A stretch of DNA of 51,476 nt from Bacteroidota bacterium (GTDB taxonomy: Bacteria > Bacteroidota > Bacteroidia > CAILMK01 > JAAYUY01): assembly GCA_016776505.1 (NCBI GenBank), contig JADHTG010000018.1, positions 1-51,476 on the forward strand, given 5' to 3'. The notes below the pieces were generated by a model that was given only the letters and a program-made list of their open reading frames with translations, searched no databases and had not been told where the DNA came from. Shown one piece after another: positions 1 through 51,476 of the stretch. The first letter of the stretch is position 1, and the number at the start of each line of letters is the position of its first letter. The translations under genes were made by a program, and so were the position numbers.

Positions 1-86
1 GTAGCACTTGGTGCAATATTATTCTGCGCCAGAGTTGAAAATGCAAGGACTAAACCTAAAATTAAAAGCGTAAAATGATTTCTCAT
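1..86 (-). CDS. Secreted protein, N-terminus only (runs off left edge)
   Basis: Reading leftward from an ATG at 84-86, the frame is open to the window edge and begins MRNHFTLLILGLVLAFSTLA followed by QNN. This is a typical Sec signal peptide: a short basic start, a hydrophobic core, and an A-Q junction of the kind common in Bacteroidota. Only 28 residues are visible, so the product cannot be named. A well-formed promoter lies about 45 bp upstream on the same strand, which supports the start. The gene diverges from the act operon. Confidence 0.7.
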   Translation of the reverse strand, partial: MRNHFTLLILGLVLAFSTLAQNNIAPSA

Positions 87-130
87 GATTAGATTATTAT
101 AATTTTAGAAAAATTGAAGATACATATCGA

Positions 131-160
131 CAAATATAATAAATTCCTGTTAATTTCAAA
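131..160 (-). promoter_or_regulatory. Bacteroidota-type promoter for the left-edge secreted gene
   Basis: On the minus strand a -33 TTTG (160-157) is followed after 18 bp by the -7 box TATATTTG (138-131), matching TTTG-N~19-TAnnTTTG. The predicted start of transcription is about 40 bp before the ATG at 86. The spacing is one base shorter than usual. Confidence 0.55.
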
Positions 161-390
161 GCTTGAAATGCATAATTAATACTTAATCTAAGTAGCTGAT
201 TATCTGACCTAAGCAACAAGCATAATGAAATTGATTCTTAAAGAAATTACATCTACATTAAGTTTTGCTTTTAAACTGTTTAATTTTTAACACTAATTTA
301 ATTATCCCGATAATAAAATTTTCAATTCTATTTTCAGGACACAGATTCAATTTTTTCTTTTCTTAGCACGTATATAATTCATTAAATATG

Positions 391-423
391 ATTGACTTTT
401 AATTATCAAAGGAATATTTTTGC
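391..423 (+). promoter_or_regulatory. Promoter for the act operon (distal)
   Basis: ATTG at 391-394, 20 bp spacer, then TATTTTTGC at 415-423, matching the Bacteroidota -33/-7 pattern. It would give a leader of roughly 90 nt to the chosen actA ATG. The stretch 87-519 holds no gene; this promoter, a second -7 box at 485-492 and the divergent minus-strand promoter at 131-160 are all that is seen in it. Confidence 0.5.
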
Positions 424-484
424 ATGATGTTATTCTTAATTTTATATATATTCAAATTCTAGTAAATCATTAGTCCGGAAATAA

Positions 485-492
485 TATATTTG
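485..492 (+). promoter_or_regulatory. -7 box TATATTTG (proximal act promoter)
   Basis: TATATTTG fits TAnnTTTG, but no -33 TTTG is seen at the right distance. It would start transcription about 20 nt before the ATG at 520. It also contains the TTG at 490, so that triplet is unlikely to be the actA start codon. Confidence 0.4.
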
Positions 493-519
493 TCAGCTAA
501 TCAGACAATGGCATTTTGT

Positions 520-1608
520 ATGAGGTTTTGCAGCAAAGCAGTCAAAGTGATCCTTTATCTTCTATTATTAAATGGATTTAACAGTTATGGAACTGATGAT
601 TATAAAGAATTATTTAAAGAAAATTGTGCAAGCTGTCATGAAATAGGAAGAATACTGACAGGTCCCGATCTGATGAACATCAATTCCCTGCGGACCACTG
701 ATTGGCTAATTGATTTTATTGGGGATTCAAAAAAGATGATTGAAGAGGGAGATCCCATCGCCAATCAACTCTATGAAGAGTATCAAAGAATTGAAATGCC
801 CCCAGCCGGCTTAAGTAAAAATGAGATACTTGGGATACTGGATTATATTGAAAATTTTGAAGTTGTAAAACCAGTCTACCAGCCTTATACAGTGCAAGAA
901 ATAAATAAAACTAGATTCAAACCAACAACTTCATTGATCGCTTTATCCGCTCTCCTTCTTTTGCTGCTATTGTACCTTCTTGGATCCCCCCTATTAAGAA
1001 AAAGATTACCCATGAGTTTTTATATCATCACAATTTCTTTTTTCGGGCTTGCATTCAGTATGAGTGTTTCAAAAAACAGGACAAAACATCTGGTGGCTAA
1101 AGAACAGCATATTGCACAGCCTCTTGAATTCAGTCACAAAGTGCATTACACGGATTACCAGATCGATTGTATTTATTGCCATGAAAAAGCCCTGAATTAT
1201 GCAACTGCCAATTTGCCTTTGCTTTCCAATTGCATGAAATGCCATGATTATATCAGGGAAGGGGAATCTTTTGAAAAAAAAGAAATTGACAAGTTGATCA
1301 AACTGTGGGAGCAGGAGAAGGATATAGCCTGGGTAAAAGGCTACAGGCTAAGTGAGCATGTGCACTTTGATCATGGTTTACACACTCAAACAGCTGGATT
1401 AAAATGTACTGATTGCCATGTGAATATTGAAATTCCAAGCATCACAAAGACCAACGTAAGCATGAAATGGTGTTTAGCTTGTCATGAAAAACAATCAGTT
1501 AACCTTCTTTTAAATTATTATAAAAATGTATATGATACAATATACAATTTCAGTGGATTGATATCATCCCTAAATGGAAGCAGCAATTGCTTTTGCTGTC
1601 ATTATTGA
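520..1608 (+). CDS. actA: ActA, multihaem cytochrome c subunit of alternative complex III
   Basis: Periplasmic, membrane-anchored cytochrome that collects electrons from the Fe-S subunit and passes them to the mono-haem subunit or to an external acceptor. With the ATG at 520 the protein has 362 residues and a signal peptide at about 5-20. CASCH (36-40) with the MPP at 93-95 forms a class I mono-haem domain. Two membrane segments follow (about 138-155 and 165-182). Then come CIYCH (217), CMKCH (238), CTDCH (296), CLACH (318) and, as the last residues, CFCCHY (357-362), giving six haem sites. A terminal CxxCHY is, to my knowledge, usual for Bacteroidota ActA. An in-frame TTG at 490 would lengthen the protein, but it lies inside a -7 box and would put a polar stretch before the signal peptide. 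The actB start is 14 bp downstream of the stop. Confidence 0.9.
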   Translation: MRFCSKAVKVILYLLLLNGFNSYGTDDYKELFKENCASCHEIGRILTGPDLMNINSLRTTDWLIDFIGDSKKMIEEGDPIANQLYEEYQRIEMPPAGLSKNEILGILDYIENFEVVKPVYQPYTVQEINKTRFKPTTSLIALSALLLLLLLYLLGSPLLRKRLPMSFYIITISFFGLAFSMSVSKNRTKHLVAKEQHIAQPLEFSHKVHYTDYQIDCIYCHEKALNYATANLPLLSNCMKCHDYIREGESFEKKEIDKLIKLWEQEKDIAWVKGYRLSEHVHFDHGLHTQTAGLKCTDCHVNIEIPSITKTNVSMKWCLACHEKQSVNLLLNYYKNVYDTIYNFSGLISSLNGSSNCFCCHY

Positions 1609-1621
1609 TAATGAGATGCTA

Positions 1622-4552
1622 ATGAAGAAAAAGGACATATGGACAGCTCTGGATGAGGATGGAAATAAATTAATTCCTGGAAAAAGTCCAATCCCATCAA
1701 CACACATGCGGGATCATATTTTCAATTTCTCATTATTAAAAAGTGACCGGAGAAACTTTCTTAAATCTGTTGGTTTGGGATCAGTTGCCTTCTCACTGGC
1801 TACAGCCTGCTCCAAATCAGCTGTTAAAAAGGGGCTGCCTTTTTTCCCGAATTCATCAGATGCCAAACCCGGACAGGAATTGTACTACAAAACGACATGC
1901 CCGGTTTGTTTGGCACATTGTCCATTGTCAGTGAAAACAATAGATTACAGACCGGTTAAGATCGAAGGAAATAATGAATATCCAAAAACTTCCGGAGGCC
2001 TGTGTGCAAGCGCTCATGCTTCATTATTTGATCTTTACAACAGGGAGAGAATTACAAAGCCATATAAAGGTCCGCTGGAAAAAACATGGAAAGAGCTGGA
2101 TATCGAGATCAGAAGCAAACTTCAAGAGCTTTCCGCCAGGGGAAAAGAAATCGCCATTCTATCCGATCATATCAACAGTCCGGCCAGTTTGCAATTGTTA
2201 AGTGACTTTAAAACTGAGTATCCAGCAACACAGCTTTATTTTTTAAATCCATTATTCCCTGATGCTTTAATTCAGGCTAATAAAAAATGTTTTGGAAAAG
2301 CTGTAATTCCTTCTTTTCATTTTAGCAAAGCCAGGCTGATCGTAAGTTTTGGAGCAGACTTTTTAGCTAGCTGGTTAAACCCGGTGGAATTTACACAGGA
2401 ATATCTTGCCATGCGGGATATTGATAATAGCCGAAGTCTATCCTATCATATCCAATTCGAAAGCCAGTATAGCATAACAGCTGCAAGTGCCGATAAACGC
2501 TTTCGGATCAAACCTTCTGAGGAGGGAATTATCCTCCGCGCATTATATGATTATTTGCAAACCAAATCAATTCTTCCTCCACATAAGCCGATAGAAGAAA
2601 AATACGAAATAGCCCGCTTGGCCGAAAAGCTACTGGAATACAGGGGACGTTCCATTGTGATCAGTTCTTCCAATGATACAGCAATCCAGATGCTGGTAAC
2701 CGGCATTAATTCATTGCTGGATAATTACGGAAGAAGCATCGACCTGGATAATCCATTCCTGAAAATTCCTCAGGAGAATGGAAGTGTAAATGAATTGATT
2801 TCCAAAATTGAAAAAAATCAAATTGCTGCCCTGGTTTGCTGGAACAAGGACCTCCATTCTGATTATCCTGTTTTCAATGATCTGCAGGATAATCTGGAAG
2901 CCATCGAATTGAAAATATCATTCAATCATTATCGTGACCGATTTAGTGAATATGCTGATTATTTATGTCCTGATCATCATTACCTGGAAGCCTGGAATAA
3001 TTATGTTTCAAAAGGCTATTTGAAAATGGCACAAGCTTCCATCAAGCCATTATTTAACAGCAGGCAGGCAGAGGACAGTTTACTCCGATGGATGAAGCAT
3101 CCGGATGACTGGTATGCTTATCTTATCAAGTCAACACAAGCATTCCTGCAGGGAGTCAGTAAAGGGAATGAAGTCGCTATGGAAGAAGTTATTAAAAAAG
3201 GATTTTGGGAGATTCCCCTGACCAAAGCCAGGCAATATAATTTCAAGCAATACCTCGATCCTTATATTCAACAACTGGAATCAGAAAAGAAGGGATCCGG
3301 TGTTTTTGAGATACTGCTGGTTGAAAGTCCGGATTTGAAGTCATACAGTTCGAAACTGAATCCCTTTTTAGCTGAAAAACCAGACCCGGTAAGCAGTTCC
3401 AGCTGGAAGGTGTATGTCAGGATATCACCCAAAACAGCGAAGCAAAATGGAATTAAAGACGGCCAATTCATCAGGATCAGGACAGCCATTGCAGAAATTA
3501 AGATCCCTTGTCTCGTCCAGGCTGGTGTAGCTGATTCATGTCTCATTATTCCGGCAGGAAAGATGGCCGGGGCTTTAATGGAAAAGAATAATTCACTTCA
3601 ACTTTTTGACAGGAGGGCTTTGAGCCATCAAAAAAGCAGCATGCAGGCTGAGATCGATGTCTTGCCAGGGAAGGAAAAAATTTGCAGAACGCAGTCACAT
3701 CATACCATTTCAGTGGAAGCGATTGTTCCTGAAATAAGTTTAAGAGAATACCTGGACAAAGATCCATCACAAAAGAGTGCTGAGCCCCTGTCATCCCTCC
3801 TAACAAAGAAGAGAGACTTTCATCCACATCACTGGGGCATGGTGATCGACCTGAACCGCTGCACCGGTTGTGGAGCATGCAGTGTGAGCTGCCAGGCAGA
3901 AAATAACATCCCCGTAGTGGGAGAAGAAGAAGTCACGAAAGGAAGATCTATGGCATGGATGAAAATTCAGCGATTTTACGAAGGGGAAACAGACAATCCC
4001 TTGATCCGCTTTTTACCTGTTTTGTGCCAGCAATGCGACAATGCCCCCTGCGAATCAGTTTGCCCGGTTTCAGCAGTCAGTAGCAGTACTGAAGGATTGA
4101 ACCAGCAAAATTACTCCAGATGCATCGGGGCTCGCTTTTGTGCCACGAACTGCCCCTATTTAAGCAGGACATTTAATTATAAAAACTACACTTATGAGAA
4201 CCCGCACTCTCCTCACATGTCAGACAAAACCGGCAGACTGATGCTTAATCCGGAGGTAAGTACTCGGGAAAAGGGAACGGCTGAAAAATGCACTTTTTGC
4301 ATACAACGTATTCAAAAACGGAAGGCCAGGGCAAAGCAGGCAAATCAAAGTCTTGCAGATGGGATGATCAAAACAGCATGCCAGCAATCCTGTCCTGCCT
4401 CAGCCATCTATTTTGGCGACATGAAGGATCCGTCCAGCAGGGTGTATCACCTGCTTCAAAGCAAGAGGGCTCACCAGGTTTTAGGAAGAATTGGAACCCG
4501 GCCTTCCATTTATTATTTATCAAAAGTCAGGAATATGGATATGGATATATGA
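1622..4552 (+). CDS. actB: ActB, Tat-exported molybdopterin-like/Fe-S subunit of alternative complex III
   Basis: This 976-residue protein joins a molybdopterin-oxidoreductase-like domain to a ferredoxin domain. It has the extended Tat start of the 'TAT-variant-translocated molybdopterin oxidoreductase' group: a 40-residue lead, then DRRNFLKSVG (42-51), a hydrophobic run and Cys63 in a lipobox-like ATAC. Cys93, 96, 100 and 128 (CxxCxxxCx27C) form the N-terminal [4Fe-4S] motif of true molybdoenzymes. The C-terminal domain (about 740-970) has CxxCxxCxxxC at 747-757, CxxCx4CxxxC at 802-814, Cx5CxxxC at 834-844 and CxxC...CxxxC at 890-924. That makes fifteen cysteines, consistent with three [4Fe-4S] and one [3Fe-4S] cluster. 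ATGs at 1574 and 1616 are possible starts; 1622 gives the cleanest leader and does not overlap actA. Confidence 0.9.
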   Translation: MKKKDIWTALDEDGNKLIPGKSPIPSTHMRDHIFNFSLLKSDRRNFLKSVGLGSVAFSLATACSKSAVKKGLPFFPNSSDAKPGQELYYKTTCPVCLAHCPLSVKTIDYRPVKIEGNNEYPKTSGGLCASAHASLFDLYNRERITKPYKGPLEKTWKELDIEIRSKLQELSARGKEIAILSDHINSPASLQLLSDFKTEYPATQLYFLNPLFPDALIQANKKCFGKAVIPSFHFSKARLIVSFGADFLASWLNPVEFTQEYLAMRDIDNSRSLSYHIQFESQYSITAASADKRFRIKPSEEGIILRALYDYLQTKSILPPHKPIEEKYEIARLAEKLLEYRGRSIVISSSNDTAIQMLVTGINSLLDNYGRSIDLDNPFLKIPQENGSVNELISKIEKNQIAALVCWNKDLHSDYPVFNDLQDNLEAIELKISFNHYRDRFSEYADYLCPDHHYLEAWNNYVSKGYLKMAQASIKPLFNSRQAEDSLLRWMKHPDDWYAYLIKSTQAFLQGVSKGNEVAMEEVIKKGFWEIPLTKARQYNFKQYLDPYIQQLESEKKGSGVFEILLVESPDLKSYSSKLNPFLAEKPDPVSSSSWKVYVRISPKTAKQNGIKDGQFIRIRTAIAEIKIPCLVQAGVADSCLIIPAGKMAGALMEKNNSLQLFDRRALSHQKSSMQAEIDVLPGKEKICRTQSHHTISVEAIVPEISLREYLDKDPSQKSAEPLSSLLTKKRDFHPHHWGMVIDLNRCTGCGACSVSCQAENNIPVVGEEEVTKGRSMAWMKIQRFYEGETDNPLIRFLPVLCQQCDNAPCESVCPVSAVSSSTEGLNQQNYSRCIGARFCATNCPYLSRTFNYKNYTYENPHSPHMSDKTGRLMLNPEVSTREKGTAEKCTFCIQRIQKRKARAKQANQSLADGMIKTACQQSCPASAIYFGDMKDPSSRVYHLLQSKRAHQVLGRIGTRPSIYYLSKVRNMDMDI

Positions 4553-5826
4553 TGACCACAAATTCAAATATGGAATCAGCCGGAAGGAAAAACAAACTGT
4601 GGAGAGCATTACTTGCTCTATCCCTGCTGTTTTTACTTTTAGGAATGATCAGCATTTTCTATGTGTTCAAATATGGTTTGGCTGAATTGGCTCTCAGCAA
4701 TAATATTTTCTGGGGTGTGCTTATTACTAATTTTGTTTTCTGGATCGGAATCGGACATGCAGGAACATTCATCTCGGCCATATTGCTCCTGCTACGACAA
4801 AGCTGGCGAAAAGGAATTAATCGTTTTGCAGAAGGAATGACCATAGTGGCCATTATCCTGGCTGCTCTTATGCCCATCATACATTTAGGGAAACCCGGAT
4901 TTTTTTATAGCCTCCTGCCATTGAATAATAACAGTGGATTTTTTCTGCTTAACTTCAATTCGCCATTGAATTGGGATTTTTATGCAATAGCTACCTATTT
5001 ATTAGTCTCCCTCCTGTTTTTTTATATCGGGCTTCTTCCTGACCTGGCAAGAATGCAAAGGCTGAAAAGAAAAAATAAAGTCATCGCATTCTTTGCAGCC
5101 GGATGGACAGGGACCCAAATGCAATGGCAAAATCACAGGCAAACTCTCTATTTACTGGCCGGACTGGCCACCGTGCTGGTTATTTCTGTTCATTCCATCG
5201 TGAGTTTCGACTTTGCAGTGAGTTTGCATATCGGCTGGCACTCTTCCATTTTTCCTGTTTATTTTGTTTTGGGTGCCTTGCTTTCAGGCTTTGCTATGTT
5301 GTGCATACTGGCTGAATTAAACAGAAGAATAAATAAACTGGATTCTGTTATTCGTCCCGCACATTTTGAGCACATGAGCAAGATCATGCTGGGCACTTCC
5401 ATCTTGTTAACATTTGTATACCTGAACGAAATTTTCATGAGTTTATATGCTTACGACACAAGTGAAATTGCCCTGCTGATACAAAAAAGTTCCGGACCCG
5501 CATCACTTATCCATTACTTCTCTTTATTTCTGAGCATTGGCATTCCTCAATTGTTCTGGATCAAATCAATCCGGATAAATTCAAAATCAGTCATTATTTT
5601 ATGTGCATTGATATTAATTGGCATGTGGCTGGAAAGATTTATGATCATTGTCAGCAGTTCTGAAATGGGTTTTATATCACGCATAACGGAGGAGTATTCA
5701 CTCAACCTGGTTTCCGGTGGAATGATATTATTCGGAATAGGATTCTTTTTTACCTTTTTCTTATTGTTCATTCGCTATTTGCCTTCCATTTCTTATTACG
5801 AACTCTTAACCAACAGGAAGAAATGA
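4549..5826 (+). CDS. actC: ActC, NrfD/PsrC-like quinol-binding membrane subunit of alternative complex III
   Basis: A polytopic protein of 425 residues with about ten membrane helices, of the NrfD family, which carries the quinol-oxidising site of the complex. The stretch FWIGIGHAGTFISAILLLLR, then 'RFAEGMT', 'PIIHLGKPG' and 'FNSPLNWDFYA' are the conserved parts of ActC/ActF helices. The start is set by ATGA at 4549-4552, where the ATG overlaps the actB stop; a second ATG follows at once. The frame is open further upstream inside actB but reads as non-family sequence. The protein is somewhat shorter than the roughly 450-480 residues I expect for the family, mainly at the N-terminus. Confidence 0.88.
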   Translation: MMTTNSNMESAGRKNKLWRALLALSLLFLLLGMISIFYVFKYGLAELALSNNIFWGVLITNFVFWIGIGHAGTFISAILLLLRQSWRKGINRFAEGMTIVAIILAALMPIIHLGKPGFFYSLLPLNNNSGFFLLNFNSPLNWDFYAIATYLLVSLLFFYIGLLPDLARMQRLKRKNKVIAFFAAGWTGTQMQWQNHRQTLYLLAGLATVLVISVHSIVSFDFAVSLHIGWHSSIFPVYFVLGALLSGFAMLCILAELNRRINKLDSVIRPAHFEHMSKIMLGTSILLTFVYLNEIFMSLYAYDTSEIALLIQKSSGPASLIHYFSLFLSIGIPQLFWIKSIRINSKSVIILCALILIGMWLERFMIIVSSSEMGFISRITEEYSLNLVSGGMILFGIGFFFTFFLLFIRYLPSISYYELLTNRKK

Positions 5827-6374
5827 AAGAAATAGTCAGCTCCCGGAAAGCAGTCATGGCAATATTCAGCCAGGAAGGATCCCTGAAAAAAGCGGTCCAG
5901 GTTTTAGAAGATTCCCATGCCGAAATACTCGAAATTAGAAGTCCGTATGATCTGGATATGGATGAATTTAATACGACCCGCTTTGCCAAAAATTCAGGTC
6001 GGATCACTTTTTGGTGCGGACTCACAGGTTTCCTGGCTGCCATAGCCGGTGTTGTGTACCTGCACAATGAGCTTCCCATCCAGTTTGCCATCAAACCTAC
6101 TTTTCCATGGCTTTCTTTCTTTATCCCTGCATTCCTGGCTGCGGTTTTGTTTGCCAGCCTGGGATTGTGTGTATCATTTTTTATTAATTCGCATCTCATA
6201 CCCGGTCAGCAGCAAGCAGATTACAATTGTAAATCCGATGGAGAATCTTTTCTTTTGATATTCACAGCTGGCAATGCGGATATTATTTCTGATTTGGCAG
6301 AGGAAATAACTGAAATAAATTATTACAAACAAAATAAAGCCATTCCTTTTCCAATTAAAATGGAGATTAAATGA
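5823..6374 (+). CDS. actD: ActD, DUF3341 membrane subunit of alternative complex III
   Basis: 183 residues. An N-terminal soluble domain of about 60 residues (AIFSQEGSLKKAVQVLEDS...) of the DUF3341 kind precedes a helical hairpin of two membrane segments at about 60-80 and 95-120 and a short C-terminal tail. ActD flanks the quinol subunits; no cofactor motif is present and its exact role is not settled. It starts at an ATGA overlap with the actC stop (5823-5826) and ends in another with actE, so translation is probably coupled across the three genes. Confidence 0.85.
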   Translation: MKEIVSSRKAVMAIFSQEGSLKKAVQVLEDSHAEILEIRSPYDLDMDEFNTTRFAKNSGRITFWCGLTGFLAAIAGVVYLHNELPIQFAIKPTFPWLSFFIPAFLAAVLFASLGLCVSFFINSHLIPGQQQADYNCKSDGESFLLIFTAGNADIISDLAEEITEINYYKQNKAIPFPIKMEIK

Positions 6375-6883
6375 AGTGGACGAAATTTACATACCTGTTT
6401 TTATTTGCTTTTTTATTAGGACTAAGTAGCTGTCGTCCACCTTCACGGCAAAAAGTCGAAATACCGGATAAAGCTCGATTAAAACCTTCTAATTCAATTC
6501 CTTATAATACGGATACAGAAGAATATTCATATCCAAATTCCAAAGAAGGTTACGAACTGGCAGGCTTGGAGTTAAGGAATCCACTGGCAGTTACAGGACA
6601 AAAGCTGGAGGAAGGAAAAAAACTCTACCTGGCCTTGTGCAAGCATTGCCATGGAGAAACAGGAAATGCGGATGCCGAGATGATCTTGAAGGAAAAATAC
6701 CCGGTTCCACCCACTTTCAGCAAGCGCCTTCCAAATATTACAGAAGGAAAAATGTTTCATTCAATTACCTATGGCAAAAACCAGATGCCACCGAATGGGG
6801 AGGATTTCAGCAGCGAACAAAAGTGGCTGCTTGTTATGTATATTCAAAACCTGGTCAATCTAAACACACAAAAGCCAAAGTGA
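6371..6883 (+). CDS. actE: ActE, mono-haem cytochrome c lipoprotein of alternative complex III
   Basis: 170 residues. A signal peptide ends in the lipobox LSSC (Cys21), so the protein is anchored to a membrane facing the periplasm. One class I cytochrome c domain follows: CKHCH at 90-94 and an axial Met in 'KNQMPPNGEDF' near 140. This is the usual exit haem of the complex, likely to face a small cytochrome or an oxidase domain. The ATG at 6371 overlaps the actD stop (ATGA) and the stop overlaps the GTG of actF (GTGA, 6880-6883). Confidence 0.88.
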   Translation: MKWTKFTYLFLFAFLLGLSSCRPPSRQKVEIPDKARLKPSNSIPYNTDTEEYSYPNSKEGYELAGLELRNPLAVTGQKLEEGKKLYLALCKHCHGETGNADAEMILKEKYPVPPTFSKRLPNITEGKMFHSITYGKNQMPPNGEDFSSEQKWLLVMYIQNLVNLNTQKPK

Positions 6884-7929
6884 GAAAGCTAAAATTCATA
6901 TCGCTGAAGAGAAAACAGACCGGCTTATTAATCCTGTCAGTTCTATTTATAATTGCTGGGGTATTTTGGGCTAAAGATAATATATGGATCAAGCTGTGGA
7001 ATAATTTTGTGTACCTGAACTGGTATTTTTTATTGCTTGCACTATCCGGACTACTGCTTTATTCTTTGCTATCCATCATTCCCAATAATTGGTTTGAACC
7101 CATTCGTAATCAAGCCTTACAACAAAGTTTTTCCATGAAATATCTTTTATTCAGTTTTCTGGTCCTATTTGCTACCAGCCATTTTTTCCATGACCGGCAA
7201 ATCGAAAGTGTTTTCCACGATATTTGGTTCAATCCTGTTTTCCTTTTGCTGAGAGCGATGATCATAATGCTCAGCTGGTATGCATATGCCAATCAATTCA
7301 GTTTGTATAGCAAAAGCTGGTCAGAAAAAATTCGAAAACGGAAATCCATAGAATTCCTTTTGGTTTTCCTTTTCACTTTTTCCCTTTTCAGCTGGGACTG
7401 GCTTATGAGCATTCATGTTGATTATTCCTCTGCCCTGTTTTCTTTTTACATGCTGGTTTCTGCCTTGTTGATGGGATGCGGATTTCTTTTGGTGAGGATG
7501 CACAGGAACAAGCAAATACATCCTTATTCAAATGACCTGGGTCGGCTTACACTGGCTTTTTCCCTCTTCTGGTTGTATTTGTACTTCAGCCAGCTTTTAA
7601 TAGCCTGGTTTACAGCAATACCGCATGAAATCGCTTACTACCATCTTTTGTTCCAGCCTAAATTCCTTCCTTTTCTTGTGATCTCAGCTGGTGGAAATTT
7701 TATACTTCCTTTTCTCCTGCTTTTAAGCAAAAAAAACAGGCAATCTCCAAAGATCCTGCTATGGGCAGGTATTTCCATATTATTGGCTAAATGGTTTGAA
7801 ATCTACCTGTTGGTTGCTCCTTACAACAGTAATTCAATTTCTTCTCTTCCATTAATGGAAATCGGATTTATACTACTGGCCGGACTGGGGTTGGTTCTTT
7901 TGCTGGATAGATTTAACAGAAAAGAATAA
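6880..7929 (+). CDS. actF: ActF, second NrfD-like membrane subunit of alternative complex III
   Basis: 349 residues and about ten predicted membrane helices. The conserved 'DWLMSIHVDYSSALFSFYML' region identifies it as ActF, the paralogue of ActC. The start is a GTG overlapping the actE stop; it is the only act gene without an ATG, and the frame upstream is actE out of frame. At 349 residues it is shorter than ActF proteins I know (above 400), apparently through short loops and no extra N-terminal domain. No oxidase genes follow; the next gene is convergent. Confidence 0.85.
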   Translation: MRKLKFISLKRKQTGLLILSVLFIIAGVFWAKDNIWIKLWNNFVYLNWYFLLLALSGLLLYSLLSIIPNNWFEPIRNQALQQSFSMKYLLFSFLVLFATSHFFHDRQIESVFHDIWFNPVFLLLRAMIIMLSWYAYANQFSLYSKSWSEKIRKRKSIEFLLVFLFTFSLFSWDWLMSIHVDYSSALFSFYMLVSALLMGCGFLLVRMHRNKQIHPYSNDLGRLTLAFSLFWLYLYFSQLLIAWFTAIPHEIAYYHLLFQPKFLPFLVISAGGNFILPFLLLLSKKNRQSPKILLWAGISILLAKWFEIYLLVAPYNSNSISSLPLMEIGFILLAGLGLVLLLDRFNRKE

Positions 7930-7942
7930 TCGTATACGATTA
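7927..7942. repeat. 16-bp perfect palindrome over the actF stop codon
   Basis: TAATCGTATACGATTA reads the same on both strands, and its first three bases are the actF stop codon. There is no T-tract, so it is not a standard terminator. A protein-binding site or a 3' mRNA hairpin are both possible. Nothing else stands out in the 159 bp between the two convergent genes. Confidence 0.45.
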
Positions 7943-8088
7943 CTTCCTGGGCTATATTTCATTCCTCCTAAAATTAATTATTCTGGCCTAAAGTGAAATC
8001 CGTCAGTTGCCATCGTCTTGCCAAAAGCCAAGATGAAATCATAAAATGAAAATTTAAAATCAGGATCAGCTACCCGCAGTTAAAGGCA

Positions 8089-9288
8089 CTATTTCAAACT
8101 TTCCAGCAGTACTTTTGCTTCGGACTGATAAGGATTCTCCTGTTCCATTAATTCGTCCAAAATGCTTCTGGCATCTTCCGTTTTCCTTAGCTGTATTAAA
8201 GTTTTAGCCTTTAAATATTTTGCCTGGTAGAAACAGGGATCTTTCTTTTGACTGAGCACCTGTTCAAAATATGCTAGCGCAACTGAATAATTTTTTAAGT
8301 TGTAATTCGAAACTCCTGCATAGCATGCAGCATCTACATTTGAAGGATCCCACATAAGGGCATGTGAAAAATAATTAATGGAGTTGCTGTAATCGCCAGC
8401 ATTATAGTAACTCATTCCATCAATAAAAAACTCAAGGGAAACAGCCGATGAATCAACCGGCATATCCGAATAGCCCTCAATGGCATAATTCCTTTTAGAC
8501 TGATGGTCTTTTACGGTTTTTTTCGGGCTTGATTTATTAGTAAAAATCCCAAAATTCTCTTCTGTTGCAACATTCGTTATTTTTTCTGTTTCAGCAAGTG
8601 CTTCTTTTTTTTCAATAAGCACTTCTTGCGTTTCTTCTGCATCTTCCTTTGCCTCAGGAACCTGCAATTTTCCTGGATTAAGTTCTAATCCTTTAGAATC
8701 CAAATGATCCTCTGCAGCAGCCATTTCATTCACTTCTTCTTCTAAGTCTTCTATAATCAGAACTTCCGCAGATTCTTCCTTTTCTTCTACCTCAACAGCT
8801 TCCACTTTTGCCTGTGCCAGCTGCTTATCTTCCCTGGAATTCACTTTTTTATCGATTGACTTCACCTCATCAAAAGATGGATTAATTGTTTGTTCTGTCA
8901 TTTCTTCCTCTGATACAAGTTCAGCTGTTTCAAGCACTGGATTTTTAATGATCCTTGCCAGAATAAAAACGCTGAACACCAAAACTATCAAAATAGCAGC
9001 AACACGAAAATAGACCGACTGATACAGGGGAATGGCTTTTTTATTTATTCCTGCTTTTTCATCGATTTTCTGGTTCAGCTCATTCACAATAAACGGAATT
9101 TTTGTCTGATCCTGCATTTCAGAATAGCCCTCCACTGCATCCTGGCAAAAATCGCAGCTTTTCAGGTGATCCCTGATCATTTCAGCATCTTCTTCATTCA
9201 GCTTCCCTTTTACAAAACCAGTCAACAGATCCTGAGATGGACAGCCTGACTGTTCAGATTGACTCCTTATGTTATTTTCATCATTCAT
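8089..9288 (-). CDS. Anti-sigma factor with zf-HC2-like N-terminus, membrane helix and periplasmic TPR domain
   Basis: 399 residues. The N-terminus carries Cys16 and H41-x3-C45-x2-C48, the zinc-finger arrangement of cytoplasmic anti-sigma domains. One membrane helix lies at about 95-113. A long glutamate-rich stretch (about 120-240), probably extended or coiled, leads to a C-terminal block of three or so TPR-like repeats (about 285-399, e.g. 'YYNAGDYSNSINYFSHALMW'). It most likely holds the neighbouring sigma factor at the membrane and releases it on a periplasmic signal. Its ATG overlaps the end of the sigma gene by 8 bp (ATGAATGA), typical of sigma/anti-sigma pairs. The TPR part suggests protein-protein sensing in the periplasm. 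Confidence 0.78.
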   Translation of the reverse strand: MNDENNIRSQSEQSGCPSQDLLTGFVKGKLNEEDAEMIRDHLKSCDFCQDAVEGYSEMQDQTKIPFIVNELNQKIDEKAGINKKAIPLYQSVYFRVAAILIVLVFSVFILARIIKNPVLETAELVSEEEMTEQTINPSFDEVKSIDKKVNSREDKQLAQAKVEAVEVEEKEESAEVLIIEDLEEEVNEMAAAEDHLDSKGLELNPGKLQVPEAKEDAEETQEVLIEKKEALAETEKITNVATEENFGIFTNKSSPKKTVKDHQSKRNYAIEGYSDMPVDSSAVSLEFFIDGMSYYNAGDYSNSINYFSHALMWDPSNVDAACYAGVSNYNLKNYSVALAYFEQVLSQKKDPCFYQAKYLKAKTLIQLRKTEDARSILDELMEQENPYQSEAKVLLESLK

Positions 9289-9940
9289 CTGTTTTGCTTA
9301 AGCGTATTTTCAGGTTTCTTTTTCCATTTTGAATATAACTTTTAACCTTCACCAATGAATAACCTGTCAGTTCTGCCACCTCTTTATAAGATTTCTCCTC
9401 CAGGTAAAACAAGCGTATACATTCCTTTTGTTCAGCCTTCAGAGAATTGAGTGCAGCATTCAATTCATCGGGATGGTGATCGATAAAATCTTGATGCATG
9501 GAAACTTCATTTTCCATAATCTCCCCTTCATAATTATTGATCACATGGTCGTCTGAAGATACCTCCACTTTGGTTTTGCGCAAGGCCATCAGGCAATGAT
9601 TTTTACTCACACTGTAAAGCCAGCTTTTAAAATTGGAGATTTCATGACGATGCAGGTCGGTAAAGAGTTTTTCGAAGATCTGCATGACGGCGTCTTTGCT
9701 GTCGTCTTCATTTTTCAGGTACTTCATACACAGACCAAAAACAAGATGGGTATATCGTTTGAAGAGTTCTCCAATGATTTTATGGTCTGATCCAGTCTTA
9801 TAGAGCTTTAGCAAGTCAACATCTGTTAACCCACTCCATTCACGATTTCTCGCTCCTTCCTTCCTGCTGAATGTAAACAAGACTTTTGCCTGATTTCGTT
9901 GTTTCAACAAAATTAGGGAATTAATGTGAAGTGGATGCAC
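9281..9940 (-). CDS. ECF RNA polymerase sigma factor
   Basis: Sigma-70 family regulator with region 2 at about 60-125 ('LFKRYTHLVFGLCMKYLKNEDDSKDAVMQIFE' region, including the DA(V)MQ(I)F core) and region 4 at about 160-215 ('LNSLKAEQKECIRLFYLEEKSYKEVAE', a helix-turn-helix). The frame is open from a GTG at 9940 with no ATG before region 2. That GTG touches a -7 box (9947-9940), so the real start is probably one of the in-frame TTG codons 30-60 bp further in. Coupled by an 8-bp overlap to the anti-sigma gene. Target promoters cannot be told from the sequence. Confidence 0.85.
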   Translation of the reverse strand: MHPLHINSLILLKQRNQAKVLFTFSRKEGARNREWSGLTDVDLLKLYKTGSDHKIIGELFKRYTHLVFGLCMKYLKNEDDSKDAVMQIFEKLFTDLHRHEISNFKSWLYSVSKNHCLMALRKTKVEVSSDDHVINNYEGEIMENEVSMHQDFIDHHPDELNAALNSLKAEQKECIRLFYLEEKSYKEVAELTGYSLVKVKSYIQNGKRNLKIRLSKTDE

Positions 9941-9947
9941 AAAGTTA
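9940..9947 (-). promoter_or_regulatory. -7 box TAACTTTG upstream of the ECF sigma gene
   Basis: On the minus strand TAACTTTG fits TAnnTTTG, followed by TGC. No TTTG is seen at the -33 position, so it may be a weak or alternative-sigma promoter. The remaining bases to 10164 contain no gene or clear structure. Confidence 0.35.
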
Positions 9948-10164
9948 TACTGCCTGTATTTACTATTTTAGTTTCTGAATATCAGGCAATTAGGTAGCTT
10001 TTCGGTTAAATTTCATGGGCCTGCGAATCCCCGTCATTGGGTCACTCCTGCTGGTGGCAATAAACATGACATAAGGGGAGTGTGATAATTGAACAGGACA
10101 ACTACTGTGGAGAAAGGATAGATCTTTTTCTATTTTGATTTATGATTCGTGATCCCGTTAATGA

Positions 10165-12117
10165 TTAATTATGGTTCAACCATTTGGCCAGAATCTCCTT
10201 CAGGTGGTGTGGTTGAAATGGTTTGGTGATATAGTCATTCATTCCCAGGCTTAAGCAACGGTCCAGTTCACTTTTCATAGCACTGGCTGTCATCGCTATG
10301 ATAGGTTGTGATAAATTATATTCTTCCCTCAAGGTACGGGTGGCATTATAACCATCCATCTTGGGCATCTGAAGGTCCATTAATATCAGGTTGTACGGTT
10401 TTACTTTCACACAATCAATGGCTTCCAGACCATTATTGGCAATATCCACTTGCAATCCCCATCCGCTTAAAACTTTTTTAGCCAGCATTTGGTTTACTTT
10501 ATTGTCTTCTACCAGCAATATCTGGTATTCCTCCCATTTTTTTGTTGAATTAACCTCCTGCTTTTTCTTTTCAATTACTTTTTTCTTTCCCAGATCCTTT
10601 TTAAAGCTTAATTTGAAAGAGAATGTACTTCCAACACCAAAAGTACTTTTAGCCCAAAACTGACCTCCCTGTAACTCACAAAGTTGCTTGGAAATCGCCA
10701 ATCCCAGACCTGTTCCTCCAAACTTACGTTCGGTATCTATGTTAGCCTGTGTAAAGCTTTCAAATATAAATTCCATTTTGTCGTCCGGAATTCCGATGCC
10801 TGAGTCATTGACGTCAAATTGAATGATGATATCATCGCTGGACTCCTCCACCATGCTTACAGACATTTTAACATGTCCTTTTTCTGTAAATTTAATGGCA
10901 TTTCCCAGCAAATTGACAATAATTTGGTTTAAGCGAACAGTATCTCCGATCACATGTTCAGGTACATTTTCATCAATTTCAATTTGGAAATCTATATTTT
11001 TTTCTTTCGAGCGCACCTCCCATATTGCGGATGTGCTTTTTATTAATTCCCTGATGTTATAGCTGATTTGTTCGAAGGTCATTTTACCGGATTCTATTTT
11101 AGAGAAATCCAGTAAATCGTTGATAATAACCAATAAATTATCTCCTGAACTTTTAATGGCTTTAAGATAGCCAATTTTTTCCTTATCCTTTTCCATTTCA
11201 AGCATAATACCTGTCAGACCTAATATCCCGTTCATCGGTGTTCTGATCTCATGGCTGATGTTAGCCATGAAACGGTCGCGGGTATAAACGGAAGCTTCTG
11301 CCACTTCTTTCGCCTTAACTATCTGCCTTTCAATGACTTTCCTGTCGGTTACATCCTGTAAAGTACCCACCAGGCTGTCTACGTTTCCATCATCATCCAC
11401 CATTGGGTTGATCCGGCAGTTGATGAATTTCACTTCTCCGCTGTCGAGTTTTGCTTTAAAGTCAATATTGAAAGACAGGCAATGTGTTATGGCTTCATTA
11501 ATATGCTGAATCACCATGTTCACATCATCCTGATGGATTAATTTCATGAATCGCTTGTAGGACGCTTTTTCTCTTACCGGATCCAGGCCAAAAATGTTAT
11601 AAGCCTCTTCTGACCAGACTACTTCCTGGTCTGAAACATTAATACTTAGGTTGCCCATTTTCGCCAGTTTCTGAGCTTCGCGCAGCCTGGCTTCACTTTG
11701 ATGAAGTGCTTTCTGTATTTCAGTCCTCTCCTGGTCGATTTTAAAGTTACGTATCACATTCCGCAGGCTTTGAGAAAGATTACTGGCATTGATCGAGTCT
11801 TTGATCATGTAATCATTTGCACCTGATCGCAAAGCTTCTGTAGCCACTGTTTCATCACCATATGCCGTAACGAATATAATAGGAGTAGGTATTCCTTTCG
11901 AGCGGATCTTTTTGACCAAACTAATTCCGTTCATATCAGGCATTTGGAAATCAGTTATAATGCAATCAAATTGTTCCTTTTCAAGAAAACGGAGACCTTC
12001 TGATCCAAGTTTTGCCAAAACAGTTTCTACCTCCAGCCTGGCATCATGCAAGGCATGCTTAATGGCCATTGCATCCACTTGTTCATCATCTATGATTAAT
12101 ATTCGGTAAGACATCAT
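10165..12117 (-). CDS. Hybrid sensor kinase REC-PAS-HisKA-HATPase-REC
   Basis: A 650-residue soluble protein without membrane segments. Order: receiver 1 (about 4-125, phospho-Asp56 in 'TDFQMPD'), a PAS/PAC domain (about 145-260), HisKA with His289 in 'NISHEIRTPMNG', HATPase (about 395-505, 'NLLGNAIKF', 'DSGIGIP', 'GGTGLGL'), and receiver 2 (about 531-648, Asp581 in 'LMDLQMP'). Having a receiver at both ends suggests that it takes input from another kinase, probably one in the same cluster, and relays phosphate onward. Starts ATGATG at 12117, either Met possible. It lies 11 bp after the upstream response regulator and is the last gene of the five-gene cluster. Confidence 0.88.
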   Translation of the reverse strand: MMSYRILIIDDEQVDAMAIKHALHDARLEVETVLAKLGSEGLRFLEKEQFDCIITDFQMPDMNGISLVKKIRSKGIPTPIIFVTAYGDETVATEALRSGANDYMIKDSINASNLSQSLRNVIRNFKIDQERTEIQKALHQSEARLREAQKLAKMGNLSINVSDQEVVWSEEAYNIFGLDPVREKASYKRFMKLIHQDDVNMVIQHINEAITHCLSFNIDFKAKLDSGEVKFINCRINPMVDDDGNVDSLVGTLQDVTDRKVIERQIVKAKEVAEASVYTRDRFMANISHEIRTPMNGILGLTGIMLEMEKDKEKIGYLKAIKSSGDNLLVIINDLLDFSKIESGKMTFEQISYNIRELIKSTSAIWEVRSKEKNIDFQIEIDENVPEHVIGDTVRLNQIIVNLLGNAIKFTEKGHVKMSVSMVEESSDDIIIQFDVNDSGIGIPDDKMEFIFESFTQANIDTERKFGGTGLGLAISKQLCELQGGQFWAKSTFGVGSTFSFKLSFKKDLGKKKVIEKKKQEVNSTKKWEEYQILLVEDNKVNQMLAKKVLSGWGLQVDIANNGLEAIDCVKVKPYNLILMDLQMPKMDGYNATRTLREEYNLSQPIIAMTASAMKSELDRCLSLGMNDYITKPFQPHHLKEILAKWLNHN

Positions 12118-12128
12118 TTTGTCATTAG

Positions 12129-12557
12129 TTAGGGTAATTCAATCATTTTCCAGAAATTATTCAGGGTGGATACCGCTTTGACAAATTTCTCGAAATTAAT
12201 AGGCTTTAAAATGTATCCGGCCACATTGAGGCTGTATGCTTCAAATTTATCGCTTTCTTCATTTGAGGTCGTCATAATAAAGACACTAATCGACTTTAAT
12301 TCATCATCCGCACGCATTTCTCTTAATAATTCAATCCCATTCATTTTGGGCATATTGATATCCAGCAATACGATTTTTGGCAGGGGTTCTAATTTTTCAA
12401 CCCCATTCATGCCTTTTAGCATATTCAGGGCATCCAGTCCATCCACGGCTACATGCAAAGGATTCGTGATCTTATTTCTTTTAAATGCGCGTTGCACATT
12501 CATGACATCCACCTCGTCATCTTCTACTAGCAAAATGTTTATAAGTTTTTCTTCCAT
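12129..12557 (-). CDS. Single-domain response regulator, Rcp1-like (copy 2)
   Basis: 142 residues, a lone receiver with no output domain. Acidic pair EDDE at 12-15, phospho-Asp66 in 'LLDINMPKMNG', the 'MTTS' loop and a C-terminal Lys in 'ILKP'. Its length and wording match the Rcp1-type regulators that serve phytochrome-like kinases. It is clearly paralogous to the next gene upstream (12602-13018), with long shared runs such as 'ILLVEDDEVD' and 'LDINMPKMNGIE'. With no DNA-binding part, it should act in a phosphorelay or by protein contact. Confidence 0.88.
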   Translation of the reverse strand: MEEKLINILLVEDDEVDVMNVQRAFKRNKITNPLHVAVDGLDALNMLKGMNGVEKLEPLPKIVLLDINMPKMNGIELLREMRADDELKSISVFIMTTSNEESDKFEAYSLNVAGYILKPINFEKFVKAVSTLNNFWKMIELP

Positions 12558-12601
12558 GACTTTGCCTTATAGGTATTTGATTAATAATTCTTGTTTAGAT
12601 T

Positions 12602-13018
12602 TCATACAGGTCTTTCACATAAACTCCAGTAGCTATTTAATTTGGCTACCGATGACACAAATTTTTCAAATGAAAGAGGTTTAATAATATATCCTGCGAC
12701 ATTTAAGTTGTAGGCATTGATTTTATCACTATCCTGGTTAGAGGTAGTCATAACAAATACAGAAATCATTTTCAACCTGTCATCCTTCCTGATTTCCTTT
12801 AAAAATTCAATTCCATTCATCTTAGGCATATTGATATCAAGAATAATAATTTTGGGCAGCAACTTGCCTGCTGTTCTCAATATCTCAAGTGCTTCGATGC
12901 CATTCCTGGCTACTTCAAGCGGATTCGAAATTTTATTTTTCTTAAATGCACGCTTTACATTGATGATATCGACTTCGTCGTCTTCGACTAACAATATGGA
13001 AATTGGTTTCTCGCTCAT
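12602..13018 (-). CDS. Single-domain response regulator, Rcp1-like (copy 1)
   Basis: 138 residues, a receiver only. Phospho-Asp61 in 'ILDINMPKMNG', EDDE at 12-15, 'MTTSN' and 'IIKPLSFEKF'. Close paralogue of 12129-12557; this copy is four residues shorter in the loop before the Asp. It lies 12 bp after the kinase gene 13031-13744, so kinase and regulator are probably cotranscribed partners. A 44-bp gap separates it from copy 2. Confidence 0.88.
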   Translation of the reverse strand: MSEKPISILLVEDDEVDIINVKRAFKKNKISNPLEVARNGIEALEILRTAGKLLPKIIILDINMPKMNGIEFLKEIRKDDRLKMISVFVMTTSNQDSDKINAYNLNVAGYIIKPLSFEKFVSSVAKLNSYWSLCERPV

Positions 13019-13030
13019 ATCATTATACTC

Positions 13031-13744
13031 TTAGTTCACTATTTCTTTGGGCCATGTAAAACTCACGGCTGTTCCTTCATTTATCTTTGATTGAATACTG
13101 AGTTCTCCTCCGGCAAAATCAATAATTTTGTCAGCAATGGTGAGTCCTGCTCCTGTGGTATCCATTTCATCCTTTAAATGTACTGTATAGAATATTTTCT
13201 TTACTTTCTCAATGGCATCTTCTGAAATACCAATGCCATTGTCTTTGACTATGAATTTATATGCTTCACCCTGGTCTTCAGCTTTAATTTGTAATTGGAT
13301 ATGTGAATTACTCTGAAAATTAGCAGCGTTTGAGATCAGCTCTGTAAACACTCTTTTAAGTTTCTGATAATAGGTTTTAAAAACAGGCATTTGCTTTATT
13401 TCCAATTCAATCTTATTGGAGTCCGGCCTGCCTTTTATAATTTCTAAACACATTTGCTTCACATCCACTTCTGCATGATCGAGTTCCATCCTGTGTATCC
13501 TTGAAATATCTGTCAAAGATGAGATCATTCGCTCCAACCGACTAACCCTTGTTTTCAAAAGATCCATGTTGACTGTCACATCATTGGGAACTTCGCCTTC
13601 CAGGTCGTCTTCTATCCAATCCACCAGGTTGGTGATAGCACGAAGCGGCGCCTTTACATCATGAGAAACAATATAAATAAACTCTTCCAGATCCTTGGTC
13701 TTGGCCAGAAGCTTTTCCCTACACTTTTCCAGTTCTGTTTTCAT
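13031..13744 (-). CDS. Soluble histidine kinase core (HisKA-HATPase) without sensor domain
   Basis: 237 residues. HisKA with His28 in 'YIVSHDVKAPLRAITNL' starts almost at the N-terminus, followed by HATPase (about 120-235) with 'NAANF', 'DNGIGI' and 'GAGLTIADKI'. No PAS, GAF or membrane part is present. Its HisKA is very like the one in 13750-15069 (both 'KAPLRAI.NL..WI..D'), so it looks like a truncated duplicate of that gene. It may act as a cytoplasmic amplifier, or pair with the membrane kinase as a heterodimer. The genes are 5 bp apart. Confidence 0.85.
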   Translation of the reverse strand: MKTELEKCREKLLAKTKDLEEFIYIVSHDVKAPLRAITNLVDWIEDDLEGEVPNDVTVNMDLLKTRVSRLERMISSLTDISRIHRMELDHAEVDVKQMCLEIIKGRPDSNKIELEIKQMPVFKTYYQKLKRVFTELISNAANFQSNSHIQLQIKAEDQGEAYKFIVKDNGIGISEDAIEKVKKIFYTVHLKDEMDTTGAGLTIADKIIDFAGGELSIQSKINEGTAVSFTWPKEIVN

Positions 13745-13749
13745 AACAA

Positions 13750-15069
13750 TTATTTCTTTGGCCAGGTAAAGTGGAACTCAGATCCTTTTCCAACTTCAGA
13801 AACGATCCATACTTTTTCTCCTTTCTCCTCTACAATTTTTTTGATAATAGATAATCCTATTCCTGTGCTTTCCACCTTGTCACGGGAATCAATCGTCTGG
13901 AATATTCCAAAAATCCGTTCATGAAATTCTCCTGGAATTCCCGGACCATCATCTTTTACAACGAATTCAAACTTTCCATTGGGAACTGTATGATAGACGG
14001 AAATATGTCCTTTTTTCTTATCATGATATTTAATCGCATTGCTGATCAGGTTGGAAAATATCTGATGTAAAAGAACAGGTTCTGATTTTAATACAGGTAA
14101 TTCGTTATCAATATCAATATTGAAATCCTTTGATACCTGGATTGAATCAACAATTTCATTGATCAATTTTTTCACACTGATTTCTTCTTTCTCAAGTTCA
14201 TGTCTTCCCACCCTGGAATAATCAAGGATTGCATTAATGAGTTTTTCCATTCTTCTCACTCTTCCTCTCAATAAATTGAAATGTTTTTCTATTTCCTTCG
14301 GAACCTTTCCCATATCTTCAACGATCCATTCAGATAAATTGTTGATCGCTCTTAAGGGAGCTTTCAGATCGTGAGATACAATGTAGGCGAACTGATCCAG
14401 TTCCTGGTTTGTTTTTTCTATCCGCTCCGTATATTCAAGCATTTTTTTCTCATCTTCTTTTTGCCGTGTTATATCCTGGGCGACCAATACAGTGATCTTT
14501 TGATTGAAGTCATTTAACTTGTTAATAGATAATAACACAGGTAATTGATGACCTGATTTCGTATTGAAAACTGTTTCTAACAGGCTGTTGTCTTTAAAAT
14601 CAGTCAAATCCACAATTTTGCTCACATGCTGACCAATAATGGAATCACTTTCACAACCCAGTTTTTGACAAGTGGTTGGATTGACTGTTTTAATATGGTT
14701 ATTTTTATCCAGTACGATGAGAATATTTCCCATAGTCTGGAAGATGTCATTCAGATAGTTTTTAGCACCTGCTGTTTCAATGAGTTTTAATGAAGAAGTT
14801 AAGCTGGCCCTTATAACAAGGTAAACAAAAAGGGCACCTCCCATAAAAACCATACCGGTCAATATGTAAATCACATTTTTTAAGTCAAGAATGACCAATG
14901 TCAGTGAAGCTCCATAGGCCAGAGCAAAGGCCACAATAAAATATAACAGGATTTTCCAGGATTTAAACATTTTACCTTCCTGGATCGCCAAAAGTTTGCG
15001 GGTAAGAACAACAGAGGATATCATGAAGATAATCCCGGCTGTAATCAATATTGAAGATACTATTTGCAT
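13750..15069 (-). CDS. Membrane PAS histidine kinase
   Basis: 439 residues. Three membrane helices (about 3-22, 40-60, 68-88), then a PAS domain (about 105-205) with 'GNILIVLDKNNHIKTVNP', HisKA with His233 in 'FAYIVSHDLKAPLRAINNL', and HATPase (about 330-438, 'NLISNAIKYH', 'DDGPGIP', 'STGIGLSI'). There is almost no periplasmic loop, so the signal is probably sensed in the membrane or by the cytoplasmic PAS. First gene of the five-gene cluster, with a good promoter about 85 bp upstream. Confidence 0.88.
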   Translation of the reverse strand: MQIVSSILITAGIIFMISSVVLTRKLLAIQEGKMFKSWKILLYFIVAFALAYGASLTLVILDLKNVIYILTGMVFMGGALFVYLVIRASLTSSLKLIETAGAKNYLNDIFQTMGNILIVLDKNNHIKTVNPTTCQKLGCESDSIIGQHVSKIVDLTDFKDNSLLETVFNTKSGHQLPVLLSINKLNDFNQKITVLVAQDITRQKEDEKKMLEYTERIEKTNQELDQFAYIVSHDLKAPLRAINNLSEWIVEDMGKVPKEIEKHFNLLRGRVRRMEKLINAILDYSRVGRHELEKEEISVKKLINEIVDSIQVSKDFNIDIDNELPVLKSEPVLLHQIFSNLISNAIKYHDKKKGHISVYHTVPNGKFEFVVKDDGPGIPGEFHERIFGIFQTIDSRDKVESTGIGLSIIKKIVEEKGEKVWIVSEVGKGSEFHFTWPKK

Positions 15070-15153
15070 GGCTGAACAGTTTAATTAGGAATCTGATTAT
15101 TTATTCTATTCGTTAGATTATTATTGACTTACAATAAAATCAGATTACGAATT

Positions 15154-15186
15154 CAAATATATTTAATTCCATATAGCCTTTGCAAA
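15154..15186 (-). promoter_or_regulatory. Promoter of the two-component cluster
   Basis: On the minus strand: TTTG (15186-15183), 21-bp spacer, TATATTTG (15161-15154). This is a full match to the Bacteroidota -33/-7 pattern, about 85 bp before the ATG of the membrane kinase at 15069. Confidence 0.6.
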
Positions 15187-15325
15187 TATTTCTCCCAATA
15201 GACTAATTATCTTTCACTTACAACATATATTTTTGCATTTATAAAAACGCAAAAATGCCTTAATTCAATTCAAGACATTTAATCATCGGATGCTCAAACA
15301 GCGTTTTAAATGTGAAAATGAATTG

Positions 15326-15333
15326 TATTTTTG
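15326..15333 (+). promoter_or_regulatory. -7 box TATTTTTG before the DUF2797 gene
   Basis: TATTTTTG fits TAnnTTTG; a T-run at 15304-15307 is the only -33 candidate. It puts the transcript start about 10 nt before the ATG at 15349, so the leader is very short. It also contains the TTG at 15331, ruling that out as the translation start. Confidence 0.45.
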
Positions 15334-15348
15334 AAGAATAATAAACAG

Positions 15349-16146
15349 ATGAAAATAAGCGGCAACATCCTGAAAATGAAAAGTGAACTGGAAGATGTAG
15401 TTCATTATGAATTACCCATTGGAGACCAGTCGATTAATATGAATGCACTCCTCGGGGAACATATAACACTGCAGTTTGAAGGGCAAATAAATTGCATTAA
15501 ATGTGGACGTAGAACTAAAACCTCCTTTCAACAAGGTTTCTGTTTTCCCTGTTTCCAGTCGGCACCTGAGGCTGATCCCGCTATTATACGCCCTGAATTG
15601 GACCAGGCTCACCTGGGTATTTCACGCGATATGGAATGGGCAAAAAAATACAGTTTGACCGAACATGTGGTTTACCTGGCTGTTTCCAGCGGACTAAAAG
15701 TCGGGGTCACACGGGCAAGTCAATATACAACACGCTGGATCGATCAGGGCGCCATCCATGCCCTTATTATTGCACATACACCCTATCGTCAGCTGGCAGG
15801 ACTGATCGAAGTGGAACTGAAAGATCATTTTGCTGATAAAACCAATTGGAGGCATATGCTGAGCAACCAAATTGTGGAAGGAATTGATCTGCTGCAGGAA
15901 AAGAGTAAAGCGGCTAATTTATTATCCAATGATTTACAACAATACCTGACCGAAGATAATACGCTTACCCGTATTTCTTACCCGGTTAGTCAATATCCGC
16001 AGAAGATCAAAAGTATTAATCTTGACAAAAATCCTGCTTATAAGGGGAAATTATGCGGGATTAAAGGACAATACCTCCTGTTTGAAGACCAGTATGTAAT
16101 CAATGTGCGTAAATATGGCGGGTATTTTCTGAATATAGAAATGTAA
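15349..16146 (+). CDS. DUF2797 protein, zinc-ribbon-like
   Basis: 265 residues with no signal peptide, so cytoplasmic. 'CIKCGRRTKTSFQQGFCFPC' (about 49-68) gives two CxxC pairs that should bind a metal. The block 'GLKVGVTRASQYTTRWIDQGA' is the hallmark of DUF2797, a family with no settled function; its 'GVTR' segment resembles the core of GIY-YIG-like nuclease folds, but that is only a likeness. The C-terminus (about 220-265) forms a small beta-rich tail. The ATG at 15349 was chosen because the upstream TTG falls in the promoter. It stands alone, between the divergent kinase cluster and the PNGase F-like gene. Confidence 0.82.
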   Translation: MKISGNILKMKSELEDVVHYELPIGDQSINMNALLGEHITLQFEGQINCIKCGRRTKTSFQQGFCFPCFQSAPEADPAIIRPELDQAHLGISRDMEWAKKYSLTEHVVYLAVSSGLKVGVTRASQYTTRWIDQGAIHALIIAHTPYRQLAGLIEVELKDHFADKTNWRHMLSNQIVEGIDLLQEKSKAANLLSNDLQQYLTEDNTLTRISYPVSQYPQKIKSINLDKNPAYKGKLCGIKGQYLLFEDQYVINVRKYGGYFLNIEM

Positions 16147-16175
16147 AGTATCATTCAGGTTTGCTTTTCTCTTTC

Positions 16176-16184
16176 TATATTTGC
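16176..16184 (+). promoter_or_regulatory. -7 box TATATTTGC before the PNGase F-like gene
   Basis: TATATTTGC is a perfect TAnnTTTG. The nearest TTTG upstream (16160-16163) is only 12 bp away, too close for a normal -33. It predicts a leader of about 35 nt to the ATG at 16227, and supports that start over an in-frame codon at 16161 that lies before the box. Confidence 0.45.
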
Positions 16185-16226
16185 CCTGTATCCTTCTCTC
16201 TGGTTAAAATAATAATAAACGGACAT

Positions 16227-19200
16227 ATGAAAATAGGTTTTGGAATCATTTTGAGTTTGCTGATGCTGATGTTTAACCTGAATTTTATTACAGAAGTTAA
16301 AGGAGATGAAGGCGATACTATTAAACTGCATGTTTTTGATTATAGCATGAGGGGAAATGTAAAAGAAGGCTGGTTTGTTTTTCCTGATTCAAACACCCGC
16401 TACGAAAAAATATACATGTATTACAGCCTGAAATGTGATCCATTGAATACACCCTATAAATGCGGTGAATGGGATTATCTGACATATACCCATGCATATA
16501 AGAAAACTGGTAATTACGATAAATTTCCAAATTTCCGGGTTGATGGAAATACCGCCGACACCTTTAGTTTTATGAGCTCGCCCAGCTGGAATTATACCAG
16601 CCGCCTGGAGAAAACAATTTCCATTATAGATACGGCCGATCTTAAGCAGGTAAATATTGGAGACTCCCTTAATGCAGTTGAACATACATTTCTTCAACCC
16701 TTGTTGTTTTATCGAATGCAATTTTTATGGAAGGCAAACGAATTGAAACAGTTTGGCCTGGATTCGAATGAGCTGAAAGGATTTCATCTGTATCTTGGCG
16801 ATGAACAAGGTGCAGCTGGAAGAGTAAAAATCCGAATTAAAAATACCAGCCAGGATTCTTTAACTGTTGCAGCCATCGAACAGAATGGCTTTACAGAAGT
16901 ATATGACAGGTCTTTGCTTGTTGGAGCCGGTGGTTGGGTATTTTTTCCTTTCCATACCCATTTTGCATGGGATAGCCTGTCAAATCTGCTGATTGATTTT
17001 TCTGTCAGTCATAATATGAACCTTCAATCCAATAGTAGTTTACAGGAAACCACCGGTTGGCCTTCAGCATTATATTCCAATTCCACGGATTTTGCCCTTG
17101 ATTTTGAAGGAGCAGATTATGTTGAGGTTCCTAACAATAAGTTTGACCTGATTGAAAATGAAATAACGATCGCTCTCTGGCAGTTCGGTGATCCTTCAAT
17201 ACAACCCCAGAATGACAATATTTTTGAAGCATTTGACTCCAACAATAGTCGTGTTCTCAGCAGTCACCTGCCCTGGGGCAACTCCAATGTTTACTGGGAC
17301 GCCGGCCATGATGCAGGAAGCTATGACCGGATCAATAAAGCAGCTGATGTCGAGAACTTTAAAAACCAGTGGAATTTCTGGGTTTTCACCAAAAATGCCT
17401 TAAGCGGAGAAATGCAGATTTACCTCAATGGTGATTTGTGGCATAGTGGCACGGGTAAAACGAGGAAAATGAGTGGGGTGAAATCCTTTAAAATAGGATC
17501 GAATGGAAATGGCGGGGGAAATTATGATGGTTTAATCGATGAATTCAGTATCTGGAATAAAGTGTTGACGGATGAGCAAATCAGGGAATTAATGTACCAT
17601 CAGGCAGATCCGAATGTTGCCCACTTCAATCATCTTATTTATTATTATGGATTTAGTGAAGGCGAAGGAGTGATCACTTCCGACCTGAGTGATCATCCTG
17701 TATCGGCCAGGCTGGAAGGATTGCCTCAGTGGAAGGAACATGGCTCCCTCGACCAATTCAAAAACTTTAAAGTATCGTCTACCAGGCCTATACTTGTCAT
17801 GGATCAAAGTAACTATAATTTCAAAGAGTTAGAAACAGTTCAGATTGACTCCAGCCAGAAAGAATTAAAACAACTCGTTCTTTACAATGATTTTGTTTAT
17901 CCCGATAAGGGCACGGATACACTGTATGTCTGGCCCACTTATTACCGCTATCATTTTGACACGATGGGAGTCAAAATGGATTCTTTTTTAGTTCATGCAG
18001 ACTCAACACTATTCCGTGAAGATCATGCTGCCTATTATGATGAGAAATATGCACAGCTTGAACGTTTTGAAATAGGACGCTATATCACTCCTTATGGAAT
18101 TAACCTCGACCTGGGGAAAGGCTTTTTGTGGGTATATGATGTATCCGATTACGCATCTCTTTTTCATGATTCTGTCAAAATTACTTCTGGAAACTGGCAG
18201 GAATTGCATGACCTGGAATTCATTATGATCGAAGGTACACCAGCCCGTGATCCTCTTGATGTGGTCAATTTATGGAATGCCAGTGTGCCCTATACAGGCC
18301 AGCAGGAAGAGATCCTGCTGCCAAAAACCATTAAGATTAATGAGGATGTGAAGGAAGCTCGATTAAAAATCAGGACTACCGGACATGGATTTGGAGGCAA
18401 TGAAAACTGTGCTGAGTTTTGTGCCAAAACGCACAATGTATTCGTGGATGGCATCAAACGATTCGAGCAGTTTGTGTGGAGAGATAACTGTGGAAGCAAT
18501 CCTGTTTACCCGCAGGGAGGAACATGGATTTACAACCGTGCCAATTGGTGTCCCGGAGCTGAAGTATATACAGATAATTATGAAATGGGAAAATACATAA
18601 GCCCGGGAGATTCGGTCGATATCGACTACAATTTCCAGAGCGGCTATTCATGGAATGGTTCCGGAAGCCGGCCCACCTACGTGGTGGCTTCACAATTGGT
18701 CACATTTGGAGAATTCAACTTTGATTACGATGTGGGTATTGATCACATTATAAAACCAAACAAGTGGGAATTTTATTCTCGTGAAAATCCATCCTGTCAT
18801 AGTCCAAAAGTGATGTTTACAAATTATGGTTCCAAAACGATCAGCTCTATATTGTTAAAGTATGGATCACTACAGACAGATTTAGCCAGTTTTCGATGGG
18901 ATGGAATACTGAAACCCCTGGAATCAGCAGAAGTTGAATTGCCTTTTTATTGGGGCAACTGGGATGGGAATGATCGTTTCAGAGTAAGTATTTCCACAGT
19001 AAACGGAATGGTTGATGAATATGAAAGAAACAACACCGCTTATAGCTGGTTTGAATTGCCGCCAGTTTATCATCATCAGCTTTTATTCTATTTAAGGACG
19101 AATAATGCAGCTTCAGAAACATCTTACTCATTGGTGGACGGGGCAGGCAAGACCTTGTATTCCCGGAATGCAGGCTCCATGTCGAATAATACCATGTACA

Positions 19201-19679
19201 TCGACACATTTGATTTACCGGTTACTTACGGATGTTTTAAACTGGAGATCAAAGATGCTGAAGGAGACGGACTTTCATTCTGGGCAAATAATGATGGCAA
19301 TGGCACTGCTCGTTTAAGGAAAATGGGTGGGACATTCTATCCACCTATTGAAGCTGATTTTGGGAATGAATCCATCATTTATTTTACTACAGGATGGTCT
19401 TTGGGTGAGAAAGTAACGGGATCCAATGCAAATGAGCTTCATGTTTATCCAAATCCTGCAGATAAGAAAATATATGTCCAGTTCAATCTTAATGAAAAGG
19501 CCAACACCCGCATACAGCTTTTGGATTTATTCGGAAATATTGTCCAGGATTTTAATTTAGGTTGGTCACAGGCCGATATGTTTGAAATCAAGCTTCATGA
19601 ACTGGCTGCTGGTTTTTATTTTGTGAGGTTTCAAGCAGGAGATCAAATATGGACGAAAAAAGTATTGTTGAATAAGTAA
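16227..19679 (+). CDS. Secreted PNGase F-like protein with inserted LamG domain and T9SS sorting domain
   Basis: 1150 residues with a signal peptide at 1-27. Residues about 30-90 match the start of PNGase F (peptide-N4-(N-acetyl-beta-glucosaminyl)asparagine amidase), including 'KCGEWDYL' with Asp83 at the place of catalytic Asp60. A LamG/concanavalin-like domain (about 285-485) then interrupts. PNGase F homology returns at 'RYITPYGI' (about 619) and runs through 'TTGHGFGGNENCAEFCAKTH' (Glu730 matching Glu206) and 'NRANWCPGAEV' to about 800. A further beta domain (about 890-1040) and a T9SS sorting domain (about 1065-1150, 'ELHVYPNPADKK' to 'KVLLNK') follow. It is probably exported through the T9SS and displayed or released to cleave N-glycans from glycoproteins. 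The position of PNGase F Glu118 holds 'TSGNW', with no Glu. Activity is inferred, not shown. Confidence 0.82.
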   Translation: MKIGFGIILSLLMLMFNLNFITEVKGDEGDTIKLHVFDYSMRGNVKEGWFVFPDSNTRYEKIYMYYSLKCDPLNTPYKCGEWDYLTYTHAYKKTGNYDKFPNFRVDGNTADTFSFMSSPSWNYTSRLEKTISIIDTADLKQVNIGDSLNAVEHTFLQPLLFYRMQFLWKANELKQFGLDSNELKGFHLYLGDEQGAAGRVKIRIKNTSQDSLTVAAIEQNGFTEVYDRSLLVGAGGWVFFPFHTHFAWDSLSNLLIDFSVSHNMNLQSNSSLQETTGWPSALYSNSTDFALDFEGADYVEVPNNKFDLIENEITIALWQFGDPSIQPQNDNIFEAFDSNNSRVLSSHLPWGNSNVYWDAGHDAGSYDRINKAADVENFKNQWNFWVFTKNALSGEMQIYLNGDLWHSGTGKTRKMSGVKSFKIGSNGNGGGNYDGLIDEFSIWNKVLTDEQIRELMYHQADPNVAHFNHLIYYYGFSEGEGVITSDLSDHPVSARLEGLPQWKEHGSLDQFKNFKVSSTRPILVMDQSNYNFKELETVQIDSSQKELKQLVLYNDFVYPDKGTDTLYVWPTYYRYHFDTMGVKMDSFLVHADSTLFREDHAAYYDEKYAQLERFEIGRYITPYGINLDLGKGFLWVYDVSDYASLFHDSVKITSGNWQELHDLEFIMIEGTPARDPLDVVNLWNASVPYTGQQEEILLPKTIKINEDVKEARLKIRTTGHGFGGNENCAEFCAKTHNVFVDGIKRFEQFVWRDNCGSNPVYPQGGTWIYNRANWCPGAEVYTDNYEMGKYISPGDSVDIDYNFQSGYSWNGSGSRPTYVVASQLVTFGEFNFDYDVGIDHIIKPNKWEFYSRENPSCHSPKVMFTNYGSKTISSILLKYGSLQTDLASFRWDGILKPLESAEVELPFYWGNWDGNDRFRVSISTVNGMVDEYERNNTAYSWFELPPVYHHQLLFYLRTNNAASETSYSLVDGAGKTLYSRNAGSMSNNTMYIDTFDLPVTYGCFKLEIKDAEGDGLSFWANNDGNGTARLRKMGGTFYPPIEADFGNESIIYFTTGWSLGEKVTGSNANELHVYPNPADKKIYVQFNLNEKANTRIQLLDLFGNIVQDFNLGWSQADMFEIKLHELAAGFYFVRFQAGDQIWTKKVLLNK

Positions 19680-19732
19680 TGTCTGAAAGTGTTTCCACAG
19701 CCTTTTTTAGTAGCAGCTGGGGACACCAGCTT
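19674..19732 (+). repeat. Hairpin repeat, copy 1
   Basis: Begins AAGTAATGTCTGAAA, where AAG TAA is the last codon and stop of the PNGase F-like gene, and ends in the hairpin GCTGG-GGACA-CCAGC (19716-19730). It aligns over about 58 bp with copy 2 at 20487-20545, differing at about ten positions, same orientation. Confidence 0.65.
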
Positions 19733-19774
19733 AAACATATATTGGGAACGCCATTTTTAAAAGAATTGTCCAAA

Positions 19775-19831
19775 GGGGTGTCCACACCCCGTTCCTAATG
19801 ACTGCTGGGGACACCAGCTTTGACATTATTT
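19775..19831 (+). repeat. Hairpin repeat, partial copy 3, with neighbouring GC hairpin
   Basis: GGGGTGTCCACACCCC (19775-19790) can fold on itself. GCTGG-GGACA-CCAGC (19804-19818) repeats the hairpin of copy 1, and the following TTTGACATTATTTA resembles CCTGACGCTATTTA after copy 2. The end of this repeat overlaps the stop codon of the minus-strand gene at 19830. Confidence 0.55.
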
Positions 19832-20255
19832 AATCAAAACCACGGACAGGACAATCATAACCCTCGCATCCATGCACATTAAGATAGGATGGTGCCTGGT
19901 AACTTTGCCCCCAACAACCCTGGCTATCAGTATTATAAGACCACGTAAACTCACGCTCTCCCCAGGTTGAGTTATAAAAAACTTCTGATCGTAACCATGC
20001 ACCACTTTCTAAAGTAACTTTCAACTGGAAGCGATAGTATTCATTGTTTGGGGCATAAAACTTCACTTTTACATGGACTTCACAGGGATAACTGGGATAA
20101 CTCGTTAATATAACCGTGTGAAAATTATTACCATAAAGAGTCACATCAAAATCTCTGCTGGAGGTCCATTCTCCTCCGTCAGACACAAAAGATTGATTGT
20201 GAGAAGTAAGACTAAGGCCAAAAATAAGAATTAAAGTCAGAAATAAGTTTTTCAT
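19830..20255 (-). CDS. Small secreted protein of unknown function
   Basis: 141 residues with the ATG at 20255. Signal peptide 'MKNLFLTLILIFGLSLTSHNQ', then a compact, Tyr/Trp-rich, beta-looking domain with five cysteines, three of them near the C-terminus ('GCWGQ', 'GCEGYDCPVRGFD'), likely disulfide-bonded outside the cytoplasm. No family recognised. A perfect AAGGAGGT stands 6 nt before this ATG, which decides the start over the ATG three bases earlier and one at 20285. Such a strong Shine-Dalgarno site is rare in this window. The gene is bracketed by direct copies of the 19674/20487 repeat, which suggests that it may have moved as a unit. Confidence 0.7.
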   Translation of the reverse strand: MKNLFLTLILIFGLSLTSHNQSFVSDGGEWTSSRDFDVTLYGNNFHTVILTSYPSYPCEVHVKVKFYAPNNEYYRFQLKVTLESGAWLRSEVFYNSTWGEREFTWSYNTDSQGCWGQSYQAPSYLNVHGCEGYDCPVRGFD

Positions 20256-20260
20256 CATGT

Positions 20261-20268
20261 ACCTCCTT
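20261..20268 (-). promoter_or_regulatory. Perfect Shine-Dalgarno AAGGAGGT
   Basis: Minus-strand AAGGAGGT, full complement to the 16S anti-SD, 5-6 nt before the ATG at 20255. Most genes here lack any recognisable SD, so this one is unusual. Confidence 0.7.
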
Positions 20269-20486
20269 GAATTTTTAATTAACAAAATGTTTATCCAAAG
20301 AATACCGGGAAGGGATAATAATGCAGCAAAGAAGAAATGTCATTTCAAATAACATTTCATTTTTCAGCTATATCAAAGGAAAACTGGCACGGCTTTCCGG
20401 ACTGAGGTCAAGCAAATTTACTAATAAGAATTTGATTTACAAATTCATATGCTTAGTATGTGCTAGCCTCGGGCTACTACAGTATC

Positions 20487-20545
20487 AAGTAATGTCTGAA
20501 ATGTCTTCCACAGCCTGTTTTAATAGCTGGTGGGGACACCAGCCC
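20487..20545 (+). repeat. Hairpin repeat, copy 2
   Basis: AAGTAATGTCTGAAA as in copy 1, then CTTCCACAGCC and the hairpin GCTGGTG-GGGA-CACCAGC (20526-20543), a 7-bp stem. Direct orientation relative to copy 1, about 813 bp away. The stretch 20286-20631 has no convincing gene; this repeat is its only clear feature. A further partial match (GTGGAGACACCAATACCCCCAGC) lies at about 20579-20601. Confidence 0.65.
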
Positions 20546-20631
20546 TGACGCTATTTAGGTCAGCAGCTATGACGTAACGTGGAGACACCAATACCCCCAG
20601 CTTGAAATAATGATGATCCATAATCTTTGGT

Positions 20632-21726
20632 TTAGCCAGGTTGATTCCCCAGTGATTTGAGCATTTTGATATGATTGTAAACAGCCTTCACAAAGTTGGG
20701 TTGAACATGATACGGCAGCTTGTATTTGTGTGCTGTCCTCTTTACATATTGAGATATCTTTCTATAATGGACATGGCTGATATTTGGAAATAAATGATGT
20801 TCCACCTGGAAATTCAGTCCTCCAATTAACCAGGAGAAAACCCGGCTTTTAGGTGAATAATCGGAAGTAGTTTTCAATTGATGGATGGCCCAATTATGTT
20901 CTATATTTCCCTCTTCATCCGGAACAGGAAAAGCAGTTGTTGGCATCACATGTGCCACTTGAAAAACAGCTCCTAGAATGATTCCGCAAACAAAATGCAT
21001 CACAACAAAGAACAGTACAATCCATGACCAGGAAACTGGTATGAGAAGAAGGGGAATGACCAAAAATACGATAAAATAAAGTGCTTTTGAAACGATCAAA
21101 TCGTATAGTAAGAAATTATAATTCAGTCGGCTGCTTAAAGCAACATTTCTTTTTTTATAATTCGCAAGTTGCCTGAAATCTTTGGTTGTCGCCCAGGATA
21201 ATGTCATGATACCATAAAAAAACCAGGCATAGATATATTGGAACCTGTGAATTTTCTTTAGTGGTCTGTGCGGATTAAATCGAAGAATACTTATTGGGCT
21301 GATGTCTTCATCGTATCCATTGATATTAGTAAATCCATGATGCAAGCTATTGTGCTGTTCTCTCCAGGTGGTAGGAAATCCCCCAAGAAGGTATAATGTT
21401 TTAGCGAGGAAGTTATTTGTTTTGCTATTTTTAGAAAAGCTCCCGTGATTTGCATCATGCATGACGACCATGCCCACTCCAGCCATGGCAACTCCCATAA
21501 TAATCCAGCAGATAAACATACCTGGTATGGATTGTATAACACCGGTCAACATCATCACGTAAGGTGCGAAATATAAGATCAGCATGAAAATGGTTTTTAT
21601 AACCAGGTTGGCATTACCATACTTTGAAATATTATTTTTATCAAAATAGTCTTTCACCTGCGATCTTAATTCCTGCATGAACTCTGCTCTGTTTTGATTG
21701 TTAAAGCTGACCTTCTTTAATGACAT
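20632..21726 (-). CDS. Membrane fatty-acid (acyl-CoA/acyl-lipid) desaturase
   Basis: 364 residues with four main membrane segments. The three histidine boxes of di-iron desaturases are present: HDANH (90-94), HNSLHH (125-130) and 'QVEHHLFPNISHVHY' (about 313-327). The Gln-x-x-His-His third box is the variant of front-end/linoleoyl-type desaturases, but the cytochrome b5 domain some of them carry is absent, so electrons must come from a separate donor. It would introduce double bonds into membrane acyl chains and needs oxygen, which fits an aerobic or microaerobic host. A 14-bp palindrome lies 16 bp before the start. Confidence 0.87.
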   Translation of the reverse strand: MSLKKVSFNNQNRAEFMQELRSQVKDYFDKNNISKYGNANLVIKTIFMLILYFAPYVMMLTGVIQSIPGMFICWIIMGVAMAGVGMVVMHDANHGSFSKNSKTNNFLAKTLYLLGGFPTTWREQHNSLHHGFTNINGYDEDISPISILRFNPHRPLKKIHRFQYIYAWFFYGIMTLSWATTKDFRQLANYKKRNVALSSRLNYNFLLYDLIVSKALYFIVFLVIPLLLIPVSWSWIVLFFVVMHFVCGIILGAVFQVAHVMPTTAFPVPDEEGNIEHNWAIHQLKTTSDYSPKSRVFSWLIGGLNFQVEHHLFPNISHVHYRKISQYVKRTAHKYKLPYHVQPNFVKAVYNHIKMLKSLGNQPG

Positions 21727-21741
21727 GATCGTATTATTTAG

Positions 21742-21755
21742 CGATTTATAAATCG
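21742..21755. promoter_or_regulatory. 14-bp palindrome, possible operator of the desaturase gene
   Basis: CGATTTATAAATCG is a perfect palindrome 16 bp upstream of the desaturase ATG. Its position suits a repressor site controlling membrane unsaturation, but no regulator is encoded nearby. The rest of 21727-22053 shows no gene and no other structure. Confidence 0.4.
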
Positions 21756-22053
21756 TAATTTATTATCATGTAAATTTCACGAATAACAGCCTTGTGTTCA
21801 AAAGGATAGAACATGTACCTGAAGCAGTGAAAAGGAGGCCTTAATTGTCAGAAAGAATTGCGAAAAGGATTATCCCTTTTTGCAATTATGAATCATTCAT
21901 AAAATATCCAGGATATATATTCAAATATACTGAATTTTAATATAACAGATCATATTTAGGAGGTATTATTGGAGAGAAAAAATTATGGAATCTATGTACT
22001 AATAAGGCCACAATAAGCGAATTCCAATTTTTAGCATATTTTGAATATTCAAT

Positions 22054-23358
22054 TCAGCCACCTCTTTCCTTAGCTTTCTTTTCGATCTCCTGAGCTACCT
22101 TTGGGTATTTCTTCATTACTTTATCAAATTCATTTTTGCTCAGGCTGTACAGATCACAATAAGTATTTGCCAGGATAGTGGCATTTCGAGGCTGTTCTTT
22201 GAAAAGGGCCACTTCTCCAAAAAAATCTCCACTGTGGAGAGTAGAAATCAATTTTTCGTCCTTTGAAAGTATTTCCAATTCCCCATTTACAATAAAAAAC
22301 ATGTGATGTCCTTCATCACCTTCTTTGAAAACATAATCACCAGGGACAAAAATTTCAGGTTTCAATTGCATGGCAATCTCCCTGGCAAATTTAGCATCCA
22401 CATCCTTGAATATGGATATGGTACCTACCAGGTCCCTTTTTAAATGCAGGGCTACTTCTTCCTGTAAATTTACTGGCAAAGCATGCAGGAATGTCTCTTC
22501 ATCATAACCCTCCCGTTTTTCGTACATGTATTTGTAATAATTCCTGATTTTAAGCTGCAGATCATCCGGAATCGGGCGGTAATGAATTAATCCAGTAAGA
22601 TTCTTCATATTCTCATGATAACGCATCTTAGCAGGATCTTTCCTGCTCAGTATCCCAGCAATATTTCCAACCAGTAGTCCAAATCCGGTAACACCTGTAA
22701 CCTGGACCAGGATCACAAATAATATCCTGTAATTGCTGTATGGTTCAAAAAGCATGGGTGTAATATCACCATAACCAACAGTAGTTAAAGTGGTCACAGT
22801 CCAATAAAGAGATTTAATGTAATTGGTCAGGGTATTTACTGTCGGATCGATTCCGATCATAGACACCCAGCTACAACTCAACCAATGTATGACATGTGCT
22901 ATCCAGAAAAAAAGGTACACTAAGGATAAAAAACCTGCATACCTGATTTCCTTTTGCCTTAGCATATACATGAAATGTGCAACTTTGAGCAATTTCACTA
23001 ACCTGAACAGCTGCAAATAAGGAATTCCGAATACAGACAAGGGCAAAGCTGCAATGATGTCAATCGTTAAATATCGTCTCAGGTAACGACCAACAGACAG
23101 ATCTTCTCCATAAGGATTTAGTTCATCATCCCTTTGTGCTTCCATAATACTGACAAAAATGTCGAGGAGAAAAACCAGTGTAAAAAACAAATGAATCCCT
23201 GTCAAAACAGGTTTGTTATGTATTTGAAAAACAAAATTAAAAGGAATAAATATGGCGAAGAAACTTGCACCCAGGGTGACAATAGCTTTCCAAATAACAT
23301 AAAAGCGTGAATACCCGAGTAGTTTAATGGATTCCCAAATGAACTTCTTTTTCGTCAT
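22054..23358 (-). CDS. Cyclic-nucleotide-gated, voltage-sensor type potassium channel
   Basis: 434 residues. Six membrane segments between about 20 and 235, with an S4-like stretch 'RLVKLLKVAHFMYMLRQKEIR' (119-139), and a pore loop holding the K+ selectivity filter TVGYGD (193-198). After a C-linker, a cyclic-nucleotide-binding domain (about 315-428) ends with the phosphate-binding cassette 'FFGEVALFKEQPRNATI', including the Arg that contacts the cyclic phosphate. The S4 positives are sparse, so gating may be mainly by ligand. It likely conducts K+ across the inner membrane in response to cAMP or cGMP. Confidence 0.88.
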   Translation of the reverse strand: MTKKKFIWESIKLLGYSRFYVIWKAIVTLGASFFAIFIPFNFVFQIHNKPVLTGIHLFFTLVFLLDIFVSIMEAQRDDELNPYGEDLSVGRYLRRYLTIDIIAALPLSVFGIPYLQLFRLVKLLKVAHFMYMLRQKEIRYAGFLSLVYLFFWIAHVIHWLSCSWVSMIGIDPTVNTLTNYIKSLYWTVTTLTTVGYGDITPMLFEPYSNYRILFVILVQVTGVTGFGLLVGNIAGILSRKDPAKMRYHENMKNLTGLIHYRPIPDDLQLKIRNYYKYMYEKREGYDEETFLHALPVNLQEEVALHLKRDLVGTISIFKDVDAKFAREIAMQLKPEIFVPGDYVFKEGDEGHHMFFIVNGELEILSKDEKLISTLHSGDFFGEVALFKEQPRNATILANTYCDLYSLSKNEFDKVMKKYPKVAQEIEKKAKERGG

Positions 23359-23384
23359 AGGAGCAGATTAGAGATTTTGATTAA

Positions 23385-23392
23385 CAAATCTA
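23385..23392 (-). promoter_or_regulatory. -7 box TAGATTTG for the channel gene
   Basis: Minus-strand TAGATTTG fits TAnnTTTG and lies about 27 bp before the ATG at 23358. No -33 TTTG at the expected distance. Confidence 0.35.
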
Positions 23393-23530
23393 CAAAATAT
23401 CAGCTTTTATCTTTTCTGTCAGGCATGAAAGATTTGAATATTGCAAGCAATTTCTCTGGAGCTCAAAATTTGTGGTTCAATGAAATTATTCAGCACAGGA
23501 ATAGATTAACTTTAAGTTATTATTTATAAA

Positions 23531-23563
23531 GTTCGTAGCCACCACGCTGTTCAGGCTACGAAC
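23531..23563. repeat. 10-bp perfect inverted repeat (hairpin)
   Basis: GTTCGTAGCC (23531-23540) and GGCTACGAAC (23554-23563) pair perfectly around a 13-nt loop. It lies in the gene-free stretch 23393-23739, about 180 bp beyond the end of the HsmA-like gene and without a T-tract, so it looks more like an interspersed palindromic element than a terminator. Confidence 0.5.
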
Positions 23564-23685
23564 AACAACCGAAAAATTATTTAACAGCTGGTCTAAGCAA
23601 ACCACTGTTATCCTTAGCTTTCAGCTAAAAATCGCTGAATAGATAACATGTTGTTATCAATGAAAATTGTAAAACGCAAATGAGT

Positions 23686-23721
23686 TTGTATCTGCAAATA
23701 TCATTTAGGAGCCAAGCAGCT
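23686..23721. repeat. 36-bp direct repeat, copy A
   Basis: Aligns without gaps to copy B at 24748-24783, 29 of 36 positions identical, including an exact 14-mer TTGTATCTGCAAAT and GGAGC/GCAGCT blocks. On the minus strand it reads like the last codons of the MFS gene (Leu-Leu-Gly-Ser-stop against Leu-Leu-Ser-Ser-stop). Confidence 0.5.
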
Positions 23722-23739
23722 ATATCTCTTTTATCCTAA

Positions 23740-24117
23740 TCAATACATAGTCCCAAAAACCACTCCTGTTATCATGGGTATCAACCAGATAATCCAGACT
23801 ATTAAACTGTACTTGTGAAATTTTTTTATCATGACTTCATTTTTCCTGACAAGAACAATAGTTGCCCAGATAGCATGAAAAAGCATCAGAAGAATAGCAA
23901 GCAGTCCGGTTAAACCGTGAAAATTAAACTGGATCAGTGAACCGGCCATAATACCCATAGCTCCTGTTCCTGTTGCATCTGCTGTAACTCCACACCAAAA
24001 AATGATGGCATGCCACCATTGTAATCTGCCTTTTATTTTTTCAGACCATACTCCCACTGTATAAAGAACAAATGCCAGGTTAATGAAACCAACTGCAATG
24101 ATCATGGTTTTATCCAT
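23740..24117 (-). CDS. HsmA-like four-helix membrane protein
   Basis: 125 residues, four membrane helices and almost no loops: 'MIIAVGFINLAFVLYTVGVW', 'WHAIIFWCGVTADATGTGAM', 'LTGLLAILLMLFHAIWATIV' and 'YSLIVWIIWLIPMITGVVFG'. The pattern 'WHAIIFWCGVTADATGT...FHGLTG' with conserved His residues matches the HsmA family (TIGR03987), whose function is not established; the His residues could bind haem. A -7 box lies about 27 bp upstream. The gene and its divergent neighbour are bracketed by the 36-bp direct repeat. Confidence 0.72.
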   Translation of the reverse strand: MDKTMIIAVGFINLAFVLYTVGVWSEKIKGRLQWWHAIIFWCGVTADATGTGAMGIMAGSLIQFNFHGLTGLLAILLMLFHAIWATIVLVRKNEVMIKKFHKYSLIVWIIWLIPMITGVVFGTMY

Positions 24118-24143
24118 CTTTTATTTTAATTATTTAATAACGA

Positions 24144-24151
24144 CAAAACTA
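24144..24151 (-). promoter_or_regulatory. -7 box TAGTTTTG for the HsmA-like gene
   Basis: Minus-strand TAGTTTTG matches TAnnTTTG, about 27 bp before the ATG. No clear -33 element. Confidence 0.35.
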
Positions 24152-24398
24152 AAAAAATAAATTATTCTATCTAAATCATTTGGGATTAAGAAACATGCCA
24201 GCCATCGATGTGGTCAAAATGCGAACAACAAAACCAAGCTAACCACTCTATGGTTCAGACAAAAACGATTTGTAGTTAATTCATCACTAATATTGTTAAA
24301 GTCCTTTCATAAAAGCTGGAAGAAATGAGTAAAATTAAGTAATTTGCAAATCAAAGTATTTTTATATAAATCAACGCGATTACAAATAATTAATACAG

Positions 24399-24689
24399 AT
24401 GACTAAAGAACGGAAAAGACTGATAATAATAATTTTGATACCTGCCATTATATTATTCATACCTGTTATAGCCATGCAAATTAATGAAGAAGTAAAATGG
24501 ACTTTAATGGATTTTGTTGTTGCAGCTGCTTTATTATTCGGGACTGGATTAATTTTGGAAATTGGTTTTAGAAAGCTTAACAAAAATCGATATCGAATCA
24601 TACTCCTTATCACTATCCTCACAGTGTTAATGCTAACATGGTTGGAACTTGCGGTAGGAATATTCGGAACTCCTATTGCAGGCAGCTAG
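24399..24689 (+). CDS. Small three-helix membrane protein of unknown function
   Basis: 96 residues. A basic start (MTKERKR), then three helices: about 8-25, 35-55 and 65-90. 'VKWTLMDFVVAAALLFGTGL' between helices one and two resembles a small family of uncharacterised bacterial membrane proteins, but no function is known to me. No promoter or SD is obvious. Diverges from the HsmA-like gene and lies inside the direct-repeat interval 23686-24783. Confidence 0.6.
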   Translation: MTKERKRLIIIILIPAIILFIPVIAMQINEEVKWTLMDFVVAAALLFGTGLILEIGFRKLNKNRYRIILLITILTVLMLTWLELAVGIFGTPIAGS

Positions 24690-24747
24690 ATTTCGCTTGC
24701 ACAAATAAAAAGCACTACACCCGTTAGAAGTACACAAGGGATTTGCA

Positions 24748-24783
24748 TTGTATCTGCAAATTATTTTCAGGAGCTGAGCAGCT
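24748..24783. repeat. 36-bp direct repeat, copy B
   Basis: Partner of copy A (23686-23721). It covers the last five codons and stop of the MFS gene plus the bases just beyond. If the HsmA segment was inserted at the 3' end of the MFS gene, this copy would be the original site. Confidence 0.5.
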
Positions 24784-26170
24784 TCTTCTCCTTCCCTCGC
24801 ACCAGGGAAGCAAACACACCTATCACACACATGATGGCAAAAACCACGAATGCCAGTTTCATGGCGGACAGGAAATTGGGAAAATGATCCATATTTATTT
24901 TCATTTTCCCAATGTAAATATTCATGATGAGCATAGCAATTCCCATGGAGAACATTTGGCCGGTCAGACGCATGGTACTCAGGGTGGCAGAAGCAAGTCC
25001 AAGGAAGCGTTTTTCCACCGAACTCATGACCGCATTGGTATTTGGAGAAGAAAAAAGAGCAAATCCAAATCCCAGCAGGATTAAGGAAAACAGGATGCTG
25101 CCAATAGAGGTGTTTTCATTGAAAAAAGCCAGGATTGTTAATCCGATCACCGTAATGGCCATACCTGCTGAAGCCAGTAATCGTGCTTCCAGTTTATCGG
25201 ATAATCGTCCTGCCAAAGGACTGAAAAGTGCCATCATTACAGGCTGTGCGACCAGGATGAGTCCTGCCTGCTGGGGTTCCATTCCCTTCACATACTGCAG
25301 GTATAAACTCAATAAGAAAGCTACGGCAAAAGTAGCGCTGTAATTGATCAGAGCTGCCAGGTTGGAAAAGGCAAACACCCGGTTTTTTGTAAAATGGTGC
25401 AAGTCGAGTACGGGATATTTGAGTTTTGTTTGAAGGATGAAAAAGATGACAAAAAACAGCATTCCGATGGCTATGTAGATGGCACCCTGCAAAGATGGCA
25501 AAACAGATAATCCATAAATAACACCTAAAATAGAAACTGCATAAACAAAAGAGCCTATCCAGTCGAATTTTTCTCCCCTGGCCTCGGCCCATTCTCCTTT
25601 TAGTTTTCCCAATACCAATCCTATGACAACGAGTCCCAGTGGAATATTAAACAGGAATATACTTCGCCAACCCAAATAATGAGTCATAAAACCACCTAAA
25701 AAAGGACCAGCCGATAAGGCGATATATACGGAGGCAACCACCAAACCCAAAGCTTTGCCCCTTTTTTCTGCCGGATAAACAGAAACCAGGATGGCTGTGG
25801 CTGTGCTGAACATCATAGCACCTCCAAATCCCTGGATCACACGATATACAATCAATTGAGTGCCGTTGGATGCAAGCCCGCAAAACAATGAAGCAGTTGT
25901 ATAAATGATAATTCCAAGCAGGTAAATCCGCTTCCTGCCATGAATATCTGCCATACGGCCAATTGGCACCAATACAATGGCTGCTGCCAAAAGATATGAT
26001 GTAGCCACCCATCCTAAAGCGATCGCGTTCATATTGAATTCCTTGCTTATTTCAGGTAATGCTACATTAATGGCCGAACCCATAAAAGGGGTCAGGAATG
26101 ACCCTAAAATCGACACCCAAAGAGCTACTCTCGCCAATTGAGTAGGTATGGATTCATTGCTTTCGGACAT
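24767..26170 (-). CDS. MFS drug/metabolite exporter, DHA2 (EmrB/QacA) type
   Basis: 467 residues with the ATG at 26170, and some 12-14 membrane helices. Motif A 'GRMADIHGRKR' follows helix two; 'RVIQGFGGAMMFSTATAIL' and 'ALSAGPFLGGFMTHYLGWR' (motif C) are typical of proton-driven drug:H+ antiporters of the DHA2 group. The frame is open 55 codons further upstream, but that part is not family-like and a -7 box lies inside it, so 26170 is preferred. No membrane-fusion partner is encoded next to it. The substrate cannot be inferred. Confidence 0.85.
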   Translation of the reverse strand: MSESNESIPTQLARVALWVSILGSFLTPFMGSAINVALPEISKEFNMNAIALGWVATSYLLAAAIVLVPIGRMADIHGRKRIYLLGIIIYTTASLFCGLASNGTQLIVYRVIQGFGGAMMFSTATAILVSVYPAEKRGKALGLVVASVYIALSAGPFLGGFMTHYLGWRSIFLFNIPLGLVVIGLVLGKLKGEWAEARGEKFDWIGSFVYAVSILGVIYGLSVLPSLQGAIYIAIGMLFFVIFFILQTKLKYPVLDLHHFTKNRVFAFSNLAALINYSATFAVAFLLSLYLQYVKGMEPQQAGLILVAQPVMMALFSPLAGRLSDKLEARLLASAGMAITVIGLTILAFFNENTSIGSILFSLILLGFGFALFSSPNTNAVMSSVEKRFLGLASATLSTMRLTGQMFSMGIAMLIMNIYIGKMKINMDHFPNFLSAMKLAFVVFAIMCVIGVFASLVRGKEKKLLSS

Positions 26171-26186
26171 GGAATTAAATTTTGAG

Positions 26187-26194
26187 CAAATGTA
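26187..26194 (-). promoter_or_regulatory. -7 box TACATTTG for the MFS gene
   Basis: Minus-strand TACATTTG matches TAnnTTTG, 17 bp before the ATG at 26170. No -33 match was found. Confidence 0.35.
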
Positions 26195-26426
26195 ATTATT
26201 TTGATAAACTTTAGTAAAAAAGAGTTGATTCCCGGGATTTGACATAGGTAATAGTCGAATCCTGTTAATTTGGCATTGCCGGATAAGGTGTATATGGTAT
26301 AAAGGTAGAAGAGTAGAACTGAACCCTATTCTCATATACCCTTTTAACCTTTACACTCTCCCCACATTTTAATCCAAACCATCCATCCGGAATTAATTAT
26401 CTTCGCAATTCTCAAAAATATATATC

Positions 26427-26993
26427 ATGCTTTTCTGGCAAATGATAGTCGCTTATTTTGCAGTATTTATGGCTGTATTCCTGGAAGGGGAAACGGCCCT
26501 TATCACTTCTTCCTTTGCTGCCAGAATGGGCTACCTGGATGTGTATATGGTCGGACTTTTTGCCTTTTTAGCCACAATTACTTATGATTGGCTTTGGTTT
26601 TTTATCGGCAGATCCAAAGGAAAAAACGTATTATTCAAAAAAGAAAAGCTAATTAAAACAGCCGAAAAGATTGACATGCTGCTGGAGAAATATCCCTACC
26701 TCATTTTGTTGGGCTACCGTTACATTTATGGATTCCGATCAGTTATTCCCATGATCATTGGCATGAGCAACATTAAGAGCAAAAAGTTTTTTGCTTTTAG
26801 CGCGTTTACCACTGCTGTATGGACATTGATTTTTACTTCACTTGGCTTTTTATTTGGTTCTATACTCGAACCCAGGTTAAACATGATTAAAAGTCACCCT
26901 TTGCAATTTATCCTGATTCTGATTTGCCTTGGTTTGATAGGTGGTTTTTTCCTCCGCAGGTATTCGAAGAGGAAGTTGAAAAACATCGAGTGA
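26427..26993 (+). CDS. DedA family membrane protein
   Basis: 188 residues. 'FLEGETALITSSFAARMGYL' and 'YIYGFRSVIPMIIGMSNI' are the two halves of the DedA/SNARE-associated core, with re-entrant loops and the conserved E...G and R...P positions. Members act in lipid (undecaprenyl phosphate or phospholipid) flipping and in membrane homeostasis. Helices at about 5-25, 40-60, 120-145 and 155-175. TATCTTCGC at about 26407-26415 resembles a -7 box with one mismatch. Confidence 0.83.
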   Translation: MLFWQMIVAYFAVFMAVFLEGETALITSSFAARMGYLDVYMVGLFAFLATITYDWLWFFIGRSKGKNVLFKKEKLIKTAEKIDMLLEKYPYLILLGYRYIYGFRSVIPMIIGMSNIKSKKFFAFSAFTTAVWTLIFTSLGFLFGSILEPRLNMIKSHPLQFILILICLGLIGGFFLRRYSKRKLKNIE

Positions 26994-27169
26994 AACACTC
27001 ACCCAACTCACTGATTTACCATTCATAAGACTCAAAGGAGGACATTACCATTCTTCAGCAAACGCGTTACAAACGCGCTTGAACACTTGAAAAACATGAC
27101 CTCATTCCGGAATCCCGAACCCTTTCAGGATATCCGGAATCTCAAAATTAATAATCTGAATAAAATCGA

Positions 27170-28612
27170 TTATTTCAAGTCCCTGGCCATCGTAATCAAT
27201 GCTGCACTGCTTTGCCTGTAATTGTTTGGATCAAAGGTTCGTGCATGATTCACCCAATCCAATACTTTATCATAATCGCTAACACCTTTGTACTCTGAAT
27301 CACGTAATAATAATCCAAAAGAGGTAATGGCAGCTGCGAAACGGAAATTTTCTGAAGTGGAATTAAAGGTTGTCAGATCATCGGTCGCCTGCTTCACAAT
27401 TAGTTCACTCACATCAGCAGCGGGTTTTTTATATCGAAAATTAATTGCAATAGGATGCGATCCCCTTAAATAGTTGACATTCGCAGATTTTATTTCATAA
27501 ATAGCCGTAATGGTCTGTCCAGCCCCAATTTCACCTGCATCTTTGTCGTCGTTTGTAAAATCACTATCATTCAATACCCTGTTTTCATATCCTATCAGGC
27601 GATACAGTTCAACTACTGTGGGGTCGAAATCAATTTGAATTTTCACATCTTTTGCCACCGTAAAAAACTTACCGAATTCATCAATGAATACTTTTCTGGC
27701 CTGTATTTCACTGTCCATATATTCATAAGTACCATTGCCATTATTGGCCAGTTGTTCCATCATGCCTTCATTCAGGTTCCCGCTTCCTACCCCAATCACC
27801 GTCAGGAAAATACCTGATTCACGTTTCTTCTCAATGAGTTTGATCAGTTCGTCCTGATCTGATATTCCCACATTAAAATCACCGTCAGTTGCTAAAATAA
27901 TGCGGTTGTTTCCTCCGTCAATAAAGTGATCCATTGCAATATCATAGGCTTTATTAATGCCACCTGCGCCCGCCGTACTTCCGCCGGATCCAAGTTTGTC
28001 AATGCCTTTTTTTATCTTTGATTTATCACTGGTAGAATGAAGTGCCACACCAGGGCTACTTGCATAGGTCACAATAGCCATCCTGTCCTTATCGCGCATT
28101 TCATCCACCAAAAAATGCATGCCTTTTTTTACTAATGGGAGTTTATCATCACTGCTCATCGAGCCTGATATATCGACCAGGAAAACAAAATTGGAAGCCG
28201 GATAGTCCTCTTTTAAAATGGTTTTTCCCTTGATCCCTATTTGGATTAATTTATGTTCAGTATTCCATGGACATTCTCCTACTTCTGTGCTAATGGCAAT
28301 GGGATGTTGATCTACAGGATCAGCAAAGTCATATTGAAAATAATTGATCATTTCTTCTATTCTGATTGCATCCACAGGTGGCTTCTCACCATTCTTCAAA
28401 AATCTCCGGATGTTGCTGTAAGAGCCTCCATCTGCATCTATTGAAAAGGTAGAAACAGGTTCATCAATGACCTTCACAAAAGGATTTTCACTAAAGGAAT
28501 TATAGCTCTCACCGGAGGTAAAACCAAAATTTTCAAAACGTCCAAAGTCTTTATTGCAGGAGACAAACTGAGCTAATATCAATACAATTATAAAAGGGAT
28601 TATTTTCTTCAT
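27170..28612 (-). CDS. VWA-domain lipoprotein, YfbK type
   Basis: 480 residues. A lipobox with Cys19 anchors it to a membrane. An N-terminal vWF-associated domain (about 40-105) is followed by a von Willebrand A domain (about 140-310) with an intact metal site 'DISGSMS' (147-153) and 'TDGDFNVG', and by a C-terminal DUF3520-type domain (about 320-478). It probably binds a protein or polymer ligand through Mg2+ at the cell surface or periplasm; the exact role is unknown. The ATG (28610-28612) lies within one arm of an 11-bp inverted repeat. Confidence 0.83.
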   Translation of the reverse strand: MKKIIPFIIVLILAQFVSCNKDFGRFENFGFTSGESYNSFSENPFVKVIDEPVSTFSIDADGGSYSNIRRFLKNGEKPPVDAIRIEEMINYFQYDFADPVDQHPIAISTEVGECPWNTEHKLIQIGIKGKTILKEDYPASNFVFLVDISGSMSSDDKLPLVKKGMHFLVDEMRDKDRMAIVTYASSPGVALHSTSDKSKIKKGIDKLGSGGSTAGAGGINKAYDIAMDHFIDGGNNRIILATDGDFNVGISDQDELIKLIEKKRESGIFLTVIGVGSGNLNEGMMEQLANNGNGTYEYMDSEIQARKVFIDEFGKFFTVAKDVKIQIDFDPTVVELYRLIGYENRVLNDSDFTNDDKDAGEIGAGQTITAIYEIKSANVNYLRGSHPIAINFRYKKPAADVSELIVKQATDDLTTFNSTSENFRFAAAITSFGLLLRDSEYKGVSDYDKVLDWVNHARTFDPNNYRQSSAALITMARDLK

Positions 28613-28655
28613 CTTCTTTAAATTTAAAGTTAAAATACTTCGTTAAGATGAAGAA
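28605..28655 (-). promoter_or_regulatory. 5' leader inverted repeat occluding the VWA start codon, with nested palindrome
   Basis: TTCTTCATCTT (28605-28615) and AAGATGAAGAA (28645-28655) are perfect 11-bp inverted copies. In the minus-strand mRNA the ATG of the VWA gene sits in the 3' arm, so pairing would hide it. Inside the loop edge, CTTTAAATTTAAAG (28616-28629) is a 14-bp palindrome that could bind a regulator. Confidence 0.45.
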
Positions 28656-28872
28656 GACCGATATAGGGTTGCGGTTCTTTCAGAAAAAAAATCAATAAAT
28701 AAAGTCTGTTTGATAAAAATCCAGAAATGCTATCATTTTACCCTTTGAAACTGAAAGGATTATGATATTTTCTGCTTTTATGATACAATTCTTTATATGG
28801 ATTGGCAGAGCAAGTAGTTAAAGATTTAAGAATTGTCAATCCGAAAAGATTAATCAATTTCTTATTTTAATA

Positions 28873-29538
28873 TTAAAATTTCCCGATTTTCATGCTGATA
28901 TGATAGCTCAATCCATTCAGTGCATCCGGTTCAGTTTCAATTAAATTCAAGTCTGTAATGTACCTGTATTTAGCACCTATCAAAATCCTGATATTGCGAA
29001 CAAAGTTCACCTCCAGGTCAATTCCGGGTTCCACAACATAAAAGGCATCTGCATCTTCCCGCCAATAGCCATAGGATGAGGATTCAGAATCCCAATTATT
29101 CAATTCATCCACATAAACTGCCCCTCCTACTCCCAATAATAAGGGAAAGCTAAGATGCAAGGGAAACTTAGGAAAAGCGGCTGGTTCAATGTAAATTCCA
29201 CCGTAGCCCATATAAAACTCGAGAGATCTTGGATCAGGGCCATCCCAACCTATATCACGCTGAACACCACTCAGCAAGCTGTATCCTCCCATACCGAATG
29301 AGAACCAATGGTTGATTATCCAACCACCTCTGGCTCCTGAAAATGCCACGTTTCGTCCGAAAACCTGATCGCTGTATCCAAATGAAAGTGCTCCAAATCC
29401 ACCATATTCATTCTCTTCATTTCCAAATACAGTTTGAATATTTCCCTGCCGGTCCTTTGTTTTTATTGAATCAATCGTTTGTGTGCGGCCCATAACAGTA
29501 GTAGCCAGCAAAATCGCAATCCACATTATTTTCTTCAT
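28873..29538 (-). CDS. Envelope protein, paralogue of 30093-30728
   Basis: 221 residues from the ATG at 29538, with signal peptide 'MKKIMWIAILLATTVMGRTQ'. The rest is Gly- and aromatic-rich with alternating hydrophobic strands ('GGFGALSFGYSDQVFG', 'LRIGAKYRY'-like end 'ISMKIGKF'), ending in Phe, as outer-membrane beta-barrels do. It shares 'SFPLL.G.GG' and 'VVEPGIDLE.N' with 30093-30728, so the two are duplicates. Last gene of the ECF-sigma operon, 10 bp after its neighbour. Confidence 0.6.
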   Translation of the reverse strand: MKKIMWIAILLATTVMGRTQTIDSIKTKDRQGNIQTVFGNEENEYGGFGALSFGYSDQVFGRNVAFSGARGGWIINHWFSFGMGGYSLLSGVQRDIGWDGPDPRSLEFYMGYGGIYIEPAAFPKFPLHLSFPLLLGVGGAVYVDELNNWDSESSSYGYWREDADAFYVVEPGIDLEVNFVRNIRILIGAKYRYITDLNLIETEPDALNGLSYHISMKIGKF

Positions 29539-29548
29539 AATCTGTTTT

Positions 29549-30070
29549 TTAAAATATGTATTTGAATGAGAAACCAATATCAAATAATCCCTTACTCAAA
29601 ATTCGGTAAGGACCAAATAAATTAATATAAGGTTTGTAATCGACGCTGGCAGAGAATGGTAGTATCAAAAATTTATATTCGAGGCCCACAATGCCATCAA
29701 ATCCAATTGCCGGAAAATGCCGGTTATCCAGCTCTTCATATTCATTGCCTTGATTATCGATCAGCAGCCTGGCAAACGATTCCCTGTAATATCCCACGTG
29801 ACAACCAAAACCATAGTAATACCTGAATCTTTCTCTTAACAAGGCAGAAGCAGGTTCGTGGAATTCAAACAGGGTGGTGATCAGGTTGCCTTTTTCTTTG
29901 TTACTGACGATCAACTCATAAGCAGTTTCATTGGATTGATACCATTTGAAATTGATCCCTGACGTTATACCGCCCCTTAATCCGATTGCATGATCCTGGG
30001 CTTTGACAATAGATGCAAAACTGATAAATACAAGGAAGCAGGCAGCAATTCTAAGTTTTAATCCTCTCAT
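29549..30070 (-). CDS. Small outer-membrane beta-barrel protein
   Basis: 173 residues. Signal peptide ends at 'SIVKAQ' (about 25). Then alternating strands: 'AIGLRGGITSGINFKWY', 'YYGFGCHVGYY', 'GIVGLEYKFL', 'FSASVDYKPY' and the terminal 'LFDIGFSFKYIF', which ends in Phe. This is the layout of small outer-membrane barrels in Bacteroidota (PorT/OmpA-barrel-like). Not paralogous at first sight to its two neighbours. Confidence 0.62.
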   Translation of the reverse strand: MRGLKLRIAACFLVFISFASIVKAQDHAIGLRGGITSGINFKWYQSNETAYELIVSNKEKGNLITTLFEFHEPASALLRERFRYYYGFGCHVGYYRESFARLLIDNQGNEYEELDNRHFPAIGFDGIVGLEYKFLILPFSASVDYKPYINLFGPYRILSKGLFDIGFSFKYIF

Positions 30071-30092
30071 TTAAAAAGTTTAATGTTTTCAA

Positions 30093-30728
30093 TTAAAAGT
30101 ATCCAAATTTAAATGAGAAATTCATCGAAAGTCCGGACATCTCTCCATCTGTCAGGCTAAGCAGATTGCTTCCGTATACGTAACGATAACTCATTCCTAC
30201 ACCAAACCTGATCCATTTCAACAGATTTAATTCCAGATCGATTCCTGGTTCAACAACAAAAAAAGATGATCTTTCAAGCAGTCTTCCAATGGTGTAATCC
30301 AGGAAATAACCATTTTCCGATTCATGAATTCTCACGCCTCCTGCTCCAACCAGGAGAGGAAAAGAAGCATGAACAGGTTTTTCCGGCCATATAATATATT
30401 CTATCAATAAGCCTCCATAACCACATTGAAAATGGGCAAAAGAATCCCTTGTTTCATGAGATGAAATGTCAAAGCTTGAATGGGTTGATAAACCAAAGCC
30501 ACCTCCACCAACTACCAGTTGATGGTTGATAATCCAGCCCCCTTTACCCCCTGTCATTAGTCCGGCATTTTTAGTAAATGAGGTGACTTTCATATCATAT
30601 GAACCATAGAATCCTCCGGCTATTTCTCCACCAAAAAGTGTTTTTATTTCATCATTCTTCGTCACATTGTCCTGGGCAATCAGGGAAATGGAACAGCTCA
30701 TAAAGACCATGATCAATAATTTTTTCAT
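30093..30728 (-). CDS. Envelope protein, paralogue of 28873-29538
   Basis: 211 residues with signal peptide 'MKKLLIMVFMSCSISLIAQ'. Gly-rich strands such as 'GEIAGGFYGSYDMKV', 'GGKGGWIINHQLVVGGGGFG', 'SFPLLVGAGG' and 'FFVVEPGIDLELNLLKWIR' recur in 28873-29538, so a duplication is clear. Ends 'MNFSFKFGYF', a beta-barrel-type C-terminus. Starts 5 bp after the end of the GIN gene 30734-31516. Confidence 0.6.
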   Translation of the reverse strand: MKKLLIMVFMSCSISLIAQDNVTKNDEIKTLFGGEIAGGFYGSYDMKVTSFTKNAGLMTGGKGGWIINHQLVVGGGGFGLSTHSSFDISSHETRDSFAHFQCGYGGLLIEYIIWPEKPVHASFPLLVGAGGVRIHESENGYFLDYTIGRLLERSSFFVVEPGIDLELNLLKWIRFGVGMSYRYVYGSNLLSLTDGEMSGLSMNFSFKFGYF

Positions 30729-30733
30729 TTGTT

Positions 30734-31516
30734 TTAATTTTCTTGTTTTAACCTGTTGATTTTTCCTGATCCGACAGATGTCATCTCGATTTCGGGATCT
30801 CCCTGGTACATTAATTTGCCTGCTCCAATGATTTCAGCATCGATTAGTTGGCTGGCATGCACATAAATATGACCATTCCCATAAATTTTTGTCTGACATT
30901 CATTTTGAAGCAATTCCATTGCTTTTATTTTCCCGGAACCACTGATGGATAATTCTGATGAATTTGCATTTCCACTGAGTAGAATTTCACCCGATCCTCT
31001 TATGCTGGCTGAGATTGATTTGGCATTTACATCCAAAACTATTTTCCCTGAACCAAAATTTTGCATCTCGAGAAAAGAGCTGAAAATCTCTTCAAAATGA
31101 ATATTTCCAGATCCATATAACTCTATTTCAAGATGATCTGATTTGAGCCCGATGGACTTCACATATCCGTTGCCATATACGCGAATTCGATTCAGTTCAG
31201 GCATTTTAATGTAAAGCTTCACATTTTTTGGCGAACATCTTCTATAGTCCAAAGTTGAAATAGTGAGCACATGACCGCTTACCAGTGTACGAACGGACTG
31301 AATGCTTTCCTGATCCCCTTCAAGGCTTATTTCAAATATTGGATTCTGAATGATGTACACCTCAAACGGCCCATTGACATGAATCTCAGAAAAATCTTTA
31401 ATATCTCTCCATTCTTTCACCGGATCCCCAGTCCGGGCAGATGCAAGCGTCCATAAAGAGATCAAAAAGGACAGGATTAACAGGGATTTTTGTGCCTGAC
31501 TATTCATCTTTTCCAC
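30734..31516 (-). CDS. Head GIN domain (DUF2807) secreted protein 1
   Basis: 260 residues. A signal peptide ends near 'TLASARTGD'. The mature part is a DUF2807 'head GIN' beta-solenoid: after a lead-in ('FSEIHVNGPFEVYIIQ') it has short motifs spaced about 20 residues apart, GNGYV, GSGNI, GSGKI, GSGEI, GSGKI, GNGHI, GAGKL and GSGKI, each marking a turn of the coil. The family is described as a putative autotransporter adhesin head, but in Bacteroidota it is mostly a free secreted protein of unknown role. Next to a second GIN gene. Confidence 0.78.
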   Translation of the reverse strand: MEKMNSQAQKSLLILSFLISLWTLASARTGDPVKEWRDIKDFSEIHVNGPFEVYIIQNPIFEISLEGDQESIQSVRTLVSGHVLTISTLDYRRCSPKNVKLYIKMPELNRIRVYGNGYVKSIGLKSDHLEIELYGSGNIHFEEIFSSFLEMQNFGSGKIVLDVNAKSISASIRGSGEILLSGNANSSELSISGSGKIKAMELLQNECQTKIYGNGHIYVHASQLIDAEIIGAGKLMYQGDPEIEMTSVGSGKINRLKQEN

Positions 31517-31525
31517 TATTGTAAA

Positions 31526-32317
31526 TTATAACTCAATGATATTTCCGGATCCTGTAATGGTAGAATAAACGGTAGGAGAGCCAGTGTAGTAAACATTTCC
31601 TGATCCAGTGATGGTTACATTCAGCGTGTTGGATACATCTACCCAGGAAGAACCACTACCTGTGATATTAACAACACACACTTCCTGGTCCAAATCAATG
31701 GATTTTAGATCCCCACTTCCGGTAATCCTGTTTTCAGAATCATGAATTTCACCATACAACTTCATTAAACCACTTCCTGAAATCTTCGTTTCAAGATAAT
31801 CCGCTTCCATATACACATCCATATCTCCGGATCCTGATATGATTAATTCCAGATCGGTACTGAACACATCTGCACGAATGAATCCCGAACCACTGATACT
31901 GGCTTTGAATTTATAGCTGGATACACTATCACAAACCATACTTCCTGAACCAGCCAATACAAATTTGCTGATGGTTGGAGTGTGAACGGTTATGGTCACC
32001 GGACGAGTTGGATTCAAACACCTGTTATCCTTGTTTTTGATGATGAGCGCCCCATTGCTTACACCGGTTAAAATATACGGAATCAGGTTCGTTTCAGCTT
32101 CAATAATCACTTTGTAGACACTATCCTGTATAACGATTACATCAAAATCCCCGTAATGCCTGATGACATCAAATTCTGTCAACGAACGCTCTTTTTCATC
32201 TAAATTACCATCCCCCCTGATACAATCTATGAAATCCATATAACACGAATTGAGCGAACTCATGATCACTATAAAAAATACCAGCCTGTATACTGTTTTA
32301 ATTACTTTCGCCATCAT
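31526..32317 (-). CDS. Head GIN domain (DUF2807) lipoprotein 2
   Basis: 263 residues. Lipobox 'SLNSC' with Cys25, so lipid-anchored, unlike the sister protein. DUF2807 solenoid with very regular G-S-G steps (GSGSM, GSGFI, GSGDM, GSGLM, GSGDL, GSGSS, GSGNV, GSGNI), the last at the extreme C-terminus. The lead-in 'FDVIRHYGDFDVIVIQDSVY' parallels 'FSEIHVNGPFEVYIIQNPIF' of 30734-31516, so the genes are duplicates. Separated by 9 bp. Confidence 0.78.
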   Translation of the reverse strand: MMAKVIKTVYRLVFFIVIMSSLNSCYMDFIDCIRGDGNLDEKERSLTEFDVIRHYGDFDVIVIQDSVYKVIIEAETNLIPYILTGVSNGALIIKNKDNRCLNPTRPVTITVHTPTISKFVLAGSGSMVCDSVSSYKFKASISGSGFIRADVFSTDLELIISGSGDMDVYMEADYLETKISGSGLMKLYGEIHDSENRITGSGDLKSIDLDQEVCVVNITGSGSSWVDVSNTLNVTITGSGNVYYTGSPTVYSTITGSGNIIEL

Positions 32318-32387
32318 TTTATTTTTTTGATTTTTAAATTCAACCTTAAGGACAAGTGTTTTTTACTTAGGTTGCATCCGGCTTGAA

Positions 32388-33479
32388 TTATTCCTGAAAA
32401 ACTTTAACTGATCCTTTTTCCGATAGAATGATAACATTTGATTTTGTGTTCTGGCCAAGAGTCCCTTTGTAGTTGTATTTCCTCTTATCCCTGTCGATCT
32501 CCTTTTTAGTCAATGACAGTTTTTCCTTTGGATAACTAAAACTCACGTCTGTTGAAGTCAGTAAAAAGTCGTATGCCGAACCTCGCTCAAAAATCAAAGT
32601 GATATCTGTATAACCAGAACTGATATTCACGCTGGAAAACAATCTGGATATTTTGATTATGCTGAAAGAACCATATTTAAGACTCAATTTCAATTCATTA
32701 TCGAATTTCATTATATTGATTTTTGAGAAATTACTACTTCCATTCAGGCTATTCAGCTGTCCTATTTTGTACTCATCCCTGCGAGAATCAATAGATAATG
32801 CATCCACATTTGAGATGTCGATGCTGGACGCTTTACTTTTAATGTCCAGCTCGTCGGCCGCCGACAGGGCCAGGTCAGCGTAATTCAGTTTGACTTCTCC
32901 CTCTTTCATAAATTCAATAAAAGCATGACCGAATTTTATGTCAATGATTGAATGTGAATTTAGTTTTCCGGCTCTTAAATCACCATGAGACAGTTCAATT
33001 TGAATATCTGGATCGATATTCCCCATAAATACATCTCCAAAACTGTTTTGTATTTTCAATTTATTTGTTGCTGGCAAATAAACTGTAAAGTCAATATCCA
33101 CTTCGGCACCTATGGTAAAAATAGCATTCGTCAGGTTTGTTATTTCAGACATTAGATCTTTGGCTTCGTTGCCAATAAGTGTTTTAGCCCTGATGTAGTT
33201 CTCTCCACTCTGAAAACTAAAATTCAACAGGGCTTCCAACTTGTCAATTTTCTCTTTTGACTTTGCCCTGGTTTCGAGCTTGATGATATATTTAACTGAA
33301 TCTTTTTGCCAGTGTATGATCTCAACCTGCCCATATTTATTGTAAACCTCCACCCGGGTTTCAGGCTTTATTTTATATGTTCTTACAAACCTTTTATTTC
33401 GTTTTATCTGCTGAACAGCTATGGTTTGAAAACCAAATAAAACAAAAATCAGCAACAGACTTATATATTTTAGTCGCAT
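32388..33479 (-). CDS. Secreted DUF4097-like beta-solenoid protein
   Basis: 363 residues. Signal peptide to about 22. 'VEVYNKYGQVEIIHWQKD' followed by strand after strand of 'I.NSFGDVFMGNID', 'IELSHGDLRAGKLN', 'VKLNYADLALSAADEL' and 'LSLKYGSFSIIKI' gives the repeated beta-strand pattern of DUF4097, another solenoid fold often next to sigma/anti-sigma genes. No catalytic motif. Begins 3 bp after the anti-sigma-like gene. Confidence 0.65.
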   Translation of the reverse strand: MRLKYISLLLIFVLFGFQTIAVQQIKRNKRFVRTYKIKPETRVEVYNKYGQVEIIHWQKDSVKYIIKLETRAKSKEKIDKLEALLNFSFQSGENYIRAKTLIGNEAKDLMSEITNLTNAIFTIGAEVDIDFTVYLPATNKLKIQNSFGDVFMGNIDPDIQIELSHGDLRAGKLNSHSIIDIKFGHAFIEFMKEGEVKLNYADLALSAADELDIKSKASSIDISNVDALSIDSRRDEYKIGQLNSLNGSSNFSKINIMKFDNELKLSLKYGSFSIIKISRLFSSVNISSGYTDITLIFERGSAYDFLLTSTDVSFSYPKEKLSLTKKEIDRDKRKYNYKGTLGQNTKSNVIILSEKGSVKVFQE

Positions 33480-33481
33480 AA

Positions 33482-34054
33482 TTATATTTCTTTTAAATCT
33501 GATGAATTATCATTACTCCAGCCTTCCAGCTGCTTCAATACTTCTTCCAAAATCTTTAATTTCAACCTGTAGACTTCTATCATGGATTCTATCACTTCCT
33601 GTTTATAAATATCACTGCCTAACTCATCAACCAGTTCGATATAGGCTGCATCCAATTCTTTGAAGTCAGACAATACATCATCCCGAATGTCTTTGAAATC
33701 GGTGCTGTAGGATTCCAGTTTTTTCATTTTCAGATTCAGTTGATTGGTATAATAGACCTCCGCTTCCATTAACTCCACGATTTCTGGATCCATCATCCTT
33801 TCATTTTCATTACCAGCAATTGGCTTTTCCTGCTTATTTTTTGTAATCCGATCGTAGGCTATAATTGATAGGGTTGCAATCAGAAGAACAGCCGCTATAC
33901 GCAATAGATAAAAGCGAAAGCTATTAATCGTTGACGATCCTGCCTGTTTTATTTCCCTTTTCTGCTTTATTTTTTCCCATATATCCGGACTGGGTTCATG
34001 CATGTCGAATTCCTCCCTATGATCAGAAATGAATCGTTCAAGTTTATCTTTCAT
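33482..34054 (-). CDS. Membrane anti-sigma-like protein with periplasmic coiled coil
   Basis: 190 residues with the ATG at 34054. The cytoplasmic N-terminus has 'HEPSPDIWEKIKQK', a motif I associate with anti-sigma proteins of this type; it lacks a zinc finger. One membrane helix ('LLRIAAVLLIATLSIIAYD', about 45-64), then a periplasmic helix-rich part with heptad-like Leu/Ile spacing (about 85-185). It overlaps the sigma gene by 11 bp, so probable partner and regulator. An in-frame ATG at 34078 would only deepen the overlap. Confidence 0.7.
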   Translation of the reverse strand: MKDKLERFISDHREEFDMHEPSPDIWEKIKQKREIKQAGSSTINSFRFYLLRIAAVLLIATLSIIAYDRITKNKQEKPIAGNENERMMDPEIVELMEAEVYYTNQLNLKMKKLESYSTDFKDIRDDVLSDFKELDAAYIELVDELGSDIYKQEVIESMIEVYRLKLKILEEVLKQLEGWSNDNSSDLKEI

Positions 34055-34604
34055 TGCTATTTGCTTTAATGGATTCAATAATTTTATTTTTTGCTCTCAT
34101 ATATTGTGTTTTTGATGTGGAAACACTGATGTTTAGTATTTGAGAGATTTCTTCATGGTCATACCCTTCCAGGCTGTACAAAGAAAAAATAAGTCTGTAG
34201 CCCTCGGGTAGTTTTTTTATCATTTCTCTAAGCTGGCCTACATCATAACGGATATGATCCTGATTCAATGCGGTTTCATCCATGGCTTCATATTTCACCA
34301 GGTCATCAGAAAGGAACATATCAATTTTTCTTTTTTTCAGAACATTAATACATCTGTTGACAACCACTTTCTTTATCCATGAACCAATAGTGCTTTCATA
34401 TCTGAAAGTGTTAAGCCTTCGAAATACATCAATGAACGCATCCTGTAATACATCTTCTGCTTCCTCAAAATTGTTCAGCATTCTGTAGCTCACATTAAAC
34501 ATGGCACGCGCATATTTCTGGTACAACTGGTACTCTGCCAGCCTGTTACCTCGCTTAGCTTTCTCCACTAATTCCCTGTCCCTGTTAATATAGTCTACTT
34601 CCAA
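34044..34604 (-). CDS. ECF RNA polymerase sigma factor
   Basis: 186 residues. Region 2 at about 25-90 ('YARAMFNVSYRMLNNFEEAEDVLQDAFIDVFRRL') and region 4 at about 125-175 ('KLPEGYRLIFSLYSLEGYDHEEISQILNISVSTSKTQYMRAKNKI'). A standard Bacteroidota ECF factor. It leads an eight-gene operon of surface proteins (28873-34604), with gaps of at most about 70 bp. No TAnnTTTG box is seen upstream, which fits autoregulation through its own promoter type, but that is inference. Confidence 0.87.
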   Translation of the reverse strand: MEVDYINRDRELVEKAKRGNRLAEYQLYQKYARAMFNVSYRMLNNFEEAEDVLQDAFIDVFRRLNTFRYESTIGSWIKKVVVNRCINVLKKRKIDMFLSDDLVKYEAMDETALNQDHIRYDVGQLREMIKKLPEGYRLIFSLYSLEGYDHEEISQILNISVSTSKTQYMRAKNKIIESIKANSNER

Positions 34605-34724
34605 ACCTGAGTAAATTCGATTTTAATGACAAGAAAAAAATTAAATAGTTGCATTATGGCCTTTTTTATATTTAATCATGACCCATTGCCATGATAAAGA
34701 TAAAACTATTCATTTTGATTTATA

Positions 34725-34732
34725 TAGTTTTG
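34725..34732 (+). promoter_or_regulatory. -7 box TAGTTTTG before the methyltransferase-like gene
   Basis: TAGTTTTG fits TAnnTTTG, 16 bp before the ATG at 34749. The nearest TTTG upstream (34714-34717) is too close to be a -33. Confidence 0.35.
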
Positions 34733-34748
34733 TATTTAAGGATATGAT

Positions 34749-35411
34749 ATGAGCAGTTGGTTAAAAAATATGGGAAGCTATTTGGGGGGTAACCTGGAGA
34801 AGAAAGTGAAGAGTCCCTTAAATGGAGATTTGTATGTTTATCATATCAAGGGTAAGTACATACTCAACTCTAAATCAGCTAACTACAGCTTTGGCGAATT
34901 GCATGTCGCTTTCCAAAAAGCATTCAGGCATATCGATGTGGCGAAAATACCCATTGACAATTGCCTGGTTCTTGGATTTGGAACAGGTAGTGTTGTTTCC
35001 ATACTGAGAGAGGAATACAGCCTCAGCTTTCCCATTGTGGCAGTTGAAAAGGATCCGGTCGTCATCAAACTGGGCAAGGCCTATTTCGATATTGACCGAT
35101 TTCAAAACCTAAGCTTGGAAGCCACTGATGCAAATAAATATATTGAAAACTGCCAGGAACTTTTTGATTTTATCGTATTCGATATTTATATAGACAATGT
35201 GATCCCCTCCTATTATGAAAGTGATCCCTTTATTAAATTGTTAAAGAAACGTTTATTACCAGGTGGATTGTTGTTATTCAATAAGGACATTAATAACCCG
35301 GAAATGAAATTATCCCTAAATGATCTGGAAACCAATCTGCGTGCTCACTTTTCATCTGTTGAAAAATTTCAGCTGGTAAAAAATCATTATTTCTTCCTTG
35401 CCAAAAATTAA
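34749..35411 (+). CDS. Spermidine synthase-like SAM-dependent methyltransferase fold
   Basis: 220 residues, cytoplasmic. A Rossmann core with 'LVLGFGTGSV' (73-82, nucleoside-binding glycine loop), acidic end of strand two 'VAVEKDP' (Glu100) and 'FDFIVFDIYIDNVIP'. The order fits spermidine synthase or related class I methyltransferases, but the protein is shorter than spermidine synthase (about 280) and has only a small N-terminal beta part. The second acidic residue used in polyamine transfer is not obvious, so the substrate is open. Confidence 0.72.
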   Translation: MSSWLKNMGSYLGGNLEKKVKSPLNGDLYVYHIKGKYILNSKSANYSFGELHVAFQKAFRHIDVAKIPIDNCLVLGFGTGSVVSILREEYSLSFPIVAVEKDPVVIKLGKAYFDIDRFQNLSLEATDANKYIENCQELFDFIVFDIYIDNVIPSYYESDPFIKLLKKRLLPGGLLLFNKDINNPEMKLSLNDLETNLRAHFSSVEKFQLVKNHYFFLAKN

Positions 35412-35636
35412 TTTTTGCGCTCTGACAACATCTGACGTTATTTCAGGCTGTTTGAAAATTTGTCTTAAAATCCCTGAAATTATGTCTTCATATCATTGAT
35501 TTTCAAATACTTGTCAGTGACAATTTGTGTAAAAATCAGACAAATTATCCTTTTTTCTCAACGGCATTTTACTTGAACTATTGAGGTCAAAATCAATTTT
35601 AATGTTAAACAAATTAAATTATAGGAGGACAAAATC

Positions 35637-36077
35637 ATGACACTCGTAAAATGGAACAGACCCAGTAATTATTATCCGACATATTCAAAATTTTTCGATA
35701 ACTTTTTTGAAAATGATCTGGACTTTTTCTCACCCAGGGCAAAAAACAATTTGCCTGCAGCTAATGTAGTTGAAAGCAAAGAAGAATTTGTGATCGAATT
35801 AGCTGCTCCCGGTATGAAGAAAAAAGATTTCAATGTAAAAATTGAAAATGACGTCATCACTATCGAGAGCAAAAGAGAAGAAAAAGAAGTGAAGGAAGAA
35901 ATGAATTTCACTCGCAGGGAATTCAACTACAGTTCTTTTTCACGCTCATTCACATTACCTGAAAGCATCGACAATGAAAAAATTGATGCCAGGTATGAGG
36001 ACGGAGTTTTAAGAATTCATCTGCCCAAAAAAGAAGAAGCAAAGGTAAAAGCTTTAAGGGAGATCAAGATCTCATAA
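35637..36077 (+). CDS. Small heat-shock protein Hsp20 (alpha-crystallin type)
   Basis: 146 residues. A short N-terminal arm rich in Phe/Asn is followed by the alpha-crystallin domain (about 38-130): 'VVESKEEFVIELAAPGMKKKDFNVKIENDVITI' and the closing 'ARYEDGVLRIHLPK'. A C-terminal tail lacks a clear I-x-I motif beyond 'REIKIS'. It acts as an ATP-independent holdase in the cytoplasm. AGGAGG lies 8 nt upstream, one of the few good SD sites here. The 225-bp leader region carries several inverted repeats but no TAnnTTTG box. A terminator follows. Confidence 0.88.
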   Translation: MTLVKWNRPSNYYPTYSKFFDNFFENDLDFFSPRAKNNLPAANVVESKEEFVIELAAPGMKKKDFNVKIENDVITIESKREEKEVKEEMNFTRREFNYSSFSRSFTLPESIDNEKIDARYEDGVLRIHLPKKEEAKVKALREIKIS

Positions 36078-36102
36078 GTTTTGAACCAGATCAATTGGAT
36101 AA

Positions 36103-36132
36103 CCCTGTATTTGCAAAAGTACAGGGTTTTTT
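36103..36132 (+). terminator. Rho-independent terminator of hsp20
   Basis: CCCTGTA (36103-36109) pairs with TACAGGG (36120-36126), 10-nt loop, followed by six Ts. The T-tract overlaps the stop codon of the convergent namZ gene (36131-36133). Confidence 0.8.
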
Positions 36133-37288
36133 ATTTTCTGGGATATAAGAGATATTTCTTTCTGATCCCTTTGAATTGATTTAAATCGTTTTGCCAGCTT
36201 CTCCTTATAAGATCTTCGCTTAAGCCTTTTTCAATTTGTTGTTTCAGTTCATCTGTTCCGGCCAGTTTGCTGAAGTAAGAGTTGAAAAAGGTCTCTTTAT
36301 TCTCAGAATGTTCATAAAATTCCAGGATCCATTCCAGGCTTAAATGATCGCGATTCTCCTGATTTTCAATGGACCTCAAATCATATCCCCTGCAAATCTC
36401 ACCCAAATGAGGTGGATTGTCAGAAACTCCAGGGATACTTTTTGGTGTAAAATAGAAGTTCCCCAAATTGATGCCGGGTTTTCCAATTACCTGGAAAGGA
36501 TTCTCGGTTCCCCTTCCTACACTTACATCCGTTCCTTCAAAAAGGCAGAGTGAAGGATAGAGTTTCACTGCATGCATATTGGGTAAATTGGGAGATGGAG
36601 GAACAGGAAATACATATTCTTTCATATTGAAGACATCCTTCATGGGAACCACTTTCAGTTTGCATTTAAATGCATTTTTCAACCAGGATTCATGGTTGAT
36701 CATGAGAGCATATTCTCCCAGTGTCATGCCGTAAACCAATGGCACCGGATGCAAACCCACAAAGGATGTGAATTCCTTCTTTAATACAGGGCCGTCCACT
36801 ACCCCCAAATGAGGATTTGGCCTGTCTAATACGATCAAAGCAAGATTATTTTCTGCACAGGCTTCCATCACATAGGTCATGGTGGAGATGTAAGTATAAC
36901 ACCTGACACCCACATCCTGCATGTCAAAAATCAGGATATCAAGATCGGATATATCCGAACTGCCGGGCTTTTTATGATCCCCGTACAGAGAGATGATTTG
37001 AATAGGAGCCTTACCAAATTCTGAATCTGCTATTTTTGCGCCATCTGATTTGTTTCCTTTAAATCCATGTTCAGGAGAAAAGATCTTCGTGATATTAATT
37101 TGCAGTGAAATCAATGTATCTACCAGGTGAACCCCCTGTATTAATGAGGTATGGTTTGCAACAACACCCACTTTTTTGTCTTTTAACAGCTGTAAATATT
37201 TATTCATTTGCTCAGCTCCTGTTTTTAACTGTCCAAATGTTAAATTTGCACACAGATAAAAAATCAAAAATCCAATGGTCCTTTTCAT
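36131..37288 (-). CDS. namZ: NamZ-type exo-beta-N-acetylmuramidase (DUF1343)
   Basis: 385 residues with signal peptide 'MKRTIGFLIFYLCANLTFGQ', so periplasmic or secreted. The DUF1343 hallmarks are present: 'VGVVANHTSL', 'IFSPEHGFKGNKSDGAKIAD', 'LIFDMQDVGVRCYTYISTM', 'LDRPNP' and 'CLFEGTDVSVGRGTENPF'. Members characterised as NamZ remove terminal MurNAc from peptidoglycan fragments (family GH171). It would serve cell-wall turnover or scavenging. The start codon lies only 7 bp from that of the divergent permease gene, so its -7 box (37347-37340) must lie inside the other gene. Confidence 0.82.
   Translation of the reverse strand: MKRTIGFLIFYLCANLTFGQLKTGAEQMNKYLQLLKDKKVGVVANHTSLIQGVHLVDTLISLQINITKIFSPEHGFKGNKSDGAKIADSEFGKAPIQIISLYGDHKKPGSSDISDLDILIFDMQDVGVRCYTYISTMTYVMEACAENNLALIVLDRPNPHLGVVDGPVLKKEFTSFVGLHPVPLVYGMTLGEYALMINHESWLKNAFKCKLKVVPMKDVFNMKEYVFPVPPSPNLPNMHAVKLYPSLCLFEGTDVSVGRGTENPFQVIGKPGINLGNFYFTPKSIPGVSDNPPHLGEICRGYDLRSIENQENRDHLSLEWILEFYEHSENKETFFNSYFSKLAGTDELKQQIEKGLSEDLIRRSWQNDLNQFKGIRKKYLLYPRK
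37241..37249 (+). promoter_or_regulatory. -7 box TAAATTTGC for the permease gene, inside namZ
   Basis: TAAATTTGC matches TAnnTTTG and lies within the signal-peptide codons of namZ, about 47 bp before the TTG start of the permease gene. No -33 TTTG at the right distance. Confidence 0.4.
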
Positions 37289-37295
37289 ATAAGTT

Positions 37296-38513
37296 TTGAA
37301 ATTTGAATTTTACATAGCAAAAAGAATCACATTTCAGTCCAAACGTACATTTTCAAAAACGGTCGTTCGAATTGCAATTGCAGCTATTGCCCTCAGTTTA
37401 GCTGTCATGATGGTTTCCATCTCCATAGTCAAAGGTTTTCAGCAGGAAATAAAAAACAAAGTCACTGGTTTTGCATCCCACATTCAGATTACACACACGA
37501 ATATAAATTATACTTTTGAAAATGAACCTATAGAATATTCCCCGGATGTTTATAAACGCATCAATGAGATAGATCAGGTAAACCATCTACAGGTGTTTGC
37601 AAATAAGCCAGGCATTATCAAAACCCAGGAGGCGATTGAAGGCGTTATTTTAAAAGGGGTATCATCCACTTACGACTGGAATTATATGAATCAATTCCTG
37701 CGTGAAGGAAAACATCCTGAGTTTAGTGACAGCAGTTCCTCCACAGAAATACTTATTTCTGCCACCACATGCAGGAAACTCCGGCTGAAAATTGGGGATG
37801 ATGTGGCCATTTATTTCGTTCAGCAACCACCACGTGTCCGAAAATTTACTATTTCGGGCATTTTCGAAAGTGGAATTGAAGAAATTGACGAAGTATTTGC
37901 TGTCTGCGATATCCGGCAGATCCAAAAATTGAATAATTGGTCTGAAAACCAAATTGGAGGCTATGAGGTATTTATGAACGACCTTGAAGAACTGGAACGG
38001 GTAAATGATCTAATCAGGGCGGGTGTAAACTACAATGAGGATACAAAAATGATCACAGAGATTTATCCCCAAATATTCGACTGGCTAAATTTACTGAATG
38101 TGAATATCCGAATTATCCTGTTGCTCATGGTCATTGTAGCGGCAGTCAATATGATCACTGCTTTATTAATTATTATCCTGGAAAAAACAACGATGATCGG
38201 TATCCTGAAATCATTTGGATCAACCGATCAGAGTGTTTCATTCATATTCATCATACATTCTGCTTTTCTTATACTGACCGGAATTCTGATTGGAAATGTG
38301 TTCAGCCTTGCAATCATTTTTCTGCAGCAAAAGTTTGAGATCATTAAACTTCCTGCTGAATCTTATTACATGGATCATGTCCCGGTTTTATTTACCTGGG
38401 GACGATTCATTCTGCTCAACATGGCTACATTTGTTATATGCACCCTGATCATGTTTATTCCTGCCCGCTATGTCGCGGGAATAAAACCCATTAAAGCAAT
38501 CCGTTTCGATTAA
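37296..38513 (+). CDS. LolC/LolE-like ABC transporter permease
   Basis: 405 residues from a TTG start. There is no ATG near, and 'KFEFYIAKRITF' at the N-terminus matches how Bacteroidota LolE-like proteins begin. One N-terminal helix (about 25-50), a large periplasmic domain (about 55-260), then three helices ('IRIILLLMVIVAAVNMITALLIIILE', 'FIFIIHSAFLILTGILIGNVF', 'ILLNMATFVICTLIMF'): the FtsX/MacB permease topology. It would help release lipoproteins from the inner membrane to LolA. No ATPase partner (LolD) is adjacent. Confidence 0.78.
   Translation: MKFEFYIAKRITFQSKRTFSKTVVRIAIAAIALSLAVMMVSISIVKGFQQEIKNKVTGFASHIQITHTNINYTFENEPIEYSPDVYKRINEIDQVNHLQVFANKPGIIKTQEAIEGVILKGVSSTYDWNYMNQFLREGKHPEFSDSSSSTEILISATTCRKLRLKIGDDVAIYFVQQPPRVRKFTISGIFESGIEEIDEVFAVCDIRQIQKLNNWSENQIGGYEVFMNDLEELERVNDLIRAGVNYNEDTKMITEIYPQIFDWLNLLNVNIRIILLLMVIVAAVNMITALLIIILEKTTMIGILKSFGSTDQSVSFIFIIHSAFLILTGILIGNVFSLAIIFLQQKFEIIKLPAESYYMDHVPVLFTWGRFILLNMATFVICTLIMFIPARYVAGIKPIKAIRFD
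37340..37347 (-). promoter_or_regulatory. -7 box TACGTTTG for namZ, inside the permease gene
   Basis: Minus-strand TACGTTTG fits TAnnTTTG and lies about 52 bp before the namZ ATG, inside codons of the permease gene. No -33 match. Confidence 0.4.
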
Positions 38514-38869
38514 GATTTTTCTTCTGTTAATTTGGGCCTTTACGGGGAGGTAAATCAGACTGCCTGAAATGTATTCCGATGATGAAATAAGTAAAACCGA
38601 TTCAGGTATTTAATTATTTATTATTGGGGGATGATAAACCCTGGTTTTAATCCATCAATCCATTGAAAAAAATGAATTTGTATTCCTGCAGAAAGCCAGC
38701 TATTTAATCCATACAGGCTGCTCAATATGTGCTGTGATTTGATGGTTTATTTTTCCCTGCCTATCTGAGAATTGCTCTAAAAATAAATAAAATCCGATTC
38801 TTTTGTTATTAATTTTATATACACAAAGCAATAATTAACAAATACTTACACACATGGCGAAAAAAAATA
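38514..38869. other. Gene-free stretch between permease and LamG genes
   Basis: No open frame with family-like content and no strong hairpin was found here. The only regulatory signal is the promoter that follows at 38870-38902; there is no clear terminator for the permease gene. Confidence 0.5.
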
Positions 38870-38902
38870 TTTGCAAACGCTAATCCCAATTTTTTACTTT
38901 TG
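38870..38902 (+). promoter_or_regulatory. Promoter of the T9SS LamG gene
   Basis: TTTG (38870-38873), 21-bp spacer, TACTTTTG (38895-38902): full match to the Bacteroidota pattern. The leader to the ATG at 38996 is about 85 nt. Confidence 0.6.
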
Positions 38903-38995
38903 ATTTATGCATTATTTCTAGGATGTTGAAATATGCACCCGATTTACTACTAGCGAAATGTAAATTTTACATTACCAAACGATAAAACTAAAGCA

Positions 38996-41305
38996 ATGAA
39001 AACGCCATCCTTATTCAAATTACTTTTCCCTTTGGTTTTTTGTACTCTTATATCTTTTACAGAAGCTTTATCTCAAAGTTATGCATTGGATTTTGATGGT
39101 GCGAACGACTACATTAACTTAGGGAATTCTTCCACGCTTAAAGGAAGTGATTATATCACCGTTGAAGTCTGGGCTTATTCAACAAACTGGGCCGGGCTTT
39201 CAGATGGAACACTGGTAGGAAACGAACACAACGATGGAGGATGGCAAATAAAAGTAAATGCAGCTGCTTCTAAAATCCAGGGATGGTTATGGAGAGATGG
39301 TGATGTGGCTAAGCCTGGATATGACTTATCGAGCTTAAGCAGCGGTTGGCATCATTTTGCTATGACCTATGATACACGTTACACCAAGTTTTACGTGGAT
39401 GGTATTTTAAGGGAAACAGATGATGCTACAGGAAATAATCCTATTGATGACAATCCTACAAATTCAACACTGATAGGTGCTGATGTAGCTAATGGCGCTA
39501 TTCCACAAACTGCTTTCCAGGGAGGACCTGACTATTTTTCAGGTTTAATTGAGGAAGTCAGGATTTGGGATGAAGTTTTAGCCATAGCCACCATCAGGGA
39601 TTGGATTCACCGTGAAATATCTACAGATCATCCCAATTACAGCAATTCTGTAAGTGATGATTTAAAGGCCTATTATCAAATGTCAGATGGATCAGATTCC
39701 AGCTTGACTGATAACAGCGCCAATACCAACACAGGATCCATGAAGAATATGAATAATAGTGACTGGGTCAGTTCAACTGCACCTATTCCCTTTACATCAG
39801 TTTCCAATGGCAACTGGAATACCAGTTCGACCTGGTCGAGTTCAACGGTTCCAAATTCAGAATGGGCCATTGTAGTAATTGATCATAATGTAAACCTGGA
39901 TATGGATGCTACCTTGTTTAATGTAACGATCAACAGCAGTAAAACATTGACTGTCAATGCTGGAAAATCTTTAACCGTAGGTGGTTTAATCAGCAATTCC
40001 GGTACTTTTAATGTCAAAGAGAATGCATCATTTATTGACAATGGCAGTGTAAACGGGGGTGGAACCTACCAGGTAGAAAGACCTATCAGTGAAAGCGGCT
40101 GGCATTATGTTTCACCACCGGTGGCAAATCCTACTGCGAATTTATTCTGGGGTTCCGCATTATATGAATACAATGAAACCACTGCAAGCTGGGATTCAAA
40201 AAAAGCAGGAGACAACCTGGTGGTCTGCAAAGGATATGACACTTATTACAAACCTTCTGCAGCCGGTACTGTCACATTCGCCGGAACATTTAATACAGGA
40301 ACACAATCCATCAATATCAGTTATACCGGCGCTGCCGGTACAGGCTGGAACCTGGTGGGAAATCCCTACCCTTCTTATCTGGATTGGGACGCCAGCGGCT
40401 GGACAAAAACCAATTTGAACAATGCAGTGTATGTATGGGATCCTGACCAAAGCAATGTGGCTTCTTATGTTGGTGGTATAGGTACAAACGGGGGTTCACC
40501 TTATGTGGCACCTTCACAGGGATTTTTCGTAAGAGTAAACAGCGGAGGTGGTTCAGTTGGAATGACAAATGAGGTCAGAACACATACCACAGAGACTGAA
40601 TTCCGTGATAATGCAAAAGATGATTTACTGAAACTAAAAATAAGTGGAAACGGATACAGTGATGAAACAATCATTTGCTTTGATCCACATGCTACAAATG
40701 ACTTTGATGGCAATTATGATGCTTTTAAAGTAGAAGGTTCAAACCTGTTAACTCCACAGATTTATACACGAAGTGCAGATATGGAAGAACTCTCTATCAA
40801 TACATTTGAAGGATTATACGAAAGCACCTCCATTCCGCTTTTTGTAAAAGTAGGTAAAACTGCTGAATACGAGATTTATGTGAATGTAGCTGACTTTGAT
40901 CAATACACCCAACTTTATATGGAAGATCTGACAGACGGACAAATTTATGATCTTCAGGAACAATCCAAATTAACCTTTAAAATAGACGTCAATGATAACC
41001 CTGAGCGCTTTATTATTCATTTCACTCCTTTACAGACAGTCGAAATGCAAACAACCAATGGAATTAACCAAAACGAAAAAGAGATCGTTAACATTTACAC
41101 AAATAATAAGCATATTTACATCCACATTGATGAGTGGGAGTATTCCCAAATAAGTATTTACAGTATAATAGGTGATGAGGTTTACAAAGGAAACCTGAAT
41201 AGCTCACTTAGCAAAGTAAATCTTGATGACTCAGCAAATGGATACTACATTGTTCATGTGAGTAAAGGCAATCAAACCTATTCACAAAAAATTGTAATCA
41301 AGTAA
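38996..41305 (+). CDS. Secreted LamG-domain protein with T9SS sorting domain
   Basis: 769 residues. Signal peptide to about 27 ('LISFTEALSQSYA'). A LamG/concanavalin-like domain (about 28-235) with 'YALDFDGANDYINLG', 'SGWHHFAMTYD', 'KFYVDG' and 'GLIEEVRIWDEVL' probably binds glycan. A middle region (about 265-545) has a beta-solenoid-like stretch ('LFNVTINSSKTLTVNAGKSL') and a module with 'GWNLVGNPYPSYLDW' typical of Bacteroidota surface proteins. The last 80 residues ('IYTNNKHIYIHIDEW' to 'QKIVIK') form the T9SS sorting domain. Its LamG opening resembles that inside the PNGase F-like protein ('FALDFEGADYVEV'). No catalytic motif seen. Confidence 0.82.
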   Translation: MKTPSLFKLLFPLVFCTLISFTEALSQSYALDFDGANDYINLGNSSTLKGSDYITVEVWAYSTNWAGLSDGTLVGNEHNDGGWQIKVNAAASKIQGWLWRDGDVAKPGYDLSSLSSGWHHFAMTYDTRYTKFYVDGILRETDDATGNNPIDDNPTNSTLIGADVANGAIPQTAFQGGPDYFSGLIEEVRIWDEVLAIATIRDWIHREISTDHPNYSNSVSDDLKAYYQMSDGSDSSLTDNSANTNTGSMKNMNNSDWVSSTAPIPFTSVSNGNWNTSSTWSSSTVPNSEWAIVVIDHNVNLDMDATLFNVTINSSKTLTVNAGKSLTVGGLISNSGTFNVKENASFIDNGSVNGGGTYQVERPISESGWHYVSPPVANPTANLFWGSALYEYNETTASWDSKKAGDNLVVCKGYDTYYKPSAAGTVTFAGTFNTGTQSINISYTGAAGTGWNLVGNPYPSYLDWDASGWTKTNLNNAVYVWDPDQSNVASYVGGIGTNGGSPYVAPSQGFFVRVNSGGGSVGMTNEVRTHTTETEFRDNAKDDLLKLKISGNGYSDETIICFDPHATNDFDGNYDAFKVEGSNLLTPQIYTRSADMEELSINTFEGLYESTSIPLFVKVGKTAEYEIYVNVADFDQYTQLYMEDLTDGQIYDLQEQSKLTFKIDVNDNPERFIIHFTPLQTVEMQTTNGINQNEKEIVNIYTNNKHIYIHIDEWEYSQISIYSIIGDEVYKGNLNSSLSKVNLDDSANGYYIVHVSKGNQTYSQKIVIK

Positions 41306-41349
41306 ATTTCTCATACTAATAATTTTAGATCAGCAAACTTTTCCAGAAT

Positions 41350-41390
41350 GGTACTCATTTTAGTTAACCCCAACTTCTGAAATGAGTACC
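41350..41390 (+). repeat. 11-bp perfect hairpin after the LamG gene
   Basis: GGTACTCATTT (41350-41360) pairs with AAATGAGTACC (41380-41390) around a 19-nt loop, 45 bp after the LamG stop codon. No T-run follows, so it may be a 3' mRNA stabiliser or a factor-dependent terminator. Confidence 0.55.
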
Positions 41391-41413
41391 TTACCCTAAA
41401 AACCAAACAGATT

Positions 41414-41744
41414 ATGAAAGCACTAAAATTATCCTTCATCCTTCTCGATTTTTTACTGGCATTAGCTATGTCTTTCTTCCAATTGAAAGATCACAATAAA
41501 ATAGACACATATGATGATTACAGTGAGCATTTTGAACAATATGTCGAAAAAGGAACATATTCCTGATACATATCCTGATCTTAATACGCTCAAAACACAA
41601 TTATTTTAAGAAGGATGGGAAAAAGGAAGGAAATTTACTTCAAATGAAAATGAGATATAATTTGAATTAAACAAAGGCATGCAATATTTACTGTTCATAT
41701 GGATTCCGAAGAGCATGTTTTTCATAAAGAATTTCGTTAGGTAG
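41414..41744 (+). pseudogene. Probable decayed gene for a small exported protein
   Basis: An ATG at 41414 opens 50 codons beginning MKALKLSFILLDFLLALAMS (a signal-like start) and continuing with a charged stretch to a stop at 41564-41566. One frame over, from 41562, protein-like sequence goes on (PDTYPDLNTLKTQLF, stop, EGWEKGRKFTSNENEI, stop, FELNKGMQ...) to a stop at 41742-41744. One frameshift and two stops in a coherent reading suggest decay. The intact 50-codon piece alone could still be made. A good terminator follows at 41776. Confidence 0.35.
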
Positions 41745-41775
41745 GATAAATCGGTTGAACAGTTCATTTATCCTC

Positions 41776-41809
41776 ACAGCCATAGGTAACAGTACTTATG
41801 GCTGTTTTT
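41776..41809 (+). terminator. Rho-independent terminator
   Basis: ACAGCCATA (41776-41784) pairs perfectly with TATGGCTGT (41797-41805), 12-nt loop, then a T-run to 41809. It lies 32 bp after the decayed gene and so probably ended its transcript. Confidence 0.75.
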
Positions 41810-41810
41810 A

Positions 41811-42129
41811 TTTATAGGGTTGATTACTCCATCCAGGAGAATCAATGAGCATCCGCAGGCAAGAACCACCATGCCAGTATACATTTAGTTAGCTATAAAT
41901 TAACATATTTAGCGGCTGAAATCATACTTTACAAAATTAAACCTCGAAATTTATCTCTATATATCAAGGATTATTATGATCATAACTCCAGGATGTAATT
42001 TTAATTTAAAATCCAGGGTAACCTTTACAGGCTGAACAGTATAAATATATGACAACAAAAAGAAAAGCATTTATTGTTTGTTGGTAGAAAGAAAAGATCC
42101 TTAATTAACCAAACAAAAAGCCAACAACG
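41811..42129. other. Gene-free AT-rich stretch
   Basis: No family-like frame, hairpin or promoter with both boxes was found. It separates the terminator at 41809 from the small ORF at 42130. Confidence 0.45.
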
Positions 42130-42267
42130 ATGAAACAGCTTAACCAACTAAAACGAATTTCTATTTTTCTACTGTATCTGATATTAATTACTTACAATTA
42201 TCAAAAAAACACCAGTGTTAAAAGCGACATTTTCGTTCCAAAACATAATGTTTGCATGCATTCATAA
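42130..42267 (+). CDS. Possible small membrane peptide (45 residues)
   Basis: MKQLNQLKRISIFLLYLILI and 25 more residues: a basic start and one hydrophobic helix, like a small membrane protein or the stump of a signal-peptide gene. No SD or TAnnTTTG box precedes it. A strong terminator stands 64 bp after its stop, so this stretch is probably transcribed, either for the peptide or as a small RNA. Confidence 0.35.
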   Translation: MKQLNQLKRISIFLLYLILITYNYQKNTSVKSDIFVPKHNVCMHS

Positions 42268-42330
42268 GCTCATTCAATCTCTCTTTCGTGCAGCTTTATT
42301 TATCGCAGATTAACACTTGTCCACTATGCT

Positions 42331-42356
42331 GAGTTCCGCCAGGAACTCTTTTTTTT
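42331..42356 (+). terminator. Strong Rho-independent terminator
   Basis: GAGTTCC-GCCA-GGAACTC (42331-42348) followed by eight Ts (42349-42356). The best terminator in the window, yet the only thing upstream on its strand is the 45-codon ORF. Confidence 0.85.
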
Positions 42357-42445
42357 ACCTATTATTTTATTAGCGAAGCTATTCTTTGGAGTAGCCCAAT
42401 CAAAAACAGCTGACTCCTTAATAAATAAAAATCTCAGAAAGGAAT

Positions 42446-43369
42446 TTACTGTACGATGAAAGTATAATAATAAGCTCCATAACCACCCCACACTCCCAAT
42501 CCTCCATTCACATTGGATTTAATATTGACAGGGCTTGCAAAAGGACCTCCTGAAAACTGATCAGTTGACAGCGTGCTCCAAAAATTATAGTGTGCTTCAT
42601 CAATGCTGCAAAATTTCATAGTCACCTGGTCTCCCACCTTAAAAGCACCGAAACTAACCGGATCAAATTCATCAAATTTTGACGAACCTCTCAAAAGGGG
42701 TAAACTCACACGTTGCCCGTTTTGCAGCTTATCATCCATCAGTGATACAAATAAATTGGTATAAAAGGGTTCATTGTTTCTTTGGGTAAAAAACCGGTAA
42801 TAATTGGGCACAACCGGAGGATCCTCAAAACTGAAGCGATAATACATTAAGCTGTCATTATTCGGATCTTCATGATGCTCAGACCAGATGGAATCAGGGA
42901 TTACCGGTTCAGGTATTGTTGTAACTGCTGTTAAAAGATGCTGGTCTTTTTCGACAGTCAATGTATATTCCTTTCCAATTTCACCTAATAAAACTGGGGT
43001 GGTGTAGATGATGTAATCAAAATCAACTATTTCATTTGCTGAAAGTTGAAATAAATCCAATAGCAGGTCTTTCAGTGAATCAGCTAAATTGTTGAAATTT
43101 AACTCAATCAAATCAACAGTTGTTGATCCATCAGATATTTGGACACTCGCTCCTGAAACAAACATATGATCGAAATCGCTGATGGCTGTGGAGGAAAAAT
43201 AGGGTAAACTACGTGTCAGCATCACGATGGGTGGTCTCCCCTGTTCAATTTGTCCTTCCACCACTATTTTTTCTTCTCCCTGCGGCATATCGAGGGTCAC
43301 ATCTTCTTCACAGGATGTAAGTACATACAGAAAAGTAAATAATAATGCTATGTGTAGTAATACTTTCAT
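42446..43369 (-). CDS. DUF4249 lipoprotein, partner of the TonB-dependent receptor
   Basis: 307 residues. Lipobox 'LTSC' with Cys20. The DUF4249 hallmark 'IVVEGQIEQGRPPIVMLTRSLPYFS' comes early, then the beta-rich body ('LLGEIGKEYTLTVE', 'YYRFSFEDPP', 'WSTLSTDQFSGGPFASP') and the typical end 'GGLGVWGGYGAYYYTFIV'. Such proteins sit next to a TonB receptor and probably act as its surface-exposed accessory lipoprotein. 170 bp after the receptor gene, with an inverted-repeat element between. Confidence 0.82.
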   Translation of the reverse strand: MKVLLHIALLFTFLYVLTSCEEDVTLDMPQGEEKIVVEGQIEQGRPPIVMLTRSLPYFSSTAISDFDHMFVSGASVQISDGSTTVDLIELNFNNLADSLKDLLLDLFQLSANEIVDFDYIIYTTPVLLGEIGKEYTLTVEKDQHLLTAVTTIPEPVIPDSIWSEHHEDPNNDSLMYYRFSFEDPPVVPNYYRFFTQRNNEPFYTNLFVSLMDDKLQNGQRVSLPLLRGSSKFDEFDPVSFGAFKVGDQVTMKFCSIDEAHYNFWSTLSTDQFSGGPFASPVNIKSNVNGGLGVWGGYGAYYYTFIVQ

Positions 43370-43434
43370 TTTTTGAAATCTTTTTAATTTAATTCAAAGT
43401 CGTTTAGCTAGAGTATTCAAATAAATTAATACCA

Positions 43435-43490
43435 GTCCAACAACCCTTCGACTACGCTCAGGGCAACTGTTGGACTGAGGGTAGTCGAAG
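43435..43490. repeat. Interleaved inverted repeats, possible pseudoknot, between receptor and DUF4249 genes
   Basis: Stem A: GTCCAACA (43435-43442) with TGTTGGAC (43468-43475). Stem B: CTTCGACTACGCTCAG (43446-43461) with 43475-43490, a 16-bp match with one mismatch. The second arm of A lies in the loop of B, so the two interleave. The CTTCGACTACGCTCAG sequence resembles palindromic elements I have seen scattered in Bacteroidota and cyanobacterial genomes. Confidence 0.6.
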
Positions 43491-43539
43491 TCCTGTTCTT
43501 AACTAAACGGTATTGAAATTTAATTATTAATTTCATTCT

Positions 43540-45912
43540 TTAAAACTTAAAATTCCAACTCACTGAAGGAATAATGGGGAAAAGTGATACTTTTTTTGCC
43601 TGTATTTTCAAACTGCCATCCATTGGATTTCCTTCTGTATCGATGTAGAGGAAGTAAACATTTTTATGATTATACACATTGTATACCGAGAACACCCAAT
43701 CGCTGCTGAATTTCTTCCTGTCTTTTGACTTCAGAGTGGCTGCAATATCCAATCGATGGTAAGCTTCCAGTCGATATGAATTCCGTGGCATGTATTCATT
43801 GACGATGGTATTTTCTATTAAATATCTTCGGGAAGGCAAGGTGGTGGAATTCCCGGTTCCATAAATAAATGTTGCAGCAAAACTCCAGCGCTTATTCAGT
43901 TCATACATACCGACTAAAGCCACATCATGAGTTCGGTCAAATTTTGCCGGGAAATGCGATGTAATCAGATCTTCAAAGTCACGGGTAGTTTTGGACAGGG
44001 TGTAACCAATCCAGCCTGTAAAAGTTCCCTGAGATTTATTGATAAATACTTCCATGCCGTAGGAGTTTCCTCTGCCAAACACAAAATCCCACTCCAACTC
44101 GCGCGTCAGGTCTTCTACATAACCATCTTTATACTCGATTTGATTACGCATATCCTTGTAATAGAATTCAAGGGATGTTTCAAACATATTTTCTTTGAAA
44201 TTTTTGAAAAATCCAATCGAATATTGGTCACCCACCTGTGGTTTTACCACTTTTGAACTGGGCACCCAAATATCTGTAGGCAAAGTGGATGTTGAATTAG
44301 AAACCAGGTGCAGATACTGGTAATTGTGATTATAGGATAGTTTGACAGATGATTTATCGTTTAAAGTAATACGCATATTTATGCGGGGTTCTAAACCATA
44401 CCAGGTTTTAACCTTGTCTCCTTTCTGATAAATAAGGGTATCTGTTACTAGGCCCTGGGCATTGTGTATAAGCTCTGTATAGGGGGGCGCAAGCAGAAAA
44501 GTTGAAAAACGAAGACCTGCATCAATCTGAATCATCTCATTCAAGGCAAAATTATCTGTTAAATAGACAGCTGTTTCGTGTGCATATTTCTTTTTGATGT
44601 CATCAGCGACAATGTTTAATCCATCAATGGAGGTGGCTCGTGCTGAATTGGGTATGAATGTATGATATGTATAGTGAGTGCCAAATTTCACCTTATGTAC
44701 TGCACCCGGGAAATAACCAAAATCCATTTTCAGGCTCATGTCTTTAATACCAGAATACAATCCTAGCTTAAACTCATCACTAGTCATATCAAATTCAAAA
44801 TGATAGTCGTTGTATATAGCCGTGGTGTTCAGGAATAGTTTGTCATTGAATAAATGATTCCATCGCAAAGTGGTAGTTGCATTTCCCCAGGGGATCTCTA
44901 CCTTAAAATCATCATCAGGGCTTGCAAAAGTAAATATATCTCTTCCAAAATATGCGGATAAAAACAACCTGTCCTTGTCACTGAATGTGTAATTGGCCTT
45001 AGCATTAAGATCAAAGAAATGATATGCATTCCCTTCAAAATCCGTATTCCGGGTAAATGGTTTAACCAGGAAATCAATATAGGTTCTACGGGCAGACAGC
45101 ATGAATGAACTCTTATTTTTTACCAGGGGACCTTCAAGCGTCAAACGGGAAGAAATCAGGCCAATACCCCCGGTTGCATGATAAGTCCTGTTATTTCCTT
45201 CTTTCATACTCACATCCACTACCGATGATAACCTTCCGCCATAATTAGCAGGCATGCCTCCTTTGATCAGTGTGGTACTTTTTATAGCATCTGCATTAAA
45301 TACTGAAAAGAAACCAAATAAATGGCCGGTATTAAACACCAGTGCTTCATCCAGCAACACCAGGTTTTGATCCGATCCGCCACCTCTCACATAAAAACCT
45401 GAACTCCCCTCCCCTGCTGACATGACTCCGGGCAATAATTGAATCGTTTTGAGAATATCCACTTCTCCCAGCAAGGCTGGAATTTCTTTTACCCGAATGG
45501 TGGACAATTCAATTTTACCCATATCGGTGCTTTTTACATTTTCGTCGGTTTTATTGACGATGATCTCTACTTCATCCTGCTGAATGGCGATGGGTTTCAA
45601 TTCGATATTATTCCTGACATTTTTGTTCAACAGGACCTCTATTTCCTTGCTTTGATAGCCGATATAAGTATAAGAAAATTTGTAGGTGCCTTTTTCAAGC
45701 GTTATGGAGTAAAAACCATACAGGTTGGATACAGTTCCCTTATTGATGTCGAAAATACTGACTGTAGCACCAATTAAATCTTCTCCTGATTCAGCATCTT
45801 TAATGTAGCCGTTCAGGGTATATTTCTCCTGTGAATAAAGAGGCAATGCCAAAGCTAAGGCAAAAAAAATCAAACTGACTTTTACTATGAATTGGCTTAT
45901 TGATGTGCTCAC
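43540..45912 (-). CDS. TonB-dependent outer-membrane receptor
   Basis: 790 residues. Signal peptide to 'LPLYSQ' (about 27). A carboxypeptidase-regulatory-like beta-sandwich (about 30-112, 'LNGYIKDAESGEDLIGATVS') precedes the plug (about 140-245, with 'PALLGEVDILKTIQLLPGV' and 'GFYVRGGGSDQNLVLLDEA') and a large beta-barrel ending 'FPIIPSVSWNFKF'. It imports a substrate across the outer membrane with energy from TonB-ExbBD. No SusD partner; the companion is the DUF4249 lipoprotein. The divergent two-component pair is its likely regulator. Confidence 0.9.
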   Translation of the reverse strand: MSTSISQFIVKVSLIFFALALALPLYSQEKYTLNGYIKDAESGEDLIGATVSIFDINKGTVSNLYGFYSITLEKGTYKFSYTYIGYQSKEIEVLLNKNVRNNIELKPIAIQQDEVEIIVNKTDENVKSTDMGKIELSTIRVKEIPALLGEVDILKTIQLLPGVMSAGEGSSGFYVRGGGSDQNLVLLDEALVFNTGHLFGFFSVFNADAIKSTTLIKGGMPANYGGRLSSVVDVSMKEGNNRTYHATGGIGLISSRLTLEGPLVKNKSSFMLSARRTYIDFLVKPFTRNTDFEGNAYHFFDLNAKANYTFSDKDRLFLSAYFGRDIFTFASPDDDFKVEIPWGNATTTLRWNHLFNDKLFLNTTAIYNDYHFEFDMTSDEFKLGLYSGIKDMSLKMDFGYFPGAVHKVKFGTHYTYHTFIPNSARATSIDGLNIVADDIKKKYAHETAVYLTDNFALNEMIQIDAGLRFSTFLLAPPYTELIHNAQGLVTDTLIYQKGDKVKTWYGLEPRINMRITLNDKSSVKLSYNHNYQYLHLVSNSTSTLPTDIWVPSSKVVKPQVGDQYSIGFFKNFKENMFETSLEFYYKDMRNQIEYKDGYVEDLTRELEWDFVFGRGNSYGMEVFINKSQGTFTGWIGYTLSKTTRDFEDLITSHFPAKFDRTHDVALVGMYELNKRWSFAATFIYGTGNSTTLPSRRYLIENTIVNEYMPRNSYRLEAYHRLDIAATLKSKDRKKFSSDWVFSVYNVYNHKNVYFLYIDTEGNPMDGSLKIQAKKVSLFPIIPSVSWNFKF

Positions 45913-46112
45913 TAAATTGATATCCTTTTATAAAATTTGCTATTACATCAAAAACTTATCCATTAATGATTGCAATGGGAAATGGAACAAATTGTCATTA
46001 TCAAAGCCCTTGACTATTGTTTTGTGGAAATTAAACACATAAGCAGGATTTATAGCAGCTTGATTCGCCATGGATTTGTAAAGGGGCGGTCAGGAAATTC
46101 AAATTATATATC

Positions 46113-46126
46113 GTCCCTGACGGGAC
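46113..46126. repeat. Small GC hairpin in the receptor/regulator divergent region
   Basis: GTCCC-TGAC-GGGAC. It is followed by TTTATGTGTCC and by ATTATGTCCCC, like a worn second copy. The 318-bp divergent region holds only this and the promoter at 46177. Confidence 0.4.
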
Positions 46127-46176
46127 TTTATGTGTCCATCATGGGTTTGTTACCAAAATTATGTCCCCTATCAGCT

Positions 46177-46207
46177 TTTGATATCATCGATTAATTCAAT
46201 ACTTTTG
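46177..46207 (+). promoter_or_regulatory. Promoter of the response regulator/kinase operon
   Basis: TTTG (46177-46180), 19-bp spacer, TACTTTTG (46200-46207): full match, about 24 bp before the ATG at 46231. Confidence 0.62.
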
Positions 46208-46230
46208 TTCGAACTGACATCCCATTGTTT

Positions 46231-46908
46231 ATGAAGATATTGATCATAGAAGATGAAGTTAATTTGGCTAATTCCATAGAGGAATACCTGGAGGTTGAAG
46301 GTCATGTTTGTGAGCTTGCTTACAATTTTGGGGAAGCAAAGGAAAAAATCATTTCACACCAATATGACTGCATGGTGGTGGACATCAATCTTCCTGATGG
46401 CAGCGGGCTGGATCTAATATCCTATATCAAGGAGCAGAACATTTCATATGGGATCATCATTATTTCAGCTCGTAACTCATTGGAAAACAGAATTGAAGGT
46501 CTGGAGATTGGTGCCGACAGCTATTTGACCAAGCCTTTTCACCTGGCGGAGCTGAACGCCCAGTTAAAATCAATTAATCGAAGGATGAATTTCGGAGGAA
46601 CAAATGACATTGTTTTTAACGAGATCAAACTCTTACCAGATGAATTCAAGGTTTTTATCCATCAAAAAGAGTTGATCCTGACCCGAAAAGAATATGATCT
46701 GCTGCTTTTTTTCATCTCCAATAAAAATAAAGTAATCACGAAAACAGGGTTAGCAGAGCATTTATGGGGAGATTATATGGATTCTGCAGATTCATTTGAT
46801 TTCATCTACACCCATATCAAAAACCTGAGGAAAAAACTCCTGAGCATGGGCTGTTCCGATTATATCAAAACTGTTTATCGTGTAGGCTATAAGTTTGAGG
46901 AAAATTAA
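46231..46908 (+). CDS. OmpR-family response regulator
   Basis: 225 residues. Receiver (about 1-118) with acidic EDE at 7-9, phospho-Asp51 in 'VVDINLPDGSG', 'SARN' and Lys in 'LTKPF'. Winged-helix DNA-binding domain (about 128-224): 'LILTRKEYDLLLFFISNKNKV' and 'DFIYTHIKNLRKKL'. The ATG at 46231 gives the normal 'MKILIIEDE' start; an in-frame TTG two codons earlier is less likely. Followed 38 bp later by its kinase. Confidence 0.9.
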   Translation: MKILIIEDEVNLANSIEEYLEVEGHVCELAYNFGEAKEKIISHQYDCMVVDINLPDGSGLDLISYIKEQNISYGIIIISARNSLENRIEGLEIGADSYLTKPFHLAELNAQLKSINRRMNFGGTNDIVFNEIKLLPDEFKVFIHQKELILTRKEYDLLLFFISNKNKVITKTGLAEHLWGDYMDSADSFDFIYTHIKNLRKKLLSMGCSDYIKTVYRVGYKFEEN

Positions 46909-46946
46909 AAGATGCCATTCCATAAAAGAATACAAAATCCACTTTC

Positions 46947-48221
46947 ATGAAACTCCAGACAAAAACCAGCCTGAACTTTTTAACTTTCACATTATTTGTT
47001 TTCTTATTGGGAATCATTGCATTTTACTTCCTGTTGAGACTGCAGGTCAATCAAAACATTAATGTGGAACTGGAGAAAAGGAAGAACAACATCCTGGAAG
47101 AGATTTCATCGGTAAGCAGTGGAACCAAGCTTCCCCCAAATCATAACGAAAAGATACTGATGAACAAGATACAGGACGGTTCATATCCAGAAATGTATTA
47201 TGGCGATACCATCATTTTTGATCACGGTAAACAAAAATTCACCCCATACAGGCAGCTGGGTTTTGAGGCAGAATTCAACGATCAGCAATATTATATCCAG
47301 ATATTTAAATCGCTGGAGGAGACTGATAATCTTATCATACGGATATTCCTGATCATGACTGTTCTGGTCATTCTTATTATCATCACCTTGCTCATCATGA
47401 ACAATTTTACCTCCCGCTATGCCTGGAAGGTATTTTACGATACGATAGGGAAACTAAGTACATATGATGTAACCATCAAAAAGGAGCTCGATCTCAAGCA
47501 ATCGGATGTAAAAGAATTTGATGATCTGAACCGGGTGCTGCTTCGCATGACAAAAAAAATAAAAAATGATTACATCAACCTGAAAGAATTTACGGAAAAT
47601 GCCTCACATGAAATACAAACTCCACTGGCTATCATCAACTCCAAGATGGAATTGCTGCTTCAGTCAGGTGATTTGACTGACAAACAATTAAAATCAGTTG
47701 CTGACACCCATGATGCTGCAAACAGGCTTTCGAGGTTAAATAAGACGCTTTTATTGCTGGCAAAAATTGAAAACAGGCAATTCCCTGATTCATCCCCGCT
47801 TGAGCCGGAGAAAATAATCCAAAAGCAACTGGATCAATTGGAAGATCTGACTTTTTCAAAAAAACTGGCTGTAGAAATTCAAAAAAAGGAAGATTGTTTG
47901 GTTCAGATGAACCCTTACCTGGGAGAAATACTATTTTCAAACCTGGTTAAAAATGCAATCAGGCACAATATGGAAGGAGGTAAACTCGAAGTGGATATTA
48001 TGAATAAAAGCCTGGTCATTTCAAATACCGGAAGTCAACAGGAGCTTCGTGAGGAAGATTTATTCAAGCGTTTTTATAAAGCATCCAAATCGTCTGAATC
48101 CCTTGGTTTAGGGCTTTCAATCGTTCAGAAAATTGCAGAAGTTTATGGCTTTACACTCTCCTACAAATACAAGGAAGGCATGCATGCCTTTACGATCGAT
48201 TTCAGCAGCGCACAAGTTTAA
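46947..48221 (+). CDS. Two-helix membrane histidine kinase
   Basis: 424 residues. Helix 1 at about 11-30, a periplasmic sensor of about 95 residues (31-127), helix 2 at about 128-150, then a linker, HisKA with His221 in 'ASHEIQTPLAII' and HATPase (about 310-420): 'NLVKNAIRHN', 'ISNTG' in place of the usual DxGxG, and 'SLGLGLSIVQKI'. Partner of the OmpR-type regulator. The divergent receptor/DUF4249 genes are its likeliest targets. Confidence 0.88.
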   Translation: MKLQTKTSLNFLTFTLFVFLLGIIAFYFLLRLQVNQNINVELEKRKNNILEEISSVSSGTKLPPNHNEKILMNKIQDGSYPEMYYGDTIIFDHGKQKFTPYRQLGFEAEFNDQQYYIQIFKSLEETDNLIIRIFLIMTVLVILIIITLLIMNNFTSRYAWKVFYDTIGKLSTYDVTIKKELDLKQSDVKEFDDLNRVLLRMTKKIKNDYINLKEFTENASHEIQTPLAIINSKMELLLQSGDLTDKQLKSVADTHDAANRLSRLNKTLLLLAKIENRQFPDSSPLEPEKIIQKQLDQLEDLTFSKKLAVEIQKKEDCLVQMNPYLGEILFSNLVKNAIRHNMEGGKLEVDIMNKSLVISNTGSQQELREEDLFKRFYKASKSSESLGLGLSIVQKIAEVYGFTLSYKYKEGMHAFTIDFSSAQV

Positions 48222-48811
48222 CCAATGATAATCTCTGCCAGATTTAAATTCTATAAATTAATCCAGTCTCATAACTTTATTTTAAAGATAAAAATGAGGT
48301 CTCAGAACAATCAGATGCGTTTTGAGCTATTCGTTTAAAATAAATTCCATTTTTTTTTCAACTTCAGATTATCTTCAGAATGTTCGCCGTAGAATTGTAA
48401 TTGAAATGTGAAAGACAGCAAGAGAAATGATCGCATTAAATGAAATAAATCAGAATCCGGCAATCATAAAAATCAGTCTTTCGTATTTTAAGTTGTTTAT
48501 AAATCTATTATACCCACTCAGAGAATTTGTTACAGTTGTAGCAAATATTTTTACAAAGCATTACAGAATCAAGGCCATTAGTTTCATGTCATAATGGTCT
48601 TGATTCTATGTTTTGAGAGAAAGCAGCCATCAGGCATTCAAAGATTGCCACCAGATAAAGTATTGTCAGATTAAGTAAAAACCGCTGCTGCATTTTGCCT
48701 AAACCTGGTCAGGACATCATCACAAAATGAAGGTGAGTAAACAGTATCATTCAGTATGAGATATCATGTGAAATTGCTTTTTGCAGCTATAATCAAAATG
48801 AGCGGAATAAT
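48222..48811. other. Gene-free stretch with one long hairpin
   Basis: No family-like open frame in about 600 bp. The only strong structure is the inverted repeat at 48565-48607. No T-tract terminator for the kinase gene was found. Confidence 0.5.
48565..48607 (+). repeat. 16-bp hairpin, possible orphan small RNA or attenuator
   Basis: AGAATCAAGGCCATTA (48565-48580) pairs with 48592-48607 at all 16 positions, one as G-U, around an 11-nt loop. The bases after are ATGTTTTGAG, so no proper T-tract. It is about 345 bp after the kinase gene and 245 bp before the next gene. Confidence 0.5.
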
Positions 48812-48820
48812 TATCTTTGC
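48812..48820 (+). promoter_or_regulatory. -7 box TATCTTTGC before the membrane protein gene
   Basis: TATCTTTGC is an ideal -7 box, 31 bp before the ATG at 48852. The nearest TTTG (48780-48783) is too far (28 bp) to be a normal -33. Confidence 0.45.
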
Positions 48821-48851
48821 TGCAGTAAAATAAATCATAATAAAAATCCAG

Positions 48852-49319
48852 ATGACCTTATTGGATATTAGTCAGCCCAATGTATACCAGCTTATAAAGC
48901 ATTTTCACAGTATTATCAGCATTGTTTTTCTTGTTGCAGCTGTTTGGCTCATTTACCGCTCAATCGCAGGAATAAGAAAAAACCTAAAATATACATCCCT
49001 TGATAAAGTGTTATCTTTCATCTTTATCGCCAATATGTATCTTCAACTCATTTTTGGCCTGGTACTGTTCACAAATTTTGGTTCGGCTCAAGGTTACGAT
49101 TATATCGGAGCAGGGACCAATGAAATGATTGTATCCAAGCGTTTGTGGCCCATCGAACATATTGTGCTGATGATTTTTGCCTTATTTATTGCGAATCTTG
49201 GACTTATTTCTTCCATTAAAACGAGTATTGATAAGGATAAGCACAGCAAAGTACTTATTTTTTACAGCATGTCCATACTTCTTATACTTATTTCATTGGG
49301 AGTCATTTATATATTTTAA
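48852..49319 (+). CDS. Four-helix membrane protein, cytochrome b561-like in layout
   Basis: 155 residues. Helices at about 20-40, 55-75, 95-118 and 130-153. His17/His19 before helix one and 'KRLWPIEHIVLMIFALFIANLG' with a His at the start of helix three could act as haem ligands, as in small cytochrome b proteins. I associate 'WPIEH' proteins with an uncharacterised Bacteroidota family. Function not known. Stands alone. Confidence 0.62.
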   Translation: MTLLDISQPNVYQLIKHFHSIISIVFLVAAVWLIYRSIAGIRKNLKYTSLDKVLSFIFIANMYLQLIFGLVLFTNFGSAQGYDYIGAGTNEMIVSKRLWPIEHIVLMIFALFIANLGLISSIKTSIDKDKHSKVLIFYSMSILLILISLGVIYIF

Positions 49320-49482
49320 GAAAGAATTCCTTTGCTTTATTCTGTGAGCATTGCAATTCTAAAAACCAGTCTGAAAAAACTTGAACCTACTTTCCTCATA
49401 AATTGTATAGGGGATTTAAGATGTAATTAGAGCTGCATTTATTCCTTTAGGAAACTATACATAACATTGAAAATTGAACAGC

Positions 49483-49875
49483 ATGAAACAATCATTTGAA
49501 ATAAAAGAAAATTTCACAGTCAAGCCTTCGGTGATTTACCAATCCTGGCTGGACAGCACCGGACACTCGAATATGACAGGCGGTTTGGCCCATTGCAGTA
49601 AGCAAGTAGGGGGTGAGTTCACTGCCTGGGATGGCTATATTTCGGGAAAGAATAAATCGCTTATTCAGGATAAGGAAATCGTTCAGCTATGGCGAACTAC
49701 TGAGTTTGAAAAGCATGACGAAGATTCAGAATTAAAAATTATGCTTCGTGAAACCGAGGAAGGTTGTGCGCTTACATTAAAACATAGTAATATACCTGAT
49801 GGGGAATCCGATTATAAACAAGGCTGGGTGGACCACTACTTTAGTCCAATGAAAGACTATTTTAAAAATAAATAA
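49483..49875 (+). CDS. SRPBCC/AHSA1-type ligand-binding protein
   Basis: 130 residues from the ATG at 49483 (an in-frame TTG at 49474 is less likely). 'FEIKENFTVKPSVIYQSWLDSTGHSNMTGG', 'VGGEFTAWDGYISGKN' and the C-terminal helix 'YKQGWVDHYFSPMKDYF' are the marks of the AHSA1 branch of the START-like fold. Such proteins bind hydrophobic ligands or Hsp90; in bacteria the role is usually unknown. Cytoplasmic. No promoter seen upstream. Confidence 0.82.
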   Translation: MKQSFEIKENFTVKPSVIYQSWLDSTGHSNMTGGLAHCSKQVGGEFTAWDGYISGKNKSLIQDKEIVQLWRTTEFEKHDEDSELKIMLRETEEGCALTLKHSNIPDGESDYKQGWVDHYFSPMKDYFKNK

Positions 49876-50063
49876 CAGCTGCAGTATTATCTTTTTGGTG
49901 ATCTTCTGAAAATAAACCGTTATTTGATGAATACTCCTACCCAATGCCCTGAAAAGGATCTTCGGTTTAGTGCTTACACAATATATTTTACTTTTTTGTT
50001 GGTCATTTCAATTTAATTTGTAATTTTATACCCGTTTTCGTCTTCAAAAACTGTTTTCTCTTT

Positions 50064-51224
50064 ATGCAAAACAAAGTACATCAAAAAATCAATTTGGCAA
50101 CTATCCGTTTAAGTCGGTTTAAACAGAATGGGTTCGACTACATTCGCATTGATTTTCCCTTTGATGATAAATTGATACATTCCGTAAAAAAGATTGAAGG
50201 AGCCAGCTGGAACAAAAGCAACCGATGCTGGCTCGTTCCCAATAAGCAGGATAATTTGAAGGCAATTCAAACAGTTTTTAAAGGACTTGCATGGATTGAC
50301 AGCAAAGCATTATTTGCCAGCAGGCACAAAAAAGATCAAAAAAATAAATACAGAAAGCCTGCGATTAATCTGAATCCAACTGCAAAACAAACAATAATTG
50401 ATTTTGAAAAATTCATGGTAGCAAAGCGATATAGTGTAAATACGATCAAAAACTATATTTCACTATTAACAATATTTTTATCCGGTTTCCCTGCAAAAAA
50501 TCCGGAAGAAATAAGCAATGAAGACATGATTGAATATGCCAATGAATTTATTGTAAAAAGCGGGTATTCAATCAACTATCACAGGCAAATGGTCAGTGCT
50601 GTAAAATTGTTTTTCTCCATTCAGCTGAAAAGAAAGGTGGAACTGGAATTATTAATCCGACCCAAAAAGGAAGATAAACTACCCAAGTTTTTATCACGGG
50701 AGGAAATACTAAAAATCCTGTTGGCGACACGCAATAAAAAACATAAATTAATTATTCTGTTACTTTTTGGCTGCGGATTAAGGAAATCAGAAATACCCAA
50801 TATCAGCTTATCGGATATCCGCAGGGATGTGAATTTGATCCAGATCAGGGATGCCAAGGGGAGGAAAGACAGATTGGTTCCTTTACCGGTCAAAATTTTA
50901 AGTTTGATGGAATTGTATTATAAGGAAGAAAAACCCAAAAAATATTTATTTGAAGGGCAGACAGGCGGGAAGTATTCTGCTGAAAGTGTTTACCAGGTAG
51001 TGAAGCATGCCGGGAAGAAAGCGGGTTTGATGAGGCCCATATCGCCTCATATGCTGAGGCACAGTTATGGAACTCAACAAACAGAGCAGGGTATTAACAC
51101 ACTTACGCTGCAAAAAATCATGGGGCACAGAAGCAGTAAAACAACGGAGATTTACAGTCACATCAGTCAAAAGCAAATTGGGAATACATCCAGTCCAGTT
51201 GACAACCTTGATATAGGTATTTAG
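50064..51224 (+). CDS. Tyrosine recombinase/integrase
   Basis: 386 residues. An N-terminal arm-like domain (about 10-85), a SAM-like core-binding domain (about 105-185), and a catalytic domain (about 205-370) with the complete set of active residues: Arg240 ('GCGLRKSE'), Lys265 or Lys268 ('DAKGRKD'), His329 and Arg332 ('HMLRH'), His355 ('IMGHRS') and Tyr364 ('TEIYSH'). So it is likely active. It matches the XerD-like integrases common in Bacteroidota. No excisionase, transfer gene or attachment repeat is seen beside it, but the window ends 250 bp later. Confidence 0.88.
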   Translation: MQNKVHQKINLATIRLSRFKQNGFDYIRIDFPFDDKLIHSVKKIEGASWNKSNRCWLVPNKQDNLKAIQTVFKGLAWIDSKALFASRHKKDQKNKYRKPAINLNPTAKQTIIDFEKFMVAKRYSVNTIKNYISLLTIFLSGFPAKNPEEISNEDMIEYANEFIVKSGYSINYHRQMVSAVKLFFSIQLKRKVELELLIRPKKEDKLPKFLSREEILKILLATRNKKHKLIILLLFGCGLRKSEIPNISLSDIRRDVNLIQIRDAKGRKDRLVPLPVKILSLMELYYKEEKPKKYLFEGQTGGKYSAESVYQVVKHAGKKAGLMRPISPHMLRHSYGTQQTEQGINTLTLQKIMGHRSSKTTEIYSHISQKQIGNTSSPVDNLDIGI

Positions 51225-51350
51225 TATTATGAAATGTTTATTAAATTTGAAATAAAATGTAACAAGAATACTCAAAACATATGGTTATCCCCTGGATTTG
51301 GTGGGGTTAAATGTAATTGAGTAACGTATATAAACAAGTTGGGTAACATT

Positions 51351-51476
51351 ATGAAAAAAGCCCATTGCATCCTATTTGCACTTATATTGGTGATTAATGC
51401 TTGTAATCTAAAGACTAAAGATTATGATAATAAAGCTGAGATTACCGATTCACTTTATTGTAAAAATCAACTTGAA
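51351..51476 (+). CDS. Lipoprotein, N-terminus only (runs off right edge)
   Basis: An ATG at 51351 opens a frame to the window end: MKKAHCILFALILVINACNL and 22 more residues. A basic start, hydrophobic core and lipobox 'VINAC' with Cys18 make it a lipoprotein. Nothing after the anchor is diagnostic. It follows the integrase by 126 bp on the same strand. Confidence 0.7.
   Translation, partial: MKKAHCILFALILVINACNLKTKDYDNKAEITDSLYCKNQLE

Follow-up and report, generated by a model that had tools for sequence, protein, structure and literature searches.

We analyzed a stretch of 51,476 nucleotides (the window; contig JADHTG010000018.1, assembly GCA_016776505.1) from a Bacteroidota draft genome that comprises 129 pieces and is 92.8% complete. 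On its forward strand, the window carries an open frame of 1150 aa at 16227-19679, whose product combines a putative first and a well-matched second PNGase F-type segment, a large insert with a LamG domain between them, and a C-terminal T9SS sorting domain. The frame and the positions of D83 and E730, the counterparts of Asp60 and Glu206 of PNGase F, agree with those given in the initial annotation. The features are as follows.

16227..19679, +: complete gene for a 1150-aa split PNGase F-type enzyme ending in a T9SS tail (open frame, Pfam, same-layout homologues)
16227..16304, +: candidate signal peptide, likely residues 1-26 (helix 2-21 at the model start)
16308..16505, +: putative first segment of the PNGase F type, residues 28-93, carrying W82-D83-Y84 (alignment reaching PNGase F residue 70; within fold match 25..831)
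16473-16475, +: codon for D83 (Asp60; D83 in 120/120 homologues)
16506..18050, +: 515-residue insert (94-608), bounded by the equivalents of PNGase F 70 and 71 (alignments, fold match)
16506..16670, +: first half of the arm, residues 94-148 (boundary approximate)
16671..17081, +: jelly roll within the insert, residues 149-285
17082..17765, +: LamG/pentraxin-like domain, residues 286-513
17265..17333, +: HxPW..YWDxG..DR, the motif conserved in this LamG, residues 347-369 (conservation in homologues)
17829..18050, +: second half of the arm, residues 535-608 (matches the insert of nine short-arm relatives; boundary approximate)
18051..18719, +: second segment of the PNGase F type, residues 609-831, carrying RYITPY, G655, E659, H720, and E730 (PF09113, PNGase F 71-300, fold match)
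18414-18416, +: codon for E730 (Glu206)
18729..19406, +: Ct1 and Ct2, residues 835-1060, two C-terminal segments without known family (profile matches in relatives)
19443..19676, +: T9SS type A sorting domain, residues 1073-1150 (PF18962 51.1 bits, TIGR04183 42.3 bits)

Predicted fold of the two PNGase F segments

Pfam searches of the 1150-aa protein returned N-glycanase_C (PF09113) at residues 698-793 (E = 1.5e-22; 80.3 bits, cut-off 25), LamG_3 at 294-452 (E = 2.1e-18), and the T9SS tail at 1073-1146 (E = 1.6e-13); Ct1 and Ct2 (residues 835-1060) had no Pfam match. The motifs CGEWD, RYITPY, and CAEFC stand at 79-83, 618-623, and 728-732. When compared with PDB sequences by phmmer, residues 609-825 aligned with PNGase F 71-300 at 69 bits, and residues 45-93 aligned with PNGase F 26-70 at 2.8 bits, a score that is nonsignificant alone; against the family profile, the first segment reached 12.7 bits (i-Evalue 0.17). 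The Pfam model of the N-terminal part, PF09112, gave no match with the whole protein at E up to 1, nor did residues 27-96 alone match any Pfam model at E up to 10. The PF09112 miss probably arises because the insert splits the Pfam model and thereby lowers detection, and the assignment stands since the fold match covers the segment.

Because the first segment is weak in sequence, we used the fold as a test. The predicted model contains the double jelly-roll catalytic fold, with a fold match spanning residues 25..831; its pTM was 0.66, a value that fixes domain placement only loosely. The two flanking segments are predicted to assemble into one PNGase F double jelly roll around the insert, which would make the protein a clear example of domains nested within an enzyme fold. 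The second segment, LamG domain, sorting domain, D83/E730, and cysteines can be read from the sequence itself; assignment of the putative first segment rests on the alignments together with the predicted fold. The initial annotation had envisaged such a fold, split by a LamG-bearing insert with the segments more than 500 residues apart. The predicted model upholds the single fold and so passes the refuting check on segment assembly that the annotation had set. The gap between the aligned parts, which fall at adjacent PNGase F residues (70/71), measures 515 residues. Between motifs, D83 and Y619 are separated by 536 residues, compared with 21 between D60 and F81 of PNGase F. The T9SS tail that it had reported is likewise supported by the PF18962 and TIGR04183 matches and by the presence in the genome of sprA, the sole T9SS component searched (SprA_N, 559.5 bits). 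Together, the sorting tail and sprA point to export by the T9SS.

Active-site residues and the LamG-bearing insert

We assessed conservation among the 120 best matches to the window protein, so the figures apply among near relatives. D83, W82, Y84, H720, E730, R771, and W774 occur in 120/120, as do the cysteines C70, C79, C728, C732, C755, and C775; the corresponding six cysteines form three disulfides in PNGase F. In a phylum sample picked by PF09113 (described below), D83, H720, and E730 are kept in 22/22 full-insert proteins, and C732 is lost in 7/22. Glu118 and Arg61 of PNGase F are not kept in the window protein. The Glu118 equivalent, which the initial annotation had not mentioned, is Gly655 (Gly in 112/120 homologues and 20/22 full-insert proteins of the phylum sample), and H720 stands where PNGase F has Trp191. 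The window protein shares the Gly with type II PNGases, for which the available text of PMC9522356 describes the Glu118-to-Gly change in active enzymes, states that it gives space for core alpha1,3-fucose, and suggests that a different Glu likely assumes the coordinating role. Because Q658 and E659 are kept in 120/120 homologues and 22/22 full-insert proteins, E659 is a candidate replacement acid. As far as the accessible portion of PMC12381499 describes them, the PNGases compared there broadly share an aromatic-Asp-positive/aromatic motif and a His-plus-Glu loop, PNGase F with its Trp being the exception; the window protein matches this common form.

The insert contains a LamG/pentraxin fold, as the initial annotation had recognized, but also an arm and a jelly roll that it had missed. 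Across the 120 aligned homologues, identity reaches 95% or more in 29/170 columns of the LamG core, 14/68 and 49/221 columns of the catalytic segments, 3/137 of the jelly roll, and 1/53 and 6/72 of the arm halves. P349, W350, Y356, W357, D358, G360, and R368 of the LamG motif are present in 120/120 homologues, and the invariant LamG residues also include W318, W382, W385, and K389. The motif, as HxPW..Y(W/F)DxG..DR, is kept in 18/22 full-insert proteins of the phylum sample and lost in four, which still keep D83, H720, and E730. This is a fairer count than the 76/80 loci of a GTDB scan, which is biased because those loci were found partly by that motif. HxPW..YWDxG..DR is absent from the seven other LamG rows (five distinct domains from four genes) with which it was compared. 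The four motif-less proteins (L136, L138, L148, and L149), whose inserts are full size, also lack C732 of the catalytic loop. A second T9SS-tailed protein in the window (38996-41305, +) carries an ordinary LamG_3 domain.

The placement of LamG next to the active site, as first annotated, is not borne out by the model topology. D83 just precedes strand 85-97, the ITPY loop just follows strand 609-620, and the insert, which starts about 10 residues past D83, connects the far ends of these two strands. Since it joins the opposite strand ends, the predicted insertion point lies at the hairpin end opposite D83 and ITPY. The arm strands in the model (121-138 and 529-544) seem long enough that the arm could carry LamG back over the active site.

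Relatives and origin of the insert

A protein search returned 1311 homologues at E ≤ 0.001, the best 120 of which span 37-100% identity (100% being the window protein itself). PF09113 was found in 120/120 of these and Pfam LamG in 119/120, the exception being P0068. Some homologues have already been deposited publicly under the name "peptide-N-glycosidase F-related protein." In the GTDB scan, at least 582 stretches encode a relative; the titles among the best 80, which we examined, mostly name Bacteroidetes/Bacteroidota drafts, and a few name Chlorobiota or Ignavibacteria. Rarity had not been addressed in the initial annotation, and the split architecture turned out to be widespread. No conserved neighbor gene was found beside the insert-bearing gene, the most frequent neighbor occurring in only 10/81 loci.

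In the same phylum group, PF09113 was present in 61/395 genomes at 71 places, 70 of which were mapped (G074 was left out). Scoring insert classes only in proteins with a recognizable first segment, second segment, and Ct1 by family profiles, we found the full insert in 22/70 mapped loci, including the window protein; the other 21 have 498-537 residues between profile matches. Nine proteins have a short arm (106-113 residues), and seven have no insert (4-19 residues). In some short-arm relatives, e.g., L026, L030, and L119, the first half of the arm is the only matching part of the pre-LamG profile. A 38-row tree was built without the insert. It leaves out 33 of the 70 mapped loci: L001, the window gene cut short (entered as win_full), and 32 that lacked a first-segment or Ct1 match or scored weakly. 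A branch (99/97) separates the 22 full-insert proteins from the short-arm and insert-free rows, which are intermingled outside it; row L123 has a very long branch. On the simplest reading, the big insert would have arisen once.

Ct1 occurs in all 38 tree proteins, and Ct1 plus Ct2 also occur in insert-free relatives. Among insert-free proteins sharing Ct1 and Ct2, eight of the best 120 of 1223 matches (P0190, P0204, P0208, P0213, P0214, P0221, P0223, and P0230) are fused to a GH29 fucosidase, a combination that fits N-glycan chemistry for the subfamily. P0230 and the full-insert protein P0034 have the same longest contig, of 647026 bases, and may share a contig.

Proposed function and comparison with known PNGases

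PNGase F of Elizabethkingia meningoseptica (1pnf/1pgs) lacks the 515-residue insert that the window protein has between the equivalents of residues 70 and 71, as well as the T9SS tail and the two further C-terminal segments. According to the available text of PMC9522356, the type II enzymes PNGF-II (4r4x/4r4z) and Bacteroides massiliensis B035DRAFT_03341 (7zgn) have an N-terminal bowl-like domain and no large catalytic-domain insert. The putative catalytic segment of the window protein starts at about residue 28, which leaves no space before it for such a domain; PMC9522356 mentions one group 2 sequence in which the domain is missing. PNGaseL and PNGaseDo share with the window protein the PNGase F superfamily, T9SS signals, and accessory beta modules, one of which is modeled over the active site of PNGaseDo. 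Their modules are N- and C-terminal to the catalytic module, whereas that of the window protein lies inside it, and the words "insert," "LamG," and "laminin" do not occur in PMC12381499, the source for both enzymes. In zebrafish Ngly2 (9lwg), which is lysosomal with an acid optimum, the accessory thioredoxin-like and protease-associated domains lie ahead of the catalytic domain and leave it unsplit (PMC12753239, available part). The pentraxin/LamG domains of PAPP-A, PTX3, and BACOVA_03559 (4dqa) are 17-18% identical to the window LamG, which differs in being nested in a PNGase. 3ks7 carries a 60-residue insertion (PMC8812541, available part). In the titles and abstracts searched, a scope outside which most subscription journals fall, we found no description of a large insert, LamG or otherwise, inside PNGase F, and the literature searched yielded no characterized member of the insert-bearing clade.

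On balance, we lean toward a T9SS-tailed PNGase F superfamily protein whose fold is predicted to close around the insert and which likely releases N-glycans from glycoproteins outside the cell, while LamG would hold the glycoprotein. The catalytic fold would close around a beta arm, a jelly roll, and a pentraxin-like LamG; D83 and E730 would hydrolyze the GlcNAc-Asn amide, converting Asn to Asp; and Gly655 in place of Glu118 would leave space for core alpha1,3-fucose, as on plant, algal, and invertebrate glycans. The LamG face with HxPW..YWDxG..DR may bind a glycan or polymer. No match to GH92, GH29, or GH20 was found in the 92.8% complete genome, which is therefore no standard N-glycan degrader; it has one GH18 match and four GH130 matches. 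Because those three families are missing, peptide access would be a more probable gain than feeding on the glycan, despite the GH130 and GH18 matches. Their absence counts against the favored function, as do the insertion point away from D83, the pTM of 0.66, the loss of the LamG motif in 4/22 and of C732 in 7/22 full-insert proteins, and the lack of a conserved neighbor gene. We regard as quite unlikely, if worth stating, a more specific proposal for the large Bacteroidota PNGase clade, in which a PNGase F hairpin tip would have become a nested binding apparatus. Its arm would swing the jelly roll and LamG over the cleft so that LamG and the active site read one glycoprotein, serving to open glycoproteins to proteases instead of feeding on the glycan.

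Several of these observations would also suit an active PNGase whose insert serves as a spacer, tether, or dimer contact, with LamG off the substrate and serving only to place the enzyme on a polymer or the cell surface. The topology puts the insertion point away from the active site, the motif-less proteins retain D83, H720, and E730, and arm-only and insert-free relatives exist. However, conservation is much higher in the LamG core than in the jelly roll and arm, which would be needless for a mere spacer, although binding to a partner on the cell surface would conserve a LamG as well. We consider this arrangement unlikely but deserving of serious attention. The missing GH92, GH29, and GH20 and the loss of Glu118 and Arg61 would instead suit a protein that keeps the frame of the PNGase fold and either cuts another glycan-amide bond or only binds. 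So would the distribution of GH92, found in 3/21 full-insert genomes versus 21/24 genomes with other PNGases (Fisher p 8e-7, uncorrected for kinship, groups assigned by hand). Among genomes that have only short-arm or insert-free subfamily members, GH92 occurs in 3/16. Yet against all 395 genomes (139 with GH92) the full-insert genomes differ weakly (p 0.058). The invariance of D83 and E730 (120/120 and 22/22), the GH29 fusions of insert-free relatives, and the active Glu118-to-Gly enzymes of PMC9522356 (available text) further argue for an N-glycan amidase, and we judge this alternative distinctly improbable. Because the window is one contig among the 129 pieces of a draft genome, a misassembly chimera, or a frame error joining two genes, is conceivable. 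This is extremely improbable given that the frame is open throughout and the same layout recurs in homologues of 37-69% identity from several sources and in the 21 further sampled full-insert proteins. Chance or assembly error as the source of the split layout is refuted by these homologues.

Glycobiology relies heavily on PNGase F, and there is demand for PNGases that can act on native glycoproteins bearing core alpha1,3-fucose. The insert-bearing clade is widespread and has a built-in, strongly conserved LamG, and its arm-only and insert-free relatives let the insertion steps be compared experimentally. Elsewhere in the window, a run of multiheme cytochrome, molybdopterin/Fe-S, and NrfD-type genes at 490-7929 (+) resembles an alternative complex III operon, and a phage-type integrase lies at the window end (50064-51224, +).
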